NCBI RefSeq assembly: GCF_963677065.1 | Contig: NZ_OY781872.1 | Coordinates: 429,419-493,418 of the forward strand | DNA: 64,000 nt | Reading direction: 5' to 3' | DNA from: an uncultured Methanoregula sp. | GTDB taxonomy: Archaea > Halobacteriota > Methanomicrobia > Methanomicrobiales > Methanospirillaceae | Translations under genes and position numbers: made by a program | The notes under the pieces: model-generated | Seen by the model: only the letters and a program-made list of their open reading frames with translations | Database searches by the model: none | What the model was told of the DNA's origin: nothing | Part shown: piece by piece, positions 1 to 64,000 of the stretch | Layout of the letters: each line of letters begins with the position of its first letter | How positions within the stretch are numbered: position 1 is the stretch's first letter

Positions 1-803
1 TTGGCAACCCGCCCACAAAACACCTCACGTCGCAGGCACCGGGCCAGCACGGGGCAACGCGTGACGACACTCACTTCGACCCCCGCGAAATCTCGTTTGA
101 TGTAATGATCTTGGCCCCGACACTGTCAGATCTCAAGATTGCGGGTAGGGCACTCTCTGCCGCCCTTAATCCAGCTGATGGTGAGGGCACCCTATTGATT
201 ATTGATGATGATGGCGAGGAGTATGCAATATCCTGCATAGGCAATAACGATCCGACCTCCTCCTCAATGTCAGTCAGAACAGGAACTCAACAGCTGGTAA
301 CCGTCAATCTCATTGCCCACGACCCGCTTTTCTCCAAATACCCGGCCCGCGTTATCCGGTTCGGGGTCGACACACCGATCAGGTTCCCGTTCTCGCTGCC
401 GTGGAAGTTCGCCCCGTCGACGCCCCGACAGACCATTACCAACCTGGGTAACATGCAGACCGAAGCGAAGATCACTATTACCGGCGCTATCGTCAACCCG
501 GTAATAACACGATCTTACACCGACAAATACGGGGTGGTCGTTTCAGAATCGTTCTCGTTCACCCTCACCATGGTTGCGGGAGAGGTCCTCACCATCACCA
601 CCGGGTTCAACAACAAGAAGATCACGCTTCTCCACGATGACGGCACGTACGACGCCAACCCGTTCCAATACCTCAACACAACCCCGCAGTTTTTCCAGCT
701 CGTTCCGGGTGACAACCAGCTCGAACTTACGTATGTGTCCATGGGGGCGGACACGGCAATGGCAGTGGAGATTTCAGATCGGTATTCGGGGATCTACGTA
801 TGA
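1..803 (+). CDS. Phage distal-tail (Dit-like, Sipho_tail family) protein, 5' truncated by window edge
   Basis: Likely the distal tail protein that joins a siphovirus tail tube to the tip complex. The frame is open back to base 3 with no stop, so the gene starts outside the window. An internal ATG at 105 is not the natural start: residues encoded before it (HFDPREISFDVMI) match the conserved N-terminal block of Sipho_tail proteins, and the following DLKIAGRALSAAL continues it. The visible part has the beta-rich body and a C-terminal galectin-like region (PGDNQLELTY near the end) expected of this family. It overlaps the next tail gene by four bases (ATGA), so the two are translationally coupled. 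The family call comes from remembered motif patterns, not a search. Confidence 0.65.
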   Translation, partial: GNPPTKHLTSQAPGQHGATRDDTHFDPREISFDVMILAPTLSDLKIAGRALSAALNPADGEGTLLIIDDDGEEYAISCIGNNDPTSSSMSVRTGTQQLVTVNLIAHDPLFSKYPARVIRFGVDTPIRFPFSLPWKFAPSTPRQTITNLGNMQTEAKITITGAIVNPVITRSYTDKYGVVVSESFSFTLTMVAGEVLTITTGFNNKKITLLHDDGTYDANPFQYLNTTPQFFQLVPGDNQLELTYVSMGADTAMAVEISDRYSGIYV

Positions 804-2170
804 GCGACAACACGGAAACCAAGGTTTTGATCGAGGTTTACAATACCTCGATGGTCCTCTGTGGGGTTGTTGACGGATACGAGAAATTCCAGTATGTCGA
901 GAAGATCTATGATTTCGACACGTTCGAGATCACCGCCAACCGATATCATGCAAACGTCTCGAAATTCATTCTCGGGGGGTACATCAGGTTTTACGACGGC
1001 AGGGAACACATCGCAATCATCGAAAGCATTGAGAAACCGAAAGGACCGGATGGCAAAGCGTCCGAAACCTGGAAGATCTCCGGGCGCGGGATAGAAGCAA
1101 TCTTCGCCCAATACCCTTGCCTCTACAACACGGCCACCGGAACGGGATATCATGACACCCCGGCAACCGTTGTACCAACCATCACATTCACGTTTGCAGC
1201 TTCGGCAACCGTAACGGCAAGCGCAAACTGTACGGGAACCGTGGAGGTCGGCCACTACATTTACAACAGCACAAACGACACGGCAGCAAAAGCCGTCAAG
1301 ATCTCCGCAATATCTGCAAACGGCCTGACGATCACGCTCGTGTCCGCGTACGCAGGGACCGCCGGATCCGGGAAAGCGGCGATGGTCTGCGGATGTCATG
1401 GTGAGACCGCCCTTCGGCAATATGTCGACAAAGAATGCATATCGACATCAGATACCGCTGCCGTTCTTCCGGGCCTGGCCCTTGCAGCCGATAGCAAACG
1501 CGGGGATATTGTCATGCGGTCCCAGAGGTTCGATCCGCTTTCAGATCTGCTTTTCGGGGTCAGCAAGGAGGCCCTGGTCTTCTTCAGGCTCGTGCATGGC
1601 ACCGGCCTCAATTTCGTATTCACGGTTTACACCAGCACGGACGTATCCGACACAGTCACGATCACCACGAAATACGAGAATGTTGCCCAGATGAAGTTTA
1701 TCGAGAGTCTCCTCGAAATGAAAAACGTTCTGTATGTCGGGGGTGCCGGGGACGGTGCCGCACGGCTCGTAAGAAAAACATTTTCCGGAGACACGGAACC
1801 GACCGGGTGGAACCGGCGGGCAAAGTTCATCGACGCCCAGGACCTCACAACCAACGCCGAACTTGATGCCAAGGGGGCAGAGGTCCTTGCCACCACAAAA
1901 GAATCCCTCTCCCTGGAGGTGGAATACCTGCCCTCCCCGACATTCACGCTCGGGGTACAGTTTGATATCGGGGATATCATCAAGACCATTTTCGAGGACG
2001 AGGAGGGAGAGGAAGCGATCGAGACCGTTGCAAGGATCACGACGATCACGAAGGAATGGACAGCAGATGCAAAGAAAAGTGTAAAACTGGGTCTCGGTAA
2101 AGAGGCCCCGGACTTGGTGAGTATCATGAAACTTTACAGGAAACTAAACACGGCGCAGAGCCGGAGGTAA
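800..2170 (+). CDS. Siphovirus tail protein, ReqiPepy6 Gp37-like
   Basis: A 456-residue structural protein directly downstream of the Dit-like gene, where siphoviruses encode the tail-associated or tip protein. The N-terminus (LIEVYNTSMVLCGVVDGYE, then EKIYDFDTFEITAN) follows the pattern of Gp37-like tail proteins: a short strand, a DGYE-type motif, then a FE-hydrophobic block. The C-terminal 150 residues (VEYLPSPTFTLGVQFDIGD, then ITKEWTADAKKSVKLGLG) match the family's end, where the virion contact domain closes. Residues about 105-210 are Ala/Thr/Ser-rich and look like an inserted beta domain. Start ATG overlaps the preceding stop. Assignment is by family pattern and gene order. Confidence 0.6.
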   Translation: MSDNTETKVLIEVYNTSMVLCGVVDGYEKFQYVEKIYDFDTFEITANRYHANVSKFILGGYIRFYDGREHIAIIESIEKPKGPDGKASETWKISGRGIEAIFAQYPCLYNTATGTGYHDTPATVVPTITFTFAASATVTASANCTGTVEVGHYIYNSTNDTAAKAVKISAISANGLTITLVSAYAGTAGSGKAAMVCGCHGETALRQYVDKECISTSDTAAVLPGLALAADSKRGDIVMRSQRFDPLSDLLFGVSKEALVFFRLVHGTGLNFVFTVYTSTDVSDTVTITTKYENVAQMKFIESLLEMKNVLYVGGAGDGAARLVRKTFSGDTEPTGWNRRAKFIDAQDLTTNAELDAKGAEVLATTKESLSLEVEYLPSPTFTLGVQFDIGDIIKTIFEDEEGEEAIETVARITTITKEWTADAKKSVKLGLGKEAPDLVSIMKLYRKLNTAQSRR

Positions 2171-2172
2171 CG

Positions 2173-2982
2173 ATGACGATTAAAGTATCATTCATGGATG
2201 GGACAGATTGGACCGAAGAGAGCTGGAACGAATATGCCCGGATGCTGATGGCAAAGAACGGGTATCTTGCAGGATCCGGATCGGAACTGAAAGTAATCCA
2301 GAACACCCCCCCGGGTCAGAATGTTGTGGTCGGATCCGGTGTCGCATGGATCCAGGGTCTGCGGGTCGAACTCACAGCCCCGGTTGTTCTGGCATGGGAG
2401 GCACCGGATACGGTATATTCGCGGATAGACCTGGTGGTCCTGAAAGTCGATTGGGCTGCAAACACGGCCGTCCCTGCAATCCACAAGGGTACGGCGGCAG
2501 CATCCCCGACAGCGCCCACGCCCACGCAGAGCACTTCTGTCTGGGAACTCCCGCTTGCCCAGATCACCGTGCCGGCAAACGCAGCCGCCATCTACACTGC
2601 GGACATCACTTCCGACACGCGGGTGAGACTTTACGGCACAACGCTCCAGTACGTCATTGAGGGCGGGGGAGCGCAGGTCACCACCGGATCCAAAGGTGTG
2701 TTGCAGGTCCCGTTCGGCTGCACGATCACCGGATGGACATTGATTGCCGATCAGTCTGGGTCTGCCGTCGTCGATATCAAAAAATCGACATATGCAGCGT
2801 ATCCGACAAATTCCAGTATCGCGGCCTCCGCAAAACCCACGATATCGACTGCGCAGAAGGCAGCATCAACCACTCTTACCGGGTGGACCACGACCATTAA
2901 TGAAAACGAAGTACTGGAATATTACGTGGATTCCTGCACGACTTGCACCCGGCTTACCCTGATCCTATCCGTGACCCGGTGA
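2173..2982 (+). CDS. Probable phage tail/baseplate structural protein
   Basis: A 269-residue protein starting two bases after the preceding tail gene. The first 50 residues (MTIKVSFMDGTDWTEESWNE, then an NGYL segment) and the block VVVGSGVAWIQGLRVEL resemble the N-terminal docking domains of upper-baseplate and receptor-binding proteins. These typically state a coordinate frame and then a beta-sandwich. The stretch YSRIDLVVLKVDW, followed by a T/P/A-rich hinge and ELPLAQITVPANA, is typical of phage fibre or baseplate proteins that attach to the tip. The C-terminal third (STLTGWTTTINENEVLEYYV) looks like a small jelly-roll. No catalytic motif is visible. The exact family is uncertain. Confidence 0.5.
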   Translation: MTIKVSFMDGTDWTEESWNEYARMLMAKNGYLAGSGSELKVIQNTPPGQNVVVGSGVAWIQGLRVELTAPVVLAWEAPDTVYSRIDLVVLKVDWAANTAVPAIHKGTAAASPTAPTPTQSTSVWELPLAQITVPANAAAIYTADITSDTRVRLYGTTLQYVIEGGGAQVTTGSKGVLQVPFGCTITGWTLIADQSGSAVVDIKKSTYAAYPTNSSIAASAKPTISTAQKAASTTLTGWTTTINENEVLEYYVDSCTTCTRLTLILSVTR

Positions 2983-2986
2983 TAGA

Positions 2987-3793
2987 ATGACAACAGTTGT
3001 TATCACCTCATCGCAATCATGGACCGTCCCGGCAGGGATCACCAAAGTCCACATTGAGATGATCGGGCCCGGGGGGAGTGGTGGGAACGGGGGTTCCGGA
3101 TCATCCTCTCACTATGGCAATGGAGGAGCCGGGGGCGGTGCCGGCGAACACATCTCTCAAGACGTGGATGTAACCCCGGGTGGAAACTATAGCATCGTAT
3201 CCGGAGGCGCGGGTGCATCGGCATTCGGGGTTTCCGCGTCTGCAGGGTCCACCGGGGCGAATGGGTTAAACGGAGCGAACGGTGGAACTGGCAGCGGCGG
3301 CGGTGGCGGTAGTTCTGGGTGGACGTACGGATCATACCCCTCTGCATCTAATGGCGGCAACGCATACTTCAACGGGGGATCGGGCGGTGCGGGCTACGGT
3401 GCAGGAGGCGGAGGCGGAGGCGGCGGGGCTCTCTATGATGGCGGAGGTGGATCCGGTGGTGGCGGGGCACCCGGTCTGGTTGTCATCACATACGAACTCC
3501 CGACAGCAACCATCACAGGGGCAACACCCTCATCCGGGGATGCACCCTTGGCAGTCTCGTTCACCGGGACGGGTACCGGTACCCCGACCTCTTATGTCTG
3601 GACATTCGGGGATGGCAACACCTCGACCTCTCAAAACCCCTCGCATACGTACAACATTTCCGGAACTCAAAACGTAACCTTCCGCGTGTATAATCTCTAC
3701 GGTTATGCCGACGCCACGACAACAATTACCGTGAGGGCAAAACCGAGTGCATACGGCCAGATCATAACTGCAGACTGGCAGAGAATGGGCTGA
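2987..3793 (+). CDS. Glycine-rich tail-tip/adhesin protein with C-terminal PKD domain
   Basis: The last gene of the tail module, 268 residues in two parts. Residues about 1-165 start with a short beta segment (ITSSQSWTVPAGITKVHIEM), then a glycine-rich domain with runs of G/S/A, like the glycine-rich receptor-binding loops of some phage tail tips. Residues about 175-255 are a PKD domain: the Y-V-W-T-FGDGNTS core is followed by SHTYNISGTQNVTF and a TTTITV end strand. PKD domains are common on methanogen surfaces, so a tail tip carrying one could mimic or bind host surface proteins. The position fits a receptor-binding protein. It is separated from the previous gene by four bases. Confidence 0.6.
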   Translation: MTTVVITSSQSWTVPAGITKVHIEMIGPGGSGGNGGSGSSSHYGNGGAGGGAGEHISQDVDVTPGGNYSIVSGGAGASAFGVSASAGSTGANGLNGANGGTGSGGGGGSSGWTYGSYPSASNGGNAYFNGGSGGAGYGAGGGGGGGGALYDGGGGSGGGGAPGLVVITYELPTATITGATPSSGDAPLAVSFTGTGTGTPTSYVWTFGDGNTSTSQNPSHTYNISGTQNVTFRVYNLYGYADATTTITVRAKPSAYGQIITADWQRMG

Positions 3794-3853
3794 GAGAGAG
3801 CTGCACTATTTTTCGACAGATTTAAGGCGGGGCAATATAATAACGGGAAATAT

Positions 3854-4186
3854 ATGTTCTGTCAGAAATGCGGTGCAGAGAATCCCGATGGCGGCAAATT
3901 CTGCAACAGTTGCGGTGCGGCCCTTGTGGAATTGTCCGGGAACTCAAAGCACAACGAGGTCATACTAGCGAAGATCGCCACTAAAGAACAGCAGATTAAA
4001 GACATCAGTCAGGTTGGGCCCGCGATTCTTATCGTCTTCGGCATTCTGGTTTGCATCACAATTGTTGGGATCGTCCTCGGCCTTATCTTGATCGGGATAG
4101 GTATCTGGTGGAGTACTTCACGAGACAACGAAGGAAAGAAACTCAAAAACGAGATTAAAGAATTAAAGGCAGAAATGGAGACATAA
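3854..4186 (+). CDS. Zinc-ribbon membrane protein
   Basis: A 110-residue protein with an N-terminal zinc ribbon (CQKCG at residues 3-7 and CNSCG at 17-21, a CxxC-CxxC pair). A basic and polar stretch follows, then one long hydrophobic segment (about residues 55-85, with the GILVCITIVGIVLGLILIG run) and a charged coiled-coil-like tail ending in KELKAEMET. Zinc ribbons of this type occur at the cytoplasmic N-terminus of many methanogen membrane proteins. It may be cargo of the phage module or the first host gene beyond it. It lies three bases before the lipoprotein gene, so the two are probably one operon. Confidence 0.65.
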   Translation: MFCQKCGAENPDGGKFCNSCGAALVELSGNSKHNEVILAKIATKEQQIKDISQVGPAILIVFGILVCITIVGIVLGLILIGIGIWWSTSRDNEGKKLKNEIKELKAEMET

Positions 4187-4189
4187 TTC

Positions 4190-4546
4190 ATGAAACGCAT
4201 TTTTATCGCACTCATTTTGATAATAACTGCCCTCGTTGCAGGATGTTCCACCCCGTCGGGACTATCAACCCCCTCAGATCCAGCAATAGGTCATTGGGGC
4301 ACAATGAAGGACGCGATATATACCTCTCTCGACATTTACCAGAACGGTACAGCGGATTTGGCAGTTACCGGATCGATGTCAGGTACGTTGTCGCTTACTT
4401 CATCGTGGGTGAAAAATCAAAATGAAACCTACACCATATTGAGTCCAAATCCCCATGTATTCACAGTTATCGGGGATACGTTGATAATCGGTGGAGGGAA
4501 TAACAATATCACGTTATTCCGAGGGTTCAGATATACACCAAGATAA
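4190..4546 (+). CDS. Small predicted lipoprotein, unknown function
   Basis: A 118-residue protein with a lipoprotein signal: positively charged MKR, hydrophobic run, and lipobox LVAGC with the cysteine at residue 19. The mature part starts Ser/Thr/Pro-rich and then has an alternating beta pattern (GHWGTMKDAIYTSLDIYQNG, then SLTSSWVKNQNETYTI), reminiscent of small lipocalin-like or META-type domains. No specific family was recognised. It follows the zinc-ribbon gene by three bases. An exported partner to a membrane zinc-ribbon protein is plausible, but nothing in the sequence shows the job. Confidence 0.6.
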   Translation: MKRIFIALILIITALVAGCSTPSGLSTPSDPAIGHWGTMKDAIYTSLDIYQNGTADLAVTGSMSGTLSLTSSWVKNQNETYTILSPNPHVFTVIGDTLIIGGGNNNITLFRGFRYTPR

Positions 4547-4625
4547 TCATTTTTCCAATCAAAAAAATTCCCCCTGATTTATTTTATTCAATGGGGGATT
4601 CGGATAGTACCACGGTACAAACTCA

Positions 4626-5099
4626 CTACCTCAGGATATGGATATGGCATAAGGCAATCGAAAGCGCATCGGCTGCATCGTCCGGTTTTGGGATTTCATC
4701 GAGATGGAGGAGCCGTTTGATCATCTCCTGCATCTGGCGCTTGTCGGCACGCCCCGAGCCGGTGATGGCCTGCTTCACCTGGTTTGGCGTGTATTCCGTG
4801 ATCGCGATCTTTCTCTTCTCGGCTGCGAGGAGAACAACTCCCCTCACTTCACTGACATTCATAGCCGATGTGATGTTATTGGTAAAGAACAGTTTCTCGA
4901 TTGCAAGGTGGGCAGGGACGTGTTTCTCGAAGAGTGATTCGACCGCATCGGAGATCTGCAGGAGCCGCTCGGAAGTACGGGCAGTTTTACCGGACGTTTC
5001 GATACATCCGTAGACAACCGGCCGGATCTTCCCGTTCCCGCACTCAATCACCGCATAGCCCAGCCGGGCCAGCCCGGGGTCGATACCGATCACGATCAT
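4626..5099 (-). CDS. ruvC: Crossover junction endodeoxyribonuclease RuvC
   Basis: Holliday-junction resolvase of the bacterial RuvC family, 157 residues, a normal length. The acidic catalytic set is visible: Asp7 in IGIDPG, Glu68 in LAIEKLFF, and Asp141/Asp144 in KPDDAADALS. I chose the ATG that gives MIVIGIDPG, because family members start here; an upstream TTG at 5132 would add 11 unlikely residues. Most archaea resolve junctions with Hjc, but RuvC is known in some Methanomicrobiales. RuvA and RuvB are not in the window. It lies downstream of the phage-derived block and convergent to it, so host rather than phage origin is likely but not proven. Confidence 0.88.
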   Translation of the reverse strand: MIVIGIDPGLARLGYAVIECGNGKIRPVVYGCIETSGKTARTSERLLQISDAVESLFEKHVPAHLAIEKLFFTNNITSAMNVSEVRGVVLLAAEKRKIAITEYTPNQVKQAITGSGRADKRQMQEMIKRLLHLDEIPKPDDAADALSIALCHIHILR

Positions 5100-5276
5100 G
5101 ATGCAGGAAACTCTGGATCTGATATTGGTCAAGGGAGTATTTTACCCAGCGGGGCGGGCAGTGAAAGTGATCGGGCATGTATGGTAAGTCGATGAACGCG
5201 GACAACAACCGACAGGATTTTAAAAAAGGCAAATGCCGGTCTTTCACCAGGACATTGAACGGAACACAAATTTCCA

Positions 5277-5380
5277 TCAGACTTTGATTTTTTATTTTTC
5301 AGTCAAACCCTGATTGAAAAATTTTCAGCAGACTTCGAATTTTATTTTTCAATCAAAGTTTGATTGTAAAATTTTCATCG
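5277..5380. repeat. Two imperfect tandem copies of a 50-bp AT-rich repeat with internal palindromes
   Basis: Within the spacer between ruvC and mch, the block TTTATTTTTC at 5291 recurs at 5341 with an exact 50-base period. Each copy continues with an inverted repeat (AGTCAAACCCTGATTGA in the first, AATCAAAGTTTGATTG in the second) and then AAATTTTCA. The sequence before each (CAGACTT at 5279 and 5329) also repeats. A further palindrome, GATCAGGATCCTGATC, follows at 5383-5398. No gene is visible in 5100-5534. Function unknown: a protein-binding array, a terminator cluster for the two flanking minus-strand genes, or a mobile-repeat remnant. Motifs resemble those at 20619-20830. Confidence 0.7.
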
Positions 5381-5534
5381 CGATCAGGATCCTGATCGAA
5401 AGACTGATCCGGATTAACCAGATTTCATTTTTTTTTCAAACGCATCTTGGTTGAAAACCTAACTCGGACAAACCGGACCCTTGATCCTTACAATCAATCT
5501 TCGAAACAAGTTACCATGAAGCAAAAAAAGAGAG

Positions 5535-6479
5535 TTACTGGAGCCCGAAGGACTTCAGGGTCACATCGGTATTGACGGCACCGACATGGTAGACCGATCC
5601 CGTCGAGAGCTCGTTGATGATGACCTCGGCCGGTGAGAAGAGTGCAGTATCGATCTTGTAGAAGTCGTAACCTGCTTCCTTGAAGATGTCGTTGAACGGC
5701 TTGCCATATCCCTTGGATTTGTTGCTCGGGATCCTGTCGAGGTAGTCCTTGATCTCGGGTGCCTTCATGGTAAGGTTGATCCGGCCGTGGTAGATGGTGG
5801 CGTCATTTGTCACGCCCATGGCGAGCTTGGGACCCCTAACCGGCGGAATGGGTGCAGTACCGATAGCGGCGATGATCTTCTTGGTGTCAAAACCGAGCTC
5901 GTTGAGCTTGTAGATCGCGGTCTCGACACAGCGGCCGGAGACCTGAATGGACCCGACCATGGAGGAGGTCGGCGCAACTACAGCGCAGACATTTGCAACA
6001 TCAATGTGACACTCTTCTGCGATCTTATCCATTACTTCGGCGTTCGGGAGGTGGTCGCTCTCAAGACAGATGACTGCACAGTCATAGTCATCCTCGTATT
6101 CGATGACCTCGAACGTGTGCTTCGGCTTGAGCGAGAGTGCCCTGGCGGGACCGCTGCCCATGGCAAAGTAGTTGCCTACCTTGACGGTCCAGCCCGCCTT
6201 CTGTGCACCGAGGCAAGCAATCGACGGAAAGTCGGTGTTGACGTCGATGAACGGCATCGGGAACTCCTTGATCTGTCCCATCCGGAAGTTGACTTCGCCG
6301 AGGCCGCCCATGCAGATCTCGGTAAAAGCCCGGCCTGCTGCGTATCCCCCTCTGACGCTCACACCGCAGTCTACGATGCGGGCGCCGTTGTCGAGTTCAT
6401 GGTATGCGCAGTTGAATTCCTCTGCCAAATCTGCCAGATTATCAAAAATCTCCAGTGCCAGTTCGTTAACACTTAACAT
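5535..6479 (-). CDS. mch: Methenyltetrahydromethanopterin cyclohydrolase
   Basis: Cytoplasmic enzyme that interconverts methenyl-H4MPT and formyl-H4MPT in the CO2-reduction pathway to methane. The 314-residue protein matches the archaeal Mch family over its full length: CGVSVRGGYAAG near the N-terminus, ACLGAQKAGW, GSGPARAL, the PTSSMVGSIQVSGR block, and GTAPIPPV followed by TNDATIYHG. Start is the ATG giving MLSVNELAL, which has an AGGGG ribosome site nine bases upstream; a further in-frame start seven codons earlier lacks one. It is a single gene, divergent to nothing and followed by the repeat spacer before ruvC. It supports methanogen identity of the window. Confidence 0.95.
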   Translation of the reverse strand: MLSVNELALEIFDNLADLAEEFNCAYHELDNGARIVDCGVSVRGGYAAGRAFTEICMGGLGEVNFRMGQIKEFPMPFIDVNTDFPSIACLGAQKAGWTVKVGNYFAMGSGPARALSLKPKHTFEVIEYEDDYDCAVICLESDHLPNAEVMDKIAEECHIDVANVCAVVAPTSSMVGSIQVSGRCVETAIYKLNELGFDTKKIIAAIGTAPIPPVRGPKLAMGVTNDATIYHGRINLTMKAPEIKDYLDRIPSNKSKGYGKPFNDIFKEAGYDFYKIDTALFSPAEVIINELSTGSVYHVGAVNTDVTLKSFGLQ

Positions 6480-6548
6480 TATGAATAACCCCTGTATCAT
6501 AAAAGAGGGTCTGGGAATAGATAATATTTTTCAAAAGGAGGCAGAAGT

Positions 6549-7673
6549 TCAGGAAAGGTATTCGAGCACTTTTGCCGGATCATAACGGAGCGTGATGATC
6601 CGTGTCCGCCCTTTGCCTTCCCGGTACTGAAGATTCACAAGGCGCATGGCATCCATTTTCTTGACGATCTCGTAGAACCGGGTGTACCCTATGGTTATCG
6701 ACTCCTTGATATCCTTGTACACATCCCCGGCATTCATCTCGTTATCCTTTGCGCTGCGTTCTGCCAGGAACCGGAGGATCTGCTTCTCTTCATCCTTGAG
6801 GGTCTTGACCGTATAGTTCAGGTGCAGGTATTTCGATATCTCGTACGCCCCGCAGATGTCCGCCCGCTCGATACTGCGCCGGGCATCCCGCTCTGCCGAG
6901 AGCGTTGCCCGCTTGAGGAGATCAATACCGACCCGCAGGTCCCCGCTCTTTAAAGTCTGTTCCACAACAAGATCTAGGAGCGTTTCCGGAAGTACTCCGG
7001 TAAAGAGGCCCTGCATAACGCGGGCTTTCATGATCTCCCGGACTTCATCATCCGCATAGGGGGGGAAGTAGATCTCGGTGGGCCGGAAGACCGATGCAAC
7101 CCGGGCATCCACAGCCCGGGAGAGGTCGACATCCATGTCGCTGATGATGACGATGACCCCGATCCGCGTTCCCTCGTAGGTCTCATGCGAGCGGAGCAGG
7201 GTGTAGAGGACCTTGTTGATCTCGTTCTCGTAGAGAAGATAGTTGGCATCATCGAGAGCAACGAGAAGGACGATCTCGTCTTTGATGAGGATCCGGGCAA
7301 CCGCATCGAAGACCTGCTTGAAAGAAGTGCCGGATGATGGCGGGAGATGCCCGACGAGTTTCCGGTAGATCTGGGAGACTATTGCAAACTTGGTATTGTC
7401 GATCTGGCAGTTGATATAGACCGGCACGAGTTTCTTTGTCGTCTCCTCGATTTCATGGAAAACTTTCTTGATGCTCGTGGTCTTGCCCGTACCGGGCAGT
7501 CCCTTGCAGACGGTATTGAGCGGCCGGCCCCCGCGAAGCCCGGGCTTTATCTGGAATGCCAGCTCCCGCATCTGGCTGTCGCGGTACTCGAACTGCTCGG
7601 GCAGGTAATCGATCTCGAGGACCTCGGGGTCGCGGAAGAGGGTCTCGTCCCACATCAGCAGGTTCTTCTTCAT
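6549..7673 (-). CDS. cdc6: Orc1/Cdc6 family replication initiator
   Basis: AAA+ origin-recognition and helicase-loading protein, 374 residues. Walker A is GLPGTGKT (58-65). Walker B is VLLVALDD (135-142), where the second acidic residue is Asp rather than the usual Glu. A sensor-1-like region IVIISDMD, the lid, and a C-terminal winged helix from about residue 300 (ILRFLAERSAKDNEMNAG, then a TRFYEIVKKMD recognition helix) complete the layout. The ATG has GAGGTG eight bases upstream. Archaeal cdc6 genes often lie beside the origin they bind; the spacer upstream of this one is long and full of G-tract repeats. Other Cdc6 paralogues may exist outside the window. Confidence 0.92.
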   Translation of the reverse strand: MKKNLLMWDETLFRDPEVLEIDYLPEQFEYRDSQMRELAFQIKPGLRGGRPLNTVCKGLPGTGKTTSIKKVFHEIEETTKKLVPVYINCQIDNTKFAIVSQIYRKLVGHLPPSSGTSFKQVFDAVARILIKDEIVLLVALDDANYLLYENEINKVLYTLLRSHETYEGTRIGVIVIISDMDVDLSRAVDARVASVFRPTEIYFPPYADDEVREIMKARVMQGLFTGVLPETLLDLVVEQTLKSGDLRVGIDLLKRATLSAERDARRSIERADICGAYEISKYLHLNYTVKTLKDEEKQILRFLAERSAKDNEMNAGDVYKDIKESITIGYTRFYEIVKKMDAMRLVNLQYREGKGRTRIITLRYDPAKVLEYLS

Positions 7674-8175
7674 CTCACTACACCTCTTTTGTGATTGGTA
7701 ATAATTGCATTGGATTTTTTATTGCAGGTAATTTCTGCCCGGGAGATTCTGTCTGAAAATATCCATGGGGAGACAGGCCCACCCGGAAAAATGAGATGGG
7801 GGGGATCGATCGTTTTAGAAAAATAGTGGTGGGGGGGGTCTGCCGGGGACCCCCCATCTCAAAACTGGTATTGCACAGGTATTGCGTACGAGTGCAAGTC
7901 CTCTTTTTTAGACCATTCCGTCGCAACAGTTCGCGGATGGGCTACCCAATTCTGATCAGGGGGGGTCTGCCGGGCCATTATGGGGGGAGGGGTCTCCAAC
8001 CTACCCCCCCATAGGTGTGGCGGGGGGGTCAAACCAATTTTAAAATATTATCATGGGGGGGTTACCGGCAGACCCCCCACGCAGAGAACCACTATCTGGT
8101 TTGCCATGCAGGCAGTTGTGCTTATTTCAGAAGCTTCATTCACATCCACATACGGCAAGAAGTAACAGATGTAGA
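7674..8175. other. G-tract repeat region upstream of cdc6, candidate replication origin
   Basis: No gene is visible here. GGGGGGTCTGCCGG occurs at 7833-7846 and 7960-7973, and inverted at 8065-8078. Further G7TC-type tracts lie at 7981-8013 and 8026-8034. The first copy forms a hairpin: GGGGGGTC at 7833-7840, seven-base loop, GACCCCCC at 7848-7855. Between the last two elements is a short AT-rich stretch (AATTTTAAAATATTATC at 8037-8053). Clustered, oppositely oriented G-rich motifs beside cdc6, with an AT-rich tract, is the layout of archaeal origin recognition boxes, which end in a G-string. The motifs do not show the full published ORB dyad, so the origin call is inference. Confidence 0.45.
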
Positions 8176-8191
8176 TTTAGGTCAACCTAAA
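8176..8191. promoter_or_regulatory. Upstream metal-regulator operator (DtxR/IdeR type) of feoAB
   Basis: TTTAGGT-CA-ACCTAAA, an inverted repeat with seven-base arms. The half-site TTAGGT is typical of operators for iron- or manganese-dependent DtxR-family repressors (IdeR, MntR, SirR). Its centre is 25 bases from the second palindrome, so the two face nearly the same side of the helix after about 2.4 turns. Location directly before the ferrous-iron uptake genes supports iron-dependent repression. The regulator gene is not in the window. Confidence 0.75.
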
Positions 8192-8199
8192 CTTTTATT

Positions 8200-8217
8200 A
8201 TTTAGGGTACCCTAAAT
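8200..8217. promoter_or_regulatory. Second, perfect 18-bp palindromic operator of feoAB
   Basis: ATTTAGGGTACCCTAAAT reads the same on both strands. It begins right after an AT-rich TATA-like element (TTTTATTA at 8193-8200) and ends ten bases before the feoA start. A bound repressor would cover the TATA box and the likely transcription start, since an archaeal start site about 25 bases downstream of that TATA falls near the feoA ATG. The half-site TTTAGG matches the first palindrome. Repression by a DtxR-family metal sensor is inferred from the motif and the regulated genes. Confidence 0.8.
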
Positions 8218-8226
8218 ATTGAGTGC

Positions 8227-8574
8227 ATGAATCAGAATCAAATCAATGAATCTCCCAAAACAATCCGCAATCCCGGAACGACGGACCGTTTTGTAACATC
8301 CGGCATTCCCGTGATAACCCCGGAAAAAACAATTCTTCCACTCACGGATGTCCACCCGGGACAGGGGGGCCAGATTGCCTTCATCCGCGGGAACGGCGCA
8401 ATTGCCCGGCGTCTCGCCGATCTTGGACTTACGCCAGGGACAGCGGTGTCCCTGCTGCGAAAAATCCCGATGAACGGACCTGTGGAGATCGAAGTGAGAA
8501 GAACGAAACTGGCACTCGAACCTCCGGTTGCCGGAACCATCTTTATCGAATTTTCTTATGTGGGGGAACCATGA
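8227..8574 (+). CDS. feoA: Ferrous iron transport protein A
   Basis: Small cytoplasmic SH3-like protein that works with FeoB in Fe(II) uptake. Residues about 40-115 form the FeoA domain: PLTDVHPGQGGQIAFIRG, ARRLADLGLTPGTAVSLL, and the RRTKLAL strand near the end. The protein is 115 residues. FeoA is usually about 75-85, so the first 35-40 residues are an extra polar extension, and no better internal start is visible. It overlaps feoB by four bases (ATGA), giving coupled translation. The ATG lies about 25 bases downstream of the TATA-like box, so the transcript may be nearly leaderless. Control is probably by the two palindromes just upstream. Confidence 0.88.
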   Translation: MNQNQINESPKTIRNPGTTDRFVTSGIPVITPEKTILPLTDVHPGQGGQIAFIRGNGAIARRLADLGLTPGTAVSLLRKIPMNGPVEIEVRRTKLALEPPVAGTIFIEFSYVGEP

Positions 8575-10565
8575 GCGGTTGCGGGGACTGCAAAGGATGC
8601 TCAGCCGGTAAGGAGTCCGGGATTAAGAATGCTGACTATACGGTTGCCCTTGCCGGCAATGCCAATGTCGGCAAGAGCGTCATCTTCAATCAGCTGACAG
8701 GTGTAGACCAGATCATCGGCAACTGGCCGGGAAAGACGGTAGAGCGGGCCGAAGGCCTCCTGCTGCGCAGAGGAAAGCGCATCCGGGTGATCGACCTGCC
8801 CGGCATCTACTCATTTTCGACCTACTCGATGGAGGAACTGGTCTCGCGGGATTTTATCGCACTTGAACACCCTGACGCGGTCATAAACGTCATCGATGCC
8901 TCGGCGCTGGAACGCAATCTCTTCTTCACGATCCAGCTGATGGAACTCGCCCCACCGCTCATGATTGCGGTCAACCAGACCGATCTTGCCGAGAAGAAAG
9001 GCATCACTATCGATACAGGGAAACTCTCCGCACTGCTCGGAGTGCCGGTAGTCCCGACGGTTGCAATACGGGGAAAGGGAATTCCTGCCCTTACTGACGT
9101 AATTACGGGGCTTGTGCAGGATCATCCCGTTCCTCCGGCTCTCTGCTATGGAAAAGAGATCGAAGAGCGGATCAAAAAAACCATTGCCCTGCTGGATCCG
9201 GTATCGACGCCATATCCCGTGCGCTGGACGGCGATCAAACTGCTCGAACGCGATCCGGCAATCGTTGAACTCGTAACAAGGCAGGATCCGGGCATTGCAG
9301 AGAAGGCGGGCCTGCTCGCCGGTGAGATCGAATCAATCCACGGAGAACCGGTCTGCGTGATCATGAGCGCAGAACGGTACCAGGTCGCCGACAGGATTGC
9401 AGCTGATGTAGTGACCATCAGGCAACATGGCGAAGGCCCCGCAAAAAAGAGCCTGACCGACCGGCTCGATGCAGTAGCCCTTCACCCGATCTTCGGGTAT
9501 CTCGCGATCATCGCGGTGATCGGAGGTCTCCTCGTCTGGACATTTTTGATCGGGGCGCAGGTCTCGGGCTTCCTTTCGGAATTCCTGTCGCAGTTCGAGC
9601 AGTACGAACCGGTGATCACGGGCCCGGTTTTAGGCATTCTCTGGAACGGGGCATTCACCGGGTTCGTTGCCGGTGTGACGCTGGTCATTCCCTATGTCCT
9701 GCCGTTCTACATCCTGCTGGCCGTCATCGAGGACTCAGGGTACCTCACCCGTATCTCAGTGATGCTCGACCGTGGCATGCACAAACTGGGGCTGCACGGG
9801 AAAGCGATCATCCCCCTGATCCTCGGCTACGGGTGTAATGTCCCTGCCATCTATTCATGCCGGATCATGGAGACCCCGAAACAGAAGACCCTCGCTGCAT
9901 TCCTTGTGACGCTCGTGCCCTGCACGGCAAGGACCGTTGTCATCCTCGGGCTGGTTGCCGCGTTCGTCAACATCTGGTGGGCGCTCGCCCTCTACGCATT
10001 CGACATTCTCCTTATCATTGTCGTGGGACGGATTGCATTCAAGGCAGTGCCGGGCGAATCGGTCGGGCTGATCATGGAGATGCCGGATTACCACGTGCCC
10101 TCGCTTTCAGTTATCCTGAAGCAGACCTGGACCCGGACAAAGTCGCTCGTCTGGATCGTCTTCCCGGCATATATTATAGGGAGTGCATTGATCCAGGCAT
10201 TCTATGCAGCTGGACTCCTGGCCCCGGTAAATGCCCTCCTTGAGCCCGTGACCGTCCTCTGGCTCGGCCTTCCTGCAGTCATCGGGATAACGCTGCTATT
10301 CGGGATTGTAAGAAAAGAACTGACGATCCTTACCCTGGCAGTGATCTTCGGCACAACCAACTTTGCAGTTATCCTCTCCCCGGTACAGTTGATCGTACTT
10401 GCCCTGGTCTCGATGCTTTACATTCCCTGCATCTCGGTAATACTGGTGCTGGCATCGGAATTCGGCTGGAAGAAAGCGCTCACGATCTCTGCGGCCGAGA
10501 TCTTTATGGCAATTGCCATCGGCGGGATCGTGTTCCGGTTATTGAGCCTGGGGATGGGAGCGTAA
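8571..10565 (+). CDS. feoB: Ferrous iron transport protein B (GTPase-coupled permease)
   Basis: Inner-membrane Fe(II) transporter of normal length (664). The N-terminal G domain has G1 GNANVGKS (29-36), the G2 threonine in WPGKTVE, G3 DLPG (75-78) and G4 NQTD (135-138). A helical spacer follows, then gate domains in the membrane half: ILGYGCNVPAI, LVPCTARTVVI and a later FGIVRKEL block. The first ten residues contain CGDCKGC, a cysteine cluster that could bind metal or an Fe-S centre; such short Cys tails occur in some archaeal and bacterial FeoB. Cotranscribed with feoA and probably iron-repressed. Confidence 0.95.
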   Translation: MSGCGDCKGCSAGKESGIKNADYTVALAGNANVGKSVIFNQLTGVDQIIGNWPGKTVERAEGLLLRRGKRIRVIDLPGIYSFSTYSMEELVSRDFIALEHPDAVINVIDASALERNLFFTIQLMELAPPLMIAVNQTDLAEKKGITIDTGKLSALLGVPVVPTVAIRGKGIPALTDVITGLVQDHPVPPALCYGKEIEERIKKTIALLDPVSTPYPVRWTAIKLLERDPAIVELVTRQDPGIAEKAGLLAGEIESIHGEPVCVIMSAERYQVADRIAADVVTIRQHGEGPAKKSLTDRLDAVALHPIFGYLAIIAVIGGLLVWTFLIGAQVSGFLSEFLSQFEQYEPVITGPVLGILWNGAFTGFVAGVTLVIPYVLPFYILLAVIEDSGYLTRISVMLDRGMHKLGLHGKAIIPLILGYGCNVPAIYSCRIMETPKQKTLAAFLVTLVPCTARTVVILGLVAAFVNIWWALALYAFDILLIIVVGRIAFKAVPGESVGLIMEMPDYHVPSLSVILKQTWTRTKSLVWIVFPAYIIGSALIQAFYAAGLLAPVNALLEPVTVLWLGLPAVIGITLLFGIVRKELTILTLAVIFGTTNFAVILSPVQLIVLALVSMLYIPCISVILVLASEFGWKKALTISAAEIFMAIAIGGIVFRLLSLGMGA

Positions 10566-10686
10566 CCAAAAAAAACAATATATTGTCAAATAACAGATTA
10601 TACCTAAACATTTCTTGGCAGATGATGAAAGTTACCCCCACTGAATTGATGATGACGCAGGGGTCTGATGCCGCATTCTTATCTCT

Positions 10687-11841
10687 TCATGAGAAGAGGT
10701 AATCCAGGAACCCTGTTGCGTTTTTCGTGCCCGCACTGCCCAGCCGGGCATCCTTCTCGGAATAGACCCGGGTCTTTCCATCCGATCCTTTTCCCCAGAC
10801 CGCAAAGGGAACCGGGTCGCGGGAATGGGTCTTGATCCTGATGGGCGTTGGATGATCGGGGAGAACTGCCACTACCCCTTCGAACTCGTTGAGGATCATC
10901 CCGACAACATCGTCCACCCGCTCGATGGCTTTTACTTTTTCCTCGATATTTCCCAGGTGCCCGGCTTCATCCGGGGCCTCAATATGGACGTAAACAAAAT
11001 CCAGGTGCTGGATTGCATCAAGGGCATACCGGGCTTTTGCATCGTAATCCGTGTCAAGGTAGCCGGTTGCACCAGGGACCGTTATCACTTCCATGCCGGC
11101 ACAGCGGCCGATCCCGTTGAGGAGATCCACGGCCGAAATAATCCCGCCCTTCTTTCCGTACTTCTTCTCAAAGGACGGGAACGCAGGTTTGTGCCCCCCG
11201 CTCCAGGGCCAGATCCGGGTTGCCGGGCGCTTGCCGCTTTTGATGCGGGCCACGTTGACCGGGTGGTTATCAAAGACATTCCGGCTCTTCTCCATGCACT
11301 GGCGAAGGAGATCCGCATCGCCGCCCTTGGGAAGGAACGGGGAGATCCCCTGGCCGACAATATCGTGCGGCGGGGTCGATGCCGAACCGTTTCCACCGGG
11401 AACAACAAGCAGGTTGCGGTAACTGACCCCTGCCCTGACCACAACGCCAGGAAGTTCCGGCTGGAGCGATGCGAAGAGTTCCGCTCCTTCGGCACTGGAG
11501 ATGTGGCCTGCCGAGAAGTCCACCATGGTATTGTCGGCAATGGTGACAAGATTGCACCGGTAGGCTACATCATCCGGGGCGAGATCCACACCCATGCTCA
11601 GGGCTTCGAGCGGGCCGCGGCCGGTATAGTACTTCTCCGGGGCATACCCGAGGACAGCCATATTGGCGATATCGCTGCCGGCCTCGAAACCGTCAGGGAT
11701 GGTCCTGAGCATGCCACAGGTTCCTTCTGCGGCCATCCGGTCCATGTTCGGCGTCCGTGCCGATTCGAGAGGAGTTTTTCCACCCAGGTCTTCAAGCGGC
11801 TCGTCCGCCATGCCATCGCCAAGGACAACGATATATTTCAT
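10687..11841 (-). CDS. apgM: Cofactor-independent phosphoglycerate mutase, archaeal type
   Basis: Interconverts 3- and 2-phosphoglycerate, here mainly in gluconeogenesis. The 384-residue protein has the alkaline-phosphatase-fold metal sites of the ApgM family: VVLGDGMAD at the N-terminus, the nucleophile region GSDIANMAVLGY, GRGPLEALSMG, and the C-terminal EAPDEAGH and LPDHPTPI blocks that supply metal-binding His and Asp. Length fits the family (about 400). It starts with ATG just one base past the end of the epimerase gene, on the same strand, so the two form an operon transcribed leftward. A six-frame artefact of 366 residues on the other strand was ignored. Confidence 0.93.
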   Translation of the reverse strand: MKYIVVLGDGMADEPLEDLGGKTPLESARTPNMDRMAAEGTCGMLRTIPDGFEAGSDIANMAVLGYAPEKYYTGRGPLEALSMGVDLAPDDVAYRCNLVTIADNTMVDFSAGHISSAEGAELFASLQPELPGVVVRAGVSYRNLLVVPGGNGSASTPPHDIVGQGISPFLPKGGDADLLRQCMEKSRNVFDNHPVNVARIKSGKRPATRIWPWSGGHKPAFPSFEKKYGKKGGIISAVDLLNGIGRCAGMEVITVPGATGYLDTDYDAKARYALDAIQHLDFVYVHIEAPDEAGHLGNIEEKVKAIERVDDVVGMILNEFEGVVAVLPDHPTPIRIKTHSRDPVPFAVWGKGSDGKTRVYSEKDARLGSAGTKNATGFLDYLFS

Positions 11842-11842
11842 C

Positions 11843-12778
11843 TTATTCTCCGGCCAGTGCGGCTTTCACCGCAATTCTCACGCTCTCGCGGGATCCCAGC
11901 CGGGGTTTCCAGCCAAGGCTCTTGATCCGGTCAACCGCAAGCTGCATTTTCGGGACATCCCCGACCCAGCCCACCTCACCCCCGGTGAAATGATATTTCA
12001 CACCGGAAAGACGCATCTCTTCAACAAGGACATCCGCAATGCTCCGCACATCGATCCAGTCCTCAGAGCCAATATTGAAGATGTTCACCGGGTTTTTCGA
12101 GTGCGCCATCGCAAAATGCATAGCCCCGACGCACTCGTGCACTTCGAGATACGACTTGGTCTGCTTGCCGTTGCCAAGGATCTCCAGTTCACGGTAATTC
12201 GCCCGCAGTTTCCGGACAAAATCGGTGATGACCCCATGGCCGCTCCGGGCACCGATGATATTGGCGAACCGGAACTGCCATGACATCATATTGAATGAGT
12301 GACAGTACGAAGAGATGAGGGCCTCGCAGGCCAGCTTGCTTGCACCGTACACGGATACGGGTTCGAGCGGGCTGTAATTCTCGGGGGTCGGGATGACGGT
12401 CGCATTCCCATAAACCGTTGAGGTGGATGTAAAAACCATCTCCTTCACACCGTGGATCCGCATTGCCTCGAGCACCCGGTACGTTGCAACGATATTGTTT
12501 CGAAACGTGGGGTCGGGGGTCATGGCACTCTGGCGGACATCCGGATCCGCTGCGAGGTGGTAAACGCAGCCGGCTCCTTTAAGGGATTCCTGCCATCCAT
12601 CTGAAAGGAGGTCGGCACAGAGCAACCGGACTTTTCCGGATGCGAGGTGCCCTGCAATTTTTTCTTTCGTTCCTGCGCAGAGAGAATCGATGACCAGTAC
12701 ATCGCGGCCCCGCGCCACCAGGGAATCCACAAGGTGGGACCCGATAAAACCGGCCCCGCCCGTCACGACATCAAACAT
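11843..12778 (-). CDS. NAD-dependent nucleotide-sugar epimerase/dehydratase
   Basis: Extended SDR enzyme of the GalE-like group, 311 residues, likely changing a UDP- or dTDP-sugar for surface glycans. The Rossmann motif is TGGAGFIG at residues 6-13. The catalytic triad is visible: Ser/Thr in FTSTSTVYG and the YGASK tyrosine and lysine. HLAADPDVRQS and ANIIGARSGHGV are family landmarks. I chose the ATG at 12778 over the GTG one codon earlier because AGGA sits four bases upstream. Upstream of apgM in one operon. The divergent marker-12 gene begins only 39 bases away; the two ribosome sites form the outward-facing halves of the ATCCTA/TAGGAT repeat in that gap. Exact substrate cannot be told. 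Confidence 0.85.
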   Translation of the reverse strand: MFDVVTGGAGFIGSHLVDSLVARGRDVLVIDSLCAGTKEKIAGHLASGKVRLLCADLLSDGWQESLKGAGCVYHLAADPDVRQSAMTPDPTFRNNIVATYRVLEAMRIHGVKEMVFTSTSTVYGNATVIPTPENYSPLEPVSVYGASKLACEALISSYCHSFNMMSWQFRFANIIGARSGHGVITDFVRKLRANYRELEILGNGKQTKSYLEVHECVGAMHFAMAHSKNPVNIFNIGSEDWIDVRSIADVLVEEMRLSGVKYHFTGGEVGWVGDVPKMQLAVDRIKSLGWKPRLGSRESVRIAVKAALAGE

Positions 12779-12817
12779 CACATCCTAATATGTCATCCAT
12801 GCTATAGGATTACTGCT

Positions 12818-13690
12818 ATGTTCATCGGGATCGATCACGGCACATCCGCTATGAGGTTTGCCGGCGGGAACGGTGAGTTCAAGATCTCGCGCGAGGCGGC
12901 AAAGAACTTCAAAGTAGCCGATCTTGCCCGTATCTGTCCCATCGAAGAGATCGAAGGAATAGCGGTCTGCTATTCCATGGGAGACAACTTTTCTAAGATT
13001 ACCGGGATCGGGAAACTGAAAAACCGGGGATTAGTCAGCCGGGAAGGAGCGGGAAAACATATCGGGGGCGGGACCCGGGTCTATGACGAGGTGGCGGCCA
13101 GCGGGATTCCTGCCATCGTGATCCCCGGCCTTCACCGGGGTTCTCCTACCGACCCGAGGTTCAAGGTTTATTCCCATCAGACAAGCCCCGAGAAGATCGG
13201 CATAGCGTACGAAGTCTGCGAAAAACTGGGCGAAGATGCCATCATTTCGGACGTCAGTTCCAACACGGTCTCGCTCCTGGTTACCCAGGGAAAACTTATC
13301 GGTGCGTTCGATGCCTGCATCTTTGCTCCTGGCACCCAGCATGGGGCCCTTGACGTGGACGCGATCCGGAAGATCGACAACGGGGAGTGCACGGCAAATG
13401 AAGCGTTCCAGCACGCGGGGGTAAACTATTCCCTGCCGGAAGAAGAGCGCCTTCCGGCAGTTGCTCTCTTTGCGGCAATGGAATGTGCTGCGCTGCGCCT
13501 TCTCAACCCCCGCGCTCCCATTGCACTTGCAGGAAGCCTGGCACCGGAAATTGCCGGGGAAGTCAGATCGCTTTTAGGCTGCGATGTGGCAGTTTACGAT
13601 GAATGGTGTGCTTCGCGGGGTTTATCCAAAATAGCCCGGGACGTCTTTTCCGGGAAAGATTCTATCCTTGGTCTCGATACGGATCTCTAG
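12818..13690 (+). CDS. Methanogenesis marker protein 12
   Basis: A 290-residue protein of the family found almost only in methanogens and named methanogenesis marker 12. It starts MFIGIDHGTSAMRFA, an ASKHA/BcrAD-like phosphate-1 loop, and continues with GAGKHIGGGTRVYDE, VIPGLHRGSPTDPR, DAIISDVSSNTVSLL and FAPGTQHGALDVDAIR. An ATPase-fold, perhaps acting in assembly or activation of a methanogenesis enzyme, is inferred from the fold; the biochemical role is not established. ATG chosen because it matches the family start and has TAGGAT upstream; the longer open frame begins inside the divergent epimerase. Short AT-rich spacer leads to porC. Confidence 0.88.
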   Translation: MFIGIDHGTSAMRFAGGNGEFKISREAAKNFKVADLARICPIEEIEGIAVCYSMGDNFSKITGIGKLKNRGLVSREGAGKHIGGGTRVYDEVAASGIPAIVIPGLHRGSPTDPRFKVYSHQTSPEKIGIAYEVCEKLGEDAIISDVSSNTVSLLVTQGKLIGAFDACIFAPGTQHGALDVDAIRKIDNGECTANEAFQHAGVNYSLPEEERLPAVALFAAMECAALRLLNPRAPIALAGSLAPEIAGEVRSLLGCDVAVYDEWCASRGLSKIARDVFSGKDSILGLDTDL

Positions 13691-13732
13691 ATTTATATTG
13701 ATTTATCATGTAAGATTATCTAGGGATTTTCC

Positions 13733-14275
13733 TTGAGAGAACTTCGCATACATGGCAGGGGTGGCCAGGGGTCAGTCACTGCTGCCGAACTGATTGCAGT
13801 CGCTGCTTTTGAAGGCGGCGTCTTTGCCCAGGCATTCCCCGCGTTTGGCGTTGAGCGACGCGGGGCACCGGTTCAGGCTTTTGTCCGGTTCGACAACAAG
13901 AAGATCCGGCTCCGGAGCCAGGTGTACGAGCCGGATTACATCATTGTCCAGGACAGCACCTTAATCAAGGATGTCAATGTCTTCATGGGAGTCAAACCGG
14001 GGGGCATCGTCATTGTCAATACTGAAAAGAAGCCGGATTACAAGGTTCCGGAAGGCGTCAAGTTGATAACGATCGATGCAACCACCATCGCCCTCAAAGC
14101 GATCGGCCTCCCGATCACCAACACAACGCTCATGGGAGCATTTGCAGCCGCATCCGGTGAGATCCAGTTCGCGGCGCTCGAGAATGCGCTGAAGCACCGG
14201 TTCCCGGGTGAGCTGGCAACCAAGAATATCGCAGCCGCAAAGACCGCATTCGATGCCGTCAGGGGGGCAGCATAA
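13733..14275 (+). CDS. porC: Pyruvate:ferredoxin oxidoreductase, gamma subunit
   Basis: Gamma subunit of the four-subunit archaeal Por, which makes acetyl-CoA and CO2 reversibly with ferredoxin; in hydrogenotrophic methanogens it mainly builds pyruvate from acetyl-CoA. The 180 residues open with RELRIHGRGGQGSVTAAEL, the CoA- and dimer-contacting signature of this subunit, then FPAFGVERRGAPVQAFVR. Translation starts at TTG with a TAGGGA ribosome site eight bases upstream; no ATG or GTG alternative keeps the motif. A TATA-like TTTATATTG sits at 13691-13699, a fitting promoter for the whole porCDAB operon. The stop overlaps the porD start (TAATG). Confidence 0.93.
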   Translation: MRELRIHGRGGQGSVTAAELIAVAAFEGGVFAQAFPAFGVERRGAPVQAFVRFDNKKIRLRSQVYEPDYIIVQDSTLIKDVNVFMGVKPGGIVIVNTEKKPDYKVPEGVKLITIDATTIALKAIGLPITNTTLMGAFAAASGEIQFAALENALKHRFPGELATKNIAAAKTAFDAVRGAA

Positions 14276-14535
14276 TGTCACTCGCCATCGGATGCCGGGC
14301 ACGGCCGGGAAAATCCCGGGACAACAAGACCGGTTCGTGGCGGGTCTTCAAACCTATCTTCGACCATGAGAAGTGCTCGAAGTGCGGGATGTGCAGGACT
14401 CTGTGTCCCGAGGGATGTGTCCACGAGGATGCCGGGGGATTCTTCGACCCCGACTATGCCTACTGCAAGGGCTGCGGGATCTGCGCTGCCGAATGTCCCA
14501 AGGATGCAATCACCATGAAACAGGAGGAGAAGTAG
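14275..14535 (+). CDS. porD: Pyruvate:ferredoxin oxidoreductase, delta (ferredoxin-like) subunit
   Basis: An 86-residue protein carrying two [4Fe-4S] clusters that pass electrons between the TPP centre and ferredoxin. The two cysteine motifs are CSKCGMCRTLCPEGC and CKGCGICAAECP, each followed by the expected Pro. The N-terminal part (GCRARPGKSRDNKTGSWR) is typical of PorD, which has a basic arm before the clusters. The start codon overlaps the porC stop, and the porA ATG follows the porD stop directly, so all subunits are made from one message. Confidence 0.94.
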   Translation: MSLAIGCRARPGKSRDNKTGSWRVFKPIFDHEKCSKCGMCRTLCPEGCVHEDAGGFFDPDYAYCKGCGICAAECPKDAITMKQEEK

Positions 14536-15693
14536 ATGATGGAAATTACCGAAGGATCGCATGCGGTTGCCGAAGCAGTCCGCCTCTGCCGGCCGCAGGT
14601 GGTCTCGGCATACCCGATCACCCCCCAGACCCACATCGTCGAAGCACTTGCCGATTTTGTGGCGAACAATACACTCGACGCCGAATATATCACGGTCGAG
14701 AACGAGCTCTCGGCGCTCTCTGCCTGTGTCGGTGCCAGTGCGGCAGGCTCGCGAACCTACTCTGCAACAACCTCACAGGGACTTATGCTGATGGCCGAGG
14801 TTGTCTTCAATGCTGCCGGGATGCGTCTACCCATTATCATGTCCATTGCCAACCGGGCAATGGGTGCACCCCTCTCGATCTGGAACGACATGCAGGACTC
14901 GATCTCGCTGCGGGACTCCGGCTGGCTCCAGTTCTATGCAGAGGACAACCAGGAGGCAACCGACCTCCACTTCCTTGCATACAAAGTGGCAGAAGATCCC
15001 ACAATCCAGCTCCCGGCCTTTGTCTGTTTCGACGGTTTCATCCTCTCCCACACATACGAACCCGTGGATATGCTCACGCAGGAGCAGGTGGATTCGTACC
15101 TCCCGAAATTCGCCCCGGCCGAGCGGCTCGATGCCAAAGACCCCATCAGTTTCGGCATGTACGCAACCCCTGAGTATTATCTTGAGTTCCGGTACGAGAT
15201 GGACCAGGCCCAGAAACTGGCAAAAGGCGCTATCGCCAAGTACGGCAGGGAATTCGGGACAATGTTCGGCAGGGACTACAGCGCGTTTATCGAGGGTTAC
15301 CAGCTCGATGACGCGGAGACCGCGATCGTTGCCATGGGTTCGATCTGCGGCACGGTCAAGGATGCCATAGACGAGATGCGTGCGGAAGGAAAGAAGGTCG
15401 GCCTTCTCAAGATCAGGGTCTTCCGCCCATTCCCGATTGAAGAGATCGCAAAGGCGCTCTCGCATGTCAAGAGGGTTGCCGTGCTTGATAAGAACGTCTC
15501 CCTTGGTTCACGTGGAGGCGCTGCTGCAATTGAGGTCCGGGATGCCCTGTACGGGTCCTCAATCCCGGTAAAAGGTTATATCCTGGGCCTTGGCGGCAGG
15601 GATATCCGGAAGAAAGATATCAAAGAGATTGTGTCGCTATCGGAGAAAGGTATCGGCGATCAGTTTTATGGCCTCAGGAAGGAGTTGATCTGA
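14536..15693 (+). CDS. porA: Pyruvate:ferredoxin oxidoreductase, alpha subunit
   Basis: Alpha subunit, 385 residues, holding the pyrimidine-binding side of the thiamine diphosphate site and domain II. Family marks: [17 protein letters not shown] near residue 30, [33 protein letters not shown], and [14 protein letters not shown], whose RAxGAPLS core is typical of pyruvate-specific enzymes rather than 2-oxoglutarate ones. The [12 protein letters not shown] block follows. The domain II region ([18 protein letters not shown], then [13 protein letters not shown]) closes the protein. It directly follows porD and runs into porB with a one-base gap. Confidence 0.95.
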
Positions 15694-15694
15694 A

Positions 15695-16597
15695 ATGGCA
15701 TGCAAAACCTGTGAACTCTTCGATTCCGGCCACCGCGCCTGCGGGGGCTGCGGGGCATCGCTTGCCGCCCGGCTCGTCACCCAGGCTGCAGGATCCGAAT
15801 CGATATTTGTATCGTCGACAGGATGCATGGAAGTCTTCTCCACTCCCTACCCCGAAACCGCGTGGAAAGTGCCGTGGATCCACTCCCTCTTCGAGAACGC
15901 GGCTGCCGTTGCATCGGGTATCGATGCAGCACTCAAGAAACAGGGCAGGAAAGAGAAGATTGTGATCATGGCCGGGGACGGTGCAACGTTCGATATCGGC
16001 ATGATCTCCATCAGCGGTGCCTTCGAACGCGGACATGACTTCACCTACGTCTGTTACGACAACGAAGCGTACATGAACACCGGCATCCAGCGGTCAGGGG
16101 CAACCCCGTACGATGCCAGCACGACAACGAGCCCCGCGGGCTCGCACTCATTCGGGAACAAGCGGCCCAAGAAGGACATGCCGGCGATCCTTGCAGCCCA
16201 TGGAGCCCCGTACGTTGCAACGGCATCCATCGCTTACCCGGCAGACCTGATGCAGAAGATCGAAAAAGCCCTCAACACCAAAGGCCCCTGCTATGTCCAG
16301 GTCCATGCCCCGTGCTGCACCGGCTGGGGATTCGAGGGTGAGCAGACCATTGCAATTGCAAAACTTGCAATCGAGACCGGCCTATGGGTGAATTTCGAGA
16401 TGGTGGACGGCAAGGTCACGAAAGTAAAGAAAGTTGTCCGGAAACCCGTTGAGGAATACCTCAAGACCCAGAAGAGGTTCCGCCACCTCTTCAAGCCCAA
16501 GCGCCAGGATGCCGAGATCGCAGCCATCCAGGCAATCGCGGACAAGAACGCCGAGAAATACGGCATCGACATCAAGCTCCCGCCAAAGAAAGAATAA
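15695..16597 (+). CDS. porB: Pyruvate:ferredoxin oxidoreductase, beta subunit
   Basis: Beta subunit, 300 residues, with the diphosphate-binding TPP motif [13 protein letters not shown] (about residues 90-102, GDG to the Asn equivalent further on in [11 protein letters not shown]). The proximal [4Fe-4S] cysteines are seen in [10 protein letters not shown] at the N-terminus and in the [11 protein letters not shown] region. [12 protein letters not shown] and [14 protein letters not shown] are Por-specific landmarks. It ends the operon; a T-rich run (CCCCCTTTTACTGTTTTTTAC at 16599-16619) just after the stop could end transcription before the tRNA gene. Confidence 0.95.
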
Positions 16598-16704
16598 TTC
16601 CCCCTTTTACTGTTTTTTACAAAGTTCCTCCCTGAACAGACAGGGTACCTGAACACTATACCAACAATGTTAATTAACCAAAAGAACGACATTAGTAGGT
16701 TATC

Positions 16705-16778
16705 GGGCTCGTGGTCTAGTCGGTTATGACGTCGCCCTTACACGGCGGAGGTCGCCGGTTCGAATCCGGCCGGGCCCA
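16705..16778 (+). tRNA. tRNA-Val (anticodon UAC)
   Basis: A 74-base cloverleaf. The acceptor stem GGGCTCG pairs with CGGGCCC (one G-T pair) and is followed by discriminator A. The D arm contains AGTCGGTTATG, the anticodon stem TCGCC/GGCGG holds loop CTTACAC with anticodon TAC at 16739-16741, and the T arm GCCGG/CCGGC has loop TTCGAAT. The CCA end is not encoded (ATCC follows) and there is no intron. A T-run directly after the gene (CCTTTTTC) is a likely terminator. Confidence 0.96.
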
Positions 16779-16804
16779 TCCTTTTTCTGATCCAAAAAAG
16801 AAGG

Positions 16805-17377
16805 TTACTTTTTCGTAAGCGATGTCAGCGTGAGGGTATAGGTAAGATCTTTTCCCGCAAGCTCGTGGTTCTCATCCCAGGCAACAGTTGACGGGGTCAC
16901 GTTGAGGATCTTGACATAGGCATTCGCACCATCGGTTGTTCTCGTGATAGTGTACCGTTCACCGACAACCGGATCCATGCCTGCCGGGAGCGATGTGCGG
17001 TTCACGATGTGGACGAGTTCCGGTTTATAAGATCCATATGCCCAGTCTGCCGGTATCCTGACCTTCTTTGTCATTCCCGGGGTCATACCGGTCAATGCAT
17101 CGACAAAACCAGGGATCAGGTTTACATCTCCCATGGTAAAGACCATGGGGGAACTGTTCAGGTTGGAGTAAAAAATTGTCCCGTCATCGAGAGCCCCCTC
17201 GTAATAGACAGAGACGGTATCTCCGGTTCGTGCACCGGAAGTGTTGAGGAGGAAAAAACCTGCAACCGCAACGGCAACAACAAGGATTACCGCTGCGGCA
17301 ATACCCGCATACAACCGGGTCCGCTTCTTCTTTGCGGCCACCGCTTCCTTACCCTTAACTTTCTCGGACTTTTTCAT
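16805..17377 (-). CDS. Membrane-anchored FKBP-type peptidyl-prolyl isomerase
   Basis: Prolyl isomerase/chaperone, 190 residues. A basic N-terminus (KKSEKVKGKE, then KKKRTR) precedes one transmembrane helix (about residues 27-48) that leaves the catalytic part outside the cell. The FKBP half is seen in GDTVSVYYEGALDDGTIFYSN and LIPGFVDALTGMTPGMTKKV; an insert and a second beta region (VVGERYTITRTTDGAN) follow, as in archaeal long-type FKBPs. I chose the ATG with AGGA five bases upstream; an earlier in-frame start lacks support. The active-site set is partly altered, so chaperone activity may dominate over isomerase. Convergent with nothing; divergent to nifB. Confidence 0.85.
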   Translation of the reverse strand: MKKSEKVKGKEAVAAKKKRTRLYAGIAAAVILVVAVAVAGFFLLNTSGARTGDTVSVYYEGALDDGTIFYSNLNSSPMVFTMGDVNLIPGFVDALTGMTPGMTKKVRIPADWAYGSYKPELVHIVNRTSLPAGMDPVVGERYTITRTTDGANAYVKILNVTPSTVAWDENHELAGKDLTYTLTLTSLTKK

Positions 17378-17526
17378 GATATCCTGCACTAATGGATACT
17401 CCGGTAAACAATATACACTTGCCTTATCAGCTCCCGGCAAACGGGTTTTTCGGGGTTACGGGAGATCATGGGCTATCACAATTGCACGGTATTTATACCT
17501 GCACAACTCATCAGGTAGTGTTGAAT

Positions 17527-18417
17527 ATGGCTGATGAAGTGAGGGTAGCAGACGTCAACGGGAAAAAAATCCAGTGGGACCCTGCGCAGATGCGCAAGAT
17601 CCAGGAACACCCCTGTTTCTCCGAGAAGGCATGCCACGGGTTTGGCCGGTGCCACATTCCGGTAGCCCCCAAGTGCAATATCCAGTGCAATTATTGTATC
17701 CGGGATTTTGACTGCGTGAACGAGAGTCGTCCCGGTGTGACCACGAAAGTCCTCAACCCGGACGAGTCCATGGACCTCGTGAAGAAGGTCGTGGAAAAAT
17801 ACAATTATATCAAGGTGGTGGGCATTGCCGGGCCCGGGGATCCTCTTGCAAACGAGGAGACATTCGAGACATTAAAGCGGCTCCACAAGGAGTACCCGAA
17901 CGTCATCAAGTGCATCAGCACAAACGGACTTCTCCTGCCGGATAAGATCGATCTTCTCCAGAAATACGATGTCGGCAATATCACCGTCACCCTCAATGCC
18001 ATCGACCCCGAGATCGGGGCAAAGATCTACCAGCACGTGGATTACCAGGGGAAACGATATACCGGTCTCGAAGGGGCAAAACTCCTCCTCTCCCAGCAGC
18101 TCAAGGGAATCGAGATGGCCGTGGAACGCAAGATGTTTGTCAAGATCAATACCGTTTATATCCCCGGTATCAATGAAGACCACATCCCAGCCATAGCAAA
18201 GAAAGTCGGCGAGATGGGTGTGTACAATTTCAACCTCATTCCGCTCATCGCCCAGTACAAGTTTGCAGGCATCACTCCACCAACCCCGGAGATGAAGAAG
18301 AAGATGCAGGATGAATGCGGCAAATATGTCAAACAGATGCGCCACTGCCAGCGGTGCCGTGCGGATGCCATCGGCAAACTCGGCCACGATGTCCAGTCGT
18401 GCATGTACGAAAAATAA
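17527..18417 (+). CDS. nifB: Radical SAM protein NifB (stand-alone archaeal type)
   Basis: Builds NifB-co, the Fe-S-carbide precursor of the nitrogenase cofactor. A 296-residue protein with HPCFSEKACHGFGRCHIPVA and then APKCNIQCNYC, the CxxxCxxC motif for the SAM-binding [4Fe-4S] cluster. IAGPGDPLANEET and SCMYEK with nearby QRCRADAIG are NifB landmarks. The bacterial C-terminal NifX-like domain is absent, as in archaeal versions. The ATG is 30 bases downstream of a TATA-like TATTTATA (17489-17496) and keeps the family start; the longer frame overlaps the divergent FKBP promoter. No other nif gene is nearby; nitrogen fixation genes may be elsewhere. Confidence 0.88.
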   Translation: MADEVRVADVNGKKIQWDPAQMRKIQEHPCFSEKACHGFGRCHIPVAPKCNIQCNYCIRDFDCVNESRPGVTTKVLNPDESMDLVKKVVEKYNYIKVVGIAGPGDPLANEETFETLKRLHKEYPNVIKCISTNGLLLPDKIDLLQKYDVGNITVTLNAIDPEIGAKIYQHVDYQGKRYTGLEGAKLLLSQQLKGIEMAVERKMFVKINTVYIPGINEDHIPAIAKKVGEMGVYNFNLIPLIAQYKFAGITPPTPEMKKKMQDECGKYVKQMRHCQRCRADAIGKLGHDVQSCMYEK

Positions 18418-18433
18418 CTTTTTTCTTTTTTAT
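18415..18433 (+). terminator. Poly-T terminator after nifB
   Basis: The nifB stop TAA is followed within two bases by CTTTTTTCTTTTTTATTC, two T6 runs. Runs of U are the usual intrinsic termination signal in archaea. No stem-loop precedes it. The spacer 18434-18594 shows no further gene. Confidence 0.6.
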
Positions 18434-18594
18434 TCGTAAAATGTTCCGGTCCGGCAAGATCCATCCGCGTCTTTGCAAGCATGTCAGGATTAAGTATAGA
18501 TTCCCGCCGGGTTTCCTGATTCCATACTCTCAGTGAATGCAGCCGGAAAAAAGAGGAATTTCTGATATTGCTTACATTCAGGGAAATTTTACAA

Positions 18595-19080
18595 TTATGA
18601 GGGGATCAGGGTTATTCCAGGTATCAGACTGGATCTATCACCAACACTCACGATCCCGTTCAGTTCATCGATAACCGGCTGGAGTGCGGGAGGCACGGCT
18701 GAATCCTCGGTTTTGACGGTCTTACCATGATAGCTGATGCTGTACTGGATAAAGTCGGCACCGCCTCGACGGGAGGTATAATTTCCCTTCAGCATGGAGA
18801 ACTGTGCATCGTCGAACAGCGCAGACAAACGGATCAGTTCGGTCCGGTTCACCGTGATCTCCATGGTTCTCGATTTACTCGATATGAGCCCCGCACCATT
18901 ATCAAAGATAACCAGGCGATCGTCCAGTCCGGCAATTCCACCAGAACGATGGTAATCCACGAATACCGCAGGGGGTTCCGACGGAGAGGCCGAGGGGGTT
19001 CTGGTAAAAAGGCATCCGGAGAACAGGGCTGCAGAAAGCAGAAGCACTGAAAATATGATTATCCATTTTCTGATAAGCAT
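18595..19080 (-). CDS. Predicted lipoprotein, unknown function
   Basis: A 161-residue protein with a lipoprotein signal: LIRKW, a hydrophobic run and lipobox LFSGC at about residues 19-23, followed by a Pro/Ser linker. The mature domain (VFVDYHRSGGIAGLDDRLVIF, SRTMEITVNRTELIRLSALF, ADFIQYSISYHGKTVKTED, and a C-terminal PVIDELNGIV) follows the pattern of a small conserved lipoprotein domain seen in methanogens that I cannot name. The ATG at 19080 is preferred over a GTG one codon upstream. It shares its orientation with the small gene downstream of ogg's divergent promoter; no function can be assigned. Confidence 0.65.
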   Translation of the reverse strand: MLIRKWIIIFSVLLLSAALFSGCLFTRTPSASPSEPPAVFVDYHRSGGIAGLDDRLVIFDNGAGLISSKSRTMEITVNRTELIRLSALFDDAQFSMLKGNYTSRRGGADFIQYSISYHGKTVKTEDSAVPPALQPVIDELNGIVSVGDRSSLIPGITLIPS

Positions 19081-19109
19081 CACTCCGGTCCTGGCATGTG
19101 TTTTTGAGA

Positions 19110-19439
19110 TCAGATCTGCAGGACATCGGCCTTGGCAGGCTTTCCTGCGTTCTTCCGGTCAGGAAGGACGTCTTCGAGCGCCGCAATCAGGCTGTCCACT
19201 TTCTCGTTGTTGAAGGTTGCCCGGAATGCCGCAAGCTCGGCAGCGTTCATGATCATGATGCCTTTCTTCTTCATGGGAAGGCCGTTCGCTCCTACCGGGT
19301 TGATGTCGATCGCAAGCGAGGCCGGGCGGTTCTTGGTAGCCGGGAGACGGATGAGCGAGACACCCTTGACGGAAGTGTGTTTACGCTCCCAGTCCTGTCC
19401 TTCCTCAATAAATGCCTTGAGGGTTTCGGTTAATTCCAT
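19110..19439 (-). CDS. Small conserved archaeal protein, unknown function
   Basis: A 109-residue cytoplasmic protein without signal or membrane segment. MELTETLKAFIEEGQDWERK opens with a helix, then beta segments SLIRLPATKNRPASLAIDI and NGLPMKKKGIMI, a helix NAAELAAFRATFNN, and a Lys/Ala tail. This alpha-beta-beta-alpha shape with positive loops could bind nucleic acid, but this is a guess. The ATG gives the start; 29 upstream codons in the same frame cross the promoter (TATA-like TTATATAATAAAAG on the top strand at 19455-19468) and are unlikely to be translated. Divergent to ogg with about 170 bases between. Confidence 0.7.
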   Translation of the reverse strand: MELTETLKAFIEEGQDWERKHTSVKGVSLIRLPATKNRPASLAIDINPVGANGLPMKKKGIMIMNAAELAAFRATFNNEKVDSLIAALEDVLPDRKNAGKPAKADVLQI

Positions 19440-19608
19440 AAGAAGAACTTTTGACTTATATAATAAAAGGCTATTCGATCTGTTCCGGTCCCATGAACGC
19501 GGGCAGAATGATCCGGTAAGCAAAAGAAAATCAATCCACTACAACATCGTATGTCCCGTAACGCAGCCTAATAAGAGTAGAGGACAAACCGGTCAGGCAA
19601 GGACTGTC

Positions 19609-20457
19609 ATGCCTTCCATCACCCTTCACCAGAACGAGCCTTTTCATCTCGATGCCACCCTTGCCTGCGGACAGGTCTTCCGCTGGGACCACACCGATGA
19701 CGGCTGGTGGTACGGGGTTGTCGGGGACCGGGTGATAAAGATACGACAGGACGGGCAGAAGATCACCTATACCGGTGCGCCGGCATCCTTTATCCGGCAC
19801 TATTTTTCCCTGGATATGGATCTCGACAGGGTTCTCGCATCCATCGACCGCGACCCGTTCATCCGCGAATCCATCCAGAAAAACCGGGGTCTCCGGCTCG
19901 TACGCCAGCCCCCGTGGGAGTGCACCATCTCCTACATCTGTTCGACAAACTCCAACATCCCCACGATCCGACGCAGGATTGTCTCCATTGCAAAAAAATT
20001 TGGCAGCCCTGTTGAATTTGAAGGGAAGACCTATTACTCGTTTCCCGGACCGGAACCCATATCGTGTGGGGGACGCGAAGGGCTTACGGAATGCCGGCTG
20101 GGGTACCGGCATCCCTATGTCTTTGGCACCTCCTGCACGGTTACCGATGAGAAGGTGTGGGAAGAAAAAATACACGGGCTCCCGTACGATGAGGCAAGAA
20201 AAGAACTCATGAAACTCCACGGGGTCGGCCCGAAAGCAGCTGACTGCATCCTGCTCTTCGCATTCCAGAAGTACGAAGCATTCCCGGTCGATGTCTGGAT
20301 CCGCAGGATCATGCAGCAGCACTATCTTCCGGGCCTCGCAACCGGTGCCCCGCTCACGAACCGCGAATACGATTCAATCCGCCGGTTCGCATGGGAACAT
20401 TTCGGGGAGTACTGCGGGTATGCACAGGAATACCTGTATGCGGCAAGGGATGGGTGA
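19609..20457 (+). CDS. ogg: 8-oxoguanine DNA glycosylase/AP lyase (Ogg1 family)
   Basis: Removes oxidised guanine from DNA and nicks the AP site. The 282-residue protein has an N-terminal beta domain (ATLACGQVFRW at about 16-26, the OGG_N signature), then a helix-hairpin-helix motif LHGVGPKAADCILLF with the Schiff-base lysine Lys209, and the GPD aspartate Asp228 in FPVDVWI. The length fits archaeal Ogg1 homologues. The ATG has AAGGA seven bases upstream. A much longer open frame begins earlier but overlaps the divergent small gene and lacks similarity. Confidence 0.9.
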   Translation: MPSITLHQNEPFHLDATLACGQVFRWDHTDDGWWYGVVGDRVIKIRQDGQKITYTGAPASFIRHYFSLDMDLDRVLASIDRDPFIRESIQKNRGLRLVRQPPWECTISYICSTNSNIPTIRRRIVSIAKKFGSPVEFEGKTYYSFPGPEPISCGGREGLTECRLGYRHPYVFGTSCTVTDEKVWEEKIHGLPYDEARKELMKLHGVGPKAADCILLFAFQKYEAFPVDVWIRRIMQQHYLPGLATGAPLTNREYDSIRRFAWEHFGEYCGYAQEYLYAARDG

Positions 20458-20618
20458 TCGATGGACGTTACGGGAATTCCCCTCCGTCTCATCAGCTTTT
20501 TCAGGTAATGACCCCGGTTCACCGGGGAATGCCTGGCCCGACAATTCTGCATGCCTGATCTAAAGATGACCGGGTATCCAATTTTACGCACGTTTCCCAT
20601 ACAACTTTTCATGGCAGA

Positions 20619-20830
20619 CCCTGCCTGAAAAATTTCAATCGCGATCGCGAGGTGTTAGTTGATGAGGCTACAATTGGATAATTATGCTACAAAATGCTTG
20701 TACATGCTACAAAATTTTTCATTCTCCGGAGTGATGGGCCCAGACCTGCAGGCAAGGGTCGATCGAAATTTTTCAGGCAGGGGGTAAGGGGGTGATTGAA
20801 ATTTTTTTGCCGGAGATCGATTCCGGATTT
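20619..20830. repeat. Spacer with a long inverted repeat and short direct repeats
   Basis: In the 620-base gap between ogg and ahcY, CCCTGCCTGAAAAATTTCAA (first 20 of 22 bases, 20619-20640) is matched in reverse by the 22 bases at 20761-20782 with one mismatch; the arms are 120 bases apart. Between them ATGCTACAAAAT occurs twice (20684-20695 and 20704-20715). A degenerate third arm, GATTGAAATTTTTTTGCCGG, lies at 20793-20812. GATC and CGATCG-rich bits flank the arms. No gene is seen in 20458-21080. A protein-binding array or a decayed mobile repeat is possible. Confidence 0.65.
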
Positions 20831-21080
20831 TTTTGTAACATGAACAGGGGGTCTGATCCACAATTTTCCAGAAATGAACCAGGGGATCCCTCATCAGATT
20901 GCAGGAATGGTTGAAATGAGTGGATAAAGTGACTTCTTCATCAGTTCTCGCTTTGACAATGGATAGGCAATTATCGGTTAACCCGGATAATGGAACAGCA
21001 ATGTGCCGTTATCGCAGGGGCCTGCGCATGCCATGAATTACAGATCCAAAAAAGAGATGAGTGAATACCTGGGGGAATTT

Positions 21081-22307
21081 TTACGTTCCGATATCCCAAC
21101 TACAGGAATATTTCTTCTGCTCTTTGCTGAGCGAATCGATGGAGAGACCAAGCGAGGAGAGCTTGAGGTTAGCAACCTGCTCATCAATCTCGTTGGGCAC
21201 ATCGTATACGCCGCCTTTCATCTTCTTCCCGTTCTTGGCAATATGGAGAGTACAGAGCGCCTGGAGGGCGAAACTCAGATCCATGACCTCGATCGGGTGG
21301 CCCATCCCTTTGGGTGTAGCGAGGTTCACGAGCCGGCCTTCGGCAAGGACGTGAACGGTCTTCTTCCCGAGCACGAACGACTCAATACCGTCACGCTCGA
21401 TAATCCGGGTCGCGTTCTTCCTCAGATACTCGATGTCGATCTCGACATTGAAGTGACCGGCATTGGCAAGGATGGCACCATCTTTCAGTTTAGCAAAGTG
21501 CTTCTTTGCAATGACCGCGAAATTGCCGGTTGTTGTCACGAAGATATCCCCGATGGCTGCTGCATCGTCCATGGTCATGACCATGAACCCGTCCATGTGG
21601 GCTTCGAGGGCACGGCGGGGATCGATCTCGGTCACAACGACTTTTGCACCAAGCCCGTGGGCTTTCCTGGCAAGGCCCCGGCCGCAGTAACCGTAGCCGG
21701 CAACCACGAAATACTTCCCGGCAATAAGGGTGTTCGTGGTTATCATGATCGACGAAAGGACACTCTCCCCGGTCCCGTGGACATTGTCGAAGAAGTGCTT
21801 CATCGGTGTGTCATTCACGGCGACGACGGGGAACTCGAGCTTCCCTTCAGCAGCCATGGCTTTCAAGCGGTGGATACCGGTGGTGGTCTCCTCGCAGCCC
21901 CCGATGACTTTCTTGATGAGGTCGCGGCGCTTGGTGTGGATGTAGTGAATCAAGTCCATCCCGTCATCGATGGTGATGACCGGTTTTGCATCGAGAACCT
22001 GGTCGATGGCGGCATAATACTCGTCCACCGAGCAGGCCCGCTTTGCATAACAGTGGACATTTTTCACATCATTGAGGGCTTCTGCCACATCGTCCTGCGT
22101 GGAGAGCGGGTTGCAGCCGGTGATATGAACCACTGCTCCACCGGCAGCGAGCGTTGAGACAAGGTTTGCGGTCTTGGCCTCGACATGGAGCGCCATGCCG
22201 ATAGTCATGCCGGCAAACGGCTTTTCCTTGACAAACTGTTTTTTTATGGCAGCAAGTACCGGCATGTACTGCCCGGCCCATTCTATCTTCAGTTTTCCTG
22301 AATTCAT
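21081..22307 (-). CDS. ahcY: S-adenosylhomocysteine hydrolase family protein
   Basis: Cleaves SAH (or in some methanogens S-inosylhomocysteine) to homocysteine and the nucleoside, relieving methyltransferase inhibition. The 408-residue protein has VHITGCNPLSTQDDVAEAL, ITIDDGMDLI, EETTTGIHRL, and the NAD site VVAGYGYCGRGLA. TTTGNFAVI and NAGHFNVEID belong to the active-site region, and the C-terminal KYSCSWDIG is shorter than the usual KPDHYRY of classical AhcY. Methanogen homologues of this group were shown to prefer S-inosylhomocysteine, so the substrate is uncertain. The ATG at 22307 has GAGG six bases upstream; an ATG two codons earlier does not fit. Confidence 0.9.
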   Translation of the reverse strand: MNSGKLKIEWAGQYMPVLAAIKKQFVKEKPFAGMTIGMALHVEAKTANLVSTLAAGGAVVHITGCNPLSTQDDVAEALNDVKNVHCYAKRACSVDEYYAAIDQVLDAKPVITIDDGMDLIHYIHTKRRDLIKKVIGGCEETTTGIHRLKAMAAEGKLEFPVVAVNDTPMKHFFDNVHGTGESVLSSIMITTNTLIAGKYFVVAGYGYCGRGLARKAHGLGAKVVVTEIDPRRALEAHMDGFMVMTMDDAAAIGDIFVTTTGNFAVIAKKHFAKLKDGAILANAGHFNVEIDIEYLRKNATRIIERDGIESFVLGKKTVHVLAEGRLVNLATPKGMGHPIEVMDLSFALQALCTLHIAKNGKKMKGGVYDVPNEIDEQVANLKLSSLGLSIDSLSKEQKKYSCSWDIGT

Positions 22308-22449
22308 GAACATCCTCGGTCTGAGATGGCCGGCATCTGGCGGCCCATATATTTACTACCCTATGAATAGGCACGGCAAGTTACATAAAAACTCCGAACG
22401 GCAGACAATGGGAAATATAGAAGTGCCTCCGATACCAACCCTCTAACCA

Positions 22450-23256
22450 ATGGTGCTGACGCGACGGATCATCCCCTGTCTTGATCTCAAGGATGGCAGG
22501 GTTGTGAAAGGCACGAATTTCCTCGGACTCCGGGATGCCGGGGACCCGGTGGAGCTTGCCGAGCGGTACAACGAGCAGGGAGCCGATGAGGTGGTCTTCC
22601 TCGATATTACAGCCTCGAAGGAGAAGCGGGGCATCATCATCGACGTCATCAAAAGGGCCGCCGACCAGCTCTTCCTTCCCCTGACCGTTGGCGGGGGCCT
22701 GAAAACTCCCGACGATATCCAGCAGATCCTCCGGGCTGGTGCCGACAAGGTCAGCCTGAACACAAGCGCAGTCCACGATCCCACACTCCTCACCCGCGGT
22801 GCCGAGGCATTTGGAACCCAGTGCATTGTCTGCGCCATGGACGTGCGCCGGAATTTCACCCCGAATGAAAAGGCAATCCCTGTAATTCTCGAAGATGGCC
22901 GGAGATGCTGGTACGAGGTTGTCATCTATGGCGGGAGCAAGCCGACGGGGATCGATGCCATTGCCTGGGCAAAAGAGGCCGAGGAGAGAGGCGCCGGCGA
23001 GATCCTCTTAACCAGCATGGAGACGGATGGCACCAAGAACGGTTTTGATATCGCCATAACGTCAGCAATCTCCGAAGCCGCGGGCATCCCGGTCATCGCG
23101 AGCGGCGGGGTCGGGACGCTTGAGCATTTTTACGAAGGATTCACGAAAGGCAAAGCCGATGCCTGCCTTGCGGCAAGTGTCTTCCACTATGGGGAATTCA
23201 CGGTAAAAGAAGTTAAAGAGTATCTCAGATCGCGGGATATCCCGGTACGGCTCTGA
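22450..23256 (+). CDS. hisF: Imidazole glycerol phosphate synthase, cyclase subunit
   Basis: Beta/alpha-barrel subunit that joins PRFAR and ammonia into IGP and AICAR in histidine synthesis. The 268 residues include [15 protein letters not shown] (catalytic Asp11-type residue), [22 protein letters not shown], the second catalytic Asp in [16 protein letters not shown], and [12 protein letters not shown]. The gene is alone; hisH and others are not in the window. Its 3' end overlaps that of pheT on the other strand by 32 bases. Confidence 0.95.
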
Positions 23257-24853
23257 GATCGAATTCAAAGGCTGCAACGGAGTGTTCGAGCTCGAAGGCC
23301 ACGAGCACGGCGGGATGGATCTCGCCAAAGACACCCGCTTTTTTCCCGTTCACCAAGATATCGCCACGGCGCCCTTCGATAAAGGCCGGGTCGGCAGATT
23401 CCTTCACGGTATAGTCGATCGATAACTCATGGAGCACTGCATCGGCCGAAGCGTACGCTTCCGAAAAATCAGCATCCGGGTGTGTGCTGACACCTGCTGC
23501 CTGCTGGTGCGTGCGGCAGTCCAGTACAACGTCGCCGACCGTGAAGAGGCGCTGGGGAAGTTCGCGGTGCCGGTTCAGGGTCAGGAACTCAAGAAGCAGG
23601 GGCAGGAGTTCGGTCCTGACGACAGTATTCTCAATGCTGATCGGGTGCATCACGCGGAGAACTCCTTTTGTCTCCTCACGTTGCATCCGCTTGTAGAGCA
23701 CATCCTCGTTTGTCAGCGTGAATGGCATTACTTCGAGGTACCCCAGGCCCGTGAAAGCTTCGCGGGCCAGGGCTGCATTGACCTGGACCGGATGGGGTTT
23801 TCCCACGGTATATGATTTGGGGGGCTGGGATTCGAGCTTGTCATAACCGTAGGCGATGGCCACATCCTCAAAGATGTCCCAATCGTGCATGATATCGGCC
23901 CGGTAGCAGGGCACCTGGACCTTTACCTTGTCTGCACCGGCCGGTTCGGCACCGAAACGCATCCGCTGGAGAAGCCCCGCCATAGACACCGGTGTCAGGC
24001 TGACGCCGAGAATCCGTGAGCATTCCGATACACTGAGGATCCTCTCGGCGGGGTTGAGTGTTGGGGTCTGGACTCCGCCGATCTCTACGCTCTCGATGCT
24101 TGCGCCGGCTTCCGCCATCGCTGTGCAGATAATATTGACGGCAACGCTGACCGCCCGCTTGTCGGTGCCGGTGGTGTCGAGGAGGATGTTCTTCGTGTCG
24201 ATGGTGACCCGGGTCCGTTCCCCGTTGATGATCGGCGGGAACGAGAGGACATGATCATCGTCGTCCACGATCAGGGGGAAGAGCGGGAAGTCTTTTACGA
24301 TCTTCGCGTAGTCCCGACCTTTCGGGTGCTTCTCGAGGATCTCGTCCATCGTCATCTTCTCTTTGAAGTCAAGCGGGATGAAACCCCGGCTCCGGCGCGA
24401 GGCTATGTAGTGGAACGGGGGTTTGACCGTGTCCATGTCATGGATACCTATGGCGACCTTGGACCGGCCCCGGCCAACCGCCCAGTGGAGCGATTCCTGA
24501 AGGGACATGATGCTCTGGATCGACTCATCGTCGAACGAAACGCCCCGTATGACCGCAGCCCCGAGCACCGGGCGGATCTCCGCAAGCTGGGGATCGATGG
24601 TGAATTTTATTCCCGACGGCTTGACGGAATAGGCCGGGAGACCGGTCTCAATCCCGAGATAACCCCGCATGGCCCGGGCAACGCCTTCGGGACTGAAGAG
24701 ATCGGGACGGTCGGGAAAGAATTCCACGTCCGCATGGTCCTCCTCGATACGCTCCACATCGGAACCGATAAGGGGGACTTTCTCGAGGATCGTCTTTTTG
24801 TCCGTTCGGGTGAGCCGTTCGAGATATTTATAAGGGAGCGTGATGACTGCCAT
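23225..24853 (-). CDS. pheT: Phenylalanyl-tRNA synthetase, beta subunit
   Basis: Editing and structural subunit of PheRS, archaeal type, 542 residues. Starts [17 protein letters not shown]3/B4 editing domain marks include [17 protein letters not shown] and [12 protein letters not shown], followed by the [14 protein letters not shown] block, B5 domain ([13 protein letters not shown]) and the catalytic-like core with [19 protein letters not shown]. The chosen ATG is the family start; 19 extra in-frame codons upstream would run back into pheS. It lies one base after the pheS stop, so both subunits come from one message with trpS upstream. Confidence 0.95.
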
Positions 24854-24854
24854 T

Positions 24855-26297
24855 TCAGAGCCCTCCTTTCGTGGGTCGCAGGGACGGGGTCTCACGCAGG
24901 AACGCCACATCGCTCTTGTGCAGGAGGCGGAGATCCTTGAGGCCGAGCCGGAGCATCGCGATCCGGCTCACGCCAAGACCCCAGGCAAGGACGGGATAAG
25001 TTACCCCGAGCGGTGCAGTGACTTCCTCGCGGAATACGCCGGCACCGCCCATCTCTATCCAGCCGATGCCTTCGACATACACTTCAGCATCCAGGCTCGG
25101 CTCGGTGTAGGGGTAGAACGAGGGTTTGAACCGGACGCTCTCAAAGCCCATCCGGTTGTAGAACTCCCGTAGGATCCCAAGGAGATTCCCGAACGTGACG
25201 TTCTCGTCCATCACGATCCCTTCGAGCTGCTCGAACTCGGCAAGGTGTGTGGTATCAATAGTCTCGCGCCGGTAGACACGGCCAACGCAGAAGGCCTTGA
25301 CCGGCGGCTTTAAGTTCTGCGCAAGGTGCTGGATGGAGACGCTTGTTGTGTGGGTGCGGAGCACGCACTGTTCAGCCTTCTCCTCCCGCCATATGCCCCC
25401 CCAGCCGGTTGATGAGGTCTCCCCGCCGGAGATGTGCATGGCTTTGACTTTCTCGTACCCTTTCGGGAGCGGAAGGGTCTCTTTGAGGTAAAAGGTATCC
25501 TGCATCTCCCGGGCCGGGTGGTCCTGCGGCTGGAAGAGGGCATCGAAATTCCAGAAGGACTGCTGGACGATACCTCCGTAGAGTTCCTCGAAGCCCATCT
25601 CGAGGAGGATCTCCCGCATCTCGGCAATGATCCGCTGGTAGGGATGAATCTTGCCGGGGTACGCCTTCTTTGGGAGTTTGCTAACATCGTATTTGCGGAG
25701 GTTGAGATTCTTCCATTCGCCTGATATGATCTGATCGCGGGAAAGGGTGCCCGTCTCTGATCGGAGATCGAGTCCCTTTTTGGCAGTCGCGAGACCCTCA
25801 GGAGTAATGGCAAGGGAGTACCGGACGGTCTCGCACTCCTGCAGGATCCCGCGTTTGAGAAGATCCTTTGTTTTGGGATCCGCTGCATCCGGGTTCCGGA
25901 GCGCCGCCTCGTCTGCTTCTGTGGAGGCACCCGGCGTTTTTGACACTGCCGTGCCTTCAACTTTGACAAGACCTTTCTTTCTCAGCTGGCCAAAGCCGAT
26001 TTTGAACGCTTCGTGCTTCTGGAGATCGGCAAGCGTGGTGCCGGGCAGAATGAAACGGAGGAGCTGGGTCTCGGGAAGGCCGTTCTTTGCATAAACGTTC
26101 CCCTCGTCCGTGAACACAAATTCCTTTACCACGATCCGCTCTACCGTAGCAAGGCCCTTGTCCTCCAGAAGGTGGGCCCACTGCACGACGGCCTCGGGGG
26201 TTGCTCCCATCAGTCCGGCGAGGTGCGGGGCATCCGCCTTCTTCGCGTTCTCAAGCATTGCAAGCAACCGCTTCTCGTTCTGCGTCAGTTCTGCCAT
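24855..26297 (-). CDS. pheS: Phenylalanyl-tRNA synthetase, alpha subunit
   Basis: Catalytic subunit of PheRS, 480 residues, archaeal/eukaryal type with N-terminal winged-helix tRNA-binding domains (residues 1-100: a wHTH-like [15 protein letters not shown] start). Class II aminoacyl-tRNA synthetase motifs: motif 1 region [19 protein letters not shown], motif 2 [21 protein letters not shown], and motif 3 [16 protein letters not shown]. The insert around residues 135-155 ([19 protein letters not shown]) is a polar linker. Starts one base after trpS ends; the leftward order trpS-pheS-pheT is a tRNA synthetase operon. Confidence 0.96.
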
Positions 26298-26298
26298 G

Positions 26299-27555
26299 TC
26301 ACACCCTGATTTTGTCTGCTGCCGCGTCCATCTTCTCCCGGAAGTCTTTCAAGAACGCCACCACCCGCTCGGCCGTCTCTTTCTTGCACTGGCCACAGGT
26401 TATCTCACCGGCTGTACATTTCCGCCGGATCTCCCCAAGCTCAAGATCATCGGTAACCATGTGGAAGAGGTTGAGGAGGAAGAGCGAGCACTTGTCCGGT
26501 TCGCCGCCCAGACGCTTCTGTTCTTCAAGGGTCATTCTCCCGCCGGTGATCCCACTCATCACTTTCTTTCGGACCGTTGCCTCGGGCTCATGGAAGGAGA
26601 TGAAACTCTCCGGCACGCTCGAGGACATCTTCCCGCCGGTGAGGCCCGGCATGAAGATATGATACGTGGACGAAGGGGTGTAGAAGGCAAACCCGCCGTT
26701 TGCCCGCTCGATCTCGCGGACTTTTCCTTTCACATCTGCGCACTGCGCCCCCCTGATATCAACGTGCCCCTCGTACTTCTTGGCATGCGGGAATGCTTTC
26801 TTGACCGCTTCGAGCGCTGCCTCGGGAGCATTCTTGGACCGGACACTGATGTACCCGTCCCGCTCCTCGACTGTGAACATCCGCATCTTGTGGGCAATGC
26901 CCCGGGTCAGGCGGATATGCGGGTCCTGATCAACGCCAACCGGAACCAGAGTCGGTGCGGGCTCGCGGTCAACCTGAGGATAAAGGATATCAGCGACTTG
27001 GGTGATGACGCTGTCAGCATGGGCGAGATCAGTCTCCGGAGAAAAACCGTAGATTGCCGAAAGTTCCGAGAAGTTGACCTTGGTTGCAGCTTCGAATGCC
27101 AGATCCTTGAGCCGGTTGTTCCGGCTCTGGAAATAGGTCTCACCCTCAAACCCGAGGGCATACAGGCAGGCAAGGTACTCTTTCCCGTACTCGTTGCACT
27201 TCTCCCACGAGAGGCCCCGGACCGCATGGGCTTCCCGGTCGGCGATCGTGATGTACCCGTTGCCACCCTGCTGCACGTGCCAGACAACTTCCTTCATCAC
27301 CATCAGGTGGCCGAGGTGGGGGTGGCCGCTCGGCATGAACCCGGTCAGTATGTGGAACGGACTTTTTGTTTTGATCGCATGGGCTATGTGATTGTAATCG
27401 CGGTGACCGACCACGATACCCCGGCGCATGAAATACGGGACCTCGGGGAGTTCCTGTATCGCGGGGGCTATTTTGTCGATACCGAATTCGGCAAACGTCT
27501 TCTCGATATCAAGGGACGGAGTGCTTGACCAGGGATTGATCTGCGGGTCTGGCAT
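26299..27555 (-). CDS. trpS: Tryptophanyl-tRNA synthetase
   Basis: Class I synthetase of 418 residues, archaeal/eukaryal subtype. The HIGH-like motif is PSGHPHLGH (75-83) and the KMSKS-like motif is GGKMSSSVPES near residue 300. TLVPVGVDQDPHIRLTRG is the Trp/ATP pocket region. The C-terminal anticodon-binding part contains CTAGEITCGQCKKE, a cysteine pair seen in archaeal versions. First gene of the synthetase operon; the endA gene ends just seven bases upstream of its start on the same strand, so endA may be cotranscribed. Confidence 0.96.
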   Translation of the reverse strand: MPDPQINPWSSTPSLDIEKTFAEFGIDKIAPAIQELPEVPYFMRRGIVVGHRDYNHIAHAIKTKSPFHILTGFMPSGHPHLGHLMVMKEVVWHVQQGGNGYITIADREAHAVRGLSWEKCNEYGKEYLACLYALGFEGETYFQSRNNRLKDLAFEAATKVNFSELSAIYGFSPETDLAHADSVITQVADILYPQVDREPAPTLVPVGVDQDPHIRLTRGIAHKMRMFTVEERDGYISVRSKNAPEAALEAVKKAFPHAKKYEGHVDIRGAQCADVKGKVREIERANGGFAFYTPSSTYHIFMPGLTGGKMSSSVPESFISFHEPEATVRKKVMSGITGGRMTLEEQKRLGGEPDKCSLFLLNLFHMVTDDLELGEIRRKCTAGEITCGQCKKETAERVVAFLKDFREKMDAAADKIRV

Positions 27556-27562
27556 GATTGTA

Positions 27563-28573
27563 TCACAGTTTTATCCGTGCAAATTCGACGAACTGGATTC
27601 CGGAAGAATGTACGGCGCCAAAGAACATCTTCTTTTTGACGCTGTGCGCCATCCGCACGGAGCGGGAGATGACGCTCATCGGGAGAACGGACTCCTTCTC
27701 GACAGCATGAACGAGCAGGTCAGAGTGGACATTCTTCCCGCAGTAGACCCGGAAGTGGTGGCCGAACTTGTAGCCGGTTCGGGGAGTGAAATGATGCAGC
27801 CGTAACTCATTGTAGACGGCAATCTTTCCGGTTAGTTCGCTGTCGGTCTCGCTTGCCAGAGTAAGGAAATCAGCGGTGCTGATCGTCTCTTGTCCCCGCA
27901 TGAGTCGGATCATTCCTTTCTCCATGAGGGAGAGAAGTTCCACAGGGCCGAGGATGAGGCGCTCGGGATCGAGCCTTTTACCATACCCGGCCAGTTCGAG
28001 ATCGGAACCGGGCGGGATTCTCACGAGAGCGGATTTCCCAATCAGCATGGCATCATGCTGACCCGGGAAGGCGAGCGGTGATTCGGCATCGGCAAGTTTC
28101 TGGAGCTTGATCTCGTAATAGGTGAGCTCCTCCTCGTCATCCACTACGGCAAGGACATACTGTTTGCGCATATTGCGCGAGGCCATCACTTCTTCAATCA
28201 GTTTTTCGAACCGGACCGGATCCCGCTCGGAAAGGACGCGGACCAGGTACACGGACTCACCCTTGCCCGGCCGCTCGCCGCGCCTGAAGACCCGGAAGTC
28301 ATGCGGCCCGGTCTGGACAACGTACCCGCGCTCGCGGAGATCCCGATACACAAGGAAGCTTCGCATGAAATTCGGCTGGCCGGAGAATTCTGCAAAAAGA
28401 GAATCGAACGAATGGCCCGAGACCTCGATCTTCTGCCGGTGGAGGAGATACAGCGCCTCCTGGGGGGAGAGCCGGAGCCCGTCGGCTTCAGGCCGGCCGT
28501 ACCCGCTCTGCTCGTAGAGAGATTTACCGTCTTTACCTGTGCGGATCGTGGTCCCGTCAAATGTTGCCTTCAC
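27563..28573 (-). CDS. endA: tRNA-intron (splicing) endonuclease, two-domain type
   Basis: Cuts introns from pre-tRNA at the bulge-helix-bulge. A 336-residue protein in which two endonuclease folds are fused, the alpha-2 form typical of Euryarchaeota; the N-terminal copy is degenerate. Catalytic residues lie in the C-terminal half: Tyr/His in RTGYKFGHHFRVYCG, and the ISRSVRMAHSVKKKM block provides the lysine. The start is set at GTG (VKATFDGTTIRTG), because homologues begin here and a TATA-like GATTATAAG (28597-28605) lies about 25 bases upstream, which would give a nearly leaderless message. A longer frame adds 27 unlikely residues. Confidence 0.85.
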   Translation of the reverse strand: MKATFDGTTIRTGKDGKSLYEQSGYGRPEADGLRLSPQEALYLLHRQKIEVSGHSFDSLFAEFSGQPNFMRSFLVYRDLRERGYVVQTGPHDFRVFRRGERPGKGESVYLVRVLSERDPVRFEKLIEEVMASRNMRKQYVLAVVDDEEELTYYEIKLQKLADAESPLAFPGQHDAMLIGKSALVRIPPGSDLELAGYGKRLDPERLILGPVELLSLMEKGMIRLMRGQETISTADFLTLASETDSELTGKIAVYNELRLHHFTPRTGYKFGHHFRVYCGKNVHSDLLVHAVEKESVLPMSVISRSVRMAHSVKKKMFFGAVHSSGIQFVEFARIKL

Positions 28574-28864
28574 TGCCGGATATATTATCCCCGGATGATT
28601 ATAAGGGCGCCTGAAGCGCGGAGATGACCATGATGCAACCCTCCTTTGCACCACATGCGAAATCCTTATGAATTACAATTGGACGAATCAGAGCATATAA
28701 AAAGGGTGAAATCGAATTTGTATAGTCAGATCGTATCTCATAAGTATGCTTATTTGCACGTCCCCCAGGATGAATCACATTCCGGGAAGATTTGGGTAAT
28801 ACTATAGGATACATCGGCCCCCACACCGGAATTATTTGAGGCCCAATCAGATGGCGGAAAAATA

Positions 28865-29509
28865 ATGGTGCACGAATACAACGACCCCGGATGCCGACTC
28901 AGGAGCGTGCTTCACCTCGGGAGTTTTCTCCCGCGATCCGAAGCAAACGGTCCCGGCGTCCGGTCCGTTGTATGGGTGCAGGGATGTCCCCACCGGTGCG
29001 AAGGGTGTTTCAATCCTGAGTTCCAGCACTTTTCTCCTGCCCGCCAGATCAGTACCAGTCATCTTGCACGTACCATCATCACCCAGGCCGGGATCGACGG
29101 GGTCACATTTTCAGGAGGCGAACCGTTTGCCCAGGCACCTGCACTCGCTGAACTAGGTGCCCGGGTCCGGGATGCGGGCATGACCGTTGTCACGTATTCA
29201 GGATATTTGTACGAGCGGCTTGAAGCCGGAACGGCCGCCGGGTGGCAGGAGCTGCTCGCGGTCACGGATCTCCTCATTGCCGGCCCGTACATACCATCAC
29301 TCCGGTGCACCGGTTCCCTGAAAGGATCCGCAAACCAGCAGATCGTCGCGCTCAGTGGAAGGATTGCACTCCCGGAGAACGCCGCAGAAGAAAAAAACCC
29401 GGCCGGGATGGCCGAGTTCACGATCTCTGCCGACGGTGCCATCACAGCAACCGGGTTTCCCGACCCGGAACTCCTGCAGCAGCTGCAGGCGATGTGCAGG
29501 GAGATGTGA
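28865..29509 (+). CDS. NrdG-like radical SAM activating enzyme (first gene of AAA/WD40/Hsp70 operon)
   Basis: A 214-residue radical SAM protein of the 4Fe-4S single-cluster activase group that includes NrdG and PflA. GPGVRSVVWVQGCPHRCEGC ends in the CxxxCxxC motif (Cys41, Cys45, Cys48), and VTFSGGEPF (SGGEP at 85-89) is the usual second motif. It has LLIAGPYIPS, also seen in NrdG. It heads a six-gene operon and is one base from the DUF1257 gene. No anaerobic ribonucleotide reductase is nearby, so the target radical enzyme could be elsewhere, or the protein may act with the operon's own machinery. A TATA-like GGGTAATACTATAGG lies 50-70 bases upstream. Confidence 0.85.
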   Translation: MVHEYNDPGCRLRSVLHLGSFLPRSEANGPGVRSVVWVQGCPHRCEGCFNPEFQHFSPARQISTSHLARTIITQAGIDGVTFSGGEPFAQAPALAELGARVRDAGMTVVTYSGYLYERLEAGTAAGWQELLAVTDLLIAGPYIPSLRCTGSLKGSANQQIVALSGRIALPENAAEEKNPAGMAEFTISADGAITATGFPDPELLQQLQAMCREM

Positions 29510-29510
29510 G

Positions 29511-29909
29511 ATGTCGCACTACAGCCGGGTCAGGACCACATTCCACAACCGCGAGGCGCTCATTGCCTGCCTGGCAGAACTCGGTTACCGGGTTGAGACC
29601 GATACCGTGATCAAGGGGCACCATGGCGAACATCCCGTGGAGATTGCAGCAACCAGGAAGAACGGGTACGGGATCGGGTTTGTCAAAGGCGACAACTCAT
29701 CCTACGATATGGTGGCTGACTGGTGGGGCGTTGCCGGGGCCGACGAACAGAAAGTCTTGCAGGAACTCTCGCAGCAGTCGGAGTCCATCCAGAAAGAGTA
29801 CGCCCGCAGGATGGTGCTCGAACAGACCACACGTGAGGGGTACGAGATTGTGTCGGAGACAACCGAAGCGGACGGCAGTGTACGGATTGTCGTGCGGAGG
29901 TGGGAATAA
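29511..29909 (+). CDS. DUF1257 (Ycf35-like) protein
   Basis: A 132-residue protein matching DUF1257 along its length: MSHYSRVRTTFHNREALIAC, LAELGYRVE, NGYGIGFVKG, DMVADWWGVAG (the strongest family motif), QKEYARRMVLEQTTREGYEI and a final RIVVRRWE. DUF1257 is shared by cyanobacteria, plastids (Ycf35) and scattered bacteria, often next to a Ycf46 AAA ATPase and DUF2997, as here. The role is not known. The stop codon overlaps the start of the AAA gene (TAATG). Confidence 0.88.
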   Translation: MSHYSRVRTTFHNREALIACLAELGYRVETDTVIKGHHGEHPVEIAATRKNGYGIGFVKGDNSSYDMVADWWGVAGADEQKVLQELSQQSESIQKEYARRMVLEQTTREGYEIVSETTEADGSVRIVVRRWE

Positions 29910-31471
29910 TGCAGTATGCAGAGCCGGATTTTGCCCGCCAGCTCAATGTCTCACTCAGAGCCCGGGTCACTTTAATCGTAGTCATGACGCCCGAAGAGGA
30001 GCGCGTGGTCTCCCGAATACGGGAGGTCTGCGAAAGCTGGGATCCCCCCCGGCAGTGCATCACCTGGGACAGCGTGGACGGTTATCAGGTCATCGCCGGC
30101 AATAAAAATTTTCATACCCCTTCGCGCGACCCGCTTCTGGCCCTCGACGAGATTCAGAAAGCAGACGAGAACGCAGTTATCGTTCTCAAGGATTTCCACG
30201 AGTACTGGAGCAATCCCCAGGTGAAGCGCAAGCTCCGCTCGTTCTCCCAGAAATCCAGGTACAACCGCCGCTCCCTCGTGATCGTTACGCCGTCCCGGAA
30301 AATCCCCGACGAGATAAAGGACGAGGCGGTCCTGGTCCATTTCCCGCCACCGTCCCCTGCCGAACTCTCGGCCGACCTCAACCTGCTGCTCGAAACGAGC
30401 GGGATTACCAGTTCACTCTCGAAAGCCGGGCGGGAGAAGATCATCCAGGCCGCGCTCGGGATGACGCTCAACCAGGCCCGGCGCTCGTTCTCGAAAGTGA
30501 TTGTAACCCGGGGAACTATCGGTGACGAGGATATCGACACTATCATCGCTGACAAAAAGGAGATCCTGAGCCAGTCGGATGCCCTTGAATTCTACAGCCT
30601 GACCGAGACGCCCGAGAACGTGGGCGGCCTATCGGCACTCAAGGACTGGCTTCGTCTCCGCGAACGGGCTTTTACCAGTGTTGCGAGGGATTACGGGCTT
30701 CCGGCCCCGAAGGGAATAGCCCTCATCGGCATCCCGGGGACCGGCAAGAGCCTGACTGCGAAGATGGTAGCCGATCTCTGGCACCTCCCGCTCCTCCGGC
30801 TCGACGTGGGAGCACTCTTCGGGAGCCTGGTCGGGGAGTCCGAGGAGCGGACCCGTAGGGCGCTTGGTCTTGCCGAGACAATTGCACCCTGCATTCTCTG
30901 GGTGGATGAGATCGAGAAAGCGTTTGCGTTTGGGAGCGGGGATGCGGGAACAAGCCAGCGGGTCTTTGCCCATCTCCTGACCTGGATGCAGGACAAGACC
31001 TCGCCCTGCTTTGTGGTGGCAACGGCCAACAACATCGCAGCCCTTCCCCCGGAACTCCTGCGCAAAGGGCGCTTTGACGAGATCTTCTTTCTCGACCTCC
31101 CGAGCACGGATGAGCGGCGCGAGATCTTTGCGGTTCACTTAAAGAAACGCAAGTGTATCCCCGCCGATTTCGATCTCGACCTGCTGGCCCGGGAGAGCGA
31201 CGGGTATGTTGGTGCCGAGATCGAGCAGACGATCATCGATGCCATGTACCAGGCGTTTTCCGAGGATATGCGCCGGCTGAACACGGCCGACATCATCACC
31301 TGCATGAAACGGCAGGTGCCGCTCTCGGTCTCCCAGCGCGAGACGGTTGCCGCACTGCGGGCATACCTGGCGGAAGGCCGGGCCGTCTCGGCTTCGAAAG
31401 CGATTCATCGCAGTGCACCGGGATCTCAGGGTTCCATTGCGCTCGAGACCTTCGATATCCCGGTAACGTGA
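29909..31471 (+). CDS. Ycf46-type AAA+ ATPase
   Basis: A 520-residue ATPase of the Ycf46/FtsH-like clade. Residues 1-220 are the Ycf46-type N-terminal domain, itself a degenerate P-loop-like fold ([11 protein letters not shown], then [14 protein letters not shown]). The AAA module has Walker A GIPGTGKS (274-281), pore-loop region [21 protein letters not shown], Walker [12 protein letters not shown] (328-338), sensor ATANN (371-375), and arginine fingers in [10 protein letters not shown]. The second region of homology and lid follow. There is no protease domain or membrane helix, so it is a soluble remodeller. The GTGA overlap with the WD40 gene couples translation. Confidence 0.9.
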
Positions 31472-34272
31472 TCCCTGTGCAGTCCCGCTATGCAGTCCCC
31501 CTCATAGGCCGTTGGCTGCACCGTGCTTATGTAACGAAGATCGCGCAGGGAGCAAACGCCGGAGAGGTTGCAGCAGTCAGGGCACTGGTCCGGATCCTGA
31601 CATCTGATACCGACCCGGTTGCCTGCAGTACAGCCGAGACCGGGCTCCGCTCTCTTTCCGGGCCGGAACAGGTGGACACAGTCTGCCGGGAAACACTCTT
31701 GCACACAACTCCTGCTCTCGCAGCCCTTGTCCGTGACTGCGGGTACTTCCCGTCTGATCCGGCCGACAGGGCGCTCTATTGTTTTTGCACATGGAACCGG
31801 GACACCCGTACCGAGCCGGGTAATGAATGGCCGGTTGATCTCCTTAACCGGGGATATTACCGGGCCGGCACTATCGTCCGGGCTCGGGCCCGGGCTGCTG
31901 CCCGCACGAATCATCTCTGCCCCACCCTTGCCGGGGCACTTATGTATCCGGGTCTTTTGGGACCCGGGGAATGGACATACGAGGAATGGTCAATCATAAT
32001 CGAAGGCCTGTCCGAAAAAAAAGAATGGCCGGAACTCTGGATGCTGGTCACCGCCGCCCCACCCCCGCTTGCCGTGAGTGTCATTGCTGCAATCAGGAAC
32101 GCGGGATGGACCCCTCCCGGTGATGACCGGATGATCTGGGAGGAGATCATAGCAACCCTTCCCGACCGCTGGACCTATCCTGTCCCGGGGGGAGGAGATC
32201 TGCCGGTTATGGAACCGCCACCTGCGCAGATCATTCGGATCGCGTTCTCCCAGGACGGATCGCTCCTCGCAACCATTGGCTGCAACGGGCAGATCCAGAT
32301 CCGGCGAACGGAAACCGGCGGTCTCACCGCAGAGATCGCAGCCGGCTCCGGGCCGGGAGCGCCTCTTCTCCTATCGCGGGACAACCGCTATCTCGTCACC
32401 AGCGGCAGCGGGGGTACCCACCACTGCCACAACCTGCAGGAGCAGACTTTCGCCTGGGTGCAGGAGATCGGAGAGGAGATAACCACCCTCTCACAGTTCC
32501 CGGACAACGGGTTCATTTTTACAGCTGACAACCGGGGGATCCTGAACATCCTTGGTCCTGAGGATGGGAGGATCATCCGTACCCACCGGCTTCACCCGTA
32601 CCCGGTCACCTGCATTGCAGTATCTCGTGACGGGACGACGGCCGCCTGCGGTCATGCCGACGGGACGGTCTCGCTTGTCGGCACCAGGGAGACGGGTGTC
32701 CGTATACTGCCCCCGGCAACAGCGGATCCAGTCCGGTCCGTAACTTTCGGCCCCGACGGGAACCAATGCATTGTCCTCTTCGACCGGGCCCTTCCGGTAC
32801 TCTGGAATGTTGAGACCGGAAGCCGGGCCAGGACATTTAGCGGCCATACAGGCCAGGCAGTATGCAGCACGGTCACCCCAACGGGGGGATGGTTTGCACT
32901 CGGCGGCAATGACCACACCCTCCGGTGCTGGAACTGGCGGGAGGAGCGGCCCGCCGTCACTCTCCCACTCTACAACAGGGGTATAACATGCTGCATTGCA
33001 ACACCGGACGGCGGACACCTGATCGCGGGATTCAGTGACGGGTCAGTCCGCATCTTCCGGATGCCCGGCCTTGCGCTGGTGCGGGAGTACAAAGGGCACG
33101 GGAAGGCGATTGCTGCCTGCGCCGTTTCACCGGACAGCAGATTGTATGCAACCGCTGGATGGGACGGAACCACAAAATTCTGGCGATTCCCAAACGGTGA
33201 GATAGTCCGTACCCAAAATACTCACGCTGGGAGAGTCGTTGTACTTGCCGGGCCGGGCGGGGATTCGCTCATCGCCGCAGTAACACAGGAGGGCATTGCC
33301 CGGATCCATAACGGGAAAGACGGCGGGCTTGTCAGGACAATCGATCTCTATACACCGTCGGTCAGGGCAGCTGCCATGAGCCCCGACGGGATGTACCTGG
33401 CCTCGGCCGGATCTGATGGAAGCCTGAGGATCTGGGATGTCCGGAACGGGAACCTTGTATCAACCGGCAAAAAACTTGCCACATCCCACCGGTGTTGCAC
33501 ATTTCTTACCGGCGGTTCCCTTGTTTTCTGTGGGGGCTGGGACGGGAGGTGCCGGATCTTCAGTGTCCCGGATGGCCGGCTCCTGCAAACGTTCAGCGGA
33601 CACACAAGCGTTGTTACCTGTTGTGCCGCAAGCAGGGACGGATCACTCATCGCCACCGGCAGCAACGATACCACGGTGAGGCTCTGGCACCCGGAAGGGA
33701 TGGCTGCGCGGGCAGTAATCAAGGGTTCCCGCACGGAAGTCGGGGCGGTTGCCATCTCACCCGACGGCCTGCTCCTTGCCGAAGGAGGGGCCGACAAGGT
33801 TATCCGGCTGTACCGGCTTCCTGGCGGGGAACCGGCCGGTGAACTTCCAGGCATTCCGGGGAAGACAACCACACTTTCTTTCGATGAGAGCGGGACCCTC
33901 CTTGCAGCGGGATACGATTCGGGCACCCTTGCCTGGTACGCTGTCCCGGCCCGGGAGCTCATCCGCACAACGTCAGCCCATGCCGGGATGGTGACCGGCA
34001 GTGTCATGCTTCCGGGAAGGGATCTGCTCGTCACCGGCGGGGTGGACGGGACCTGCCGGTTCCACCCGCTCCCGGTTGCCGGTTCGCTGCAGGCCGCTAC
34101 ACCGGCAGATCTGCCGGGCATCCTTGCCGAAGCCAGGGCTGCCACGGGAACACCGGGAGAGATCCAGTGGCAGTTCCTGTACCGCCTCCTGGCCGCACGG
34201 TTCCAGAGCGAGATCGAGATCTCCCCTTCACCCGGGATCATCGGGTGTTATGATATCCAGATCGCGGGGTGA
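31468..34272 (+). CDS. Large WD40 beta-propeller protein with N-terminal helical domain
   Basis: A 934-residue protein. Residues 1 to about 210 are Ala/Leu/Arg-rich and helical, possibly HEAT-like (GEVAAVRALVRILTSDTDP, then ALMYPGLLGPGEWTYEEW). From about 225 to 900 roughly 15 WD40-like repeats can be counted, each with a SPDGxxLAxxGxDGxxRIW-like core (for example MSPDGMYLASAGSDGSLRIW and ASRDGSLIATGSNDTTVRLW); this would make two seven-bladed propellers. The start is GTG overlapping the ATPase stop (GTGA); a further GTG three codons later is possible. It is presumably a scaffold or substrate-recognition platform for the ATPase and the Hsp70-like partner. Confidence 0.85.
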   Translation: MIPVQSRYAVPLIGRWLHRAYVTKIAQGANAGEVAAVRALVRILTSDTDPVACSTAETGLRSLSGPEQVDTVCRETLLHTTPALAALVRDCGYFPSDPADRALYCFCTWNRDTRTEPGNEWPVDLLNRGYYRAGTIVRARARAAARTNHLCPTLAGALMYPGLLGPGEWTYEEWSIIIEGLSEKKEWPELWMLVTAAPPPLAVSVIAAIRNAGWTPPGDDRMIWEEIIATLPDRWTYPVPGGGDLPVMEPPPAQIIRIAFSQDGSLLATIGCNGQIQIRRTETGGLTAEIAAGSGPGAPLLLSRDNRYLVTSGSGGTHHCHNLQEQTFAWVQEIGEEITTLSQFPDNGFIFTADNRGILNILGPEDGRIIRTHRLHPYPVTCIAVSRDGTTAACGHADGTVSLVGTRETGVRILPPATADPVRSVTFGPDGNQCIVLFDRALPVLWNVETGSRARTFSGHTGQAVCSTVTPTGGWFALGGNDHTLRCWNWREERPAVTLPLYNRGITCCIATPDGGHLIAGFSDGSVRIFRMPGLALVREYKGHGKAIAACAVSPDSRLYATAGWDGTTKFWRFPNGEIVRTQNTHAGRVVVLAGPGGDSLIAAVTQEGIARIHNGKDGGLVRTIDLYTPSVRAAAMSPDGMYLASAGSDGSLRIWDVRNGNLVSTGKKLATSHRCCTFLTGGSLVFCGGWDGRCRIFSVPDGRLLQTFSGHTSVVTCCAASRDGSLIATGSNDTTVRLWHPEGMAARAVIKGSRTEVGAVAISPDGLLLAEGGADKVIRLYRLPGGEPAGELPGIPGKTTTLSFDESGTLLAAGYDSGTLAWYAVPARELIRTTSAHAGMVTGSVMLPGRDLLVTGGVDGTCRFHPLPVAGSLQAATPADLPGILAEARAATGTPGEIQWQFLYRLLAARFQSEIEISPSPGIIGCYDIQIAG

Positions 34273-35879
34273 AACAGATGGACCTGGTACCGTCACAGGA
34301 GAAGGTCGTCCGCCTCGGGATCGATTTCGGGGAGAACGTAACCGTAATTGCTGTCCATGATCCGGACCGGATGAGCCCGACGCTGGAGATTCCGGGAATA
34401 TCCCGGGGAATGCCGGGAGTCTGCCCGGAGAGCATGGTGTACGTTATCCCATCGCTGATCCATTATCACGGCGATGGCACGGTGAGCACCGGGTCTGACG
34501 TTGTCCGGGCAGGGCTGGCTGATAACCCCGCAACAGTCAGTGGGATGCGCCGGTATCTTTTCGACGGCAGTCCGGCCCGTATACCATCGGGGGACGGGCG
34601 AACAGTTGCGTGCAGCGATGCGGCAGAGGAGTTCCTCACCGGCATCCTCTCGCGGGCAGTTGCCCTCTTCGGAAGAACGGATCTCATCTTCGCTCTGCCT
34701 GCCGATGCCCCTGCAGAGTATTCCGGCTGGCTGGACCGGATCGGGAGGGCCTCCGGTGCCCGCTCCACGTTGTGGGTGAACGAGTACCTGGCAGCAGCAG
34801 CCGGATACGGGATTTCTCCCCAGGCAGGAGACCCGTTCCTCATCCTCAGGTTCTCGGACACGGTAATCTCTGCAACCGTCGTTATCCCGGAAGAAGCATC
34901 GGCCAATGGAGTACGAACAGCCGCCGAGGCTTCTGCATCCACCGGCACCCGGACGGTCGATGCCTGGATTGCCCGGGACATCCTGGCCCGGTTCCGGCTC
35001 CTGGAGAGCGATCCCCGGGCAGAACGCATCCGCCCAGAGGTCTTCGCGGAAGCACAGAGGGCCAGGGAGATCATCCCCCGCGAGGGTCTGGCAGGAATTG
35101 CGGCCACGGACCCGGTCCAGGCAAAGACATACACTTCCCGCTATGGTGCGGAGGATCTGCTCCGGGTGCTCGAGAAAAACGCGGTTTTCGATACCGTACA
35201 TCAGGTCCTCGACCGGGCCCTCTCAAAATTCTGTGCAGGTGCGGGGGATAAATCCTGTATTGCAGATGTTCTCCTGCTCGGGGAAGGCTGGATCCTGCCA
35301 GGCGTACAGGATTGCATCCGGAAACACCTGCCCGGCACCCGGGTCCACGCAGATTTTCTGAAAGAGGCTGTTGCACGGGGGGCAGCAGGATACCAGGTCC
35401 CAACCATGGTACCGGACCGGATAACCAATTCCTATGCCCTGCGGTACTGGGACCCGAAGGCCCGGGATCACCGGTTCCGTTTCCTTGTCAGCAGCGGGGC
35501 ACGGTTCCCGAGCCAGGGGCAGGCAGCCCGGATCAGCATCAGCGCTGCTTACGACGGCCAGACCCACCTCGGGATCCCGATCTGGGAGATCGCAGGCAGC
35601 CTTGAGAAGGAATGTGGAATCGAGCTGGTTGCAGATGTATCCGGGGGAATGCGGCTCGCCGGGCCTGCAGAGGAGGCCGGTGCAGGAGATGCTGCAGCGG
35701 TACCAGTGAACGAGAAGAATCCAACCCTGCTCGTGGCCGACCCGCCAGCCAAGAAAGGGGAGCCCCGCTTTGAATGTACATTCACGATTGACCGGGAGAA
35801 GAACCTCTGCCTCTCGGCCCGCGATCTCCTGACAGGAGTGCTTGTGAAACTGAATGCACCAATATACCGGATGACATAG
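34269..35879 (+). CDS. Divergent Hsp70/actin-fold ATPase
   Basis: A 536-residue Hsp70-like protein. The phosphate-1 loop is LGIDFGENVTV (16-26). NEYLAAAAGYG (171-181) corresponds to the NEPTAAALAYG block, and VLLLGEGWILPGVQDCI (334-350) to the adenosine motif. The phosphate-2 loop, normally DLGGGTxD, is replaced by ILRFSDTVISAT (192-203), so hydrolysis may be weak. Residues about 385-480 look like a shortened substrate-binding beta domain (RFRFLVSSGARFPS), followed by an acidic/Ala linker and a short end domain. Start GTG overlaps the WD40 stop; an ATG three codons on is an alternative. It is not the housekeeping DnaK, and no GrpE or DnaJ is nearby. Confidence 0.85.
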   Translation: MKQMDLVPSQEKVVRLGIDFGENVTVIAVHDPDRMSPTLEIPGISRGMPGVCPESMVYVIPSLIHYHGDGTVSTGSDVVRAGLADNPATVSGMRRYLFDGSPARIPSGDGRTVACSDAAEEFLTGILSRAVALFGRTDLIFALPADAPAEYSGWLDRIGRASGARSTLWVNEYLAAAAGYGISPQAGDPFLILRFSDTVISATVVIPEEASANGVRTAAEASASTGTRTVDAWIARDILARFRLLESDPRAERIRPEVFAEAQRAREIIPREGLAGIAATDPVQAKTYTSRYGAEDLLRVLEKNAVFDTVHQVLDRALSKFCAGAGDKSCIADVLLLGEGWILPGVQDCIRKHLPGTRVHADFLKEAVARGAAGYQVPTMVPDRITNSYALRYWDPKARDHRFRFLVSSGARFPSQGQAARISISAAYDGQTHLGIPIWEIAGSLEKECGIELVADVSGGMRLAGPAEEAGAGDAAAVPVNEKNPTLLVADPPAKKGEPRFECTFTIDREKNLCLSARDLLTGVLVKLNAPIYRMT

Positions 35880-35896
35880 AAGAAGGAGAGCAGACC

Positions 35897-36115
35897 ATGG
35901 AAATGCAGGAACTGGAAATTACGATTGACAAAGATGGCAGGGTGCAGGTTGCGGTCCGGGGCGTCAAAGGAGAGGGATGCCTGGCGCTCACCAAAGACCT
36001 CGAAAACGCACTCGGTACCGTAGAGGAGCGGAGCCATACAGCAGAATACTACGAACAGCCGGTGGAACAGAACACGTGCCGGGAGACCGGCGCAAGGCGA
36101 TATAAGAATGACTGA
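35897..36115 (+). CDS. DUF2997 protein
   Basis: A 72-residue protein matching DUF2997: ELEITIDKDGRVQVAVRGVK, then GEGCLALTKDLENALGTVEE with the conserved Gly-x-Cys, and a TAEYYEQP motif near the end. The family normally travels with DUF1257 and a Ycf46 ATPase, often with ferredoxins, as here with a radical SAM enzyme. The conserved cysteine could be a metal or sulfur ligand, but the role is unknown. It lies 17 bases after the Hsp70-like gene with GAAGGAG as the ribosome site, and it closes the operon. Confidence 0.85.
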   Translation: MEMQELEITIDKDGRVQVAVRGVKGEGCLALTKDLENALGTVEERSHTAEYYEQPVEQNTCRETGARRYKND

Positions 36116-36143
36116 TAGTGAACAGTGAGTGGAACCTGCTCTT

Positions 36144-37205
36144 TCAAGCAGATACCGCAGCAGCCGGAACCGGGTACCACACCGGGGTCCTGTTCTTTCC
36201 CGTGACGACAGCAAGAGTTGAACCATCGGATGCAATGGAGATGGTCCCGTCTTTGTCCGTCCGGTAGATTACGGATCCGCTCTCTTCAAGCCGGCGTATT
36301 ACATTCGGGTCGGGATGCGTGGGCCGGGTGCTCATCTCAAGCGATATCACTGTGATTTCCGGATCAATGCGGGACACGAACGGGCCGGTTGTCGATGATG
36401 AAAGGCCGTGATGCCCGGCCTTCAGCACATCTGCCCTGATTGGCAGACCGGCGGAGATCATACCGGCTTCGGCATCTTTCCCGGCATCGCCGGTCAGAAT
36501 GAATGTTGTATTACCGTAGGCAAGCCGCAGTACCAGGGAATTGTCATTGACATCCCCGTACAGATTTTCCGGCGGGTTCAGCACGGTGACATTTATTGCC
36601 GGGTCAAATGCGATGCTGTTCCCTTTCCCGACAACCTGTACCGGAACCTCTTTTTGGGAAAGAGCGGCGTGAAGAGTACGACATTCCGAGGACCCGCAGG
36701 GTACGGCACTTTGAACGAACTGCCTCACGGGAAATGTCTGGATAACCGCGGGCATACCCCCGATATGGTCCCCGTGGGAATGGGTTGCGATAAGGATATC
36801 AATCGATGAGACTCCCAGATTCTGGAGGACCGATAGTACATCGTTCCTGTGATCCGGTTTTCCGGCATCGATGAGCATTGTCCTGCCGGAGGGACTCCTG
36901 ACCAGGATCGCGTCCCCCTGGGCTACATCGATGAACGTGAGGAATAGGCAGGACGAATTTCCCGAACCTGCTGAAAGGAAGCACCCGGTGGCGGATGCCG
37001 CAGGGCCCGGTATCGGCCTGTCTGTCCCGGGTAGCGGAACAACGGTTTGCTGCAGGGAGGAAGAGTTGTCGGGCAGGGATGGGGGGAGAACCGTGCCGGT
37101 ATGGGGCTGGCTACATCCTGAAGTGAGGATGAGAAGAATGCAGATGATCACAATGGCGCAGACCTGTCGATGATAATTGAGCAACCCCAGAAAAATATGC
37201 ACCAT
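36144..37205 (-). CDS. Secreted ComEC/Rec2-type metallo-beta-lactamase lipoprotein
   Basis: A 353-residue exported hydrolase. The signal ends in lipobox LILTSGC, then a Pro/Ser/Thr linker of about 60 residues. The domain opens LFLTFIDVAQGDAILVRSP and has the metal motif THSHGDHIGG, with RADVLKAGHHGL and DKDGTISI near the end, the pattern of the C-terminal hydrolase domain of the DNA-uptake protein ComEC but without its channel. A role in degrading extracellular DNA or another phosphoester at the surface is inferred. The ATG has GAGG five bases upstream. It is convergent with the six-gene operon, with about 28 bases between. Confidence 0.85.
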   Translation of the reverse strand: MVHIFLGLLNYHRQVCAIVIICILLILTSGCSQPHTGTVLPPSLPDNSSSLQQTVVPLPGTDRPIPGPAASATGCFLSAGSGNSSCLFLTFIDVAQGDAILVRSPSGRTMLIDAGKPDHRNDVLSVLQNLGVSSIDILIATHSHGDHIGGMPAVIQTFPVRQFVQSAVPCGSSECRTLHAALSQKEVPVQVVGKGNSIAFDPAINVTVLNPPENLYGDVNDNSLVLRLAYGNTTFILTGDAGKDAEAGMISAGLPIRADVLKAGHHGLSSSTTGPFVSRIDPEITVISLEMSTRPTHPDPNVIRRLEESGSVIYRTDKDGTISIASDGSTLAVVTGKNRTPVWYPVPAAAVSA

Positions 37206-37312
37206 ACAATCCTCATCCCTGCTATTTTTCTAAATATATAAGATCAGCGAAATTATCCCGTACTCGATCGAATGAGTGAGGCGGTTCCCGATCCAAAAAA
37301 AGGATGATGAGA

Positions 37313-38377
37313 TTAGCAGAAGTTCTCGGTTATGTAGATCTTGTCATCGGAAGAGAACGCTACCCCGATCCCTTCCTGGTAATAGGTGTCGGTCAGGATG
37401 TTCTTCCGGTGCCCCTCGCTGTTCATCCAGCCATTGACCACGGTCTGGGCAACCGTTTCCGCAGAATTCCAGTCATAGGCAGTGACCGTCCCGTTCGCAT
37501 CGTTTGCGTTTGTGTAATAGGCACTGTACCGGTTCCCCTGGAAGAGATTCTCGGCAATGCCCATGGTGGTAAAGGACTTGTAGGTCCGGATGCACGGGTA
37601 TCCTGCATCATCGCCCCGGGCCCGGGGATTTTTCCCGTCGGGATTGATGTGGTCGAAGAAGTTCCGTCTCACCATGTCCCAGCTGTGACCCCGGGCAATA
37701 TCGGCAAGGAATGAATCATAGGCAAGCGGCAGGAGCCCGTTCTGCTGCCGCTGGATATTGATGAGATCGTGGATGCGGACTTCGAGGGATGCCGGATCCA
37801 GGTACGGGGCTCCCGGGGTCTGGCTTGTGTACGAGCTCTGCGGGGGCTGAACGGGAATTTTTGTCACGGACATCGTGATCTGGGATGTTGGTAAGGTTAC
37901 CGGATTTTCGGTCGGAACCGTGGTGGCAACAATGGTTGTCCGGACAGGAGCCGGAGTTGTCACAACGGTTGTGAAAACCGTTGCCGGAGGGGATGTTGAG
38001 ATCATTACCTGGGTTACGGGTGCAGTTGTCAGTGTGCCGGCAGTAACCGCTGTGGAGGGGAGGGGCGATGCACCGGTGAGCGGCATTCCTGCCGATGAAT
38101 CCGGACTTATTCCGGAGAGATTACCGGCTGGACCGGAAGACGCAGCCGCCGGGGAGGTCTTAGCCAGGAGAGAAATTGCGGCAAGGCAGACCACTGCGAT
38201 AACAGCGATTACGGCGATCACCAGCAGCCAGCGTGAAACACCGTGCGGGAGTTGGGTGACAGGAGGATGTTCTGCCGGTACCACACCAGGAGGAAACGGT
38301 GCCCCGCAAACACCACAGAATTTCTGATCGGGGGATCGGCGCGGCGATCCGCATTTCCCGCAAAAGCGTTGGGCCAT
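37313..38377 (-). CDS. Zinc-ribbon, membrane-anchored CAP/SCP-domain protein
   Basis: A 354-residue protein with three parts: a cytoplasmic zinc ribbon (CGKCGSPRRSPDQKFCGVCG), one membrane helix (about residues 45-70), and a long Thr/Ser/Pro/Val linker followed by an external CAP domain. CAP marks are GHSWDMVRRNFFDHINPDG, GIAENLF, and GWMNSEGHRKNIL, which carry the His/Glu pairs of the family. Such archaeal and bacterial CAP proteins are of unknown biochemical role. I chose the ATG giving MAQRFCGKCG; a longer frame adds 24 unsupported residues. Confidence 0.85.
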   Translation of the reverse strand: MAQRFCGKCGSPRRSPDQKFCGVCGAPFPPGVVPAEHPPVTQLPHGVSRWLLVIAVIAVIAVVCLAAISLLAKTSPAAASSGPAGNLSGISPDSSAGMPLTGASPLPSTAVTAGTLTTAPVTQVMISTSPPATVFTTVVTTPAPVRTTIVATTVPTENPVTLPTSQITMSVTKIPVQPPQSSYTSQTPGAPYLDPASLEVRIHDLINIQRQQNGLLPLAYDSFLADIARGHSWDMVRRNFFDHINPDGKNPRARGDDAGYPCIRTYKSFTTMGIAENLFQGNRYSAYYTNANDANGTVTAYDWNSAETVAQTVVNGWMNSEGHRKNILTDTYYQEGIGVAFSSDDKIYITENFC

Positions 38378-38449
38378 GATCTCATGAGGTTGGTTATCGC
38401 AAAGAAAAAAAGATAACCGCCAGATCTGCAGACCGGGAGATTGTTCCAA

Positions 38450-41400
38450 TCATGTCCCGGCAGAGCGGCACGCAGCTGCCGGAACAATTATCTCGAACCG
38501 CGCCCCCTTGCCCGGCACCCCCGTTTCGCAGATGGTAATTCCTGTTATTCCGAGGATCTCACGGGAAAGAAATAGGCCAAGGCCGGTATTTTTACCATAC
38601 CCCTGGCAGAAGATCTTCTCCTTCTCATGTTCCGGTATACCTATCCCATTGTCTTCCCAGATAATCGTACAGCGTTCGGGCCCCGTCTGTGAAGACACCC
38701 GGACCCGGGTTGCGTCTTTTCCATGGCGGATCAGGTTATCAAGAAGGTTTGAGAAGACGTTATTGAGAAGGGGATCGGCATACACCTGGATATCCGGAAG
38801 ATCCACTTCAAAGACCAGATCCGGAGGAACCTGCAGCCGGGAGATGATAGCCTGTATATCCTGCCAGATCGGCTCCGTACTCCCGAGATCCTCGTAGATA
38901 CGGGTAAATTCAATGTGCTCGCTGATTGCACCGGTAATGGATTCCAGCCGGGTGATAGAAGCGGCCATGGCCGGATCCGCTGATCTCTCCCGGGCAAGGA
39001 TGAGATGCCCCATGAGAGCGGTGACCTTGTTCCGGAGATCATGGCGGGTGATGCTGGAAAGCAGGCTGAGTTTCCGGTTCGTCTCCCTTAGTGCTTGTTC
39101 TGTTTTGAGCTGGGCCCGCATATCGCGAATCATGGCAAGAACCACCGATTCACCCTCAAGATTGATGAGACTGTTGCTCACTTCCACCGGAATCCTTTGC
39201 TTGTCCTTTGTCAGGAGTTCCGTCCGGAAGAGTGCTGCTCCATAAGAAAAGAGCTGGTCCAGGATTGCCGGAATATGTGCCATATTCTCCGGCCTGTCAA
39301 TATCCGTAATGCTCATAACCAGAAGTTCTTCTCTGGTATATCCCAGCATACTGCAGGTCTTCTCGTTCACTTCCCGGATCCTGCCCGGGCGTTCTTGGCT
39401 GATCTCGTGGATGATGATCGCATCGGAAGCATTCTGCAGGATCTGCCGGTAGCGTTTCTCGCTCTCCCTGAGAGAGGTCTCGTCGGATTTGCGCCGGCTT
39501 ATATCCCGGAACAGAGTCAGGATGGCAGGGTTCTGACGGTAGATCGTGGAGGATGCCATAACTTCGACATCGATACTCGTGCCATCGATGCACCGGAACC
39601 GCTCCTCAATGGCAGGCACGATCGTATCGGCGGAATCGATCATGGTCCGGATCCGTTCCCGGACAACTGCTTCCGATGCCGGGTCCACGCAATCCATAAC
39701 CGGTATTCCCACCAGGCCTCCCGGGCTCTTCGCTTTCATGAGCCGGTTGGCATGGTCGTTGGCATAGACTATGATCCCGCCCTGGTGGATGATCGCGGCG
39801 TCGAACGACCGTTCCAGAAGCCGTCGCATGCGGAGTTCACTCTCCTGAAGAGCTGCTTCGGACCGTTTGCGGTCAGTGATATTGCGGAGAATGACAAGAC
39901 CGGCAGGTTTGCCGCGGAACTGAAGCGGGGAGGCGGAAGACTCAACATCAACGGGCGTCCCGTCCAGTTTCAGGTAAACTGCCTCTTTGAGCCCGACCGG
40001 TTTCATCTCTACATTGACCTGGTTTGCCCTGGTGCGGATCGAATCATGATACTCCGGGTGGACCCGGTCAAAGATCGAAGTGCCGATGATCTGATCTACC
40101 GAAGTTGCTCCCAGCAGCGATGCAAAAGCGTTATTGCAATAAATGAACTTTCGGTCATTCGCGATGTAGATCGCATCCGGCGCACATTCTACCAGGGATT
40201 CGAAATCCTTCTCGTTCTGGAGGAGCGCCTGGTTGGCATGTTCCAGGTCCTCAAGCCGGGCCCGGAGCTCCTGCGACTGGGCGGTGATCCGGACATTGGC
40301 GGCCTGAAGGCCCTCCTCGATCTTCTTGCGCCGGCTGATGTCGCGGTAGATCCCTTCAACCCCTGCGATCTGCCCCCCCGGCCCGCGGTAGTAGTGGCTG
40401 TGAGTCGAGACCCATACCGGGCTCCCGTCTTTTCGCTTCAACTGGACTTCGTAATCCTCGATCACCCCTTTTTCCGACAGGATCCGGAGCAGATCCACCC
40501 GGTTCTCCGGCGTGTAGTAGAATGAGGTTATGGGTTTTCCCAGGACCTCGTCCATGGAATCATAACCAAGCATATTGAGCGAGCTCGGACTCGACAGGAT
40601 AATGTTCCCGTCATGATCGGTCCGGTAGAAGACTTCCTGGATATTCTCGATCACGCTTCGGTACATCGCCTCGCTTGCCGCAAGGGACTCTTCCGCACGC
40701 TTTCGCTCGGTAATGTCCTCGTAGGTGCCAAGTATTCCCGATATCTTCCCGCCGGCATCCCGGAGCGGGATCTTACTTGTACGGAGCCAGATCCGGTTCC
40801 CGTCCGGCGTTGTCTGGGGTTCCTCGTACCCAATCTTCGGGATACCCGAACCGATGACCTTCCGATCATCGGCCCGGTATGCCTCGGCCTGCTCCTTCCA
40901 CCCCGTATCGAAGTCTGTCTTGCCAATCAGATCTGTGGGAGTAGAGACGCCGGCATCCTTCGCGAACGCCTCGTTGCAGCCAAGGTACCGGAGTTCCTTG
41001 TCCTTCCAGAAGACCCGGACCGGGACCGTGTCAAGTACCTGCTGGAGCATCTGCTGGGATTCGTCGGTCCGTTTCTGCAGGTACACCATCTCTTCATACT
41101 GCCCCCGGAGCTCCTCGTCCTGCGCAGTAATCTGTTCGCTAGCCAGGCGCACCTGGTCCTGGTTGGTTCTGAGCTCATCGTACTGCTCCCGCAGTTCCTC
41201 CTCGCTTGCCGTGATCTGCTCGTACGCAGCGTGAAGCTCATCCTCGGCACGTTTGGCTTCGGTTATATCCCGGATCGACTCAATGGCCCCGACAACATTC
41301 CCGTCTTTATTGTAGAGGAGGGAAGCCTTGCAATAGAAGACTTTCGGCTCCCCCCGGATCTGTGCGGCAGAGGTTTCAGCGATCAGGAAATCGCCTTCCT

Positions 41401-42049
41401 TTTTTACGATTGCATAGTTGTTGTTGTGGATCGCTTCCTCGCTCTCGAGAATGAGATCGATGAGGAGGTCGCGCCGGTGGCCATAGAAGGGAAGGGCATA
41501 TTCGTTATTGCCCTTTCCGTTCATTTCGGATGCCGGTACGCCGGTAACCTCCTCGATCGCCCGGTTCCAGGCTATAACGGTTCCCTCGGTATCGATCGCA
41601 AACGTTGCATCGGGCAGAAAGTTGATGATATCAGAGAGGCGCTGTTCCGAATCCCGGAGGGCATTGATCGCCTGCCTCCGTTCCACGGCAATTGAGATCT
41701 TGTGGGCTAGTTCGGCGAACTGCGCCCGGACATCCCCGCCTTTCTGGAGGTAAAAGTCGGCCCCGGAGTTGATGGCTTCGATAACCACTTCCTCCCGGCC
41801 CCGACCGGTGAAGAGGATGAAGGGAAGATTCGGATACCCGGCCCGAATCTCCTTTAAGAAAGCTATCCCATCCATCCCGGGCATCTGGTAATCCGAGAGG
41901 ATCAGGTCGAACTGCTCCCGTGCCACAAGCCCGAGTGCTTCCTTAGCCGAGGGAAGGGTTGTGACAGAAAAAATACCCGACTGCTCGAGGAACAGCTTAC
42001 CCAGCTCAAGAAGGTCGGTTTCGTCATCCACGTAGAGCACGGAGATCAT
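38450..42049 (-). CDS. Multi-PAS hybrid sensor histidine kinase with N-terminal receiver domain
   Basis: A soluble 1199-residue kinase. Receiver domain 1-120: Asp8/Asp9, phosphoacceptor Asp53 in LSDYQMPGMDG, Thr81 and Lys103. Then six PAS/PAC units, each starting with a xSExxYRxxxEN-type helix and ending in DITxRKxxE, with one coiled-coil segment between the first two. The kinase core has the phosphoacceptor His1003 in RHDLRN, an N box NLLDN (about 1101), and ATP lid DNGIGIP (1133-1139) and GKNTGLGL. There is no membrane helix, so signals must be cytoplasmic (ligands or redox). The ATG keeps the receiver start; 76 upstream codons in frame are unlikely. A cognate output may be the separate receiver protein nearby. 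Confidence 0.88.
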   Translation of the reverse strand: MISVLYVDDETDLLELGKLFLEQSGIFSVTTLPSAKEALGLVAREQFDLILSDYQMPGMDGIAFLKEIRAGYPNLPFILFTGRGREEVVIEAINSGADFYLQKGGDVRAQFAELAHKISIAVERRQAINALRDSEQRLSDIINFLPDATFAIDTEGTVIAWNRAIEEVTGVPASEMNGKGNNEYALPFYGHRRDLLIDLILESEEAIHNNNYAIVKKEGDFLIAETSAAQIRGEPKVFYCKASLLYNKDGNVVGAIESIRDITEAKRAEDELHAAYEQITASEEELREQYDELRTNQDQVRLASEQITAQDEELRGQYEEMVYLQKRTDESQQMLQQVLDTVPVRVFWKDKELRYLGCNEAFAKDAGVSTPTDLIGKTDFDTGWKEQAEAYRADDRKVIGSGIPKIGYEEPQTTPDGNRIWLRTSKIPLRDAGGKISGILGTYEDITERKRAEESLAASEAMYRSVIENIQEVFYRTDHDGNIILSSPSSLNMLGYDSMDEVLGKPITSFYYTPENRVDLLRILSEKGVIEDYEVQLKRKDGSPVWVSTHSHYYRGPGGQIAGVEGIYRDISRRKKIEEGLQAANVRITAQSQELRARLEDLEHANQALLQNEKDFESLVECAPDAIYIANDRKFIYCNNAFASLLGATSVDQIIGTSIFDRVHPEYHDSIRTRANQVNVEMKPVGLKEAVYLKLDGTPVDVESSASPLQFRGKPAGLVILRNITDRKRSEAALQESELRMRRLLERSFDAAIIHQGGIIVYANDHANRLMKAKSPGGLVGIPVMDCVDPASEAVVRERIRTMIDSADTIVPAIEERFRCIDGTSIDVEVMASSTIYRQNPAILTLFRDISRRKSDETSLRESEKRYRQILQNASDAIIIHEISQERPGRIREVNEKTCSMLGYTREELLVMSITDIDRPENMAHIPAILDQLFSYGAALFRTELLTKDKQRIPVEVSNSLINLEGESVVLAMIRDMRAQLKTEQALRETNRKLSLLSSITRHDLRNKVTALMGHLILARERSADPAMAASITRLESITGAISEHIEFTRIYEDLGSTEPIWQDIQAIISRLQVPPDLVFEVDLPDIQVYADPLLNNVFSNLLDNLIRHGKDATRVRVSSQTGPERCTIIWEDNGIGIPEHEKEKIFCQGYGKNTGLGLFLSREILGITGITICETGVPGKGARFEIIVPAAACRSAGT

Positions 42050-42221
42050 GACAGGGTATCCGGAATCGGTATGGTGTGTAGTCACTCCCCATCTCGTATA
42101 AATATTTGCCCGATTTCCTTCGGTAAATTGGTAAAAAGAGAGGAGGCCATGAAAATGGATTTCAAGCCAGCGTCGCCGTGAACCTATGCCAGGGAGCCGG
42201 CAGTCTTGCGGTTGCCAGGAA

Positions 42222-43061
42222 CTACCCTGCCAGTTCCCGCACTTTTGCAATATTGCCCCGGTCATCCCGGCGGTCATCCACCGGTGTCTCGCAGATCAGA
42301 GGCAGGGCTGCAAAGACCGGGTTGTGCAGGATATGCCGGAAACCGTCCTCGCCGATGAAACCCAGGCCGATGTGCTCGTGCCGGTCAAGACCGCTGCCCT
42401 TCTCTCCTTTCGTATCATTGAGGTGGATCACCCTGAGGTTCGTGATGCCGATCTGTTCGTCAAACTGACCGAGAGTGTCAGCAATCCCCTCCGGGGTCCT
42501 GAGCTCATAACCGGCGGCGAATGCATGACAGGTGTCGAAGCAGACGCCGATCCGTTTCGTATCTGCCAGGCCGTCGAGAATCCCCCGGATGTGCTCGAAA
42601 CTGCTCCCCACGCTGTTCTTTTCGCCTGCGGTATTCTCAAGGATGAGCATCGTCTGGCTCTCTGATGCAGCAAGAGCGGAATCGATCGCCCGGATCACCC
42701 GCTCTCTCCCGCCGGCCATGCCGTCGCCGAGATGATGACCGAGATGGGTGACAAGATACGGGATGCCAAGCGTGCCGCACCGGTCCAGCTCGGCGGTGAG
42801 TGTTACAACGGACTTTTCGTACACTTCAGCTTTCGGGGAGGCAAGATTCGGCAGGTAGGGCATGTGGTCCACGGGAAGGATGCCGGTGGTTTTGATCTTT
42901 TTCCTGAAAAGTTCCGCAATCTCATCCGGGAGCGGCGGGTAATTCCAGCCCCGGGGATTGCGCGAGAACATCTGGAAGACATCGCAGCCGGCATCTTTTG
43001 CCCGGTCCACGGCGAGATCGAGCGAGCCCGCAATCGAGACATGAACTCCGACTTTCACCAT
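42222..43061 (-). CDS. nfo: Endonuclease IV (AP endonuclease)
   Basis: Repairs abasic sites by 5' incision; a zinc TIM-barrel enzyme of 279 residues, the usual length. Family marks: VGVHVSIAGSL, FQMFSRNPRGW, the metal-binding HLGHHLGDG, ILENTAGEKNSVG, GVCFDTCHAFAAGYE, and VIHLNDTKGEKGSGLDRHEHIG with the trinuclear-zinc His/Asp/Glu. The ATG has AGGA six bases upstream. With ogg it makes a base-excision repair pair in this window. The next gene in the same direction is the PAS kinase, 170 bases on, with no shared transcript evident. Confidence 0.93.
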   Translation of the reverse strand: MVKVGVHVSIAGSLDLAVDRAKDAGCDVFQMFSRNPRGWNYPPLPDEIAELFRKKIKTTGILPVDHMPYLPNLASPKAEVYEKSVVTLTAELDRCGTLGIPYLVTHLGHHLGDGMAGGRERVIRAIDSALAASESQTMLILENTAGEKNSVGSSFEHIRGILDGLADTKRIGVCFDTCHAFAAGYELRTPEGIADTLGQFDEQIGITNLRVIHLNDTKGEKGSGLDRHEHIGLGFIGEDGFRHILHNPVFAALPLICETPVDDRRDDRGNIAKVRELAG

Positions 43062-43268
43062 ATGATTCCTGCCTGCATGGTACCTGATCATCCGGCTTTT
43101 GTGAGTATTAGGGATTGTGATCGGGGATACGGTCCGGATCGGGGAACCGATTATCGGGTGTGCAGGCAGGATCCAGGATACGGTGCTGCCGGAATCCCAG
43201 GGAGGATAAAATCAATTAATAATATATTTAATGCGAGAAGCTCCAGATTCCCCTAACGATAGTCTATC

Positions 43269-43637
43269 ATGGCACGGAACCTGAAGATCTATTATGTCGA
43301 GGATGACAAGATTTTATCCGAGCTGGAGCGCCTGCTCCTGGAACGGCTCGGGTACCGTATCGTGGGATGTGCGGACAACGCACAACAGGCAATAGCCGGG
43401 ATCCAGAAGACCGCGCCGGACCTGGTCCTCGTGGACATCGAACTTCACGGCAAGCAGGACGGTTTTTCCATTGGGGATTTCCTGGCAAAAGCCATGATTC
43501 CCTTCATTTACGTGAGCGCCCATCACGATGAAGGGGTTCTTGAAAAAGCGAAGAGGACCGAGCCGGACGGTTTTCTCACCAAACCCTTCAATGACAGCCA
43601 GCTCCGGGTGGCAATCGAGATGGCAAGCCGGAAATGA
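43269..43637 (+). CDS. Stand-alone response regulator receiver protein
   Basis: A 122-residue single REC domain. Acidic pair Asp12/Asp13 in VEDDK, phosphoacceptor Asp56 in VLVDIEL, Ser83 in YVSAHH and Lys105 in LTKPFND are all present. No output domain. Single-domain receivers in archaea often take phosphate from multi-PAS kinases, and one is encoded about 1.2 kb away on the other strand. Promoter AT-rich (AATTAATAATATATTTAATG at 43213-43232). The ATG is 36 bases downstream of that, so a short leader is expected. Confidence 0.88.
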   Translation: MARNLKIYYVEDDKILSELERLLLERLGYRIVGCADNAQQAIAGIQKTAPDLVLVDIELHGKQDGFSIGDFLAKAMIPFIYVSAHHDEGVLEKAKRTEPDGFLTKPFNDSQLRVAIEMASRK

Positions 43638-43897
43638 GCCGGTCCTTCTCCGGAAAATAATACTGTTTTAGAGGTTCATGAAGCGCTCAAAGAACCTGCT
43701 CCGCTTCAATCATTAAAACTGATTTTTTGCGGGGGTGGGATCCCTCCATCCTTGTTTTTTGTTAAGCTGGAAAGCATACAGGTTCCCTGTCCGGATGTAC
43801 CAATAAACTGCCGGCAGGTTTATGGAAGAACCTGTCCGATCATTCAACACCATTTCATTATGGAGAACAAAACGGGTATGCCCCAACCGGATCCGGA

Positions 43898-44205
43898 GGG
43901 GTGGGGGGTCACCCCCCTCCCCCATATTTTTTAAAAGGGGGCATACCCCCCCCACCACGATCAGACCGGGCGGGGGTACCTCCCCCCCGGCCGGATCGGG
44001 AAATCCCGCATGCTTCCCGTTTTTGAGTAAGACCGATAAACACCGATTACCGATGACAACTCCACGCGAAACACCGGGCCGGAGCATGTAAACCGGGCGC
44101 AGGTTCCCACATTTGGGAACGGGGGGTGGGGGGCTACCCCCCTTGCCCCCATTTTTCTAAAAGGGGGTGACCCCCCTCACCCGGATCAAAGGGGCCGGGG
44201 GGTCG
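43898..44205. repeat. Two diverged copies of an 80-bp G/C-tract repeat
   Basis: GGGGTGGGGGG at 43898 recurs at 44123, offset 225. Both copies continue with a C-run, CCCCCAT, a T-run, TAAAAGGGGG, then a C-run and GATCA. Each can fold as hairpins: the tract CCCCCAT...AAAAGGGGG pairs around its T-run. GGGGCATACCC in the first copy occurs again inverted at 43874-43884 and, as GGCATACCCCCCC, at 60190-60202. The gap 43638-45144 contains no clear gene. The repeats look like the G-tracts near cdc6, though the exact core differs. Function unknown. Confidence 0.6.
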
Positions 44206-44229
44206 GGGAGGTAGTTGATACTTTTGTAT

Positions 44230-45100
44230 AGGAATTTATTGCAGTGAGATGGATGGGGAATCGAGGGTCAGCCGGGTTATCCGGAACCCGCGAAAATGCG
44301 GCCAGGATTGTCCAACGCAGGAACAGACTGGGACTCACGGCCTTTTTTCGGATTTGTCGGATTCACTCAGCGAATACTATCGAATCCAAATCCAATTCTA
44401 CGAGTGAAGACCAATTCAATGAAAAAAATGGATTACGCAGAATTTATCAAAACAGGTACCCCGAAAAGCACAGGTCTGGAATTTTCTAAACATTTGCTCA
44501 ATTCAGATTCGCCATATTCCCGGGGAAACCAGACGATATAAAATCGATTTCCAATCAGAAACAGATCTGGTTTCACACACAATTCCCGAATAAATGTCAT
44601 CGGAAATTGAAGATTCAACATATCCAAAAATAAAAAAATCCAATTCCAATCAAATCTTACGTCTGAACATAATCTCTATTCATGATAAACGATTTCCGAA
44701 AACATACAGCCGGTATCTATCGAATCAAATGTTCCGGATTCCCCATTTACCGGATATAGCCTTAAGGATTGGATTCAATGAAAATCCAAACAGGATCGGA
44801 ATACAATAGAAATCTACCAGAACATCATCAGAGAATTTTCACTATATAAATTCGAAAAGAATCACAGACGGGATCCATTTTTTTCAATTCCGGATCTTAA
44901 CGAGGGAGATAAAAGATCCGAAATTTTGGATAACAATGATATCTCGTCATAAAATATTATGCTACTGATTGATAGCCGGCAATTCCTTATCCCGCCACCC
45001 GGTTTCCCCCATCAGGGCCGGATTTTTTCTTCATCCGCAAAAAACGAAATAAAATGCTGAAAATTCAGGCATTATATATAAATACACAATAATGCATGTA
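44230..45100. other. AT-rich non-coding tract
   Basis: A stretch clearly richer in A and T than its surroundings, with no gene that I can support. Short words such as GAATC, GATTC, CAATTC and CCAAT recur dozens of times on both strands. The longest open frames are 60-80 codons with poor starts and no recognisable domain. An archaellin promoter (ATTATATATAAAT at 45073-45085) forms its right end. It could be decayed transferred DNA, a spacer with a structural role, or part of a larger repeat region with the G-tracts to its left. Confidence 0.5.
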
Positions 45101-45144
45101 ATCAAATGAGGCTCAAAAATCACGCAAGCCCCATCAGGTACATT

Positions 45145-45711
45145 ATGAAATCCTATGACAATGCATTTACCGGTCTCGAGGCTGCAATAGTCCTAATTGC
45201 ATTTGTTGTCGTTGCGGCAGTCTTCTCGTACGTAGTGCTGGGCGCCGGGTTCTTCACGACCCAGAAGAGCCAGGAAGTGGTTCACACGGGCGTGCAGCAG
45301 GCAAGCTCAACCCTTCAGGTGTTCGGGAACGTGTACGGCATAGGCACACCGGGAAGCGCACTCACCATGGTCAATTTCACCCTTGGGCTCGCCCCGGGCG
45401 GCTCACCGATTGATTTCGACAAAGTCTCCATAACCTACAGCAATGCATCAACCCTTGAAACCCTCTCCCACGTGACCACCAGGGGGGCATCGATCGCAGG
45501 AGGACAGTGGGTCATCTCTGCAGTCCAGAACCAGATCACGGACGATAACGTGCTCGAAAAAGGCGAACAGTTCGAGATCAGCACACAGCCGACAAACCCG
45601 ATACCCAAGGACGACCATTTCTCCATTGAGATCAAACCGGCTATCGGGGCGGCATTCTCCATTGTCAGGAATGCACCGGCTTCTATCCAGGGTGTAAACG
45701 TCCTGTACTAA
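45145..45711 (+). CDS. flaB: Archaellin (archaeal flagellin) or archaellin-like filament protein
   Basis: A secreted filament subunit of 188 residues. The class III signal is short: MKSYDNAFTG, cleaved after Gly, followed by LEAAIVLIAFVVVAAVFSYVVLGAGFF, the conserved hydrophobic filament-core helix of methanogen archaellins. The rest is Ser/Thr/Val-rich beta structure (GSALTMVNFTLGLAPGG, then FEISTQPTNPIPKDDHF), typical of this group. I chose the ATG with AGGT seven bases upstream, about 60 bases past the TATA element; an ATG at 45106 would be leaderless and adds 13 residues. No fla/arl accessory genes are seen nearby, so this copy is an orphan within the window. Confidence 0.85.
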   Translation: MKSYDNAFTGLEAAIVLIAFVVVAAVFSYVVLGAGFFTTQKSQEVVHTGVQQASSTLQVFGNVYGIGTPGSALTMVNFTLGLAPGGSPIDFDKVSITYSNASTLETLSHVTTRGASIAGGQWVISAVQNQITDDNVLEKGEQFEISTQPTNPIPKDDHFSIEIKPAIGAAFSIVRNAPASIQGVNVLY

Positions 45712-46043
45712 ATACCCGCAAACCAGCAGACCCTCTCGATGCGCAAAGAGCCTGCCCCACCGGTATCATTTTTTCCGGGTAATGAGATATGAACACAGGA
45801 TCTACGGCAACCCCTCCAAGCATTTTGTAATCTCACATAAAACCGGAGTCCGGTAACCTGTCATGAAAAACGTCTGAAAAAAGCAAAGGTGAGCAATCAG
45901 GTTTTCACGGCCAAGACACCGTGCACATTACAGTAAATCCGTATTTTTTTGACCTGCCGGAGCGGGTCCGCTCCTTTAAGAGAACTCCTTCTCCGGTTTC
46001 TCACCGGGTGCAGGCGTTGCCGTGTACAGGAACGGGTCCCCGT

Positions 46044-46253
46044 TCAGTCATCGTCCTCTTCTTCATATTCCGGCCATACGTAATCGTCGCTTGCCGGGTC
46101 GGACGGGTCCTCGCCAGGAGCCCGAAGGTCTCGGTAAGGATCTTCCTCTGCATTTGCAGGATCCCAGGTATCCTCAACAGGACTCCGGGCCTTCTTCCCC
46201 TCATGCACAATGCCGGCCCGGTGTGCCCCGGCCTCTTTTCTTCCCCTTACCAT
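46044..46253 (-). CDS. Small acidic protein, unknown function
   Basis: A 69-residue protein starting VRGRKEAGAHRAGIVHEGKK (basic) and ending in an acidic tail (YVWPEYEEEDDD). It has no signal or membrane segment. The ATG has a full-strength GGAGGTGA ribosome site seven bases upstream, which is the main reason to accept it as a gene. Tyr/Trp/Asp-rich repeats in the middle (PANAEEDPYRDLRAPGED, then PSDPASDDYVW) are unusual. It may be a charged adaptor or protein-binding tail. No family is recognised. The spacer 45712-46043 has no other gene, only a hairpin GGAGCGGGTCCGCTCC at 45959-45974. Confidence 0.65.
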   Translation of the reverse strand: MVRGRKEAGAHRAGIVHEGKKARSPVEDTWDPANAEEDPYRDLRAPGEDPSDPASDDYVWPEYEEEDDD

Positions 46254-46430
46254 CTGGTTTCACCTCCGTTTGTGTTCTTGAGAAAAACTCCAAAAAATCA
46301 ATACTCCTGTCTGGTTGAAAAAGATTTTGCCAAAAACCACATCCGGACCCAGCATCCGGGACAAAAAAGCAATGCCACGCAGGAAAAAATGGAGAGATGG
46401 GGATCCAAAACCCCGGCTTTCAGGAGCAGG

Positions 46431-47216
46431 TCATACCTGGCCGGCAATACCACGGCATTCCTGGGCCGGTGCCTCTGCCGGTGGCCGGATATGCCGGCTC
46501 AGGTACCCGGCTACCGGCGCCGGGATACCGTAGCTCACCATCCGGCCCTCGCGCCGGGAGAGGACAAGATTGTCCTCTTCGAGCCGTTTCATGTGCCATG
46601 ATACGGACGGCCCCGAGATCCCGACTGCATCCGCAATATCCTGCCGGGTGGCCACCGGTCGATCGAGCAGGATTGCGAGGATCTTCCGGGTTGTTGGGTT
46701 CCGGATGTGCTTGTGGATCTGCTGCTCTTCGGGGCTGTAGGTTCCGCTGTTCTCGTAGAACCGGATCGTGGCCTGGTCCTCGCTGACAGCAATCTTGTGG
46801 GTATGCCGGAGCACACCAAGGTGGTAGCGCAGGGTTCCCATCCGGATGGACATCTCGGACGAGAGCCCCCGCATGTGGATACCCGGGTTGCTCCGGATAT
46901 ACTCGTAGATCCGGGCCCGGACATCCTGGTCGAGCACGTTTGCACCCGAGACCTGCCGGAAGCCAAGGTATGCCCAGAGTTTTATTGCAAGGAATAGCTC
47001 GGGGGGAAAGAGGACGAGCTGGGCAAGGATCACCCAGAAAGGGAGGGACCAGAACGGGACCGGTACCGGGACACGGGCTTCGGCCCCGGCCGGCACCGGG
47101 CTGTCGTAACCGGACCGCACCACGTACTCCTGGGCCGAGACAACCGGTGCTGCCAGCAGGAAAAGAAGAAGGATTGCTGCACAAAGAACAAGCACGTGTT
47201 TTCTCATAACTCTCAC
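46431..47216 (-). CDS. Membrane-anchored protein with two winged-helix DNA-binding domains
   Basis: A 261-residue transcription regulator candidate. A signal or first membrane helix (about 6-28) and a long second hydrophobic stretch (FWSLPFWVILAQLVLFPPEL, about 55-88) anchor it. Residues 95-165 form the first winged helix (RARIYEYIRSNPGIHMRGLS, then RMGTLRYHLGVL), and 170-245 the second, ArsR/MarR-like (RKILAILLDRPVATRQDIA, then ISGPSVSWHMKRLEEDNLV). DNA would be bound from the membrane, as in several methanogen one-component regulators. The start GTG overlaps the stop of the upstream secreted-protein gene (GTGA); an ATG three codons on is also possible. Confidence 0.8.
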   Translation of the reverse strand: MRVMRKHVLVLCAAILLLFLLAAPVVSAQEYVVRSGYDSPVPAGAEARVPVPVPFWSLPFWVILAQLVLFPPELFLAIKLWAYLGFRQVSGANVLDQDVRARIYEYIRSNPGIHMRGLSSEMSIRMGTLRYHLGVLRHTHKIAVSEDQATIRFYENSGTYSPEEQQIHKHIRNPTTRKILAILLDRPVATRQDIADAVGISGPSVSWHMKRLEEDNLVLSRREGRMVSYGIPAPVAGYLSRHIRPPAEAPAQECRGIAGQV

Positions 47217-47899
47217 GAGGAATAGGTGTTCAGGGTGTACGGGGTTTTTGTCTCCTGCCGGTTCTGGATTTTGAAGAACCAGTGGCCGGCGGTTACGTTC
47301 AGCCGGCTTGCCACGTCAAGGAATATCCGTCCGTCCTTCTTGCCATCCACCGTGTCGCTGTACGGGCCAAAGGTCTCGTCGGGTGCGTACACGGTCAGGT
47401 CAAGGTCTTTGTTCTTGTCTTTCCAGTCCAGATCGATCCACTCGTGCTCTTTTCCCTCGGGCACGAGATCGGTATAAAAGTTGGCAGTTGCCGGGACCGT
47501 GGCAAACGCCAGGCTGTTCACCAACATCGGTTCCTGTCCCTCCGTTGCGACCGTAACCGAATTGATGACATAACTGTCGGAGATCGCGGAGGTGCTGCTG
47601 GATTCAGAGAGGGTGAACGGTGAGGTTCCCCGGGTTACATCGGTAATGAAAACCGAGGTTGTCCCGGAGGTACTGTTCTCGAAAACCTGGTTTGCCGGTA
47701 TCGCGACTACATCCCCCATGGCATAGGCCACAGCAATGTTCTCGGGTGCTCCCGTGCCGTTAATGTTCTTGATGGTGACCCAGACATTCCCGGTCCGGAT
47801 GGCCGGCAGGGCTTCGCCCACCGAGAGGAGGGCGGCAGCCGGTGCTGCAATGAGGAGAGCTGCAAGGACGAGGATTCCCGCCAGGGTCCGGATATGCAT
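47213..47899 (-). CDS. Secreted beta-sandwich protein, partner of the membrane winged-helix regulator
   Basis: A 228-residue exported protein with a cleavable signal (LAGILVLAALLIAAPAAA, about 6-23). The middle is Ser/Thr-rich beta structure with a DNA- or sugar-free look. The C-terminal 80 residues resemble a pre-peptidase C-terminal (PPC) or similar jelly-roll domain: DLDLTVYAPDETFGPYSD, GKKDGRIFLDVAS, GHWFFKIQNRQ, YTLNTYS. It is upstream in the same operon as the membrane winged-helix protein and overlaps its start, so it may be an external sensor whose state is read by the regulator. That link is inference. Confidence 0.7.
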   Translation of the reverse strand: MHIRTLAGILVLAALLIAAPAAALLSVGEALPAIRTGNVWVTIKNINGTGAPENIAVAYAMGDVVAIPANQVFENSTSGTTSVFITDVTRGTSPFTLSESSSTSAISDSYVINSVTVATEGQEPMLVNSLAFATVPATANFYTDLVPEGKEHEWIDLDWKDKNKDLDLTVYAPDETFGPYSDTVDGKKDGRIFLDVASRLNVTAGHWFFKIQNRQETKTPYTLNTYSS

Positions 47900-48155
47900 G
47901 CTTAACTATCCGGCGGGAGCGATAAATAAGATATCTGGCACAAGTCTCTACACATCCGAGTGCGGCAGGTATCCCGAGCGGCAGGCCCGGAACACAAATG
48001 GTAGAGCGCACAGATCAGGGGCTATTTGAATGCTCCGGCACACGTGTTTTCGCGTTCCTTAATCGGTAGAGAACTGTGCGAGAACTCGTATTTATGCCCG
48101 GGCCGTTTTTTTCTGCATCCATGCGGCCGGAACCATCTCCGGCCCGGAGGAGACC

Positions 48156-49073
48156 ATGATACAACTCGAACATCTGACAAAAGAGTATAACCGCGTCCGC
48201 GCAGTTGACGACCTGAACCTGGAGATCCCGGATGGGGAGATCTTCGGGCTCCTTGGCCCCAACGGGGCGGGTAAAAGCACTACGATCCTGATGCTCGTAG
48301 GCCTCATCGGCCCTTCAGCCGGCCGTTGCCTGGTGAACGGGCTTGATGTTGCCCGCGCCCCGATCAAAGTCAAGCAGCAGATCGGGTACATGCCCGAAGA
48401 TGTAGGGTTCTATGCAACGCTCAGCGCGGACGAGAACCTTGCCTACTTTGGCAGGCTGTACGGGATGGATCCCCGCACCATTGCACGGAAGACGGGTGAA
48501 CTCCTCACGCTTGTCGGCCTCGATGGGGTGAAAAAGGACGTTGGCGGGTACTCGAAAGGCATGCGCCAGCGCCTCGGGCTTGCAAAAGCTCTCCTCAACG
48601 ACCCCGCGGTCATCATTCTCGATGAGCCTACCGCAAACCTCGACCCGCAGGGCGTTGCTGACTACCGGAAGATCATAACGGACATAGCCCGCGAGGGAAA
48701 GACCGTGGTGGTTTCTTCCCATATCCTCGAGGAAGTCAGCCGGGTCAGCACCTCTGTAGGGATTCTCTCGGCCGGAAAACTGGTTGCGAAGGGATCCTGG
48801 CAGGATCTGGCCCGCGAGCTCTCGACCCGGGCCGGAAGCCATATCACTATCCGCGTGGAGACGCCGGATGAAATGCCGGTATTCGACCACCCGGACTTGG
48901 TCAGCATCGACAGGAACCGGGACGGGCATGGTGCGGTTATTGTTGCCCGGACAGATCTCAGGGACACAATAGCCCTGCATATGGCACAACATGGCGTACG
49001 GATCCGGGAGATCTCCCGCGAAGGGATCTCACTTGAAGAAACATTCCTTTCCTACTACCAGGTAGCGGGGTAA
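48156..49073 (+). CDS. ABC transporter ATP-binding protein
   Basis: A 305-residue ABC-2-type exporter ATPase. Walker A is GPNGAGKST (about 36-44), the signature is YSKGMRQRLGLAKAL, and Walker B is VIILDEPTANLDPQG with the H-loop in VVSSHILEEVSR. The C-terminal 80 residues (DDGHITIRVETPDEMPVF-like domain) are the usual extension of this subfamily. A strong GGAGG lies six bases before the ATG. First gene of a three-gene operon: two bases separate it from the permease. Confidence 0.93.
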   Translation: MIQLEHLTKEYNRVRAVDDLNLEIPDGEIFGLLGPNGAGKSTTILMLVGLIGPSAGRCLVNGLDVARAPIKVKQQIGYMPEDVGFYATLSADENLAYFGRLYGMDPRTIARKTGELLTLVGLDGVKKDVGGYSKGMRQRLGLAKALLNDPAVIILDEPTANLDPQGVADYRKIITDIAREGKTVVVSSHILEEVSRVSTSVGILSAGKLVAKGSWQDLARELSTRAGSHITIRVETPDEMPVFDHPDLVSIDRNRDGHGAVIVARTDLRDTIALHMAQHGVRIREISREGISLEETFLSYYQVAG

Positions 49074-49075
49074 AT

Positions 49076-50173
49076 ATGGCAGGAACACGGCTTTTAACCA
49101 TTGCAAAAAAAGAGTTCTTCGACCATGTCCGGAGCCGCAAGTTTCTCCTCATATTCGGGATCCTCCTCGTGGTCGCCATCGTGGGCATGATCGGGGGAAT
49201 CGCCGAGTACAACAAGAGCCTCGACCAGTACAACAAGCACCAGTCAACCGCGATGTCACCGCTTTCCAGTTACATGCCGGTCAAGCCGTCCATTCTCTCG
49301 GTCTTCTCCTCGGTTGCAACGTACCTGGTCTTCGTGGGCGGCGTGCTCGGGATAGCCATGGGATTCGATCTCGTATCGCGGGAGAAGGAGAGCAAATCCT
49401 TGAAGATCCTCCTCTCCCACCCGGTGTACCGCGACGAGGTGATCAATGGCAAGGCGGTCGGGGGAATTGCTGCACTTGCCGGTGCGCTCGGTGTTGTCCT
49501 CATCATCGCCCTTGCAACCCTGCTTGTTTACGGGATCATCCCGGATGGGAACGAGCTGGTCCTCACCTGTGTTTTTGCCACGGTCTCGTTCCTCCTCATC
49601 TTCTCGTACTTCGCTATCGCGCTCTTCATGTCGACAGTAATGGAAGAGAGCGGCCAGGCCCTCATCTACACAATCATCATCTTCATTGTTCTCTCAGTGC
49701 TCGTGCCCACGCTCGCGAACAACACCGTGACCGAGATCGTTATTGGCAGCCAGCCGGAGTTCCCGCAGGAGCTTCTCGATCAGGTGCAGACGGTACAGAG
49801 TTCCAACGATAGCAAAACGGCAACATTCTCAGCAAAGTCCTCCATGGATACCAGCGATGCCTGGCAACGGTTCAACGAGCGGATGGACACTTACTGGGAG
49901 AAACGGCAGGCCATGCACGATACGCTCGCCCTCTTCTCCCCGACCATGAATTATGAGTCCGTCACATCGTCAGTAACGAACCAGGTATCCGCGAACCTCA
50001 TGAGTGTGGGATCGGTCAGTGTTGTTTCCTCGTTCAGCGTATCCAAAGCACCGGATGCCGACATCGGCGGCCTGTTAGGCAAAATCATTCCCAACATTAT
50101 CGCGCTCCTCCTCTTCCCGGCCGTCTTTTTCGGCCTCGCCTACGTGCAGTTTATGCGGCTGGATGTGCGATGA
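49076..50173 (+). CDS. ABC-2 type transporter permease
   Basis: A 365-residue permease with a first helix after the basic KKEFFDHVRSRK, five more in the middle and C-terminal parts (for example LVFVGGVLGIAMGFDL, AALAGALGVVLIIALAT, IIFIVLSVLVPTLA, IPNIIALLLFPAVFFGLAY), and a large external loop at about 215-335 rich in Gln/Ser/Asp. RYxDEVINGK-type coupling region YRDEVINGKAVGG fits the NosY/Yhgf-like subfamily. It works with the ATPase upstream; the final gene of the operon overlaps its stop (ATGA). The substrate is not known. Confidence 0.9.
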   Translation: MAGTRLLTIAKKEFFDHVRSRKFLLIFGILLVVAIVGMIGGIAEYNKSLDQYNKHQSTAMSPLSSYMPVKPSILSVFSSVATYLVFVGGVLGIAMGFDLVSREKESKSLKILLSHPVYRDEVINGKAVGGIAALAGALGVVLIIALATLLVYGIIPDGNELVLTCVFATVSFLLIFSYFAIALFMSTVMEESGQALIYTIIIFIVLSVLVPTLANNTVTEIVIGSQPEFPQELLDQVQTVQSSNDSKTATFSAKSSMDTSDAWQRFNERMDTYWEKRQAMHDTLALFSPTMNYESVTSSVTNQVSANLMSVGSVSVVSSFSVSKAPDADIGGLLGKIIPNIIALLLFPAVFFGLAYVQFMRLDVR

Positions 50174-51645
50174 CCCGGATACCGGCACTGCGGCGGAGGG
50201 GAAAAAGCCCCCTCCTTTTCCTCGGCCTTATGCTTATTGCAGCGCTCTTCATCCTGCTGCCCCAGCCGGGCTCAGCCGAGCTCTCGACATCGCAGGACAC
50301 CTACATAGGGATCACCTGCGATGTGCCCGGGCAGATCATCGAAGCCGGCGAAGTGGCGAAATTCAATCTGAAAGTCACCAATACCGGCCAGGAGAATAAC
50401 AAGAGGATGTGGACCGAGTCGTTCGATTCTGAAAAATACGAATGGGAGATACGGTTCCTGGATGGCGAGACAGAGATCAACAAGCTCTCCCTGCCACCCG
50501 GAGGAACCAAGACCATAACCCTTGCTGTCGATACCAGCTCCGACACCCCGGTGGGGGAGTATGCCGTGCGGGTCCATATCGGAGACGGCTGGTACTGGGC
50601 GTACGTGACCATCGACAAGACCCACAAGGGCGAGATGGGAACCCTCAAACTGAGTACCGTGGACAAGGATGGTGAGAAGATCAAGGGGGCAAAAGTCCTG
50701 CTCATCAGGAACGAGGATCACAAGAGGATCGACCAGGTGATGAGCACAGCGGACGGGAAAGTCTCGGCCGATGTCGCACCCGGGAAATACACCCTTAAGA
50801 TCACCAGGGACGGCTACACGGAAGTGGAGAAGAAAGATGTCCGGATCAAGGGGGGCATCACTACCGACGCAGGAACCGTGATGCTTGAAAAAGCCCTCTT
50901 TGCTGCCGAAATAACACTCGTCTCTCCTGTCATCACCACGACATCCGATAAGAAGCCCCGCTATGATCTGACGATCCGCAACCTGGGCAAGAGCGACGAC
51001 ACGTTCCGGCTCGGCACCGAGGCGCTTCCGCAGGGATGGTACGTGCGGTATGAGGCGAAGAGCGTACCGGGAACCGACATCGCGGAGATCTTCATCAAAA
51101 GCGGGGAGGAAAAGGCGCTTGTTATCGAAGCGATCCCCCCCTACGATGTTGCAGTAGGCGAGTACCGGCTCCCGCTTCTCATCGATTCCTCAGCTTCATC
51201 CTATCCCGAGAACCTGACAGCCAAGATCAAGGGGAACTACGAGCTCAAAGTATATGCCGACCAGTACCAGTATCCCATGAACAAGGGCGGCTCCCTCGAC
51301 TTCGCCATCCGGCTGACCAATGCCGGCAATGCCGGGACTCTGACGAATGTCAGGGCTGTGGTCTCAGCACCGGAGGGATGGAATGCCCAGGTCGAGCCCG
51401 AGACGATAGCGGGCATCAATCCGGGAGAGTCCGCAACCGTGAAACTTCGGATCATCCCTCCGGGGAACATCGTGGCAAGCGAGTACAAGATCTCTGTGAA
51501 AGTGAAGTCCGACCAGACCGAGAAGAGCGATGATTTCCGGATCACCGTGCGCGAACAGTCACTTGTCGCAGTCTTCGGGATTGCGCTCCTGGCGCTCGTT
51601 ATCGGAGGGGTTTATTATATGATCAGGAAATACAGCAGGAGATGA
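50170..51645 (+). CDS. Exported NEW3-domain protein of the ABC operon
   Basis: A 491-residue surface protein. Signal peptide (about 13-37, LLFLGLMLIAALFILL) and a C-terminal membrane helix (LVAVFGIALLALVIGGVYYMI) followed by RKYSRR. Between them: a first beta domain with NTGQENN motifs, a carboxypeptidase-regulatory/PEGA-like repeat (GKVSADVAPGKYTLKITRDG), and two alpha-galactosidase-associated NEW3 domains (LTIRNLGKSDDTFRLGTE, and FAIRLTNAGNAGTLTNVRAV). In bacteria and archaea such proteins often pair with ABC-2 exporters as surface receptors. Overlap with the permease gene supports one operon. Confidence 0.88.
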   Translation: MTRIPALRRRGKSPLLFLGLMLIAALFILLPQPGSAELSTSQDTYIGITCDVPGQIIEAGEVAKFNLKVTNTGQENNKRMWTESFDSEKYEWEIRFLDGETEINKLSLPPGGTKTITLAVDTSSDTPVGEYAVRVHIGDGWYWAYVTIDKTHKGEMGTLKLSTVDKDGEKIKGAKVLLIRNEDHKRIDQVMSTADGKVSADVAPGKYTLKITRDGYTEVEKKDVRIKGGITTDAGTVMLEKALFAAEITLVSPVITTTSDKKPRYDLTIRNLGKSDDTFRLGTEALPQGWYVRYEAKSVPGTDIAEIFIKSGEEKALVIEAIPPYDVAVGEYRLPLLIDSSASSYPENLTAKIKGNYELKVYADQYQYPMNKGGSLDFAIRLTNAGNAGTLTNVRAVVSAPEGWNAQVEPETIAGINPGESATVKLRIIPPGNIVASEYKISVKVKSDQTEKSDDFRITVREQSLVAVFGIALLALVIGGVYYMIRKYSRR

Positions 51646-51674
51646 CCGGGGCATCCCGTTTTCAAGAAAAAGGA

Positions 51675-52562
51675 TTATTTTCTGCCGGCTGAAACCAGCA
51701 CCGCACCGAGGCAGAGCGCACCGATTGCGAGGACCGGCAGACCTGCAGACTTCTGGGTCTGGGCCGGGGTTGCCGGAGCAGTTGCTGCCGGGGGTGTCGT
51801 GGACAGGGGTTCGGGTGAACTCTGGACTGCTCCCGGAAGCTTGCCGGCTGTCATGCCAATCGGTGGAACTACGTTCACAATGTAATCGGAGACCGGCTGG
51901 GCACCCCCGATAATGTCGACCTGCTGCTGCCGGCAGGAAGAGCCGGCTGCCTGGCCTTTTACAAAGGTGACGGAGACGCTCGACCCGTCATTCCGGCCAT
52001 TGAAGGAGAGATTCTCCCCGGGAAGGAGTGTCTTGTTCGCGACAACCAGATCGTCACTCCTGATGACAACGAGCGACGAGGCCGCCGGACAGGTGCTGCC
52101 GGTGCACGTTGTACAGTCCGGGTTTGTTTTGAGGATGAGAGAGTAGTTCCCCGCAAGCGGCGTCGGGATCGTTGCTGCATCCCCGACAATGTCCGTTACG
52201 TACTCCTCGTTTGGCCGGGAACCGAACAGTTTTGCAAGGGTGATCCAGGTCTCCCCGGCACCGCCGAAACTTGTGGCTACAATGGGATCACCGGTTTTGA
52301 AGATCGAGAAGGCAGCCGGGTCCGGTACCGTCCCGGTCAGGGCCGACGTGCTCATGGGAGTATAGCTGCAGACCGGCGCTCCGCTCGTCGGGTAAGAACA
52401 GCCATACTGCTGGGGATTTTCAATCGTGAGGGTGTTCTTGGGGGCGTTCACCGTGGCAACCGCACCCTTGAGGGTGACTTCCTGGATCACGGCCGAGGCC
52501 GGCAGGGCGATGCAGCAGGCACATGCGAGCAGCACCAGGCAGAAGAACTGGTATTTTTTCAT
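51675..52562 (-). CDS. Secreted, C-terminally membrane-anchored protein, unknown function
   Basis: A 295-residue protein with a cleavable signal (CLVLLACACCIALPASA) and a C-terminal anchor: Thr/Pro/Ala-rich linker, then AGLPVLAIGALCLGAVLVSAGRK. The mature part has several cysteine pairs (GCSYPTSGAPVCSY, CTTCTGSTCP, SSCRQQ) that could form disulfides, and beta-rich blocks such as FSIFKTGDPIVATSFG and SYTFVKGQ-like strands. Similar tail-anchored proteins are common on Methanomicrobiales surfaces, but I recognise no domain. The ATG has GGAG six bases upstream; it is convergent with the ABC operon. Confidence 0.7.
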   Translation of the reverse strand: MKKYQFFCLVLLACACCIALPASAVIQEVTLKGAVATVNAPKNTLTIENPQQYGCSYPTSGAPVCSYTPMSTSALTGTVPDPAAFSIFKTGDPIVATSFGGAGETWITLAKLFGSRPNEEYVTDIVGDAATIPTPLAGNYSLILKTNPDCTTCTGSTCPAASSLVVIRSDDLVVANKTLLPGENLSFNGRNDGSSVSVTFVKGQAAGSSCRQQQVDIIGGAQPVSDYIVNVVPPIGMTAGKLPGAVQSSPEPLSTTPPAATAPATPAQTQKSAGLPVLAIGALCLGAVLVSAGRK

Positions 52563-52667
52563 AAGAGACTCCATTGTTTTTATCCAATCGTCCATCGGCG
52601 GGAAAGAATAAAAATATCACGCACCCGCACCGGCCTCTTTTTTATGGGAGCGCACCAACAGGCTACT

Positions 52668-53411
52668 ATGCAGGTGACGTTCCTTGGAACCAACGGCTGG
52701 TTCGACACCCCCGCCGGCAACACGATCTCAACCCTCGTACAGTCGGAAGAATATGATATCATATTCGATGCCGGCAACGGGATCGCAAAGGCTGACCGGT
52801 ATATATCCCAGAAAAAACCGGTCTTCCTCTTCATCAGCCACTTTCACATCGATCACATTGCCGGGCTCCATACGCTGTGCAAGTTCCGGCTCAAAAAAGG
52901 TCTTTTCATCTTCAGCCAGCCGGGGAGTGCGGCACTCCTCGACCGATTCGTTGCCGATCCCTTCACCGTGCCCTTCGACATACTCCCCTTCAATGTAACC
53001 GTCCGGGAACTGGAGGCGGGCACCCACAAGATCCCGTTCGGGCTCACCTGCCTTCCTCTCGTCCACCCGGCCCCGTGCTTCGGGTACCGGCTGGAACTCG
53101 ACGGAAAAGTCGTCACCTACTGCACCGACACCGGCGTCTGTGAGAATGCAGTCACCCTCGGGCGAAATGCCGATCTGCTCATTACCGAGTGCGGCCTCCG
53201 AAGCGGCGAGGTGAGCCCCGACTGGCCCCACCTCAACCCGGAGAACGCCATCGGGATTGCGCGGGAAGCCCGGGCCAAGCGGCTCGCACTCACCCACTTT
53301 GGCGCCGAAGTGTACGGAACCGTCCAGGAGCGGCTCGCCGTGCAGGAACGGCTCTCAAAGGAATGTCCCGGTCTTATTGCTGCAATGGACAACATGACGC
53401 TTGATCTCTGA
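52668..53411 (+). CDS. RNase Z-like metallo-beta-lactamase fold hydrolase
   Basis: A 247-residue cytoplasmic hydrolase. It starts MQVTFLGTNGWFDTPAGN, the RNase Z/ElaC-like opening, and has the metal motif SHFHIDHIAG, YCTDTGVCENAV, and LTHFGAEVYG near the end. The flexible arm of true tRNase Z is not clear, so it may be a paralogue acting on another phosphodiester. Start at this ATG gives the family N-terminus; an earlier in-frame ATG adds eight residues. A TATA-like TTTTTTATGG about 25 bases upstream suggests a nearly leaderless transcript. Confidence 0.82.
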   Translation: MQVTFLGTNGWFDTPAGNTISTLVQSEEYDIIFDAGNGIAKADRYISQKKPVFLFISHFHIDHIAGLHTLCKFRLKKGLFIFSQPGSAALLDRFVADPFTVPFDILPFNVTVRELEAGTHKIPFGLTCLPLVHPAPCFGYRLELDGKVVTYCTDTGVCENAVTLGRNADLLITECGLRSGEVSPDWPHLNPENAIGIAREARAKRLALTHFGAEVYGTVQERLAVQERLSKECPGLIAAMDNMTLDL

Positions 53412-53521
53412 ATCCTCCATTCTATTCTCCTTTCTCCAGGCTGTACCCCCACCGTACCGGTTCTCCGATCAGCATACGCACAGAGTGGCGTGTTTTTGTT
53501 ATTTAATCAAATATTTTTGAC

Positions 53522-53548
53522 TTAAATCGATTTTAAAACCCGATTTAA
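53522..53548. promoter_or_regulatory. AT-rich promoter region with an inverted repeat before the HEAT gene
   Basis: TTAAATCG at 53522-53529 and CGATTTAA at 53541-53548 are an exact inverted repeat with 11 bases between. A TATA-like ATAAATATTG follows at 53561-53570, about 60 bases before the HEAT-protein start. The repeat could be an operator for that gene; which regulator is not known. Confidence 0.4.
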
Positions 53549-53627
53549 AAAAAAGAATACATAAATATTGTTATGAGTCAAAGAAGATAATACGCGACGA
53601 CAGGGGTCTTAGTGCAGGAAGCGGGAG

Positions 53628-56600
53628 ATGGGAGTTTTCGATCTTTTCAAACAGGATGATCCCGACAGTATCTGCCGCAGGGATGTTGACCGCCTGATGC
53701 AGGATCTCCGGTCAGACAAAGCCATACTCGTGCAGGAGGCGATTGATGGCCTTCAGGCCAGGGGAAGAGCGGGCCTTGTTCCCTTGCTGGAGAGGCTCCG
53801 GGTTGAAGACGAAGCCCACAAGATGCCGATCGTCTGTGTCCTTCTGGGTCTCTCCGGGGTCACTCCTGCAGAGATCTGCAGGAGTACAAAAACAACCTGC
53901 CATCTGGAAAACAGCGAACTCATCCACCTCTTCTCCCTGCCCGGGAGGAATGCAATACCCGGTCTCCTGAAATATCTGACGGACAATGATGGAACGGTGC
54001 GCTCGGTAGCAGCAGGAGCACTCGCCCGGATTGGCGAACCGGCCCACCCCCTTCTCGTAAAAGCCCTTACCCACCGGTCGCACCGGGTCCGGTCCGGTGC
54101 CGCTGACGCACTTGCCCGCATGAACCGGGTGCCAAGCAATAACGATGACTATTACCATTTTCTGATCGCCCGGGAGCGCTGGTCCGATCTGGTCCGGGCA
54201 AAGAAGGCCGCGGTCCCGTTTCTTATCGGGATACTTCCGGATCGGTATTACCGGATCCGCATGGACGCAGCCACAGCGCTCGGTGCAATCGGGGATCCGC
54301 GGGCAGTACGACCCCTGGGAGAACTCCTGGCCGATCCCGAGAACGAAGTCTGCATCAGCGCGATCGAAGCCCTGGGGAAGATCCATAACGAAACCGCCAT
54401 CCCGCACCTGGTCAGGGGCCTCAGCCATGATTCCTATAATGTCCGGCATATGGCAGCCACCACCCTGTCGGCATGCGGGTGGTTGCCGGATACCACCGAA
54501 GAGCGGGCCCGGTTCTATCTCGCCTCGGAACAATGGCACGAACTGTCCCGTATGGGAAGACCGGCAATCCCGTTCCTTATCCAGGTTCTCGAAAACCCGC
54601 GGTACGGGTTGCAGGCCGGGGTTGCAGCCGCGCTCAAAGGCATGGGAAAACCCGGCCGGGACGCTCTTGTTGCTGCAGCCAGTCATAAGAACCCGGTTAT
54701 CCGTAAAGCGGCTGAGGATATCCTGAACGAGAGTCATTCTCCGGCACCGGGATCTGCCGGTCCGGCCCACCAGGATCCGGTGAAGGCGGTTGTTTTACCG
54801 CAGGGGAACAAGGGGCCCGCAAATACGATTGCAACCCACCCGGACCCTCATCTGAAATCATCTGAACAACCGGCTTCCTGCCAGGCAGCCCCGGAACAGC
54901 AGGGAAGAGACAGGCAACCACACAGATCTGAACCCGCAGGACAGGACACGAGCCCCGCACCAGTGCCGGTTGCGCAAAGAGTCCTTTCGGAAATCCCGAA
55001 AACCCGTAAGCCGGAGTTGCCCGCTCCATCCACTGCATCGGTCCCGGAACCTCATGAACGGGAGCCGGATTTTTCCGGTTGCCTGCAGGAAGGGATTCAG
55101 GGCACCGATACTACCGAAGAAGAGATCCGGTCGCTGGTAGCCGCCCTGAAAAACAAGGACGGAAATATCCGGGCCATTACCGTGGAAGCCTTAGGGCGAA
55201 TCGGGGTCCGGGCCATCCAAGCGCTCGAAGGGGCGCTTACAGACCCCTCGTGGGAAGTCCGGCTTGCTGCAGCAGAGGTTCTGGGACAGATAAAAAATGA
55301 GCGTGCAGTACAGCCACTCATCACTGCCCTGCATGATACCGATGGGGAGGTCCGGGCAGCGTCAGCCTGCTCGCTTGGGAAGATCGGAGATTTTTCTGCA
55401 TTTGTGCCTCTTGTCCAGGCACTGGAAGACCCGGATTTCGGGGCGCGCCGGAACGCGGAATCTGCACTTGCGGCATTTGGCGAACAGGGCGCACAACCCG
55501 CAAAAAGACTCCTAGCCCACTCAAACCCGCTTGTCCGGGGAAGTGCTGCAACGATTCTCGGGATGATCGGCAGCATGGAAACCCTTCCTGACCTCATATT
55601 CCTGTTCGGAGACTCCGACGAGGGGGTCAGGGAACGGGCTGCAATTGCACTCGGAAAGACCGGTTCCCGGGCTATCCCGCTGCTCTCTGAAGTTCTCGCC
55701 ACCGGGGACCCGGGCCGGCGGCTCTGTGCCGTTACCGGTCTGGGTCATGCCGGCCCGGGGGCCGAAGAATACCTGGTTGCAGCCTGCCGGGACGAAGACA
55801 CAACGGTGCGGGAGCGTGCCCGGGCATTTCTCACTGCCGCATCCGGCAGCACCCCGGTTTCCGATACTTCCCACACCAGTTACGAGGGATTCTGGCCGGC
55901 ATTACCGGACGACTCCCCGTCTCATCCGGGCATCAGCGCCGGTGAGAAGACAAAGGCTTTCGCAGGTGAGACATCCAATGATGCCAATGAAATCCCCGGC
56001 AGTGAGGAAGGTCTGCCGGATATGGCCGGACCGCTGATCGGACCACTCATTGATGCCCTTAAATCTCCTTCGTCCAAAACCCGGATGCTGGCGGTCCAGT
56101 CGCTTGGCAGGATCGGGGACTGCCGGGCCGTCTCTCCCCTGATCACTCTGCTCGGGGAGAGGGATCCCATTATGAGGCAGATCGCAGCGGAGGCACTCGG
56201 GCAGATCGGTGATACCGGGGCGATACCGGGACTTATCCGGCTCCTGGAGGACCCGTTCGAGCAGGTGAGGAAGTCTGCAGCCAGTGCTCTCGGGGGAATC
56301 GGGCACGATGACGCGGTGCCGGGACTTATCGCTGCCCTGACCGATGACGATTATAGTGTCCGGACAGAAGCAGGAAATATCCTGGTCAGGATGGGCACCC
56401 TTGCATGCCCCCACCTTGTTCTGGCCCTTGTGCACCCGTCCCGGAAGATCCGCCGGGAGTCAGCATCCTGCCTGGATCAGCTCGGGTGGGGACCGGAAGC
56501 AAGTCAGGACCGCATTCACTATCTCATAGCAAAAGAGGCCTGGATCGAACTCTCCGGCATGGAGGAAGCGGCACTGCCCCCGCTCCGCAGGCTTGTCCTT

Positions 56601-56858
56601 GCAAGTGAGGAGGAGGACCTTCGCATGGGAGCGATCCTGACTCTCGTAAAGATGGAGAACACTCACGCCATCGGCCTGTTGATCCAGGCGCTCAGGGACA
56701 AAAGTTTCCTCATCCGCCACAAAGCGATGAATGCCCTCATGGACAAAGGCGAATCCGCCATCTCCCCACTGATGGAAGCAACGAATTCTGATGACGAGCA
56801 TATCCGCGCTGCATCAGAACTTATCCTCGAGCGGATAACCCGCAGGTGCAGCGCCTGA
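53628..56858 (+). CDS. Giant HEAT-repeat (PBS lyase-like) protein
   Basis: A 1076-residue soluble scaffold. Residues about 45-370 contain HEAT/PBS-lyase repeats (for example DPRAVRPLGELLADPENEVC and NGAVRSVAAGALARIGEP-like helices). A low-complexity Pro/Gln/Ser/Glu linker spans about 370-500. A second repeat block runs 500-745 (IKNERAVQPLITALHDTDGE, then LGQIKNERAV), and after another linker (about 745-800, Ser/Pro/Asp-rich) a third block continues to the end. HEAT proteins bind other proteins; the partner is unknown. It starts with ATG after an AAGCGGGAG leader. Neighbours do not indicate a pathway. Confidence 0.85.
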   Translation: MGVFDLFKQDDPDSICRRDVDRLMQDLRSDKAILVQEAIDGLQARGRAGLVPLLERLRVEDEAHKMPIVCVLLGLSGVTPAEICRSTKTTCHLENSELIHLFSLPGRNAIPGLLKYLTDNDGTVRSVAAGALARIGEPAHPLLVKALTHRSHRVRSGAADALARMNRVPSNNDDYYHFLIARERWSDLVRAKKAAVPFLIGILPDRYYRIRMDAATALGAIGDPRAVRPLGELLADPENEVCISAIEALGKIHNETAIPHLVRGLSHDSYNVRHMAATTLSACGWLPDTTEERARFYLASEQWHELSRMGRPAIPFLIQVLENPRYGLQAGVAAALKGMGKPGRDALVAAASHKNPVIRKAAEDILNESHSPAPGSAGPAHQDPVKAVVLPQGNKGPANTIATHPDPHLKSSEQPASCQAAPEQQGRDRQPHRSEPAGQDTSPAPVPVAQRVLSEIPKTRKPELPAPSTASVPEPHEREPDFSGCLQEGIQGTDTTEEEIRSLVAALKNKDGNIRAITVEALGRIGVRAIQALEGALTDPSWEVRLAAAEVLGQIKNERAVQPLITALHDTDGEVRAASACSLGKIGDFSAFVPLVQALEDPDFGARRNAESALAAFGEQGAQPAKRLLAHSNPLVRGSAATILGMIGSMETLPDLIFLFGDSDEGVRERAAIALGKTGSRAIPLLSEVLATGDPGRRLCAVTGLGHAGPGAEEYLVAACRDEDTTVRERARAFLTAASGSTPVSDTSHTSYEGFWPALPDDSPSHPGISAGEKTKAFAGETSNDANEIPGSEEGLPDMAGPLIGPLIDALKSPSSKTRMLAVQSLGRIGDCRAVSPLITLLGERDPIMRQIAAEALGQIGDTGAIPGLIRLLEDPFEQVRKSAASALGGIGHDDAVPGLIAALTDDDYSVRTEAGNILVRMGTLACPHLVLALVHPSRKIRRESASCLDQLGWGPEASQDRIHYLIAKEAWIELSGMEEAALPPLRRLVLASEEEDLRMGAILTLVKMENTHAIGLLIQALRDKSFLIRHKAMNALMDKGESAISPLMEATNSDDEHIRAASELILERITRRCSA

Positions 56859-57118
56859 TCCCTGCCGGACAAAGGGTGCATCCGCTACAACTGCGGGGCA
56901 GAGAAATTTACCTACCTGACCCACCGGGGGAATGATACATGCCGACAGGAAGATCGATCTTCCTGGCTTCCAGGTAGTTGCGCACATCACCTCACGACTG
57001 AGCCGGATACGGGCATTGAGCCCGTCCTCATATGCGACCGGTTTGATAATGTCGGTCTCCGGCCGGCCCTGTCTCAGTGCGCCATCTTATGAGCTCGCAG
57101 ACCAAATGGTGGTGCAAC

Positions 57119-58726
57119 ATGAATACAAGAATCCAGTTTTCCGATTTCAACCTCTCGCGCGAGATCGGCAAAGCCATAGAAGATATGGGCTTCGAAGAGC
57201 CCTCGCCTATCCAGGCACTAGCAATCCCCCTCATCCAGGCAGGGCGCGATGTGACCGCCCAGGCCCAGACCGGCACCGGGAAGACTGCGGCGTTCGGTAT
57301 CCCCGTCATCGAGAAGATCGATCCAACCAAGCGATCCGTCCAGGCGATAGTACTCTGTCCAACCCGGGAACTCTGCATCCAGATCGCCGAGGAGTTCTCA
57401 AACCTCCTCGCGCATATGCCCAGAATCCTTGTGCTTCCGGTATACGGCGGCCAGCCAATCGAGCGGCAGCTCCGGGCGCTCCAGTCGGGAGTTCACATTG
57501 TCATCGGCACACCGGGACGGGTCATGGATCACCTGGACCGGCGCACTCTCAAGCTCGACGATGTCACCACGGTTGTGCTCGACGAAGCCGACCAGATGCT
57601 CGATATGGGATTCCGCGACGATATCGAACTGATCATTCGGAAAACGCCCCAGAACCGGCAGACCCTGCTCTTCTCGGCAACGCTCCCGCAGCCGATCCTC
57701 GATATCTCGAAACGGTTCCAGAACAAGCCCGAGTTCGTCCGCGTCCAGTACGCCGAACTCACCGTTCCGCAGATCGCCCAGTCCTACATGGAAGTCAAGG
57801 ACCGGGAGAAACTCGACGTGCTCTGCCGGCTCATCGATCTCGAAGACCCGCAGCTTGCAATTGTTTTCTGCAACACCAAGCGTCGGGCAGAAGAGCTCTC
57901 GGGGAAAGTCCGGGCCCGGGGTTACCGCGCAGACGAGCTGCACGGGGACATGAAGCAGTCCCAGCGGGACCGGGTCATGGGAGGGTTCCGCAAGGGATCC
58001 ATCGACATCCTGATCGCAACCGATGTCGCGGCCCGCGGTATCGATGTCGACGATGTCGACCTGGTCATCAATTTCGACGTTCCTCAGGACGTTGAGTATT
58101 ACGTTCACCGCATCGGCAGGACCGGCCGGGCCGGCAAGAGCGGGAAAGCCATCACGTTTGTTGCACCCCGCGACTTCACCAAGCTCCGCGAGATCATGCA
58201 CTATGCCAAGGTCCAGATCGCCCGTGTTCCGATACCTTCCGAGAGCGATGTGGCCGAGACCCGCACCCGGGTCATGATCGACCGGGTGCACGAGATCATT
58301 GCGGCAGGCGGTCTCGAGCAGTACATCCGGATCATCGAGACGGAAACGGAAGGCGACCTTCAGACAATCGAGATCGCTGCAGCCCTTCTGAAGATACAGA
58401 TGGAATCCGGCACCGAACCGGCAGCCGAGAAGCGGCAGCAGGAAGTGGACTTTGCCGACACCGGCGCAGAGCCGGGGATGGTCCGGTTCTTCCTTGCCGT
58501 GGGCAGGCAGCACAAGGTTGCCCCAAAGGACATTGTCGGGGCAATAGCGGGCGAGACCGGGATCCCCGGAAAAGCGATTGGAGCCATCCGGATTCTCGAT
58601 GCCTACTCGTTTGTCGAGGTGCCAAAGGAGCACGCGAGTGATGTCTACTCAATCATGAAAGAGCGGACCATCCGCAACCAGCCAACCGGCATCGAACCGG
58701 CAGCGGCGGGCAAGCGGGCCTATTAA
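57119..58726 (+). CDS. DEAD-box RNA helicase with DbpA-type RNA-binding domain
   Basis: A 535-residue ATP-dependent RNA helicase of the CsdA/DeaD type. Q motif FEEPSPIQ, Walker A AQTGTGKT (49-56), PTREL, TPGR, DEAD (155-158), SAT (186-188), and later ARGIDVDDV and HRIGRTGRAG are all intact. The C-terminal 70 residues (MVRFFLAVGRQHKVAPKDIV, then GKAIGAIRILDAYSFVEVP) form a DbpA-like RRM fold that binds structured RNA. It may act in ribosome assembly or cold response. The ATG has GGTGGTG five bases upstream; the longer frame adds 14 codons with no similarity. The 260-base spacer before it shows no gene. Confidence 0.92.
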   Translation: MNTRIQFSDFNLSREIGKAIEDMGFEEPSPIQALAIPLIQAGRDVTAQAQTGTGKTAAFGIPVIEKIDPTKRSVQAIVLCPTRELCIQIAEEFSNLLAHMPRILVLPVYGGQPIERQLRALQSGVHIVIGTPGRVMDHLDRRTLKLDDVTTVVLDEADQMLDMGFRDDIELIIRKTPQNRQTLLFSATLPQPILDISKRFQNKPEFVRVQYAELTVPQIAQSYMEVKDREKLDVLCRLIDLEDPQLAIVFCNTKRRAEELSGKVRARGYRADELHGDMKQSQRDRVMGGFRKGSIDILIATDVAARGIDVDDVDLVINFDVPQDVEYYVHRIGRTGRAGKSGKAITFVAPRDFTKLREIMHYAKVQIARVPIPSESDVAETRTRVMIDRVHEIIAAGGLEQYIRIIETETEGDLQTIEIAAALLKIQMESGTEPAAEKRQQEVDFADTGAEPGMVRFFLAVGRQHKVAPKDIVGAIAGETGIPGKAIGAIRILDAYSFVEVPKEHASDVYSIMKERTIRNQPTGIEPAAAGKRAY

Positions 58727-58829
58727 CCCTTAAAATTCTTTTTTGCAGGGAATCTGCACAAATGTCACATGCCATAATGGCCTGTGGCGGTTCAGCGTAT
58801 CGGGAAACTTAAAAAAAGAGAACCTCTGA

Positions 58830-59390
58830 TCAGAGGTGTTTGACAACGGTCTCTTTTTCCTTCCGGCGCTCGTTGAGTCCGTGCGAGACCTGCATCAGGC
58901 CGTAGACAAAGAGGTACAGGCCGACAAGGATCGCAATGACCTCGATGGTTGCTGCCGGATGAAGGAGCAGGAATACCCCCACAACGACTGCAAGGATCCC
59001 AAGGACCGCGAGCACGAACCTGACCATGGGTTCGGCAATGCTCATGGTGAGGCCGAGAATCGTCTCCCCTATCCCGAAAAGAATGAGGAAAATTCCAAGC
59101 AGGAGACCTGCGGCAACGACAACGATGAGGGCTGCTGCTATCGTGAAGATACCAACGATGACCCCGGCGATCCCGAGACAGAGGACAACCCACTTCGATA
59201 TTCCTTCGGTATCGATGAAGAGGCCCTCGACAAGGAAGATAGCGGAGAGCAGGATGACAACTATACCTGCAATCTGTAAGAAGAACAGGGTTGCCTGGCC
59301 GGGGAAGAACAAGAGGATGACTCCCACGATGGCACAGAACAGGCCCAGCAGTATCATGGATTTCCAGCGGAGATGATGATGATCGTCCAT
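58830..59390 (-). CDS. DUF308 (HdeD-like) membrane protein
   Basis: A 186-residue protein with six predicted membrane helices (for example MILLGLFCAIVGVILLFFPG, IAGIVVILLSAIFLVEGLF, VVLCLGIAGVIVGIFTIAAA, AGLLLGIFLILFGIGETILG, FVLAVLGILAVVVGVFLLLHP) and the glycine-rich repeated pattern of the DUF308/HdeD family. A basic tail (NERRKEKETVVK) ends it. Such proteins are linked to acid and membrane stress in bacteria. Single gene; no operon partners visible. Confidence 0.88.
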   Translation of the reverse strand: MDDHHHLRWKSMILLGLFCAIVGVILLFFPGQATLFFLQIAGIVVILLSAIFLVEGLFIDTEGISKWVVLCLGIAGVIVGIFTIAAALIVVVAAGLLLGIFLILFGIGETILGLTMSIAEPMVRFVLAVLGILAVVVGVFLLLHPAATIEVIAILVGLYLFVYGLMQVSHGLNERRKEKETVVKHL

Positions 59391-59565
59391 AGTACCACGT
59401 CGTCACCGTTCCAGATAACTATTTCGGACCAATCCGGCGTGCATCCAAAAATTTCAGCGGATTTCTGCGGTGCTGGGTTAAAAAAGCGAATATTCTGGCT
59501 CAAAGCGCGGTATAAGGTCCTGTTACGGCATAATGATGATATAGCATCATGGGCAACCTTCCGGT

Positions 59566-60069
59566 ATGACAAGGATTATTTCTATCGCAATTGCGCTCAT
59601 GCTCTGCATGCTCCTCACCATCTCTGCCGGCTGCACCCAGCAGCCGACAGCCCCGGTCCAGCAAACCCCGGCGCCAACACAGGAAGCCACAGTTGCAGCA
59701 ACTACCGCCACCGTTGCCCCTCAGGCAACAGAGGTGTCCTCAACCCCCGGCCCGACCCAGTCGCTCCCCGAGATCTGGAGCATCGATGTCCAGGTCCAGA
59801 GCAACGGGGAATCCATCGACCCGCAGATCATCGCCACGTTCCGGGGAGGCAAAGGCCAGAATCTCATCCCGCAGCTGGACATCAAAGTCACCCGGTCCGA
59901 TGGCGTGGTCGAGACTGCATCCATGGTCCAGCCCTTCAAGGTCGGACAGACGGTCTCCCTTGCGGGAACAAGGAAGAACACGGACCGGGCCGAAGTCTGG
60001 GCAATCACCCCCAATGGAGAGAAAGTGAAAATATACGACCAGTATATTCCGTTCAGGACATTCAACTGA
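59566..60069 (+). CDS. Predicted lipoprotein
   Basis: A 167-residue exported protein with lipobox ISAGC (about residues 19-23) and a Thr/Pro/Ala/Gln linker. The domain (EIWSIDVQVQSNGESIDPQI, then FRGGKGQNLIPQLDIKVTRS, and RKNTDRAEVWAITPNGEKVK) is a compact beta-sandwich that recurs among methanogen lipoproteins; I do not know a name for it. No neighbours in the same direction within 300 bases. A T-run after the stop (CCCTTTTTTAAAAAAAC) may end the transcript. Confidence 0.75.
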   Translation: MTRIISIAIALMLCMLLTISAGCTQQPTAPVQQTPAPTQEATVAATTATVAPQATEVSSTPGPTQSLPEIWSIDVQVQSNGESIDPQIIATFRGGKGQNLIPQLDIKVTRSDGVVETASMVQPFKVGQTVSLAGTRKNTDRAEVWAITPNGEKVKIYDQYIPFRTFN

Positions 60070-60815
60070 TTCCATCCCTTTTTTAAAAAAACCGGAAAAA
60101 ATTTCTATACTGTACATTTTTCTCATATGGCCCACCAGATTTCAACCAAGATCCCGGTGAGCCGCAGACCCCCACACCCGCGTTTATTTGGCATACCCCC
60201 CCAAACCCAGAAATACGCCCCCGGCCCCGAACCTCTGCTGGAACAGATATACATTCTCCGGTTATTCTGAGCGTAATACCGTCGAACGGGCAATCCGGAG
60301 CAATAGCACACTTTTCCGAAAAACTCCCCCAAAAAAAGGCCGAAACTATCCGGTCGCGATCTTCATGCTACGATGAAACAGAGCCCGTTGCGAGCCCGGA
60401 TTCCCTATTTTCCGGAAAAGGGAGGTTCACCCCTCCACAGGTCAAAAAAAGCGATCTTCGGTATCAACCCCCAATAGCGAGCCCAATGGAGCGGGGGATT
60501 GCGATATCATGTTTTTTCTGCTCCGTCGATACCTTCATATTACAATGAGAGGGGCTGATGCCCCATATCCCCCGTTAAATGCCACCCCCGGATAACGCCC
60601 CGCGGCGGCTTTTTATGAGTGGATCGCTCCGGAGTGTATATTTTCCCAAAACGGGCAATCGGTCGTCACCAAAAGGGGGAATTCCCCCGCAAATCATTTC
60701 ACAATATTCAATATATCTCCGAGAAAAGATCGATCATTCCATTGTATTGACGAGTGTTTTTGGGTTCCCGGTCTCCCCCGGGCCGCTGCACCGGTACAGG
60801 GTCTGGAGAATTTTA
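60070..60815. other. Repeat-bearing spacer without a clear gene
   Basis: A 745-base gap between a lipoprotein and the protease gene. It has C-tracts such as GGCATACCCCCCC (60190-60202), shared with the repeats at 43940, and short repeated words (GGGCAATC at 60287 and 60654; ACGGGCAATC with one base differing before). A hairpin-capable AAAAGGGGGAATTCCCCCGC lies at 60671-60690. No open frame here has a convincing start or domain. A protease promoter is expected near the right end; the ATG is preceded by GGAGA. Confidence 0.45.
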
Positions 60816-62930
60816 ATGAGATTTCATCCCCTGAAACGATTGATCTATGCTGCACTTCTGATAGGCCTTCTTCTTGTTCCGTTCGCAACGGCAACCGATC
60901 AGGGCGGGGTTATGCATCCGAATGCTTCAGAACTGGCGGATGATGCAGCAGACTACAGTGCTGCCACGGTCTTCGATGCGGTGAGCGAACCGGGGAGTTC
61001 GGATCCGGTTTACGTTGTCAATGACTTCCCCAAGAAATCCTACCGTGAATGGAACCAGGGAGAGTGCGGCAACTGCTGGGTCTGGACCGGCACCGCCCTT
61101 CTCTCCCAGTCGTATTACAATTATTCGGGGATCGCAACACCACTCTCGATACAGTTTTTCAACTCGAATTATGAGAACGGGAATATCAACAGAAACCACC
61201 CCGGTGACTGGGCATGTACCGGGGGAAACGTGGAGGAGTTTGCCCGGGCCTACAATGCAGGACTCGACCAGACGTATGCCGGCCTCCCGTTCGTTGTTCC
61301 CTGGGATAATTACAATGCCTCATACAAGGACAGGTCGAATGACGGCAACGAGAATACCACTACGGTGTTACCGAAAGAACTGATGACGATAACCCCGAAC
61401 ATCGGGTTTAACAGGATCAATCCTGAACGGGTTCTCTCCAAAACGCCAACGAACCAGACCGAGGCAATACGGAATATGACCGCAGTCCTTCTCGATGGAA
61501 AAGTCATGTATTATTCCCACAAATGGCCGGACGACAAAAATTACACGGTCTGGAAAGACCTCTGGGAGAATCAACCGGATGGATTGTATGACCCGGATTC
61601 CCTGAATGGTTCCCTGTACAATACCTCATCAGGAGAGGGCAGCAGCCATGCCATGGTGCTTATCGGGTACAACAAGACCGACGCTGATGACTCAAAATGG
61701 TACTGGATCGTGCAGAACAGCTGGGGGGATTCCACGGCCGGAAGGGCAAATGGCCAGTTCAGGCTCAAGATGAAGATAAATTACGATGCACGGTTCACCG
61801 ACAATGATCCGGTCATGCAGTTCTGGGTGTACAATGTCACGTGGAAGACCGATCCCACGGTGACTTCAATCACCCCGTCCTCAAGAGAGAACACCGGTTT
61901 TATTGACTTCAACCTTGCCGGAACCGGGTTCCGTTCCGGGGCGGTCGTGAACCTTACGAGATCGGGAGCATCCGACATTACCGCATCCGAAGTTACGGTA
62001 GCGTCGCCGGCAAAAATCACCGGAATATTTGATCTCACGACTGCAGTAGCGGGGAAGTATAATGTCGTCGTGACCAATACCGACAACCGTTCCGGAACGC
62101 TTGTGAGCGGATTTACCGTAGTTAGTGAAGCCCCATCCCCCGCGGATTCGAGCGATGAGGATTCGAGCGAATCCGCTTCGCTGACCTCGCCCGGAGGAGC
62201 GGCGGGGCAGGCCATGATGTTCGATCTCAGGAACCAGCTCTCGGAGACCGACCCGGCCGAGGTTGTTTCCGTTGATGTTGTACCGGCCGAGACCCTGGGC
62301 CAGACCGAACTTATGGTGGTGGACGGGGCCAGGGTCGACACTGCAGGGCTCGAAGGTCGTACCGTCAACCAGGTGATGTCCCTGACCCTGGTCGGCGTCA
62401 ACCCATCTAAGATCGACCATGCGGACATCAGCTTCACCGTCTCCCGCTCCTGGCTCGAAGCACATAACCTGAAGCCGGAGAACATAGTCCTGATGCGGAA
62501 CACCGGGGGCGTATGGACAGAACTTCCGACAGCGATCAACCGCCAGACCGCGAATGCATTTTATTTCACGGCAAGAACACCGGGATTCTCGTACTTCGCA
62601 GTAACCACCAGGAAGAATATATCCGGAGGGACTGTAACAACGGAGGCAACTATTCCGGCAACCGGAGCCGCCACTGTACCGGCTACCGCCGTTCCCTCAG
62701 CCACGCTCCCGTCATCACCCCGTGGCACCATATCGGCACCGCTCGCGACAAACCCCTCAACAGCAAATAATACGATGGCTGCTCCCGCCGGGGGTGCGGG
62801 ATCGGGGATCCCATTCCTGCCGGCTATTGCAGGAACCGCTGCAATCATTGTCGTGGTTATCGGGGGGATATTCCTGCAGCGGTGGTGGATCAGGAGGCAG
62901 AACCCGGCGCTCTTCCGGAAGTACGACTGA
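60816..62930 (+). CDS. Papain-like surface protease with PGF-pre-PGF domain and C-terminal anchor
   Basis: A 704-residue exported cysteine protease. Signal peptide (about 7-27). The C1A catalytic set is complete: oxyanion Gln81 and nucleophile Cys87 in QGECGNCWVW, His278 in GSSHAMVLIGY, and Asn301 in VQNSWGD. An IPT/TIG-like beta domain follows (VTSITPSSRENTGFIDFNLA), then a Ser/Asp-rich linker and a PGF-pre-PGF-type domain (VNQVMSLTLVGVNPSKIDHA, FTVSRSWLEAHNLKPENIVL, ARTPGFSYFAVT). A Thr/Ala/Pro stalk leads to a membrane helix (about 665-690) and a basic end. No propeptide inhibitor was recognised. The ATG chosen starts a perfect signal; upstream codons in frame do not. Confidence 0.88.
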   Translation: MRFHPLKRLIYAALLIGLLLVPFATATDQGGVMHPNASELADDAADYSAATVFDAVSEPGSSDPVYVVNDFPKKSYREWNQGECGNCWVWTGTALLSQSYYNYSGIATPLSIQFFNSNYENGNINRNHPGDWACTGGNVEEFARAYNAGLDQTYAGLPFVVPWDNYNASYKDRSNDGNENTTTVLPKELMTITPNIGFNRINPERVLSKTPTNQTEAIRNMTAVLLDGKVMYYSHKWPDDKNYTVWKDLWENQPDGLYDPDSLNGSLYNTSSGEGSSHAMVLIGYNKTDADDSKWYWIVQNSWGDSTAGRANGQFRLKMKINYDARFTDNDPVMQFWVYNVTWKTDPTVTSITPSSRENTGFIDFNLAGTGFRSGAVVNLTRSGASDITASEVTVASPAKITGIFDLTTAVAGKYNVVVTNTDNRSGTLVSGFTVVSEAPSPADSSDEDSSESASLTSPGGAAGQAMMFDLRNQLSETDPAEVVSVDVVPAETLGQTELMVVDGARVDTAGLEGRTVNQVMSLTLVGVNPSKIDHADISFTVSRSWLEAHNLKPENIVLMRNTGGVWTELPTAINRQTANAFYFTARTPGFSYFAVTTRKNISGGTVTTEATIPATGAATVPATAVPSATLPSSPRGTISAPLATNPSTANNTMAAPAGGAGSGIPFLPAIAGTAAIIVVVIGGIFLQRWWIRRQNPALFRKYD

Positions 62931-63070
62931 GCGGATCCCGTAAATTTTTTTCACTACCCATCCCGAAGAAACAGGGCCGGTTGATGAATACAGGAACCGG
63001 AAAGAGGGAAAAGGACCCGGATATCTCACCGGCCACCGGGCATTCGTCCCAACAGGGATTACCGGAAAAA

Positions 63071-63256
63071 TCAGGCCTCGGCCCGGTCGTCAATACGGGA
63101 CACGTACATCGTGATAAGGGGGATGGCGATCCCGACTGCGATGATAGCATAGCCCTGCGGTTCATCCCCGAACGGAGGAATCAGGACAAGAAAGACGCCA
63201 TTTGCAATTATGAACAGCCCGATCAGGAATGCCAGCACTTTTATAATCGCCTGCAT
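63071..63256 (-). CDS. Small two-helix membrane protein
   Basis: A 61-residue protein with two membrane helices (AIIKVLAFLIGLFIIANGVFL and GYAIIAVGIAIPLITMYV) and a short charged end (RIDDRAEA). ATG chosen at MQAIIKVL; 17 codons upstream in frame are unlikely. No family is recognised. It is convergent with the protease gene, and the next gene, the MFS transporter, is divergent about 190 bases away. Confidence 0.6.
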   Translation of the reverse strand: MQAIIKVLAFLIGLFIIANGVFLVLIPPFGDEPQGYAIIAVGIAIPLITMYVSRIDDRAEA

Positions 63257-63443
63257 ACGTCTCTTTGGTACTCCATCTGGTAGATGTGAAATGCAAGTAA
63301 AAAGCACTTTGCCTTTGTATACTTACTCACCTTCAGGACAGCAGGGTCTATAAATGAGCGGAAGGCCAGATGTGTACGGTGCAAAACAAACTGCCCGAAA
63401 CTCCCGGACAGTTTAATACCAAAACGATGATCAGGTGATCAGT

Positions 63444-64000
63444 GTGGACCAGACAAACCTTCCAGAAGGTAAGGCAGGTGAACGTGGGGGTAAAGGCGTC
63501 CACTACAAGTGGATAGCCTTATCGAATACCACGATCGCCATGTTTATGGCGGCTGTGAACGGGAGCATCATCTTAATCTCCCTGCCGGCGATCTTCAATG
63601 GCATCAACATCAATCCTCTCACCTCGTTCCAGTACCTTCTCTGGATGCTGATGGGGTACGGGGTAGTGACTGCAACCCTCCTGCTCAGTTTCGGCCGTCT
63701 CTCCGATATTTACGGGAGAGTGCGGCTGTACAATATCGGGTTTCTCATCTTCACGATAGGTTCGATCCTCCTCTTCCTCACCCCGGATTCCGGGGACGCG
63801 GGAGCCATAGAGCTCATCATCTTCCGCCTGCTCCAGGCAGTTGGCGCTGCGTTCATCTTCTCCAACAGCGCTGCGATCCTGACCGACGCATTCCCTCCGG
63901 ACGAGCGGGGCAAGGCGCTGGGCCTCAACCAGGTAGCGGCACTCTCAGGCAGCTTCATCGGCCTTCTCATCGGGGGCATCCTTGCGGTCTACAACTGGCG
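63444..64000 (+). CDS. MFS transporter, DHA2 (EmrB/QacA)-like, truncated by window edge
   Basis: The open frame runs off the right end. The visible 185 residues start with a polar tail, a first helix after [17 protein letters not shown], then [16 protein letters not shown], typical of DHA2 drug-efflux proteins (the acidic Asp of the first helix is Asn here). MFS motif A appears as [16 protein letters not shown], and motif B-like [19 protein letters not shown] follows. It starts at GTG, with AGGTGA five bases upstream. Substrate unknown; likely multidrug or metabolite export. Confidence 0.85.

Follow-up and report, generated by a model that had tools for sequence, protein, structure and literature searches.

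A six-gene operon of Methanoregula containing a co-inherited AAA, DUF1257, DUF2997 and Hsp70-like module, a candidate protein-remodelling machine

The operon and its conservation in archaea

The window, by which we mean the whole stretch of 64,000 nucleotides analysed from an uncultured Methanoregula sp. (GCF_963677065.1, contig NZ_OY781872.1, positions 429,419 to 493,418), contains six consecutive genes on the forward strand, all of which were found where the initial annotation had placed them:

28865-29509, + strand: NrdG-like radical SAM protein, 214 aa, accessory member (Fer4_12 111.8 bits, Radical_SAM 31.3 bits)
29511-29909, + strand: DUF1257 (Ycf35-type) protein, 132 aa, core member (PF06868, 75.7 bits)
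29909-31471, + strand: tandem AAA protein, 520 aa, core member and probable motor (PF00004, 103.2 bits)
31468-34272, + strand, GTG start: protein with a HEAT-like N-terminal region, WD40 propeller(s) and a short tail, 934 aa, probable scaffold (PF00400, 212.5 bits)
34269 (GTG start) or 34278 (ATG start) to 35879, + strand: lidless Hsp70-like protein, by sequence an NBD followed by SBD-beta, core member
35897-36115, + strand: DUF2997 protein, 72 aa, core member (PF11211, 72.6 bits)

In gene order, the junctions are a 1-nt gap, a 1-nt overlap, two 4-nt overlaps and a 17-nt gap. The earlier statement that four of the five junctions overlap or lie within two bases thus holds if the Hsp70-like gene starts at the GTG codon, but not if the ATG codon at 34278 is used, as the WD40/Hsp70-like junction then becomes a 5-nt gap instead of a 4-nt overlap.

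A search for the same gene order elsewhere, as the initial annotation had suggested, showed that it is kept in archaeal relatives. Order and strand are identical in 16 of the 17 other family genomes fetched, the 17th (L025) ending at a contig edge, and a GTDB scan of 38 archaeal loci, which overlap in part with these 17 genomes, returned 32 loci with all six genes in the order of the window and six (L042, L045, L052, L061, L071 and L074) that are interrupted by contig ends; in L046, L048, L053 and L068 one gene is fragmented or partial. By direct search, a divergent endA gene adjoins the operon in 50 of 55 archaeal loci, the exceptions being three loci without upstream sequence and two (L022 and L053) with a different neighbour, and trpS lies close to it in 48 of the 55. 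An antisense open reading frame overlies trpS in the window. Both DUF1257 and DUF2997 are single-copy in the window genome. The six-gene operon is hence real and not a set of chance neighbours.

Properties of the encoded proteins

The tandem AAA protein, which we take to be of the Ycf46 type, a name that no profile or sequence search returned, carries Walker A, the DE of Walker B and GRFD in its second domain in all 85 members retained for the count. The first domain is p97-like; that of the window protein has no P-loop, and only one of the 85 members shows a pattern resembling one. These motif counts, like the alignments and divergence estimates below, omit members with an Hsp70 below 150 bits, an AAA protein below 400 bits or less than 75% of the model length, and L160 stands outside the motif and alignment set. 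An AF2 model of the AAA protein aligns to the D1-D2 tandem of p97 over 462 residues with a Z score of 26.0 (model residues 6-492 against p97 210-764). Since the match to D1 already starts with residue 6 of the 520, leaving no space in front of it, the N-terminal adaptor-binding domain of p97/Cdc48-type proteins is absent. The operon protein would therefore share the tandem D1-D2 architecture of the p97/Cdc48/VAT unfoldases in its predicted model and differ from them in the missing N-terminal domain, the P-loop-free first domain in the window and the dedicated operon. With a dN/dS of 0.08-0.09 and, judging by its motifs, the equipment of an active ATP-driven motor, as had been proposed, it is probably the motor of the machine discussed below. 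The AAA family by itself is far more widespread (669 plasmid records).

For the Hsp70-like protein of the window, Pfam gives nothing at E <= 0.1. Its relationship to Hsp70/DnaK emerges from a phmmer search of the PDB, which returned DnaK/Hsc70 (best E 2.5e-5), and from three members of other sets that match PF00012 at 102-133 bits. Against the family model, members from Chloroflexi and the cyanobacterial plasmid reach 549-656 bits and the organism's own DnaKs 120-132 bits. NCBIfam HscA models score highest in four of the five members scored, by margins too small to prefer HscA over DnaK as the nearest Hsp70. The window protein ends with an SBD-beta-like region at 533 aa, so that by its sequence the C-terminal helical lid is missing, and the organism's own DnaKs comprise 619 and 638 aa; many of the invariant columns of the subfamily fall in this C-terminal SBD-beta region.

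The phosphate-binding motifs of the window protein (IDFGENVT / LRFSDTVI / LLGEGWILP) have lost the intact form that is seen, for instance, in the Chloroflexi member L076 (VDFGTSNT / FDFGGGTL / MVGGSSQIP). The second of these motifs is intact in all 11 Chloroflexi members scored, in the cyanobacterial plasmid, in L140 and in 15 of 50 archaeal rows, which include overlapping genomes; it is degenerate in the other 35 archaeal rows, the window among them, and in 16 of 17 'Deltaproteobacteria' loci. The designation as an Hsp70-like ATPase can consequently be retained neither for the window protein nor for those closest to it and, because the ATP-site motifs are lost in its genus and elsewhere, the protein is probably a client-binding adaptor rather than an ATPase. 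Across the subfamily, the ATP-site motifs appear to have switched state at least three times while the operon was kept, as read from a quick AAA tree with long branches (L140 and the 'Deltaproteobacteria' set) that does not tell gain from loss.

DUF1257 (Ycf35), Ycf46 and DUF2997 are retained in cyanobacteria, and ycf35 and ycf46 are present in many red-algal plastids; to our knowledge there is no agreed mechanism for any of the three. For DUF1257, an AF2 model was obtained with a pLDDT of 83.6, a sequence search of the PDB brought up no relative at E <= 1, Foldseek returned nothing at E <= 0.001 for the model, and VIA gave tied rows of unrelated folds (PR10/Bet v 1-like, KA1, adenylate cyclase class IV; Z <= 7.7) that are non-diagnostic. 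In DUF2997, a comparison of 19 sequences (archaea and Chloroflexi plus a single Deltaproteobacteria MAG and a single cyanobacterial plasmid) shows residues G14, G22, G25, C28, T32, E36 and R45 to be invariant, and a profile search of the PDB found no convincing relative (best E 0.49). By eye only, the DUF2997 hairpin resembles the tail of the radical SAM protein.

The two remaining proteins are frequent across the sets and not universal. The HEAT-like N-terminal region of the WD40 protein is also present in the WD40 partners of Chloroflexi, five of these loci having the tail as well, and a HEAT-repeat protein takes the place of the WD40 protein in 13 of 20 'Deltaproteobacteria' loci (BLAST grouping with four members scanned), which speaks against WD40 as an obligatory part. 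Both the WD40 and the Hsp70 protein evolve faster than the AAA protein. The radical SAM protein displays CX3CX2C, the radical SAM motif expected of NrdG, together with GGEP and NGPG in all 68 members aligned, and occurs in only 4 of the 20 'Deltaproteobacteria' loci. In the window it reaches 91.9 bits against NCBIfam TIGR02491 (NrdG), below the cut-off of 126.1, and no nrdD gene is its neighbour, as the NRDD matches lie at contig positions 1754742 and 759008 and the operon at about 458-466 kb.

Recurrence of a four-gene core in distant bacteria

The core of AAA, DUF1257, DUF2997 and lidless Hsp70 recurs in Methanoregulaceae, in Anaerolineae, in the 'Deltaproteobacteria' phylum and on a cyanobacterial plasmid, in some sets accompanied by GrpE, the gene of which adjoins that of Hsp70 in L076-L079 and L085. 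As DUF1257 was the criterion by which loci were collected, its presence in them is by construction. DUF1257 is rare, being found in 4 of 301 Chloroflexota genomes and 18 of 392 genomes of the window's phylum. In Chloroflexota, two separate searches, one for DUF1257 and one for the Hsp70 subfamily (E <= 1e-50), ended at the same 4 of 301 genomes among the matches listed; the Hsp70 search scored the best four or fewer candidates per genome, so that a further Hsp70 is possible in candidate-rich genomes, and the four genomes are mutually related, one of them (G150) being the centre of the sample. In G330 the parts are divided between two loci. The set on the cyanobacterial plasmid includes a core-type Hsp70 with GrpE, and this Hsp70 is 54% identical to that of Chloroflexi, while the next plasmid DnaKs reach about 25%.

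Among the 21 'Deltaproteobacteria' genomes with a strong DUF1257 match, 20 were fetched wide and 17 of these 20 loci have an Hsp70 of this subfamily in the DUF1257 cluster, the other three being contigs of less than 6 kb; the 21st genome (G153, L084) offers a 4.3-kb contig with only AAA, DUF1257 and DUF2997. The trio without Hsp70 was also seen in all five weak loci fetched (from four of the eight genomes with a weak match), on a Nostoc and a Geminocystis plasmid, the AAA protein of the latter being of the core type (771 bits), and as a second copy in Ornatilinea; a cyanophage has DUF2997-DUF1257 only. The expectation that Hsp70 travels with DUF1257 is therefore borne out in the Chloroflexota sample, among the matches listed, and in 17 of the 20 'Deltaproteobacteria' loci, but Hsp70-free sets exist and Hsp70 is thus not essential to every DUF1257 set.

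Over 52 loci, the divergence of AAA correlates with that of Hsp70 (r 0.82), DUF1257 (r 0.88) and DUF2997 (r 0.75), values that common ancestry alone also yields. Taken together, these observations support a co-inherited module within the six-gene set and the reappearance of its four-gene core in bacteria far removed from the archaea makes a genuine, as yet undescribed cell machine probable.

Possible function and alternative explanations

Hsp70 proteins are known to work beside an AAA-type unfoldase in the Hsp70-ClpB/Hsp104 bichaperone disaggregase. From this system the operon differs in its p97-like motor, in an Hsp70 that is lidless by its length and often without an ATP site, and in the addition of DUF1257, DUF2997 and an Fe-S protein. 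We know of no physical interaction among the proteins considered here, and a literature search found no described system with the composition of the operon, in agreement with the initial annotation.

From our point of view, there is roughly an even chance (about 0.5) that the operon encodes a chaperone machine dedicated to protein remodelling, with a tie to Fe-S or redox chemistry. In such a machine, whose products may form a complex, a putative hexamer of the p97-like AAA protein would act as the drive and the Hsp70-fold protein would hold the client, with DUF1257 and DUF2997 as candidate small adaptors that join client, Hsp70 and motor, and with HEAT-WD40 or HEAT proteins as a presumptive scaffold. 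Where the ATP motifs of Hsp70 are intact, as in Chloroflexi, on the cyanobacterial plasmid and in some archaea, it could be an ATP-driven chaperone, in some cases with its own GrpE, and in the genus of the window it would be an adaptor with a dead ATP site. The Fe-S or redox input might come from the radical SAM protein or, in cyanobacteria, from the ferredoxin Fed7, and likely clients would be oxygen- or iron-sensitive metalloenzymes. No client is common to all lineages, as aldehyde:ferredoxin oxidoreductase (AOR) adjoins six of nine testable Chloroflexi loci and is absent from the window genome. One could further speculate, as a long shot, that the operon descends from an ancient bichaperone of an undescribed kind that moved between domains, in which unfoldase and Hsp70-fold clamp would expose a buried client site to the radical or Fe-S chemistry of the radical SAM protein, i.e., an unfolding-coupled cofactor maturation, and in which Hsp70 would on several occasions have given up its ATPase role and become a passive adaptor for the AAA motor.

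A link to Fe-S proteins is also found in Synechocystis, where DUF2997, DUF1257 and fed7 form one operon (cluster g), Fed7 has the DnaJ-like Sll1384 as two-hybrid partner, and Fed7 is required under iron limitation, oxidative and metal stress, according to the portion of PMC4284462 on this cluster. The window operon likewise places DUF1257 and DUF2997 together with an Fe-S protein, although this is a radical SAM protein instead of a ferredoxin; the same portion of that source names no Hsp70, AAA or WD40 protein in cluster g and has Ycf46 encoded elsewhere. The ycf46 operon reacts to iron deficiency, sulfur deficiency and oxidative stress, as summarized in part of PMC7496141. The pairing of Fed7 with a DnaJ-like co-chaperone offers an independent link between Fe-S proteins and Hsp70.

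Several other explanations have to be weighed. One is a biological-conflict (immune) system of the chaperone-based type described by Kaur et al. (2020), in which the AAA and Hsp70 proteins would be the chaperones, the beta-propeller the sensor and the radical SAM protein the effector. Conflict systems employ chaperone ATPases and beta-propellers, with HSP70/GrpE added in some that are built around a GTPase and, in one subset, a radical SAM protein as effector, as far as the relevant part of PMC7159879 goes, so that the theme is shared; plasmid-borne relatives of the trio lie near restriction-modification or toxin genes, the AAA protein evolves more slowly than WD40 and Hsp70, and PADLOC models match AAA (IetA, 79 bits) and WD40 (HEAT-ARM_XIII, 90 bits). 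The PADLOC matches, however, fit what is generic in the AAA and WD40 domains; as pVip, the radical SAM protein scores just 17 bits. Compared with the systems in that part of PMC7159879, the operon lacks a vWA-MoxR or GTPase core, and by Pfam none of the six proteins carries vWA, MoxR, GTPase or a toxin or other effector domain. Its position in archaea next to endA and near trpS, mostly a single genomic site, is unlike a mobile defence island, and its DUF1257 and DUF2997 are single-copy, so that we regard an immune role as unlikely. Equally, it is unlikely that the operon provides a maturation factor for Mo/W-pterin Fe-S enzymes, such as AOR or, in methanogens, formylmethanofuran or formate dehydrogenase. 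In L076, L077, L082, L083, L099 and L100, the gene next to that for the AAA protein, in divergent orientation, encodes AOR, and MoeA lies next to L140 and L141, with an AOR-like match next to the former; yet AOR is not beside L079, L080 and L081, multihaem cytochromes and not AOR adjoin L147, and the methanogen clients are guesses. As AOR is missing from 13 of the 16 operon-bearing family genomes examined, including that of the window, we rejected it as a general client and keep it as a lineage-specific alternative.

The proposed glycyl-radical target behind an NrdG-like enzyme was not supported, either. Were the radical SAM protein the activase of a glycyl radical enzyme, be it NrdD or a different one, the other genes of the operon would encode the machinery that presents its substrate. 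Its NrdG-like motifs, its rank as the top NrdG match of the window genome (92.6 bits in the genome scan) and the separate gene that encodes the glycyl-radical tail of NrdD there are consistent with this. NrdD is, however, matched in 59 of 61 family genomes with or without the operon, the score remains under the NrdG cut-off, G023, the sole family genome to exceed this cut-off, lacks DUF1257, and the radical SAM protein is found in few 'Deltaproteobacteria' sets, which makes an activase role improbable. Because NrdD is near-universal in the family while DUF1257 was found in 18 of 34 listed genomes of the family, NrdD activation as the main role of the radical SAM protein was rejected. It is also quite doubtful that the genes form a loose stress operon of generic protein-quality functions that are merely co-regulated and share no complex. 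Component sets do differ among phyla and Hsp70-free sets occur, but four families recur together in archaea, Chloroflexi, the 'Deltaproteobacteria' phylum and a cyanobacterial plasmid, the presence of DUF1257 and Hsp70 matches in the 301-genome sample, among the matches listed, and AAA divergence tracks that of the other core members, for which ancestry alone would suffice.

Overall, the reading we prefer is a dedicated remodelling machine with a connection to Fe-S or redox chemistry. With a dedicated Hsp70 tied to DUF1257, DUF2997 and a Ycf46-like AAA protein in anaerobic bacteria and archaea, an old unknown would become a testable chaperone hypothesis, for which Levilinea, Ornatilinea and Anaerolinea could serve as named hosts for biochemistry and Synechocystis for the plastid-type version.

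Layout and archaeal conservation of the operon

The six genes that the initial annotation had placed at 28865-36115 (+) were found again there by ORF reading, all on one strand and in one direction, and Pfam returned matches to radical SAM/Fer4_12, DUF1257, AAA, WD40 and DUF2997 for five of the six proteins. The Hsp70-like protein gave no match in the Pfam scan; by sequence against the PDB it retrieved DnaK and Hsc70 (best E 2.5e-5). In gene order, the first three junctions are a 1-nt gap, a 1-nt overlap and a 4-nt overlap, WD40 either overlaps the Hsp70-like gene by 4 nt (if the latter starts at GTG) or lies 5 nt before it (if at ATG), and 17 nt separate the Hsp70-like gene from DUF2997. The whole 3.17-Mb genome holds one DUF1257 and one DUF2997 match, and two ordinary DnaK genes besides the Hsp70-like gene of the operon. 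Downstream, on the opposite strand, lie:

36144-37205 (-): ComEC-like MBL-fold protein, directly downstream of the operon
37313-38449 (-): CAP-domain protein, also weakly matching a zinc ribbon
38450-42277 (-): sensor kinase of 1275 aa that combines several PAS domains with a receiver domain

DUF1257 occurs in 18 of 150 genomes of the order, all within the family of the window (34 family genomes listed), and a phylum-wide search of 392 genomes returned the same 18 and none besides. When the other 17 were fetched, 16 showed the window's gene order and strand for all six, the 17th stopping at a contig end. When the DUF1257 alignment was run against the GTDB species contigs, 48 loci were obtained, namely 38 archaeal, nine from Chloroflexi (Anaerolineae) and one from a 'Deltaproteobacteria' MAG; the archaeal loci, which overlap in genomes with the 17 fetched ones, show the window order in 32 of 38, and the remaining six are cut by contig ends. 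Since a divergent endA adjoins the operon in 50/55 archaeal loci and trpS lies nearby in 48/55, the evidence argues for descent at one genomic site with a few moves. Three of the loci lacking endA (L045, L048, L074) carry no upstream sequence; the other two (L022, L053), with >8 kb of upstream sequence, have a different neighbour.

Among archaeal members, AAA has diverged least (64-98% identity to the copy in the window), and WD40 (25-91%) and Hsp70 (28-95%) have diverged most. All six genes have dN/dS <1: against loci L029 and L027, respectively, the window copies gave 0.09 and 0.08 (AAA), 0.13 and 0.19 (DUF1257), 0.25 and 0.27 (radical SAM), 0.50 and 0.33 (WD40), and 0.44 and 0.28 (Hsp70), with 0.29 for DUF2997 (L029 only).

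Composition of the sets outside the archaea

The initial annotation had joined Hsp70 and WD40 genes to a trio of DUF1257, AAA and DUF2997, a proposal that turns on whether the two are mostly found apart from the trio. Separate searches of the same 301 Chloroflexota genomes with DUF1257 and with the Hsp70 protein (E <= 1e-50; at most four candidates scored per genome, among the matches listed) each matched four genomes, and these were identical (G150, G258, G330, G370). Without G150, the centre of the sample, 3/300 coincide, for which the odds are ~2e-7 under independent placement, but the genomes are related. In G330 the set is split, with DUF1257, AAA and a WD40 gene at one place and Hsp70-DUF2997-radical SAM at another. 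The 11 unsplit Chloroflexota loci (including L099 and L100), all brought in by DUF1257, have Hsp70, DUF2997 and WD40 beside it in 11/11 and AAA and radical SAM in 10/11 each, the absent ones falling at contig ends. The same families are rearranged here, as AAA, (WD40), (GrpE), Hsp70, DUF1257, DUF2997, radical SAM, WD40.

The phylum to which the 'Deltaproteobacteria' MAG belongs has DUF1257 in 29/297 genomes, 21 with strong matches (80 bits or more) and 8 with weak ones. The loci fetched comprised 20 strong and five weak ones, the latter from four genomes. In 17/20 strong loci the cluster includes an Hsp70 of this kind, the other three being contigs of <6 kb; the 21st, L084, is a 4.3-kb contig without Hsp70. 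A HEAT-repeat protein replaces WD40 in 13/20 (two BLAST groups, 8 + 5; four members scanned), and radical SAM is present in 4/20. From this gene content, the core is AAA, DUF1257, DUF2997 and Hsp70, with radical SAM and WD40 as lineage parts. The proposed joining is supported for Hsp70 in the groups searched (4/4 Chloroflexota genomes, 17/20 strong loci); WD40 as a fixed member of the locus is not supported. In the Chloroflexi sets, the WD40 partners share an N-terminal HEAT-like region, and the C-terminal tail was found in five of these loci.

A second, Hsp70-free type of set also exists: the five weak loci hold AAA-DUF1257-DUF2997 only, and a Nostoc plasmid and a second copy in Ornatilinea are of the same type. 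Geminocystis has an AAA of the core type, but Hsp70 was not found within 8 kb. Among four opened of 20 DUF1257 plasmid records, only Pseudanabaena galeata pPg_01 (L085, 122954-141331) carries GrpE, Hsp70, DUF1257, DUF2997, AAA and WD40 genes, an AAA_21 ATPase and a 167-aa protein without assigned family sitting between DUF1257 and DUF2997. Its Hsp70 is 54% identical to a Chloroflexi Hsp70 over 527 aa (next plasmid DnaKs near 25%), and GrpE adjoins Hsp70 both here and in the Chloroflexi loci L076-L079.

Other occurrences were also seen. On a Treponema succinifaciens plasmid (L086, 218-16616), DUF1257 lies within a contractile-tail-like cluster (sheath, baseplate J, gp25), phage-tail-like surroundings being an unexpected context for the family. 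Prochlorococcus phage P-SSM2 (L098, 147491-148070) has overlapping DUF2997 and DUF1257 genes, annotated as hypothetical, and no other set genes. A 465-aa protein recurs near DUF2997 in loci L147, L151, L156, L157 and L158; the L147 copy has no match in Pfam or NCBIfam.

Predicted roles of the proteins

The AAA profile found p97/Cdc48/VAT as best relatives among solved structures (208 bits). Residues 6-492 of its AF2 model (pLDDT 82.4, pTM 0.61) align to p97 D1-D2 with Z 26.0 over 462 residues at rmsd 8.7, a value that probably reflects domain orientation, since superposing just the second domain gives 2.5-2.9 A. Walker A, Walker B DE and GRFD of this domain are conserved in 85/85 members; a P-loop-like pattern occurs within the first 225 residues in 1/85.

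On the Hsp70 family model, the Chloroflexi and plasmid proteins score 549-656 bits, L140 472, L160 390 and the other 'Deltaproteobacteria' loci 194-275, compared with 120-132 for the ordinary DnaKs of the window organism. Phosphate and adenosine motifs are canonical in 11 scored Chloroflexi Hsp70s, the plasmid member and L140. The second phosphate motif is intact in 28/79 rows, namely those 13 and 15/50 archaeal ones, and degenerate in 51/79, namely 35 archaeal rows including the window and 16/17 'Deltaproteobacteria' rows. A quick tree of 54 AAA rows places the archaea in one group (support 100) and requires at least three changes of the motif state; these are likely losses, a direction suggested by the presence of the motif in ordinary Hsp70s. 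Many invariant columns of the archaeal alignment fall in the C-terminal, SBD-beta-like region, which together with the degenerate ATP motifs makes the window protein a probable adaptor that binds the client and lacks ATPase activity. The label "Hsp70-like ATPase" is hence not supported, which leaves AAA as the one clear motor of the set.

The radical SAM motifs CX3CX2C, GGEP and NGPG are present in 68/68 members. A link to a glycyl-radical target through an NrdG-like enzyme had been postulated; however, the window protein scores below the NrdG cut-off, and the sole family genome scoring above it (G023) lacks DUF1257. NrdD was matched in 59/61 family genomes, including ones without DUF1257 (e.g. 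G017, G109, G113), which rules out the radical SAM protein as required NrdD activase in the family.

The class III ribonucleotide reductase of the window's genome itself looks split, both parts (L167, L166) being on contig 1:

1754742-1756466 (-): 730-aa NrdD without glycyl-radical tail
759008-759160 (+): separate 120-aa ORF with a cysteine cluster and an RVTGYL...NAGKQQELKDR tail, ~1 Mb from NrdD

We take this tail to be NrdD-type. Many family genomes likewise have two separate NrdD matches, at about 1-511 and about 503-562 of the model.

For the small parts, the DUF1257 model is mixed alpha/beta and the fold search was not diagnostic; DUF2997 has invariant G14, G22, G25, C28, T32, E36 and R45 (19 sequences).

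Neighbourhoods and relation to known systems

An AOR-family gene is divergent to AAA in 6/9 Chloroflexi loci with enough flank (L076, L077, L082, L083, L099, L100). MoeA is a neighbour of loci L140 and L141, L140 also has an AOR-like match next to it, and multihaem cytochromes adjoin L147. AOR was found in 3/16 operon-bearing family genomes examined and not in the window genome. Complex metalloenzymes are a theme of the neighbourhoods, not proof of a client.

It is reported that in Synechocystis one operon comprises DUF2997, DUF1257 (ycf35) and fed7, that Fed7 binds the DnaJ-like Sll1384 in two-hybrid, that DnaJ-Fed fusions exist in photosynthetic eukaryotes, and that mutation of fed7 brings sensitivity to iron limitation and to oxidative, metal and salt stress (PMC4284462). 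Ycf46 (slr0374) is encoded in a stress operon that reacts to a shortage of iron or sulfur and to oxidative stress, and cells lacking Ycf46 have lower EcaB activity (PMC7496141). Among red algae, marine species mostly retain ycf35 and ycf46 in the plastid, and freshwater species have mostly lost them (PMC5940233). In one lineage, a partner of the DUF pair thus meets the Hsp70 system via a J-protein, whereas in our sets Hsp70 is in the operon itself. We know of no paper joining the Fed7/J-protein link, the Ycf46 stress operon and the DUF1257-Hsp70 sets.

In line with the initial statement that no described system of this composition was known, the literature naming DUF1257 or DUF2997, as far as covered by a search outside most subscription journals, describes no chaperone set. 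The conflict systems of Kaur et al. 2020 (PMC7159879) are similar in theme to the DUF1257-Hsp70-AAA sets but differ in their cores. We rate Hsp70-AAA chaperone systems as the nearest known class for the six-gene operon.
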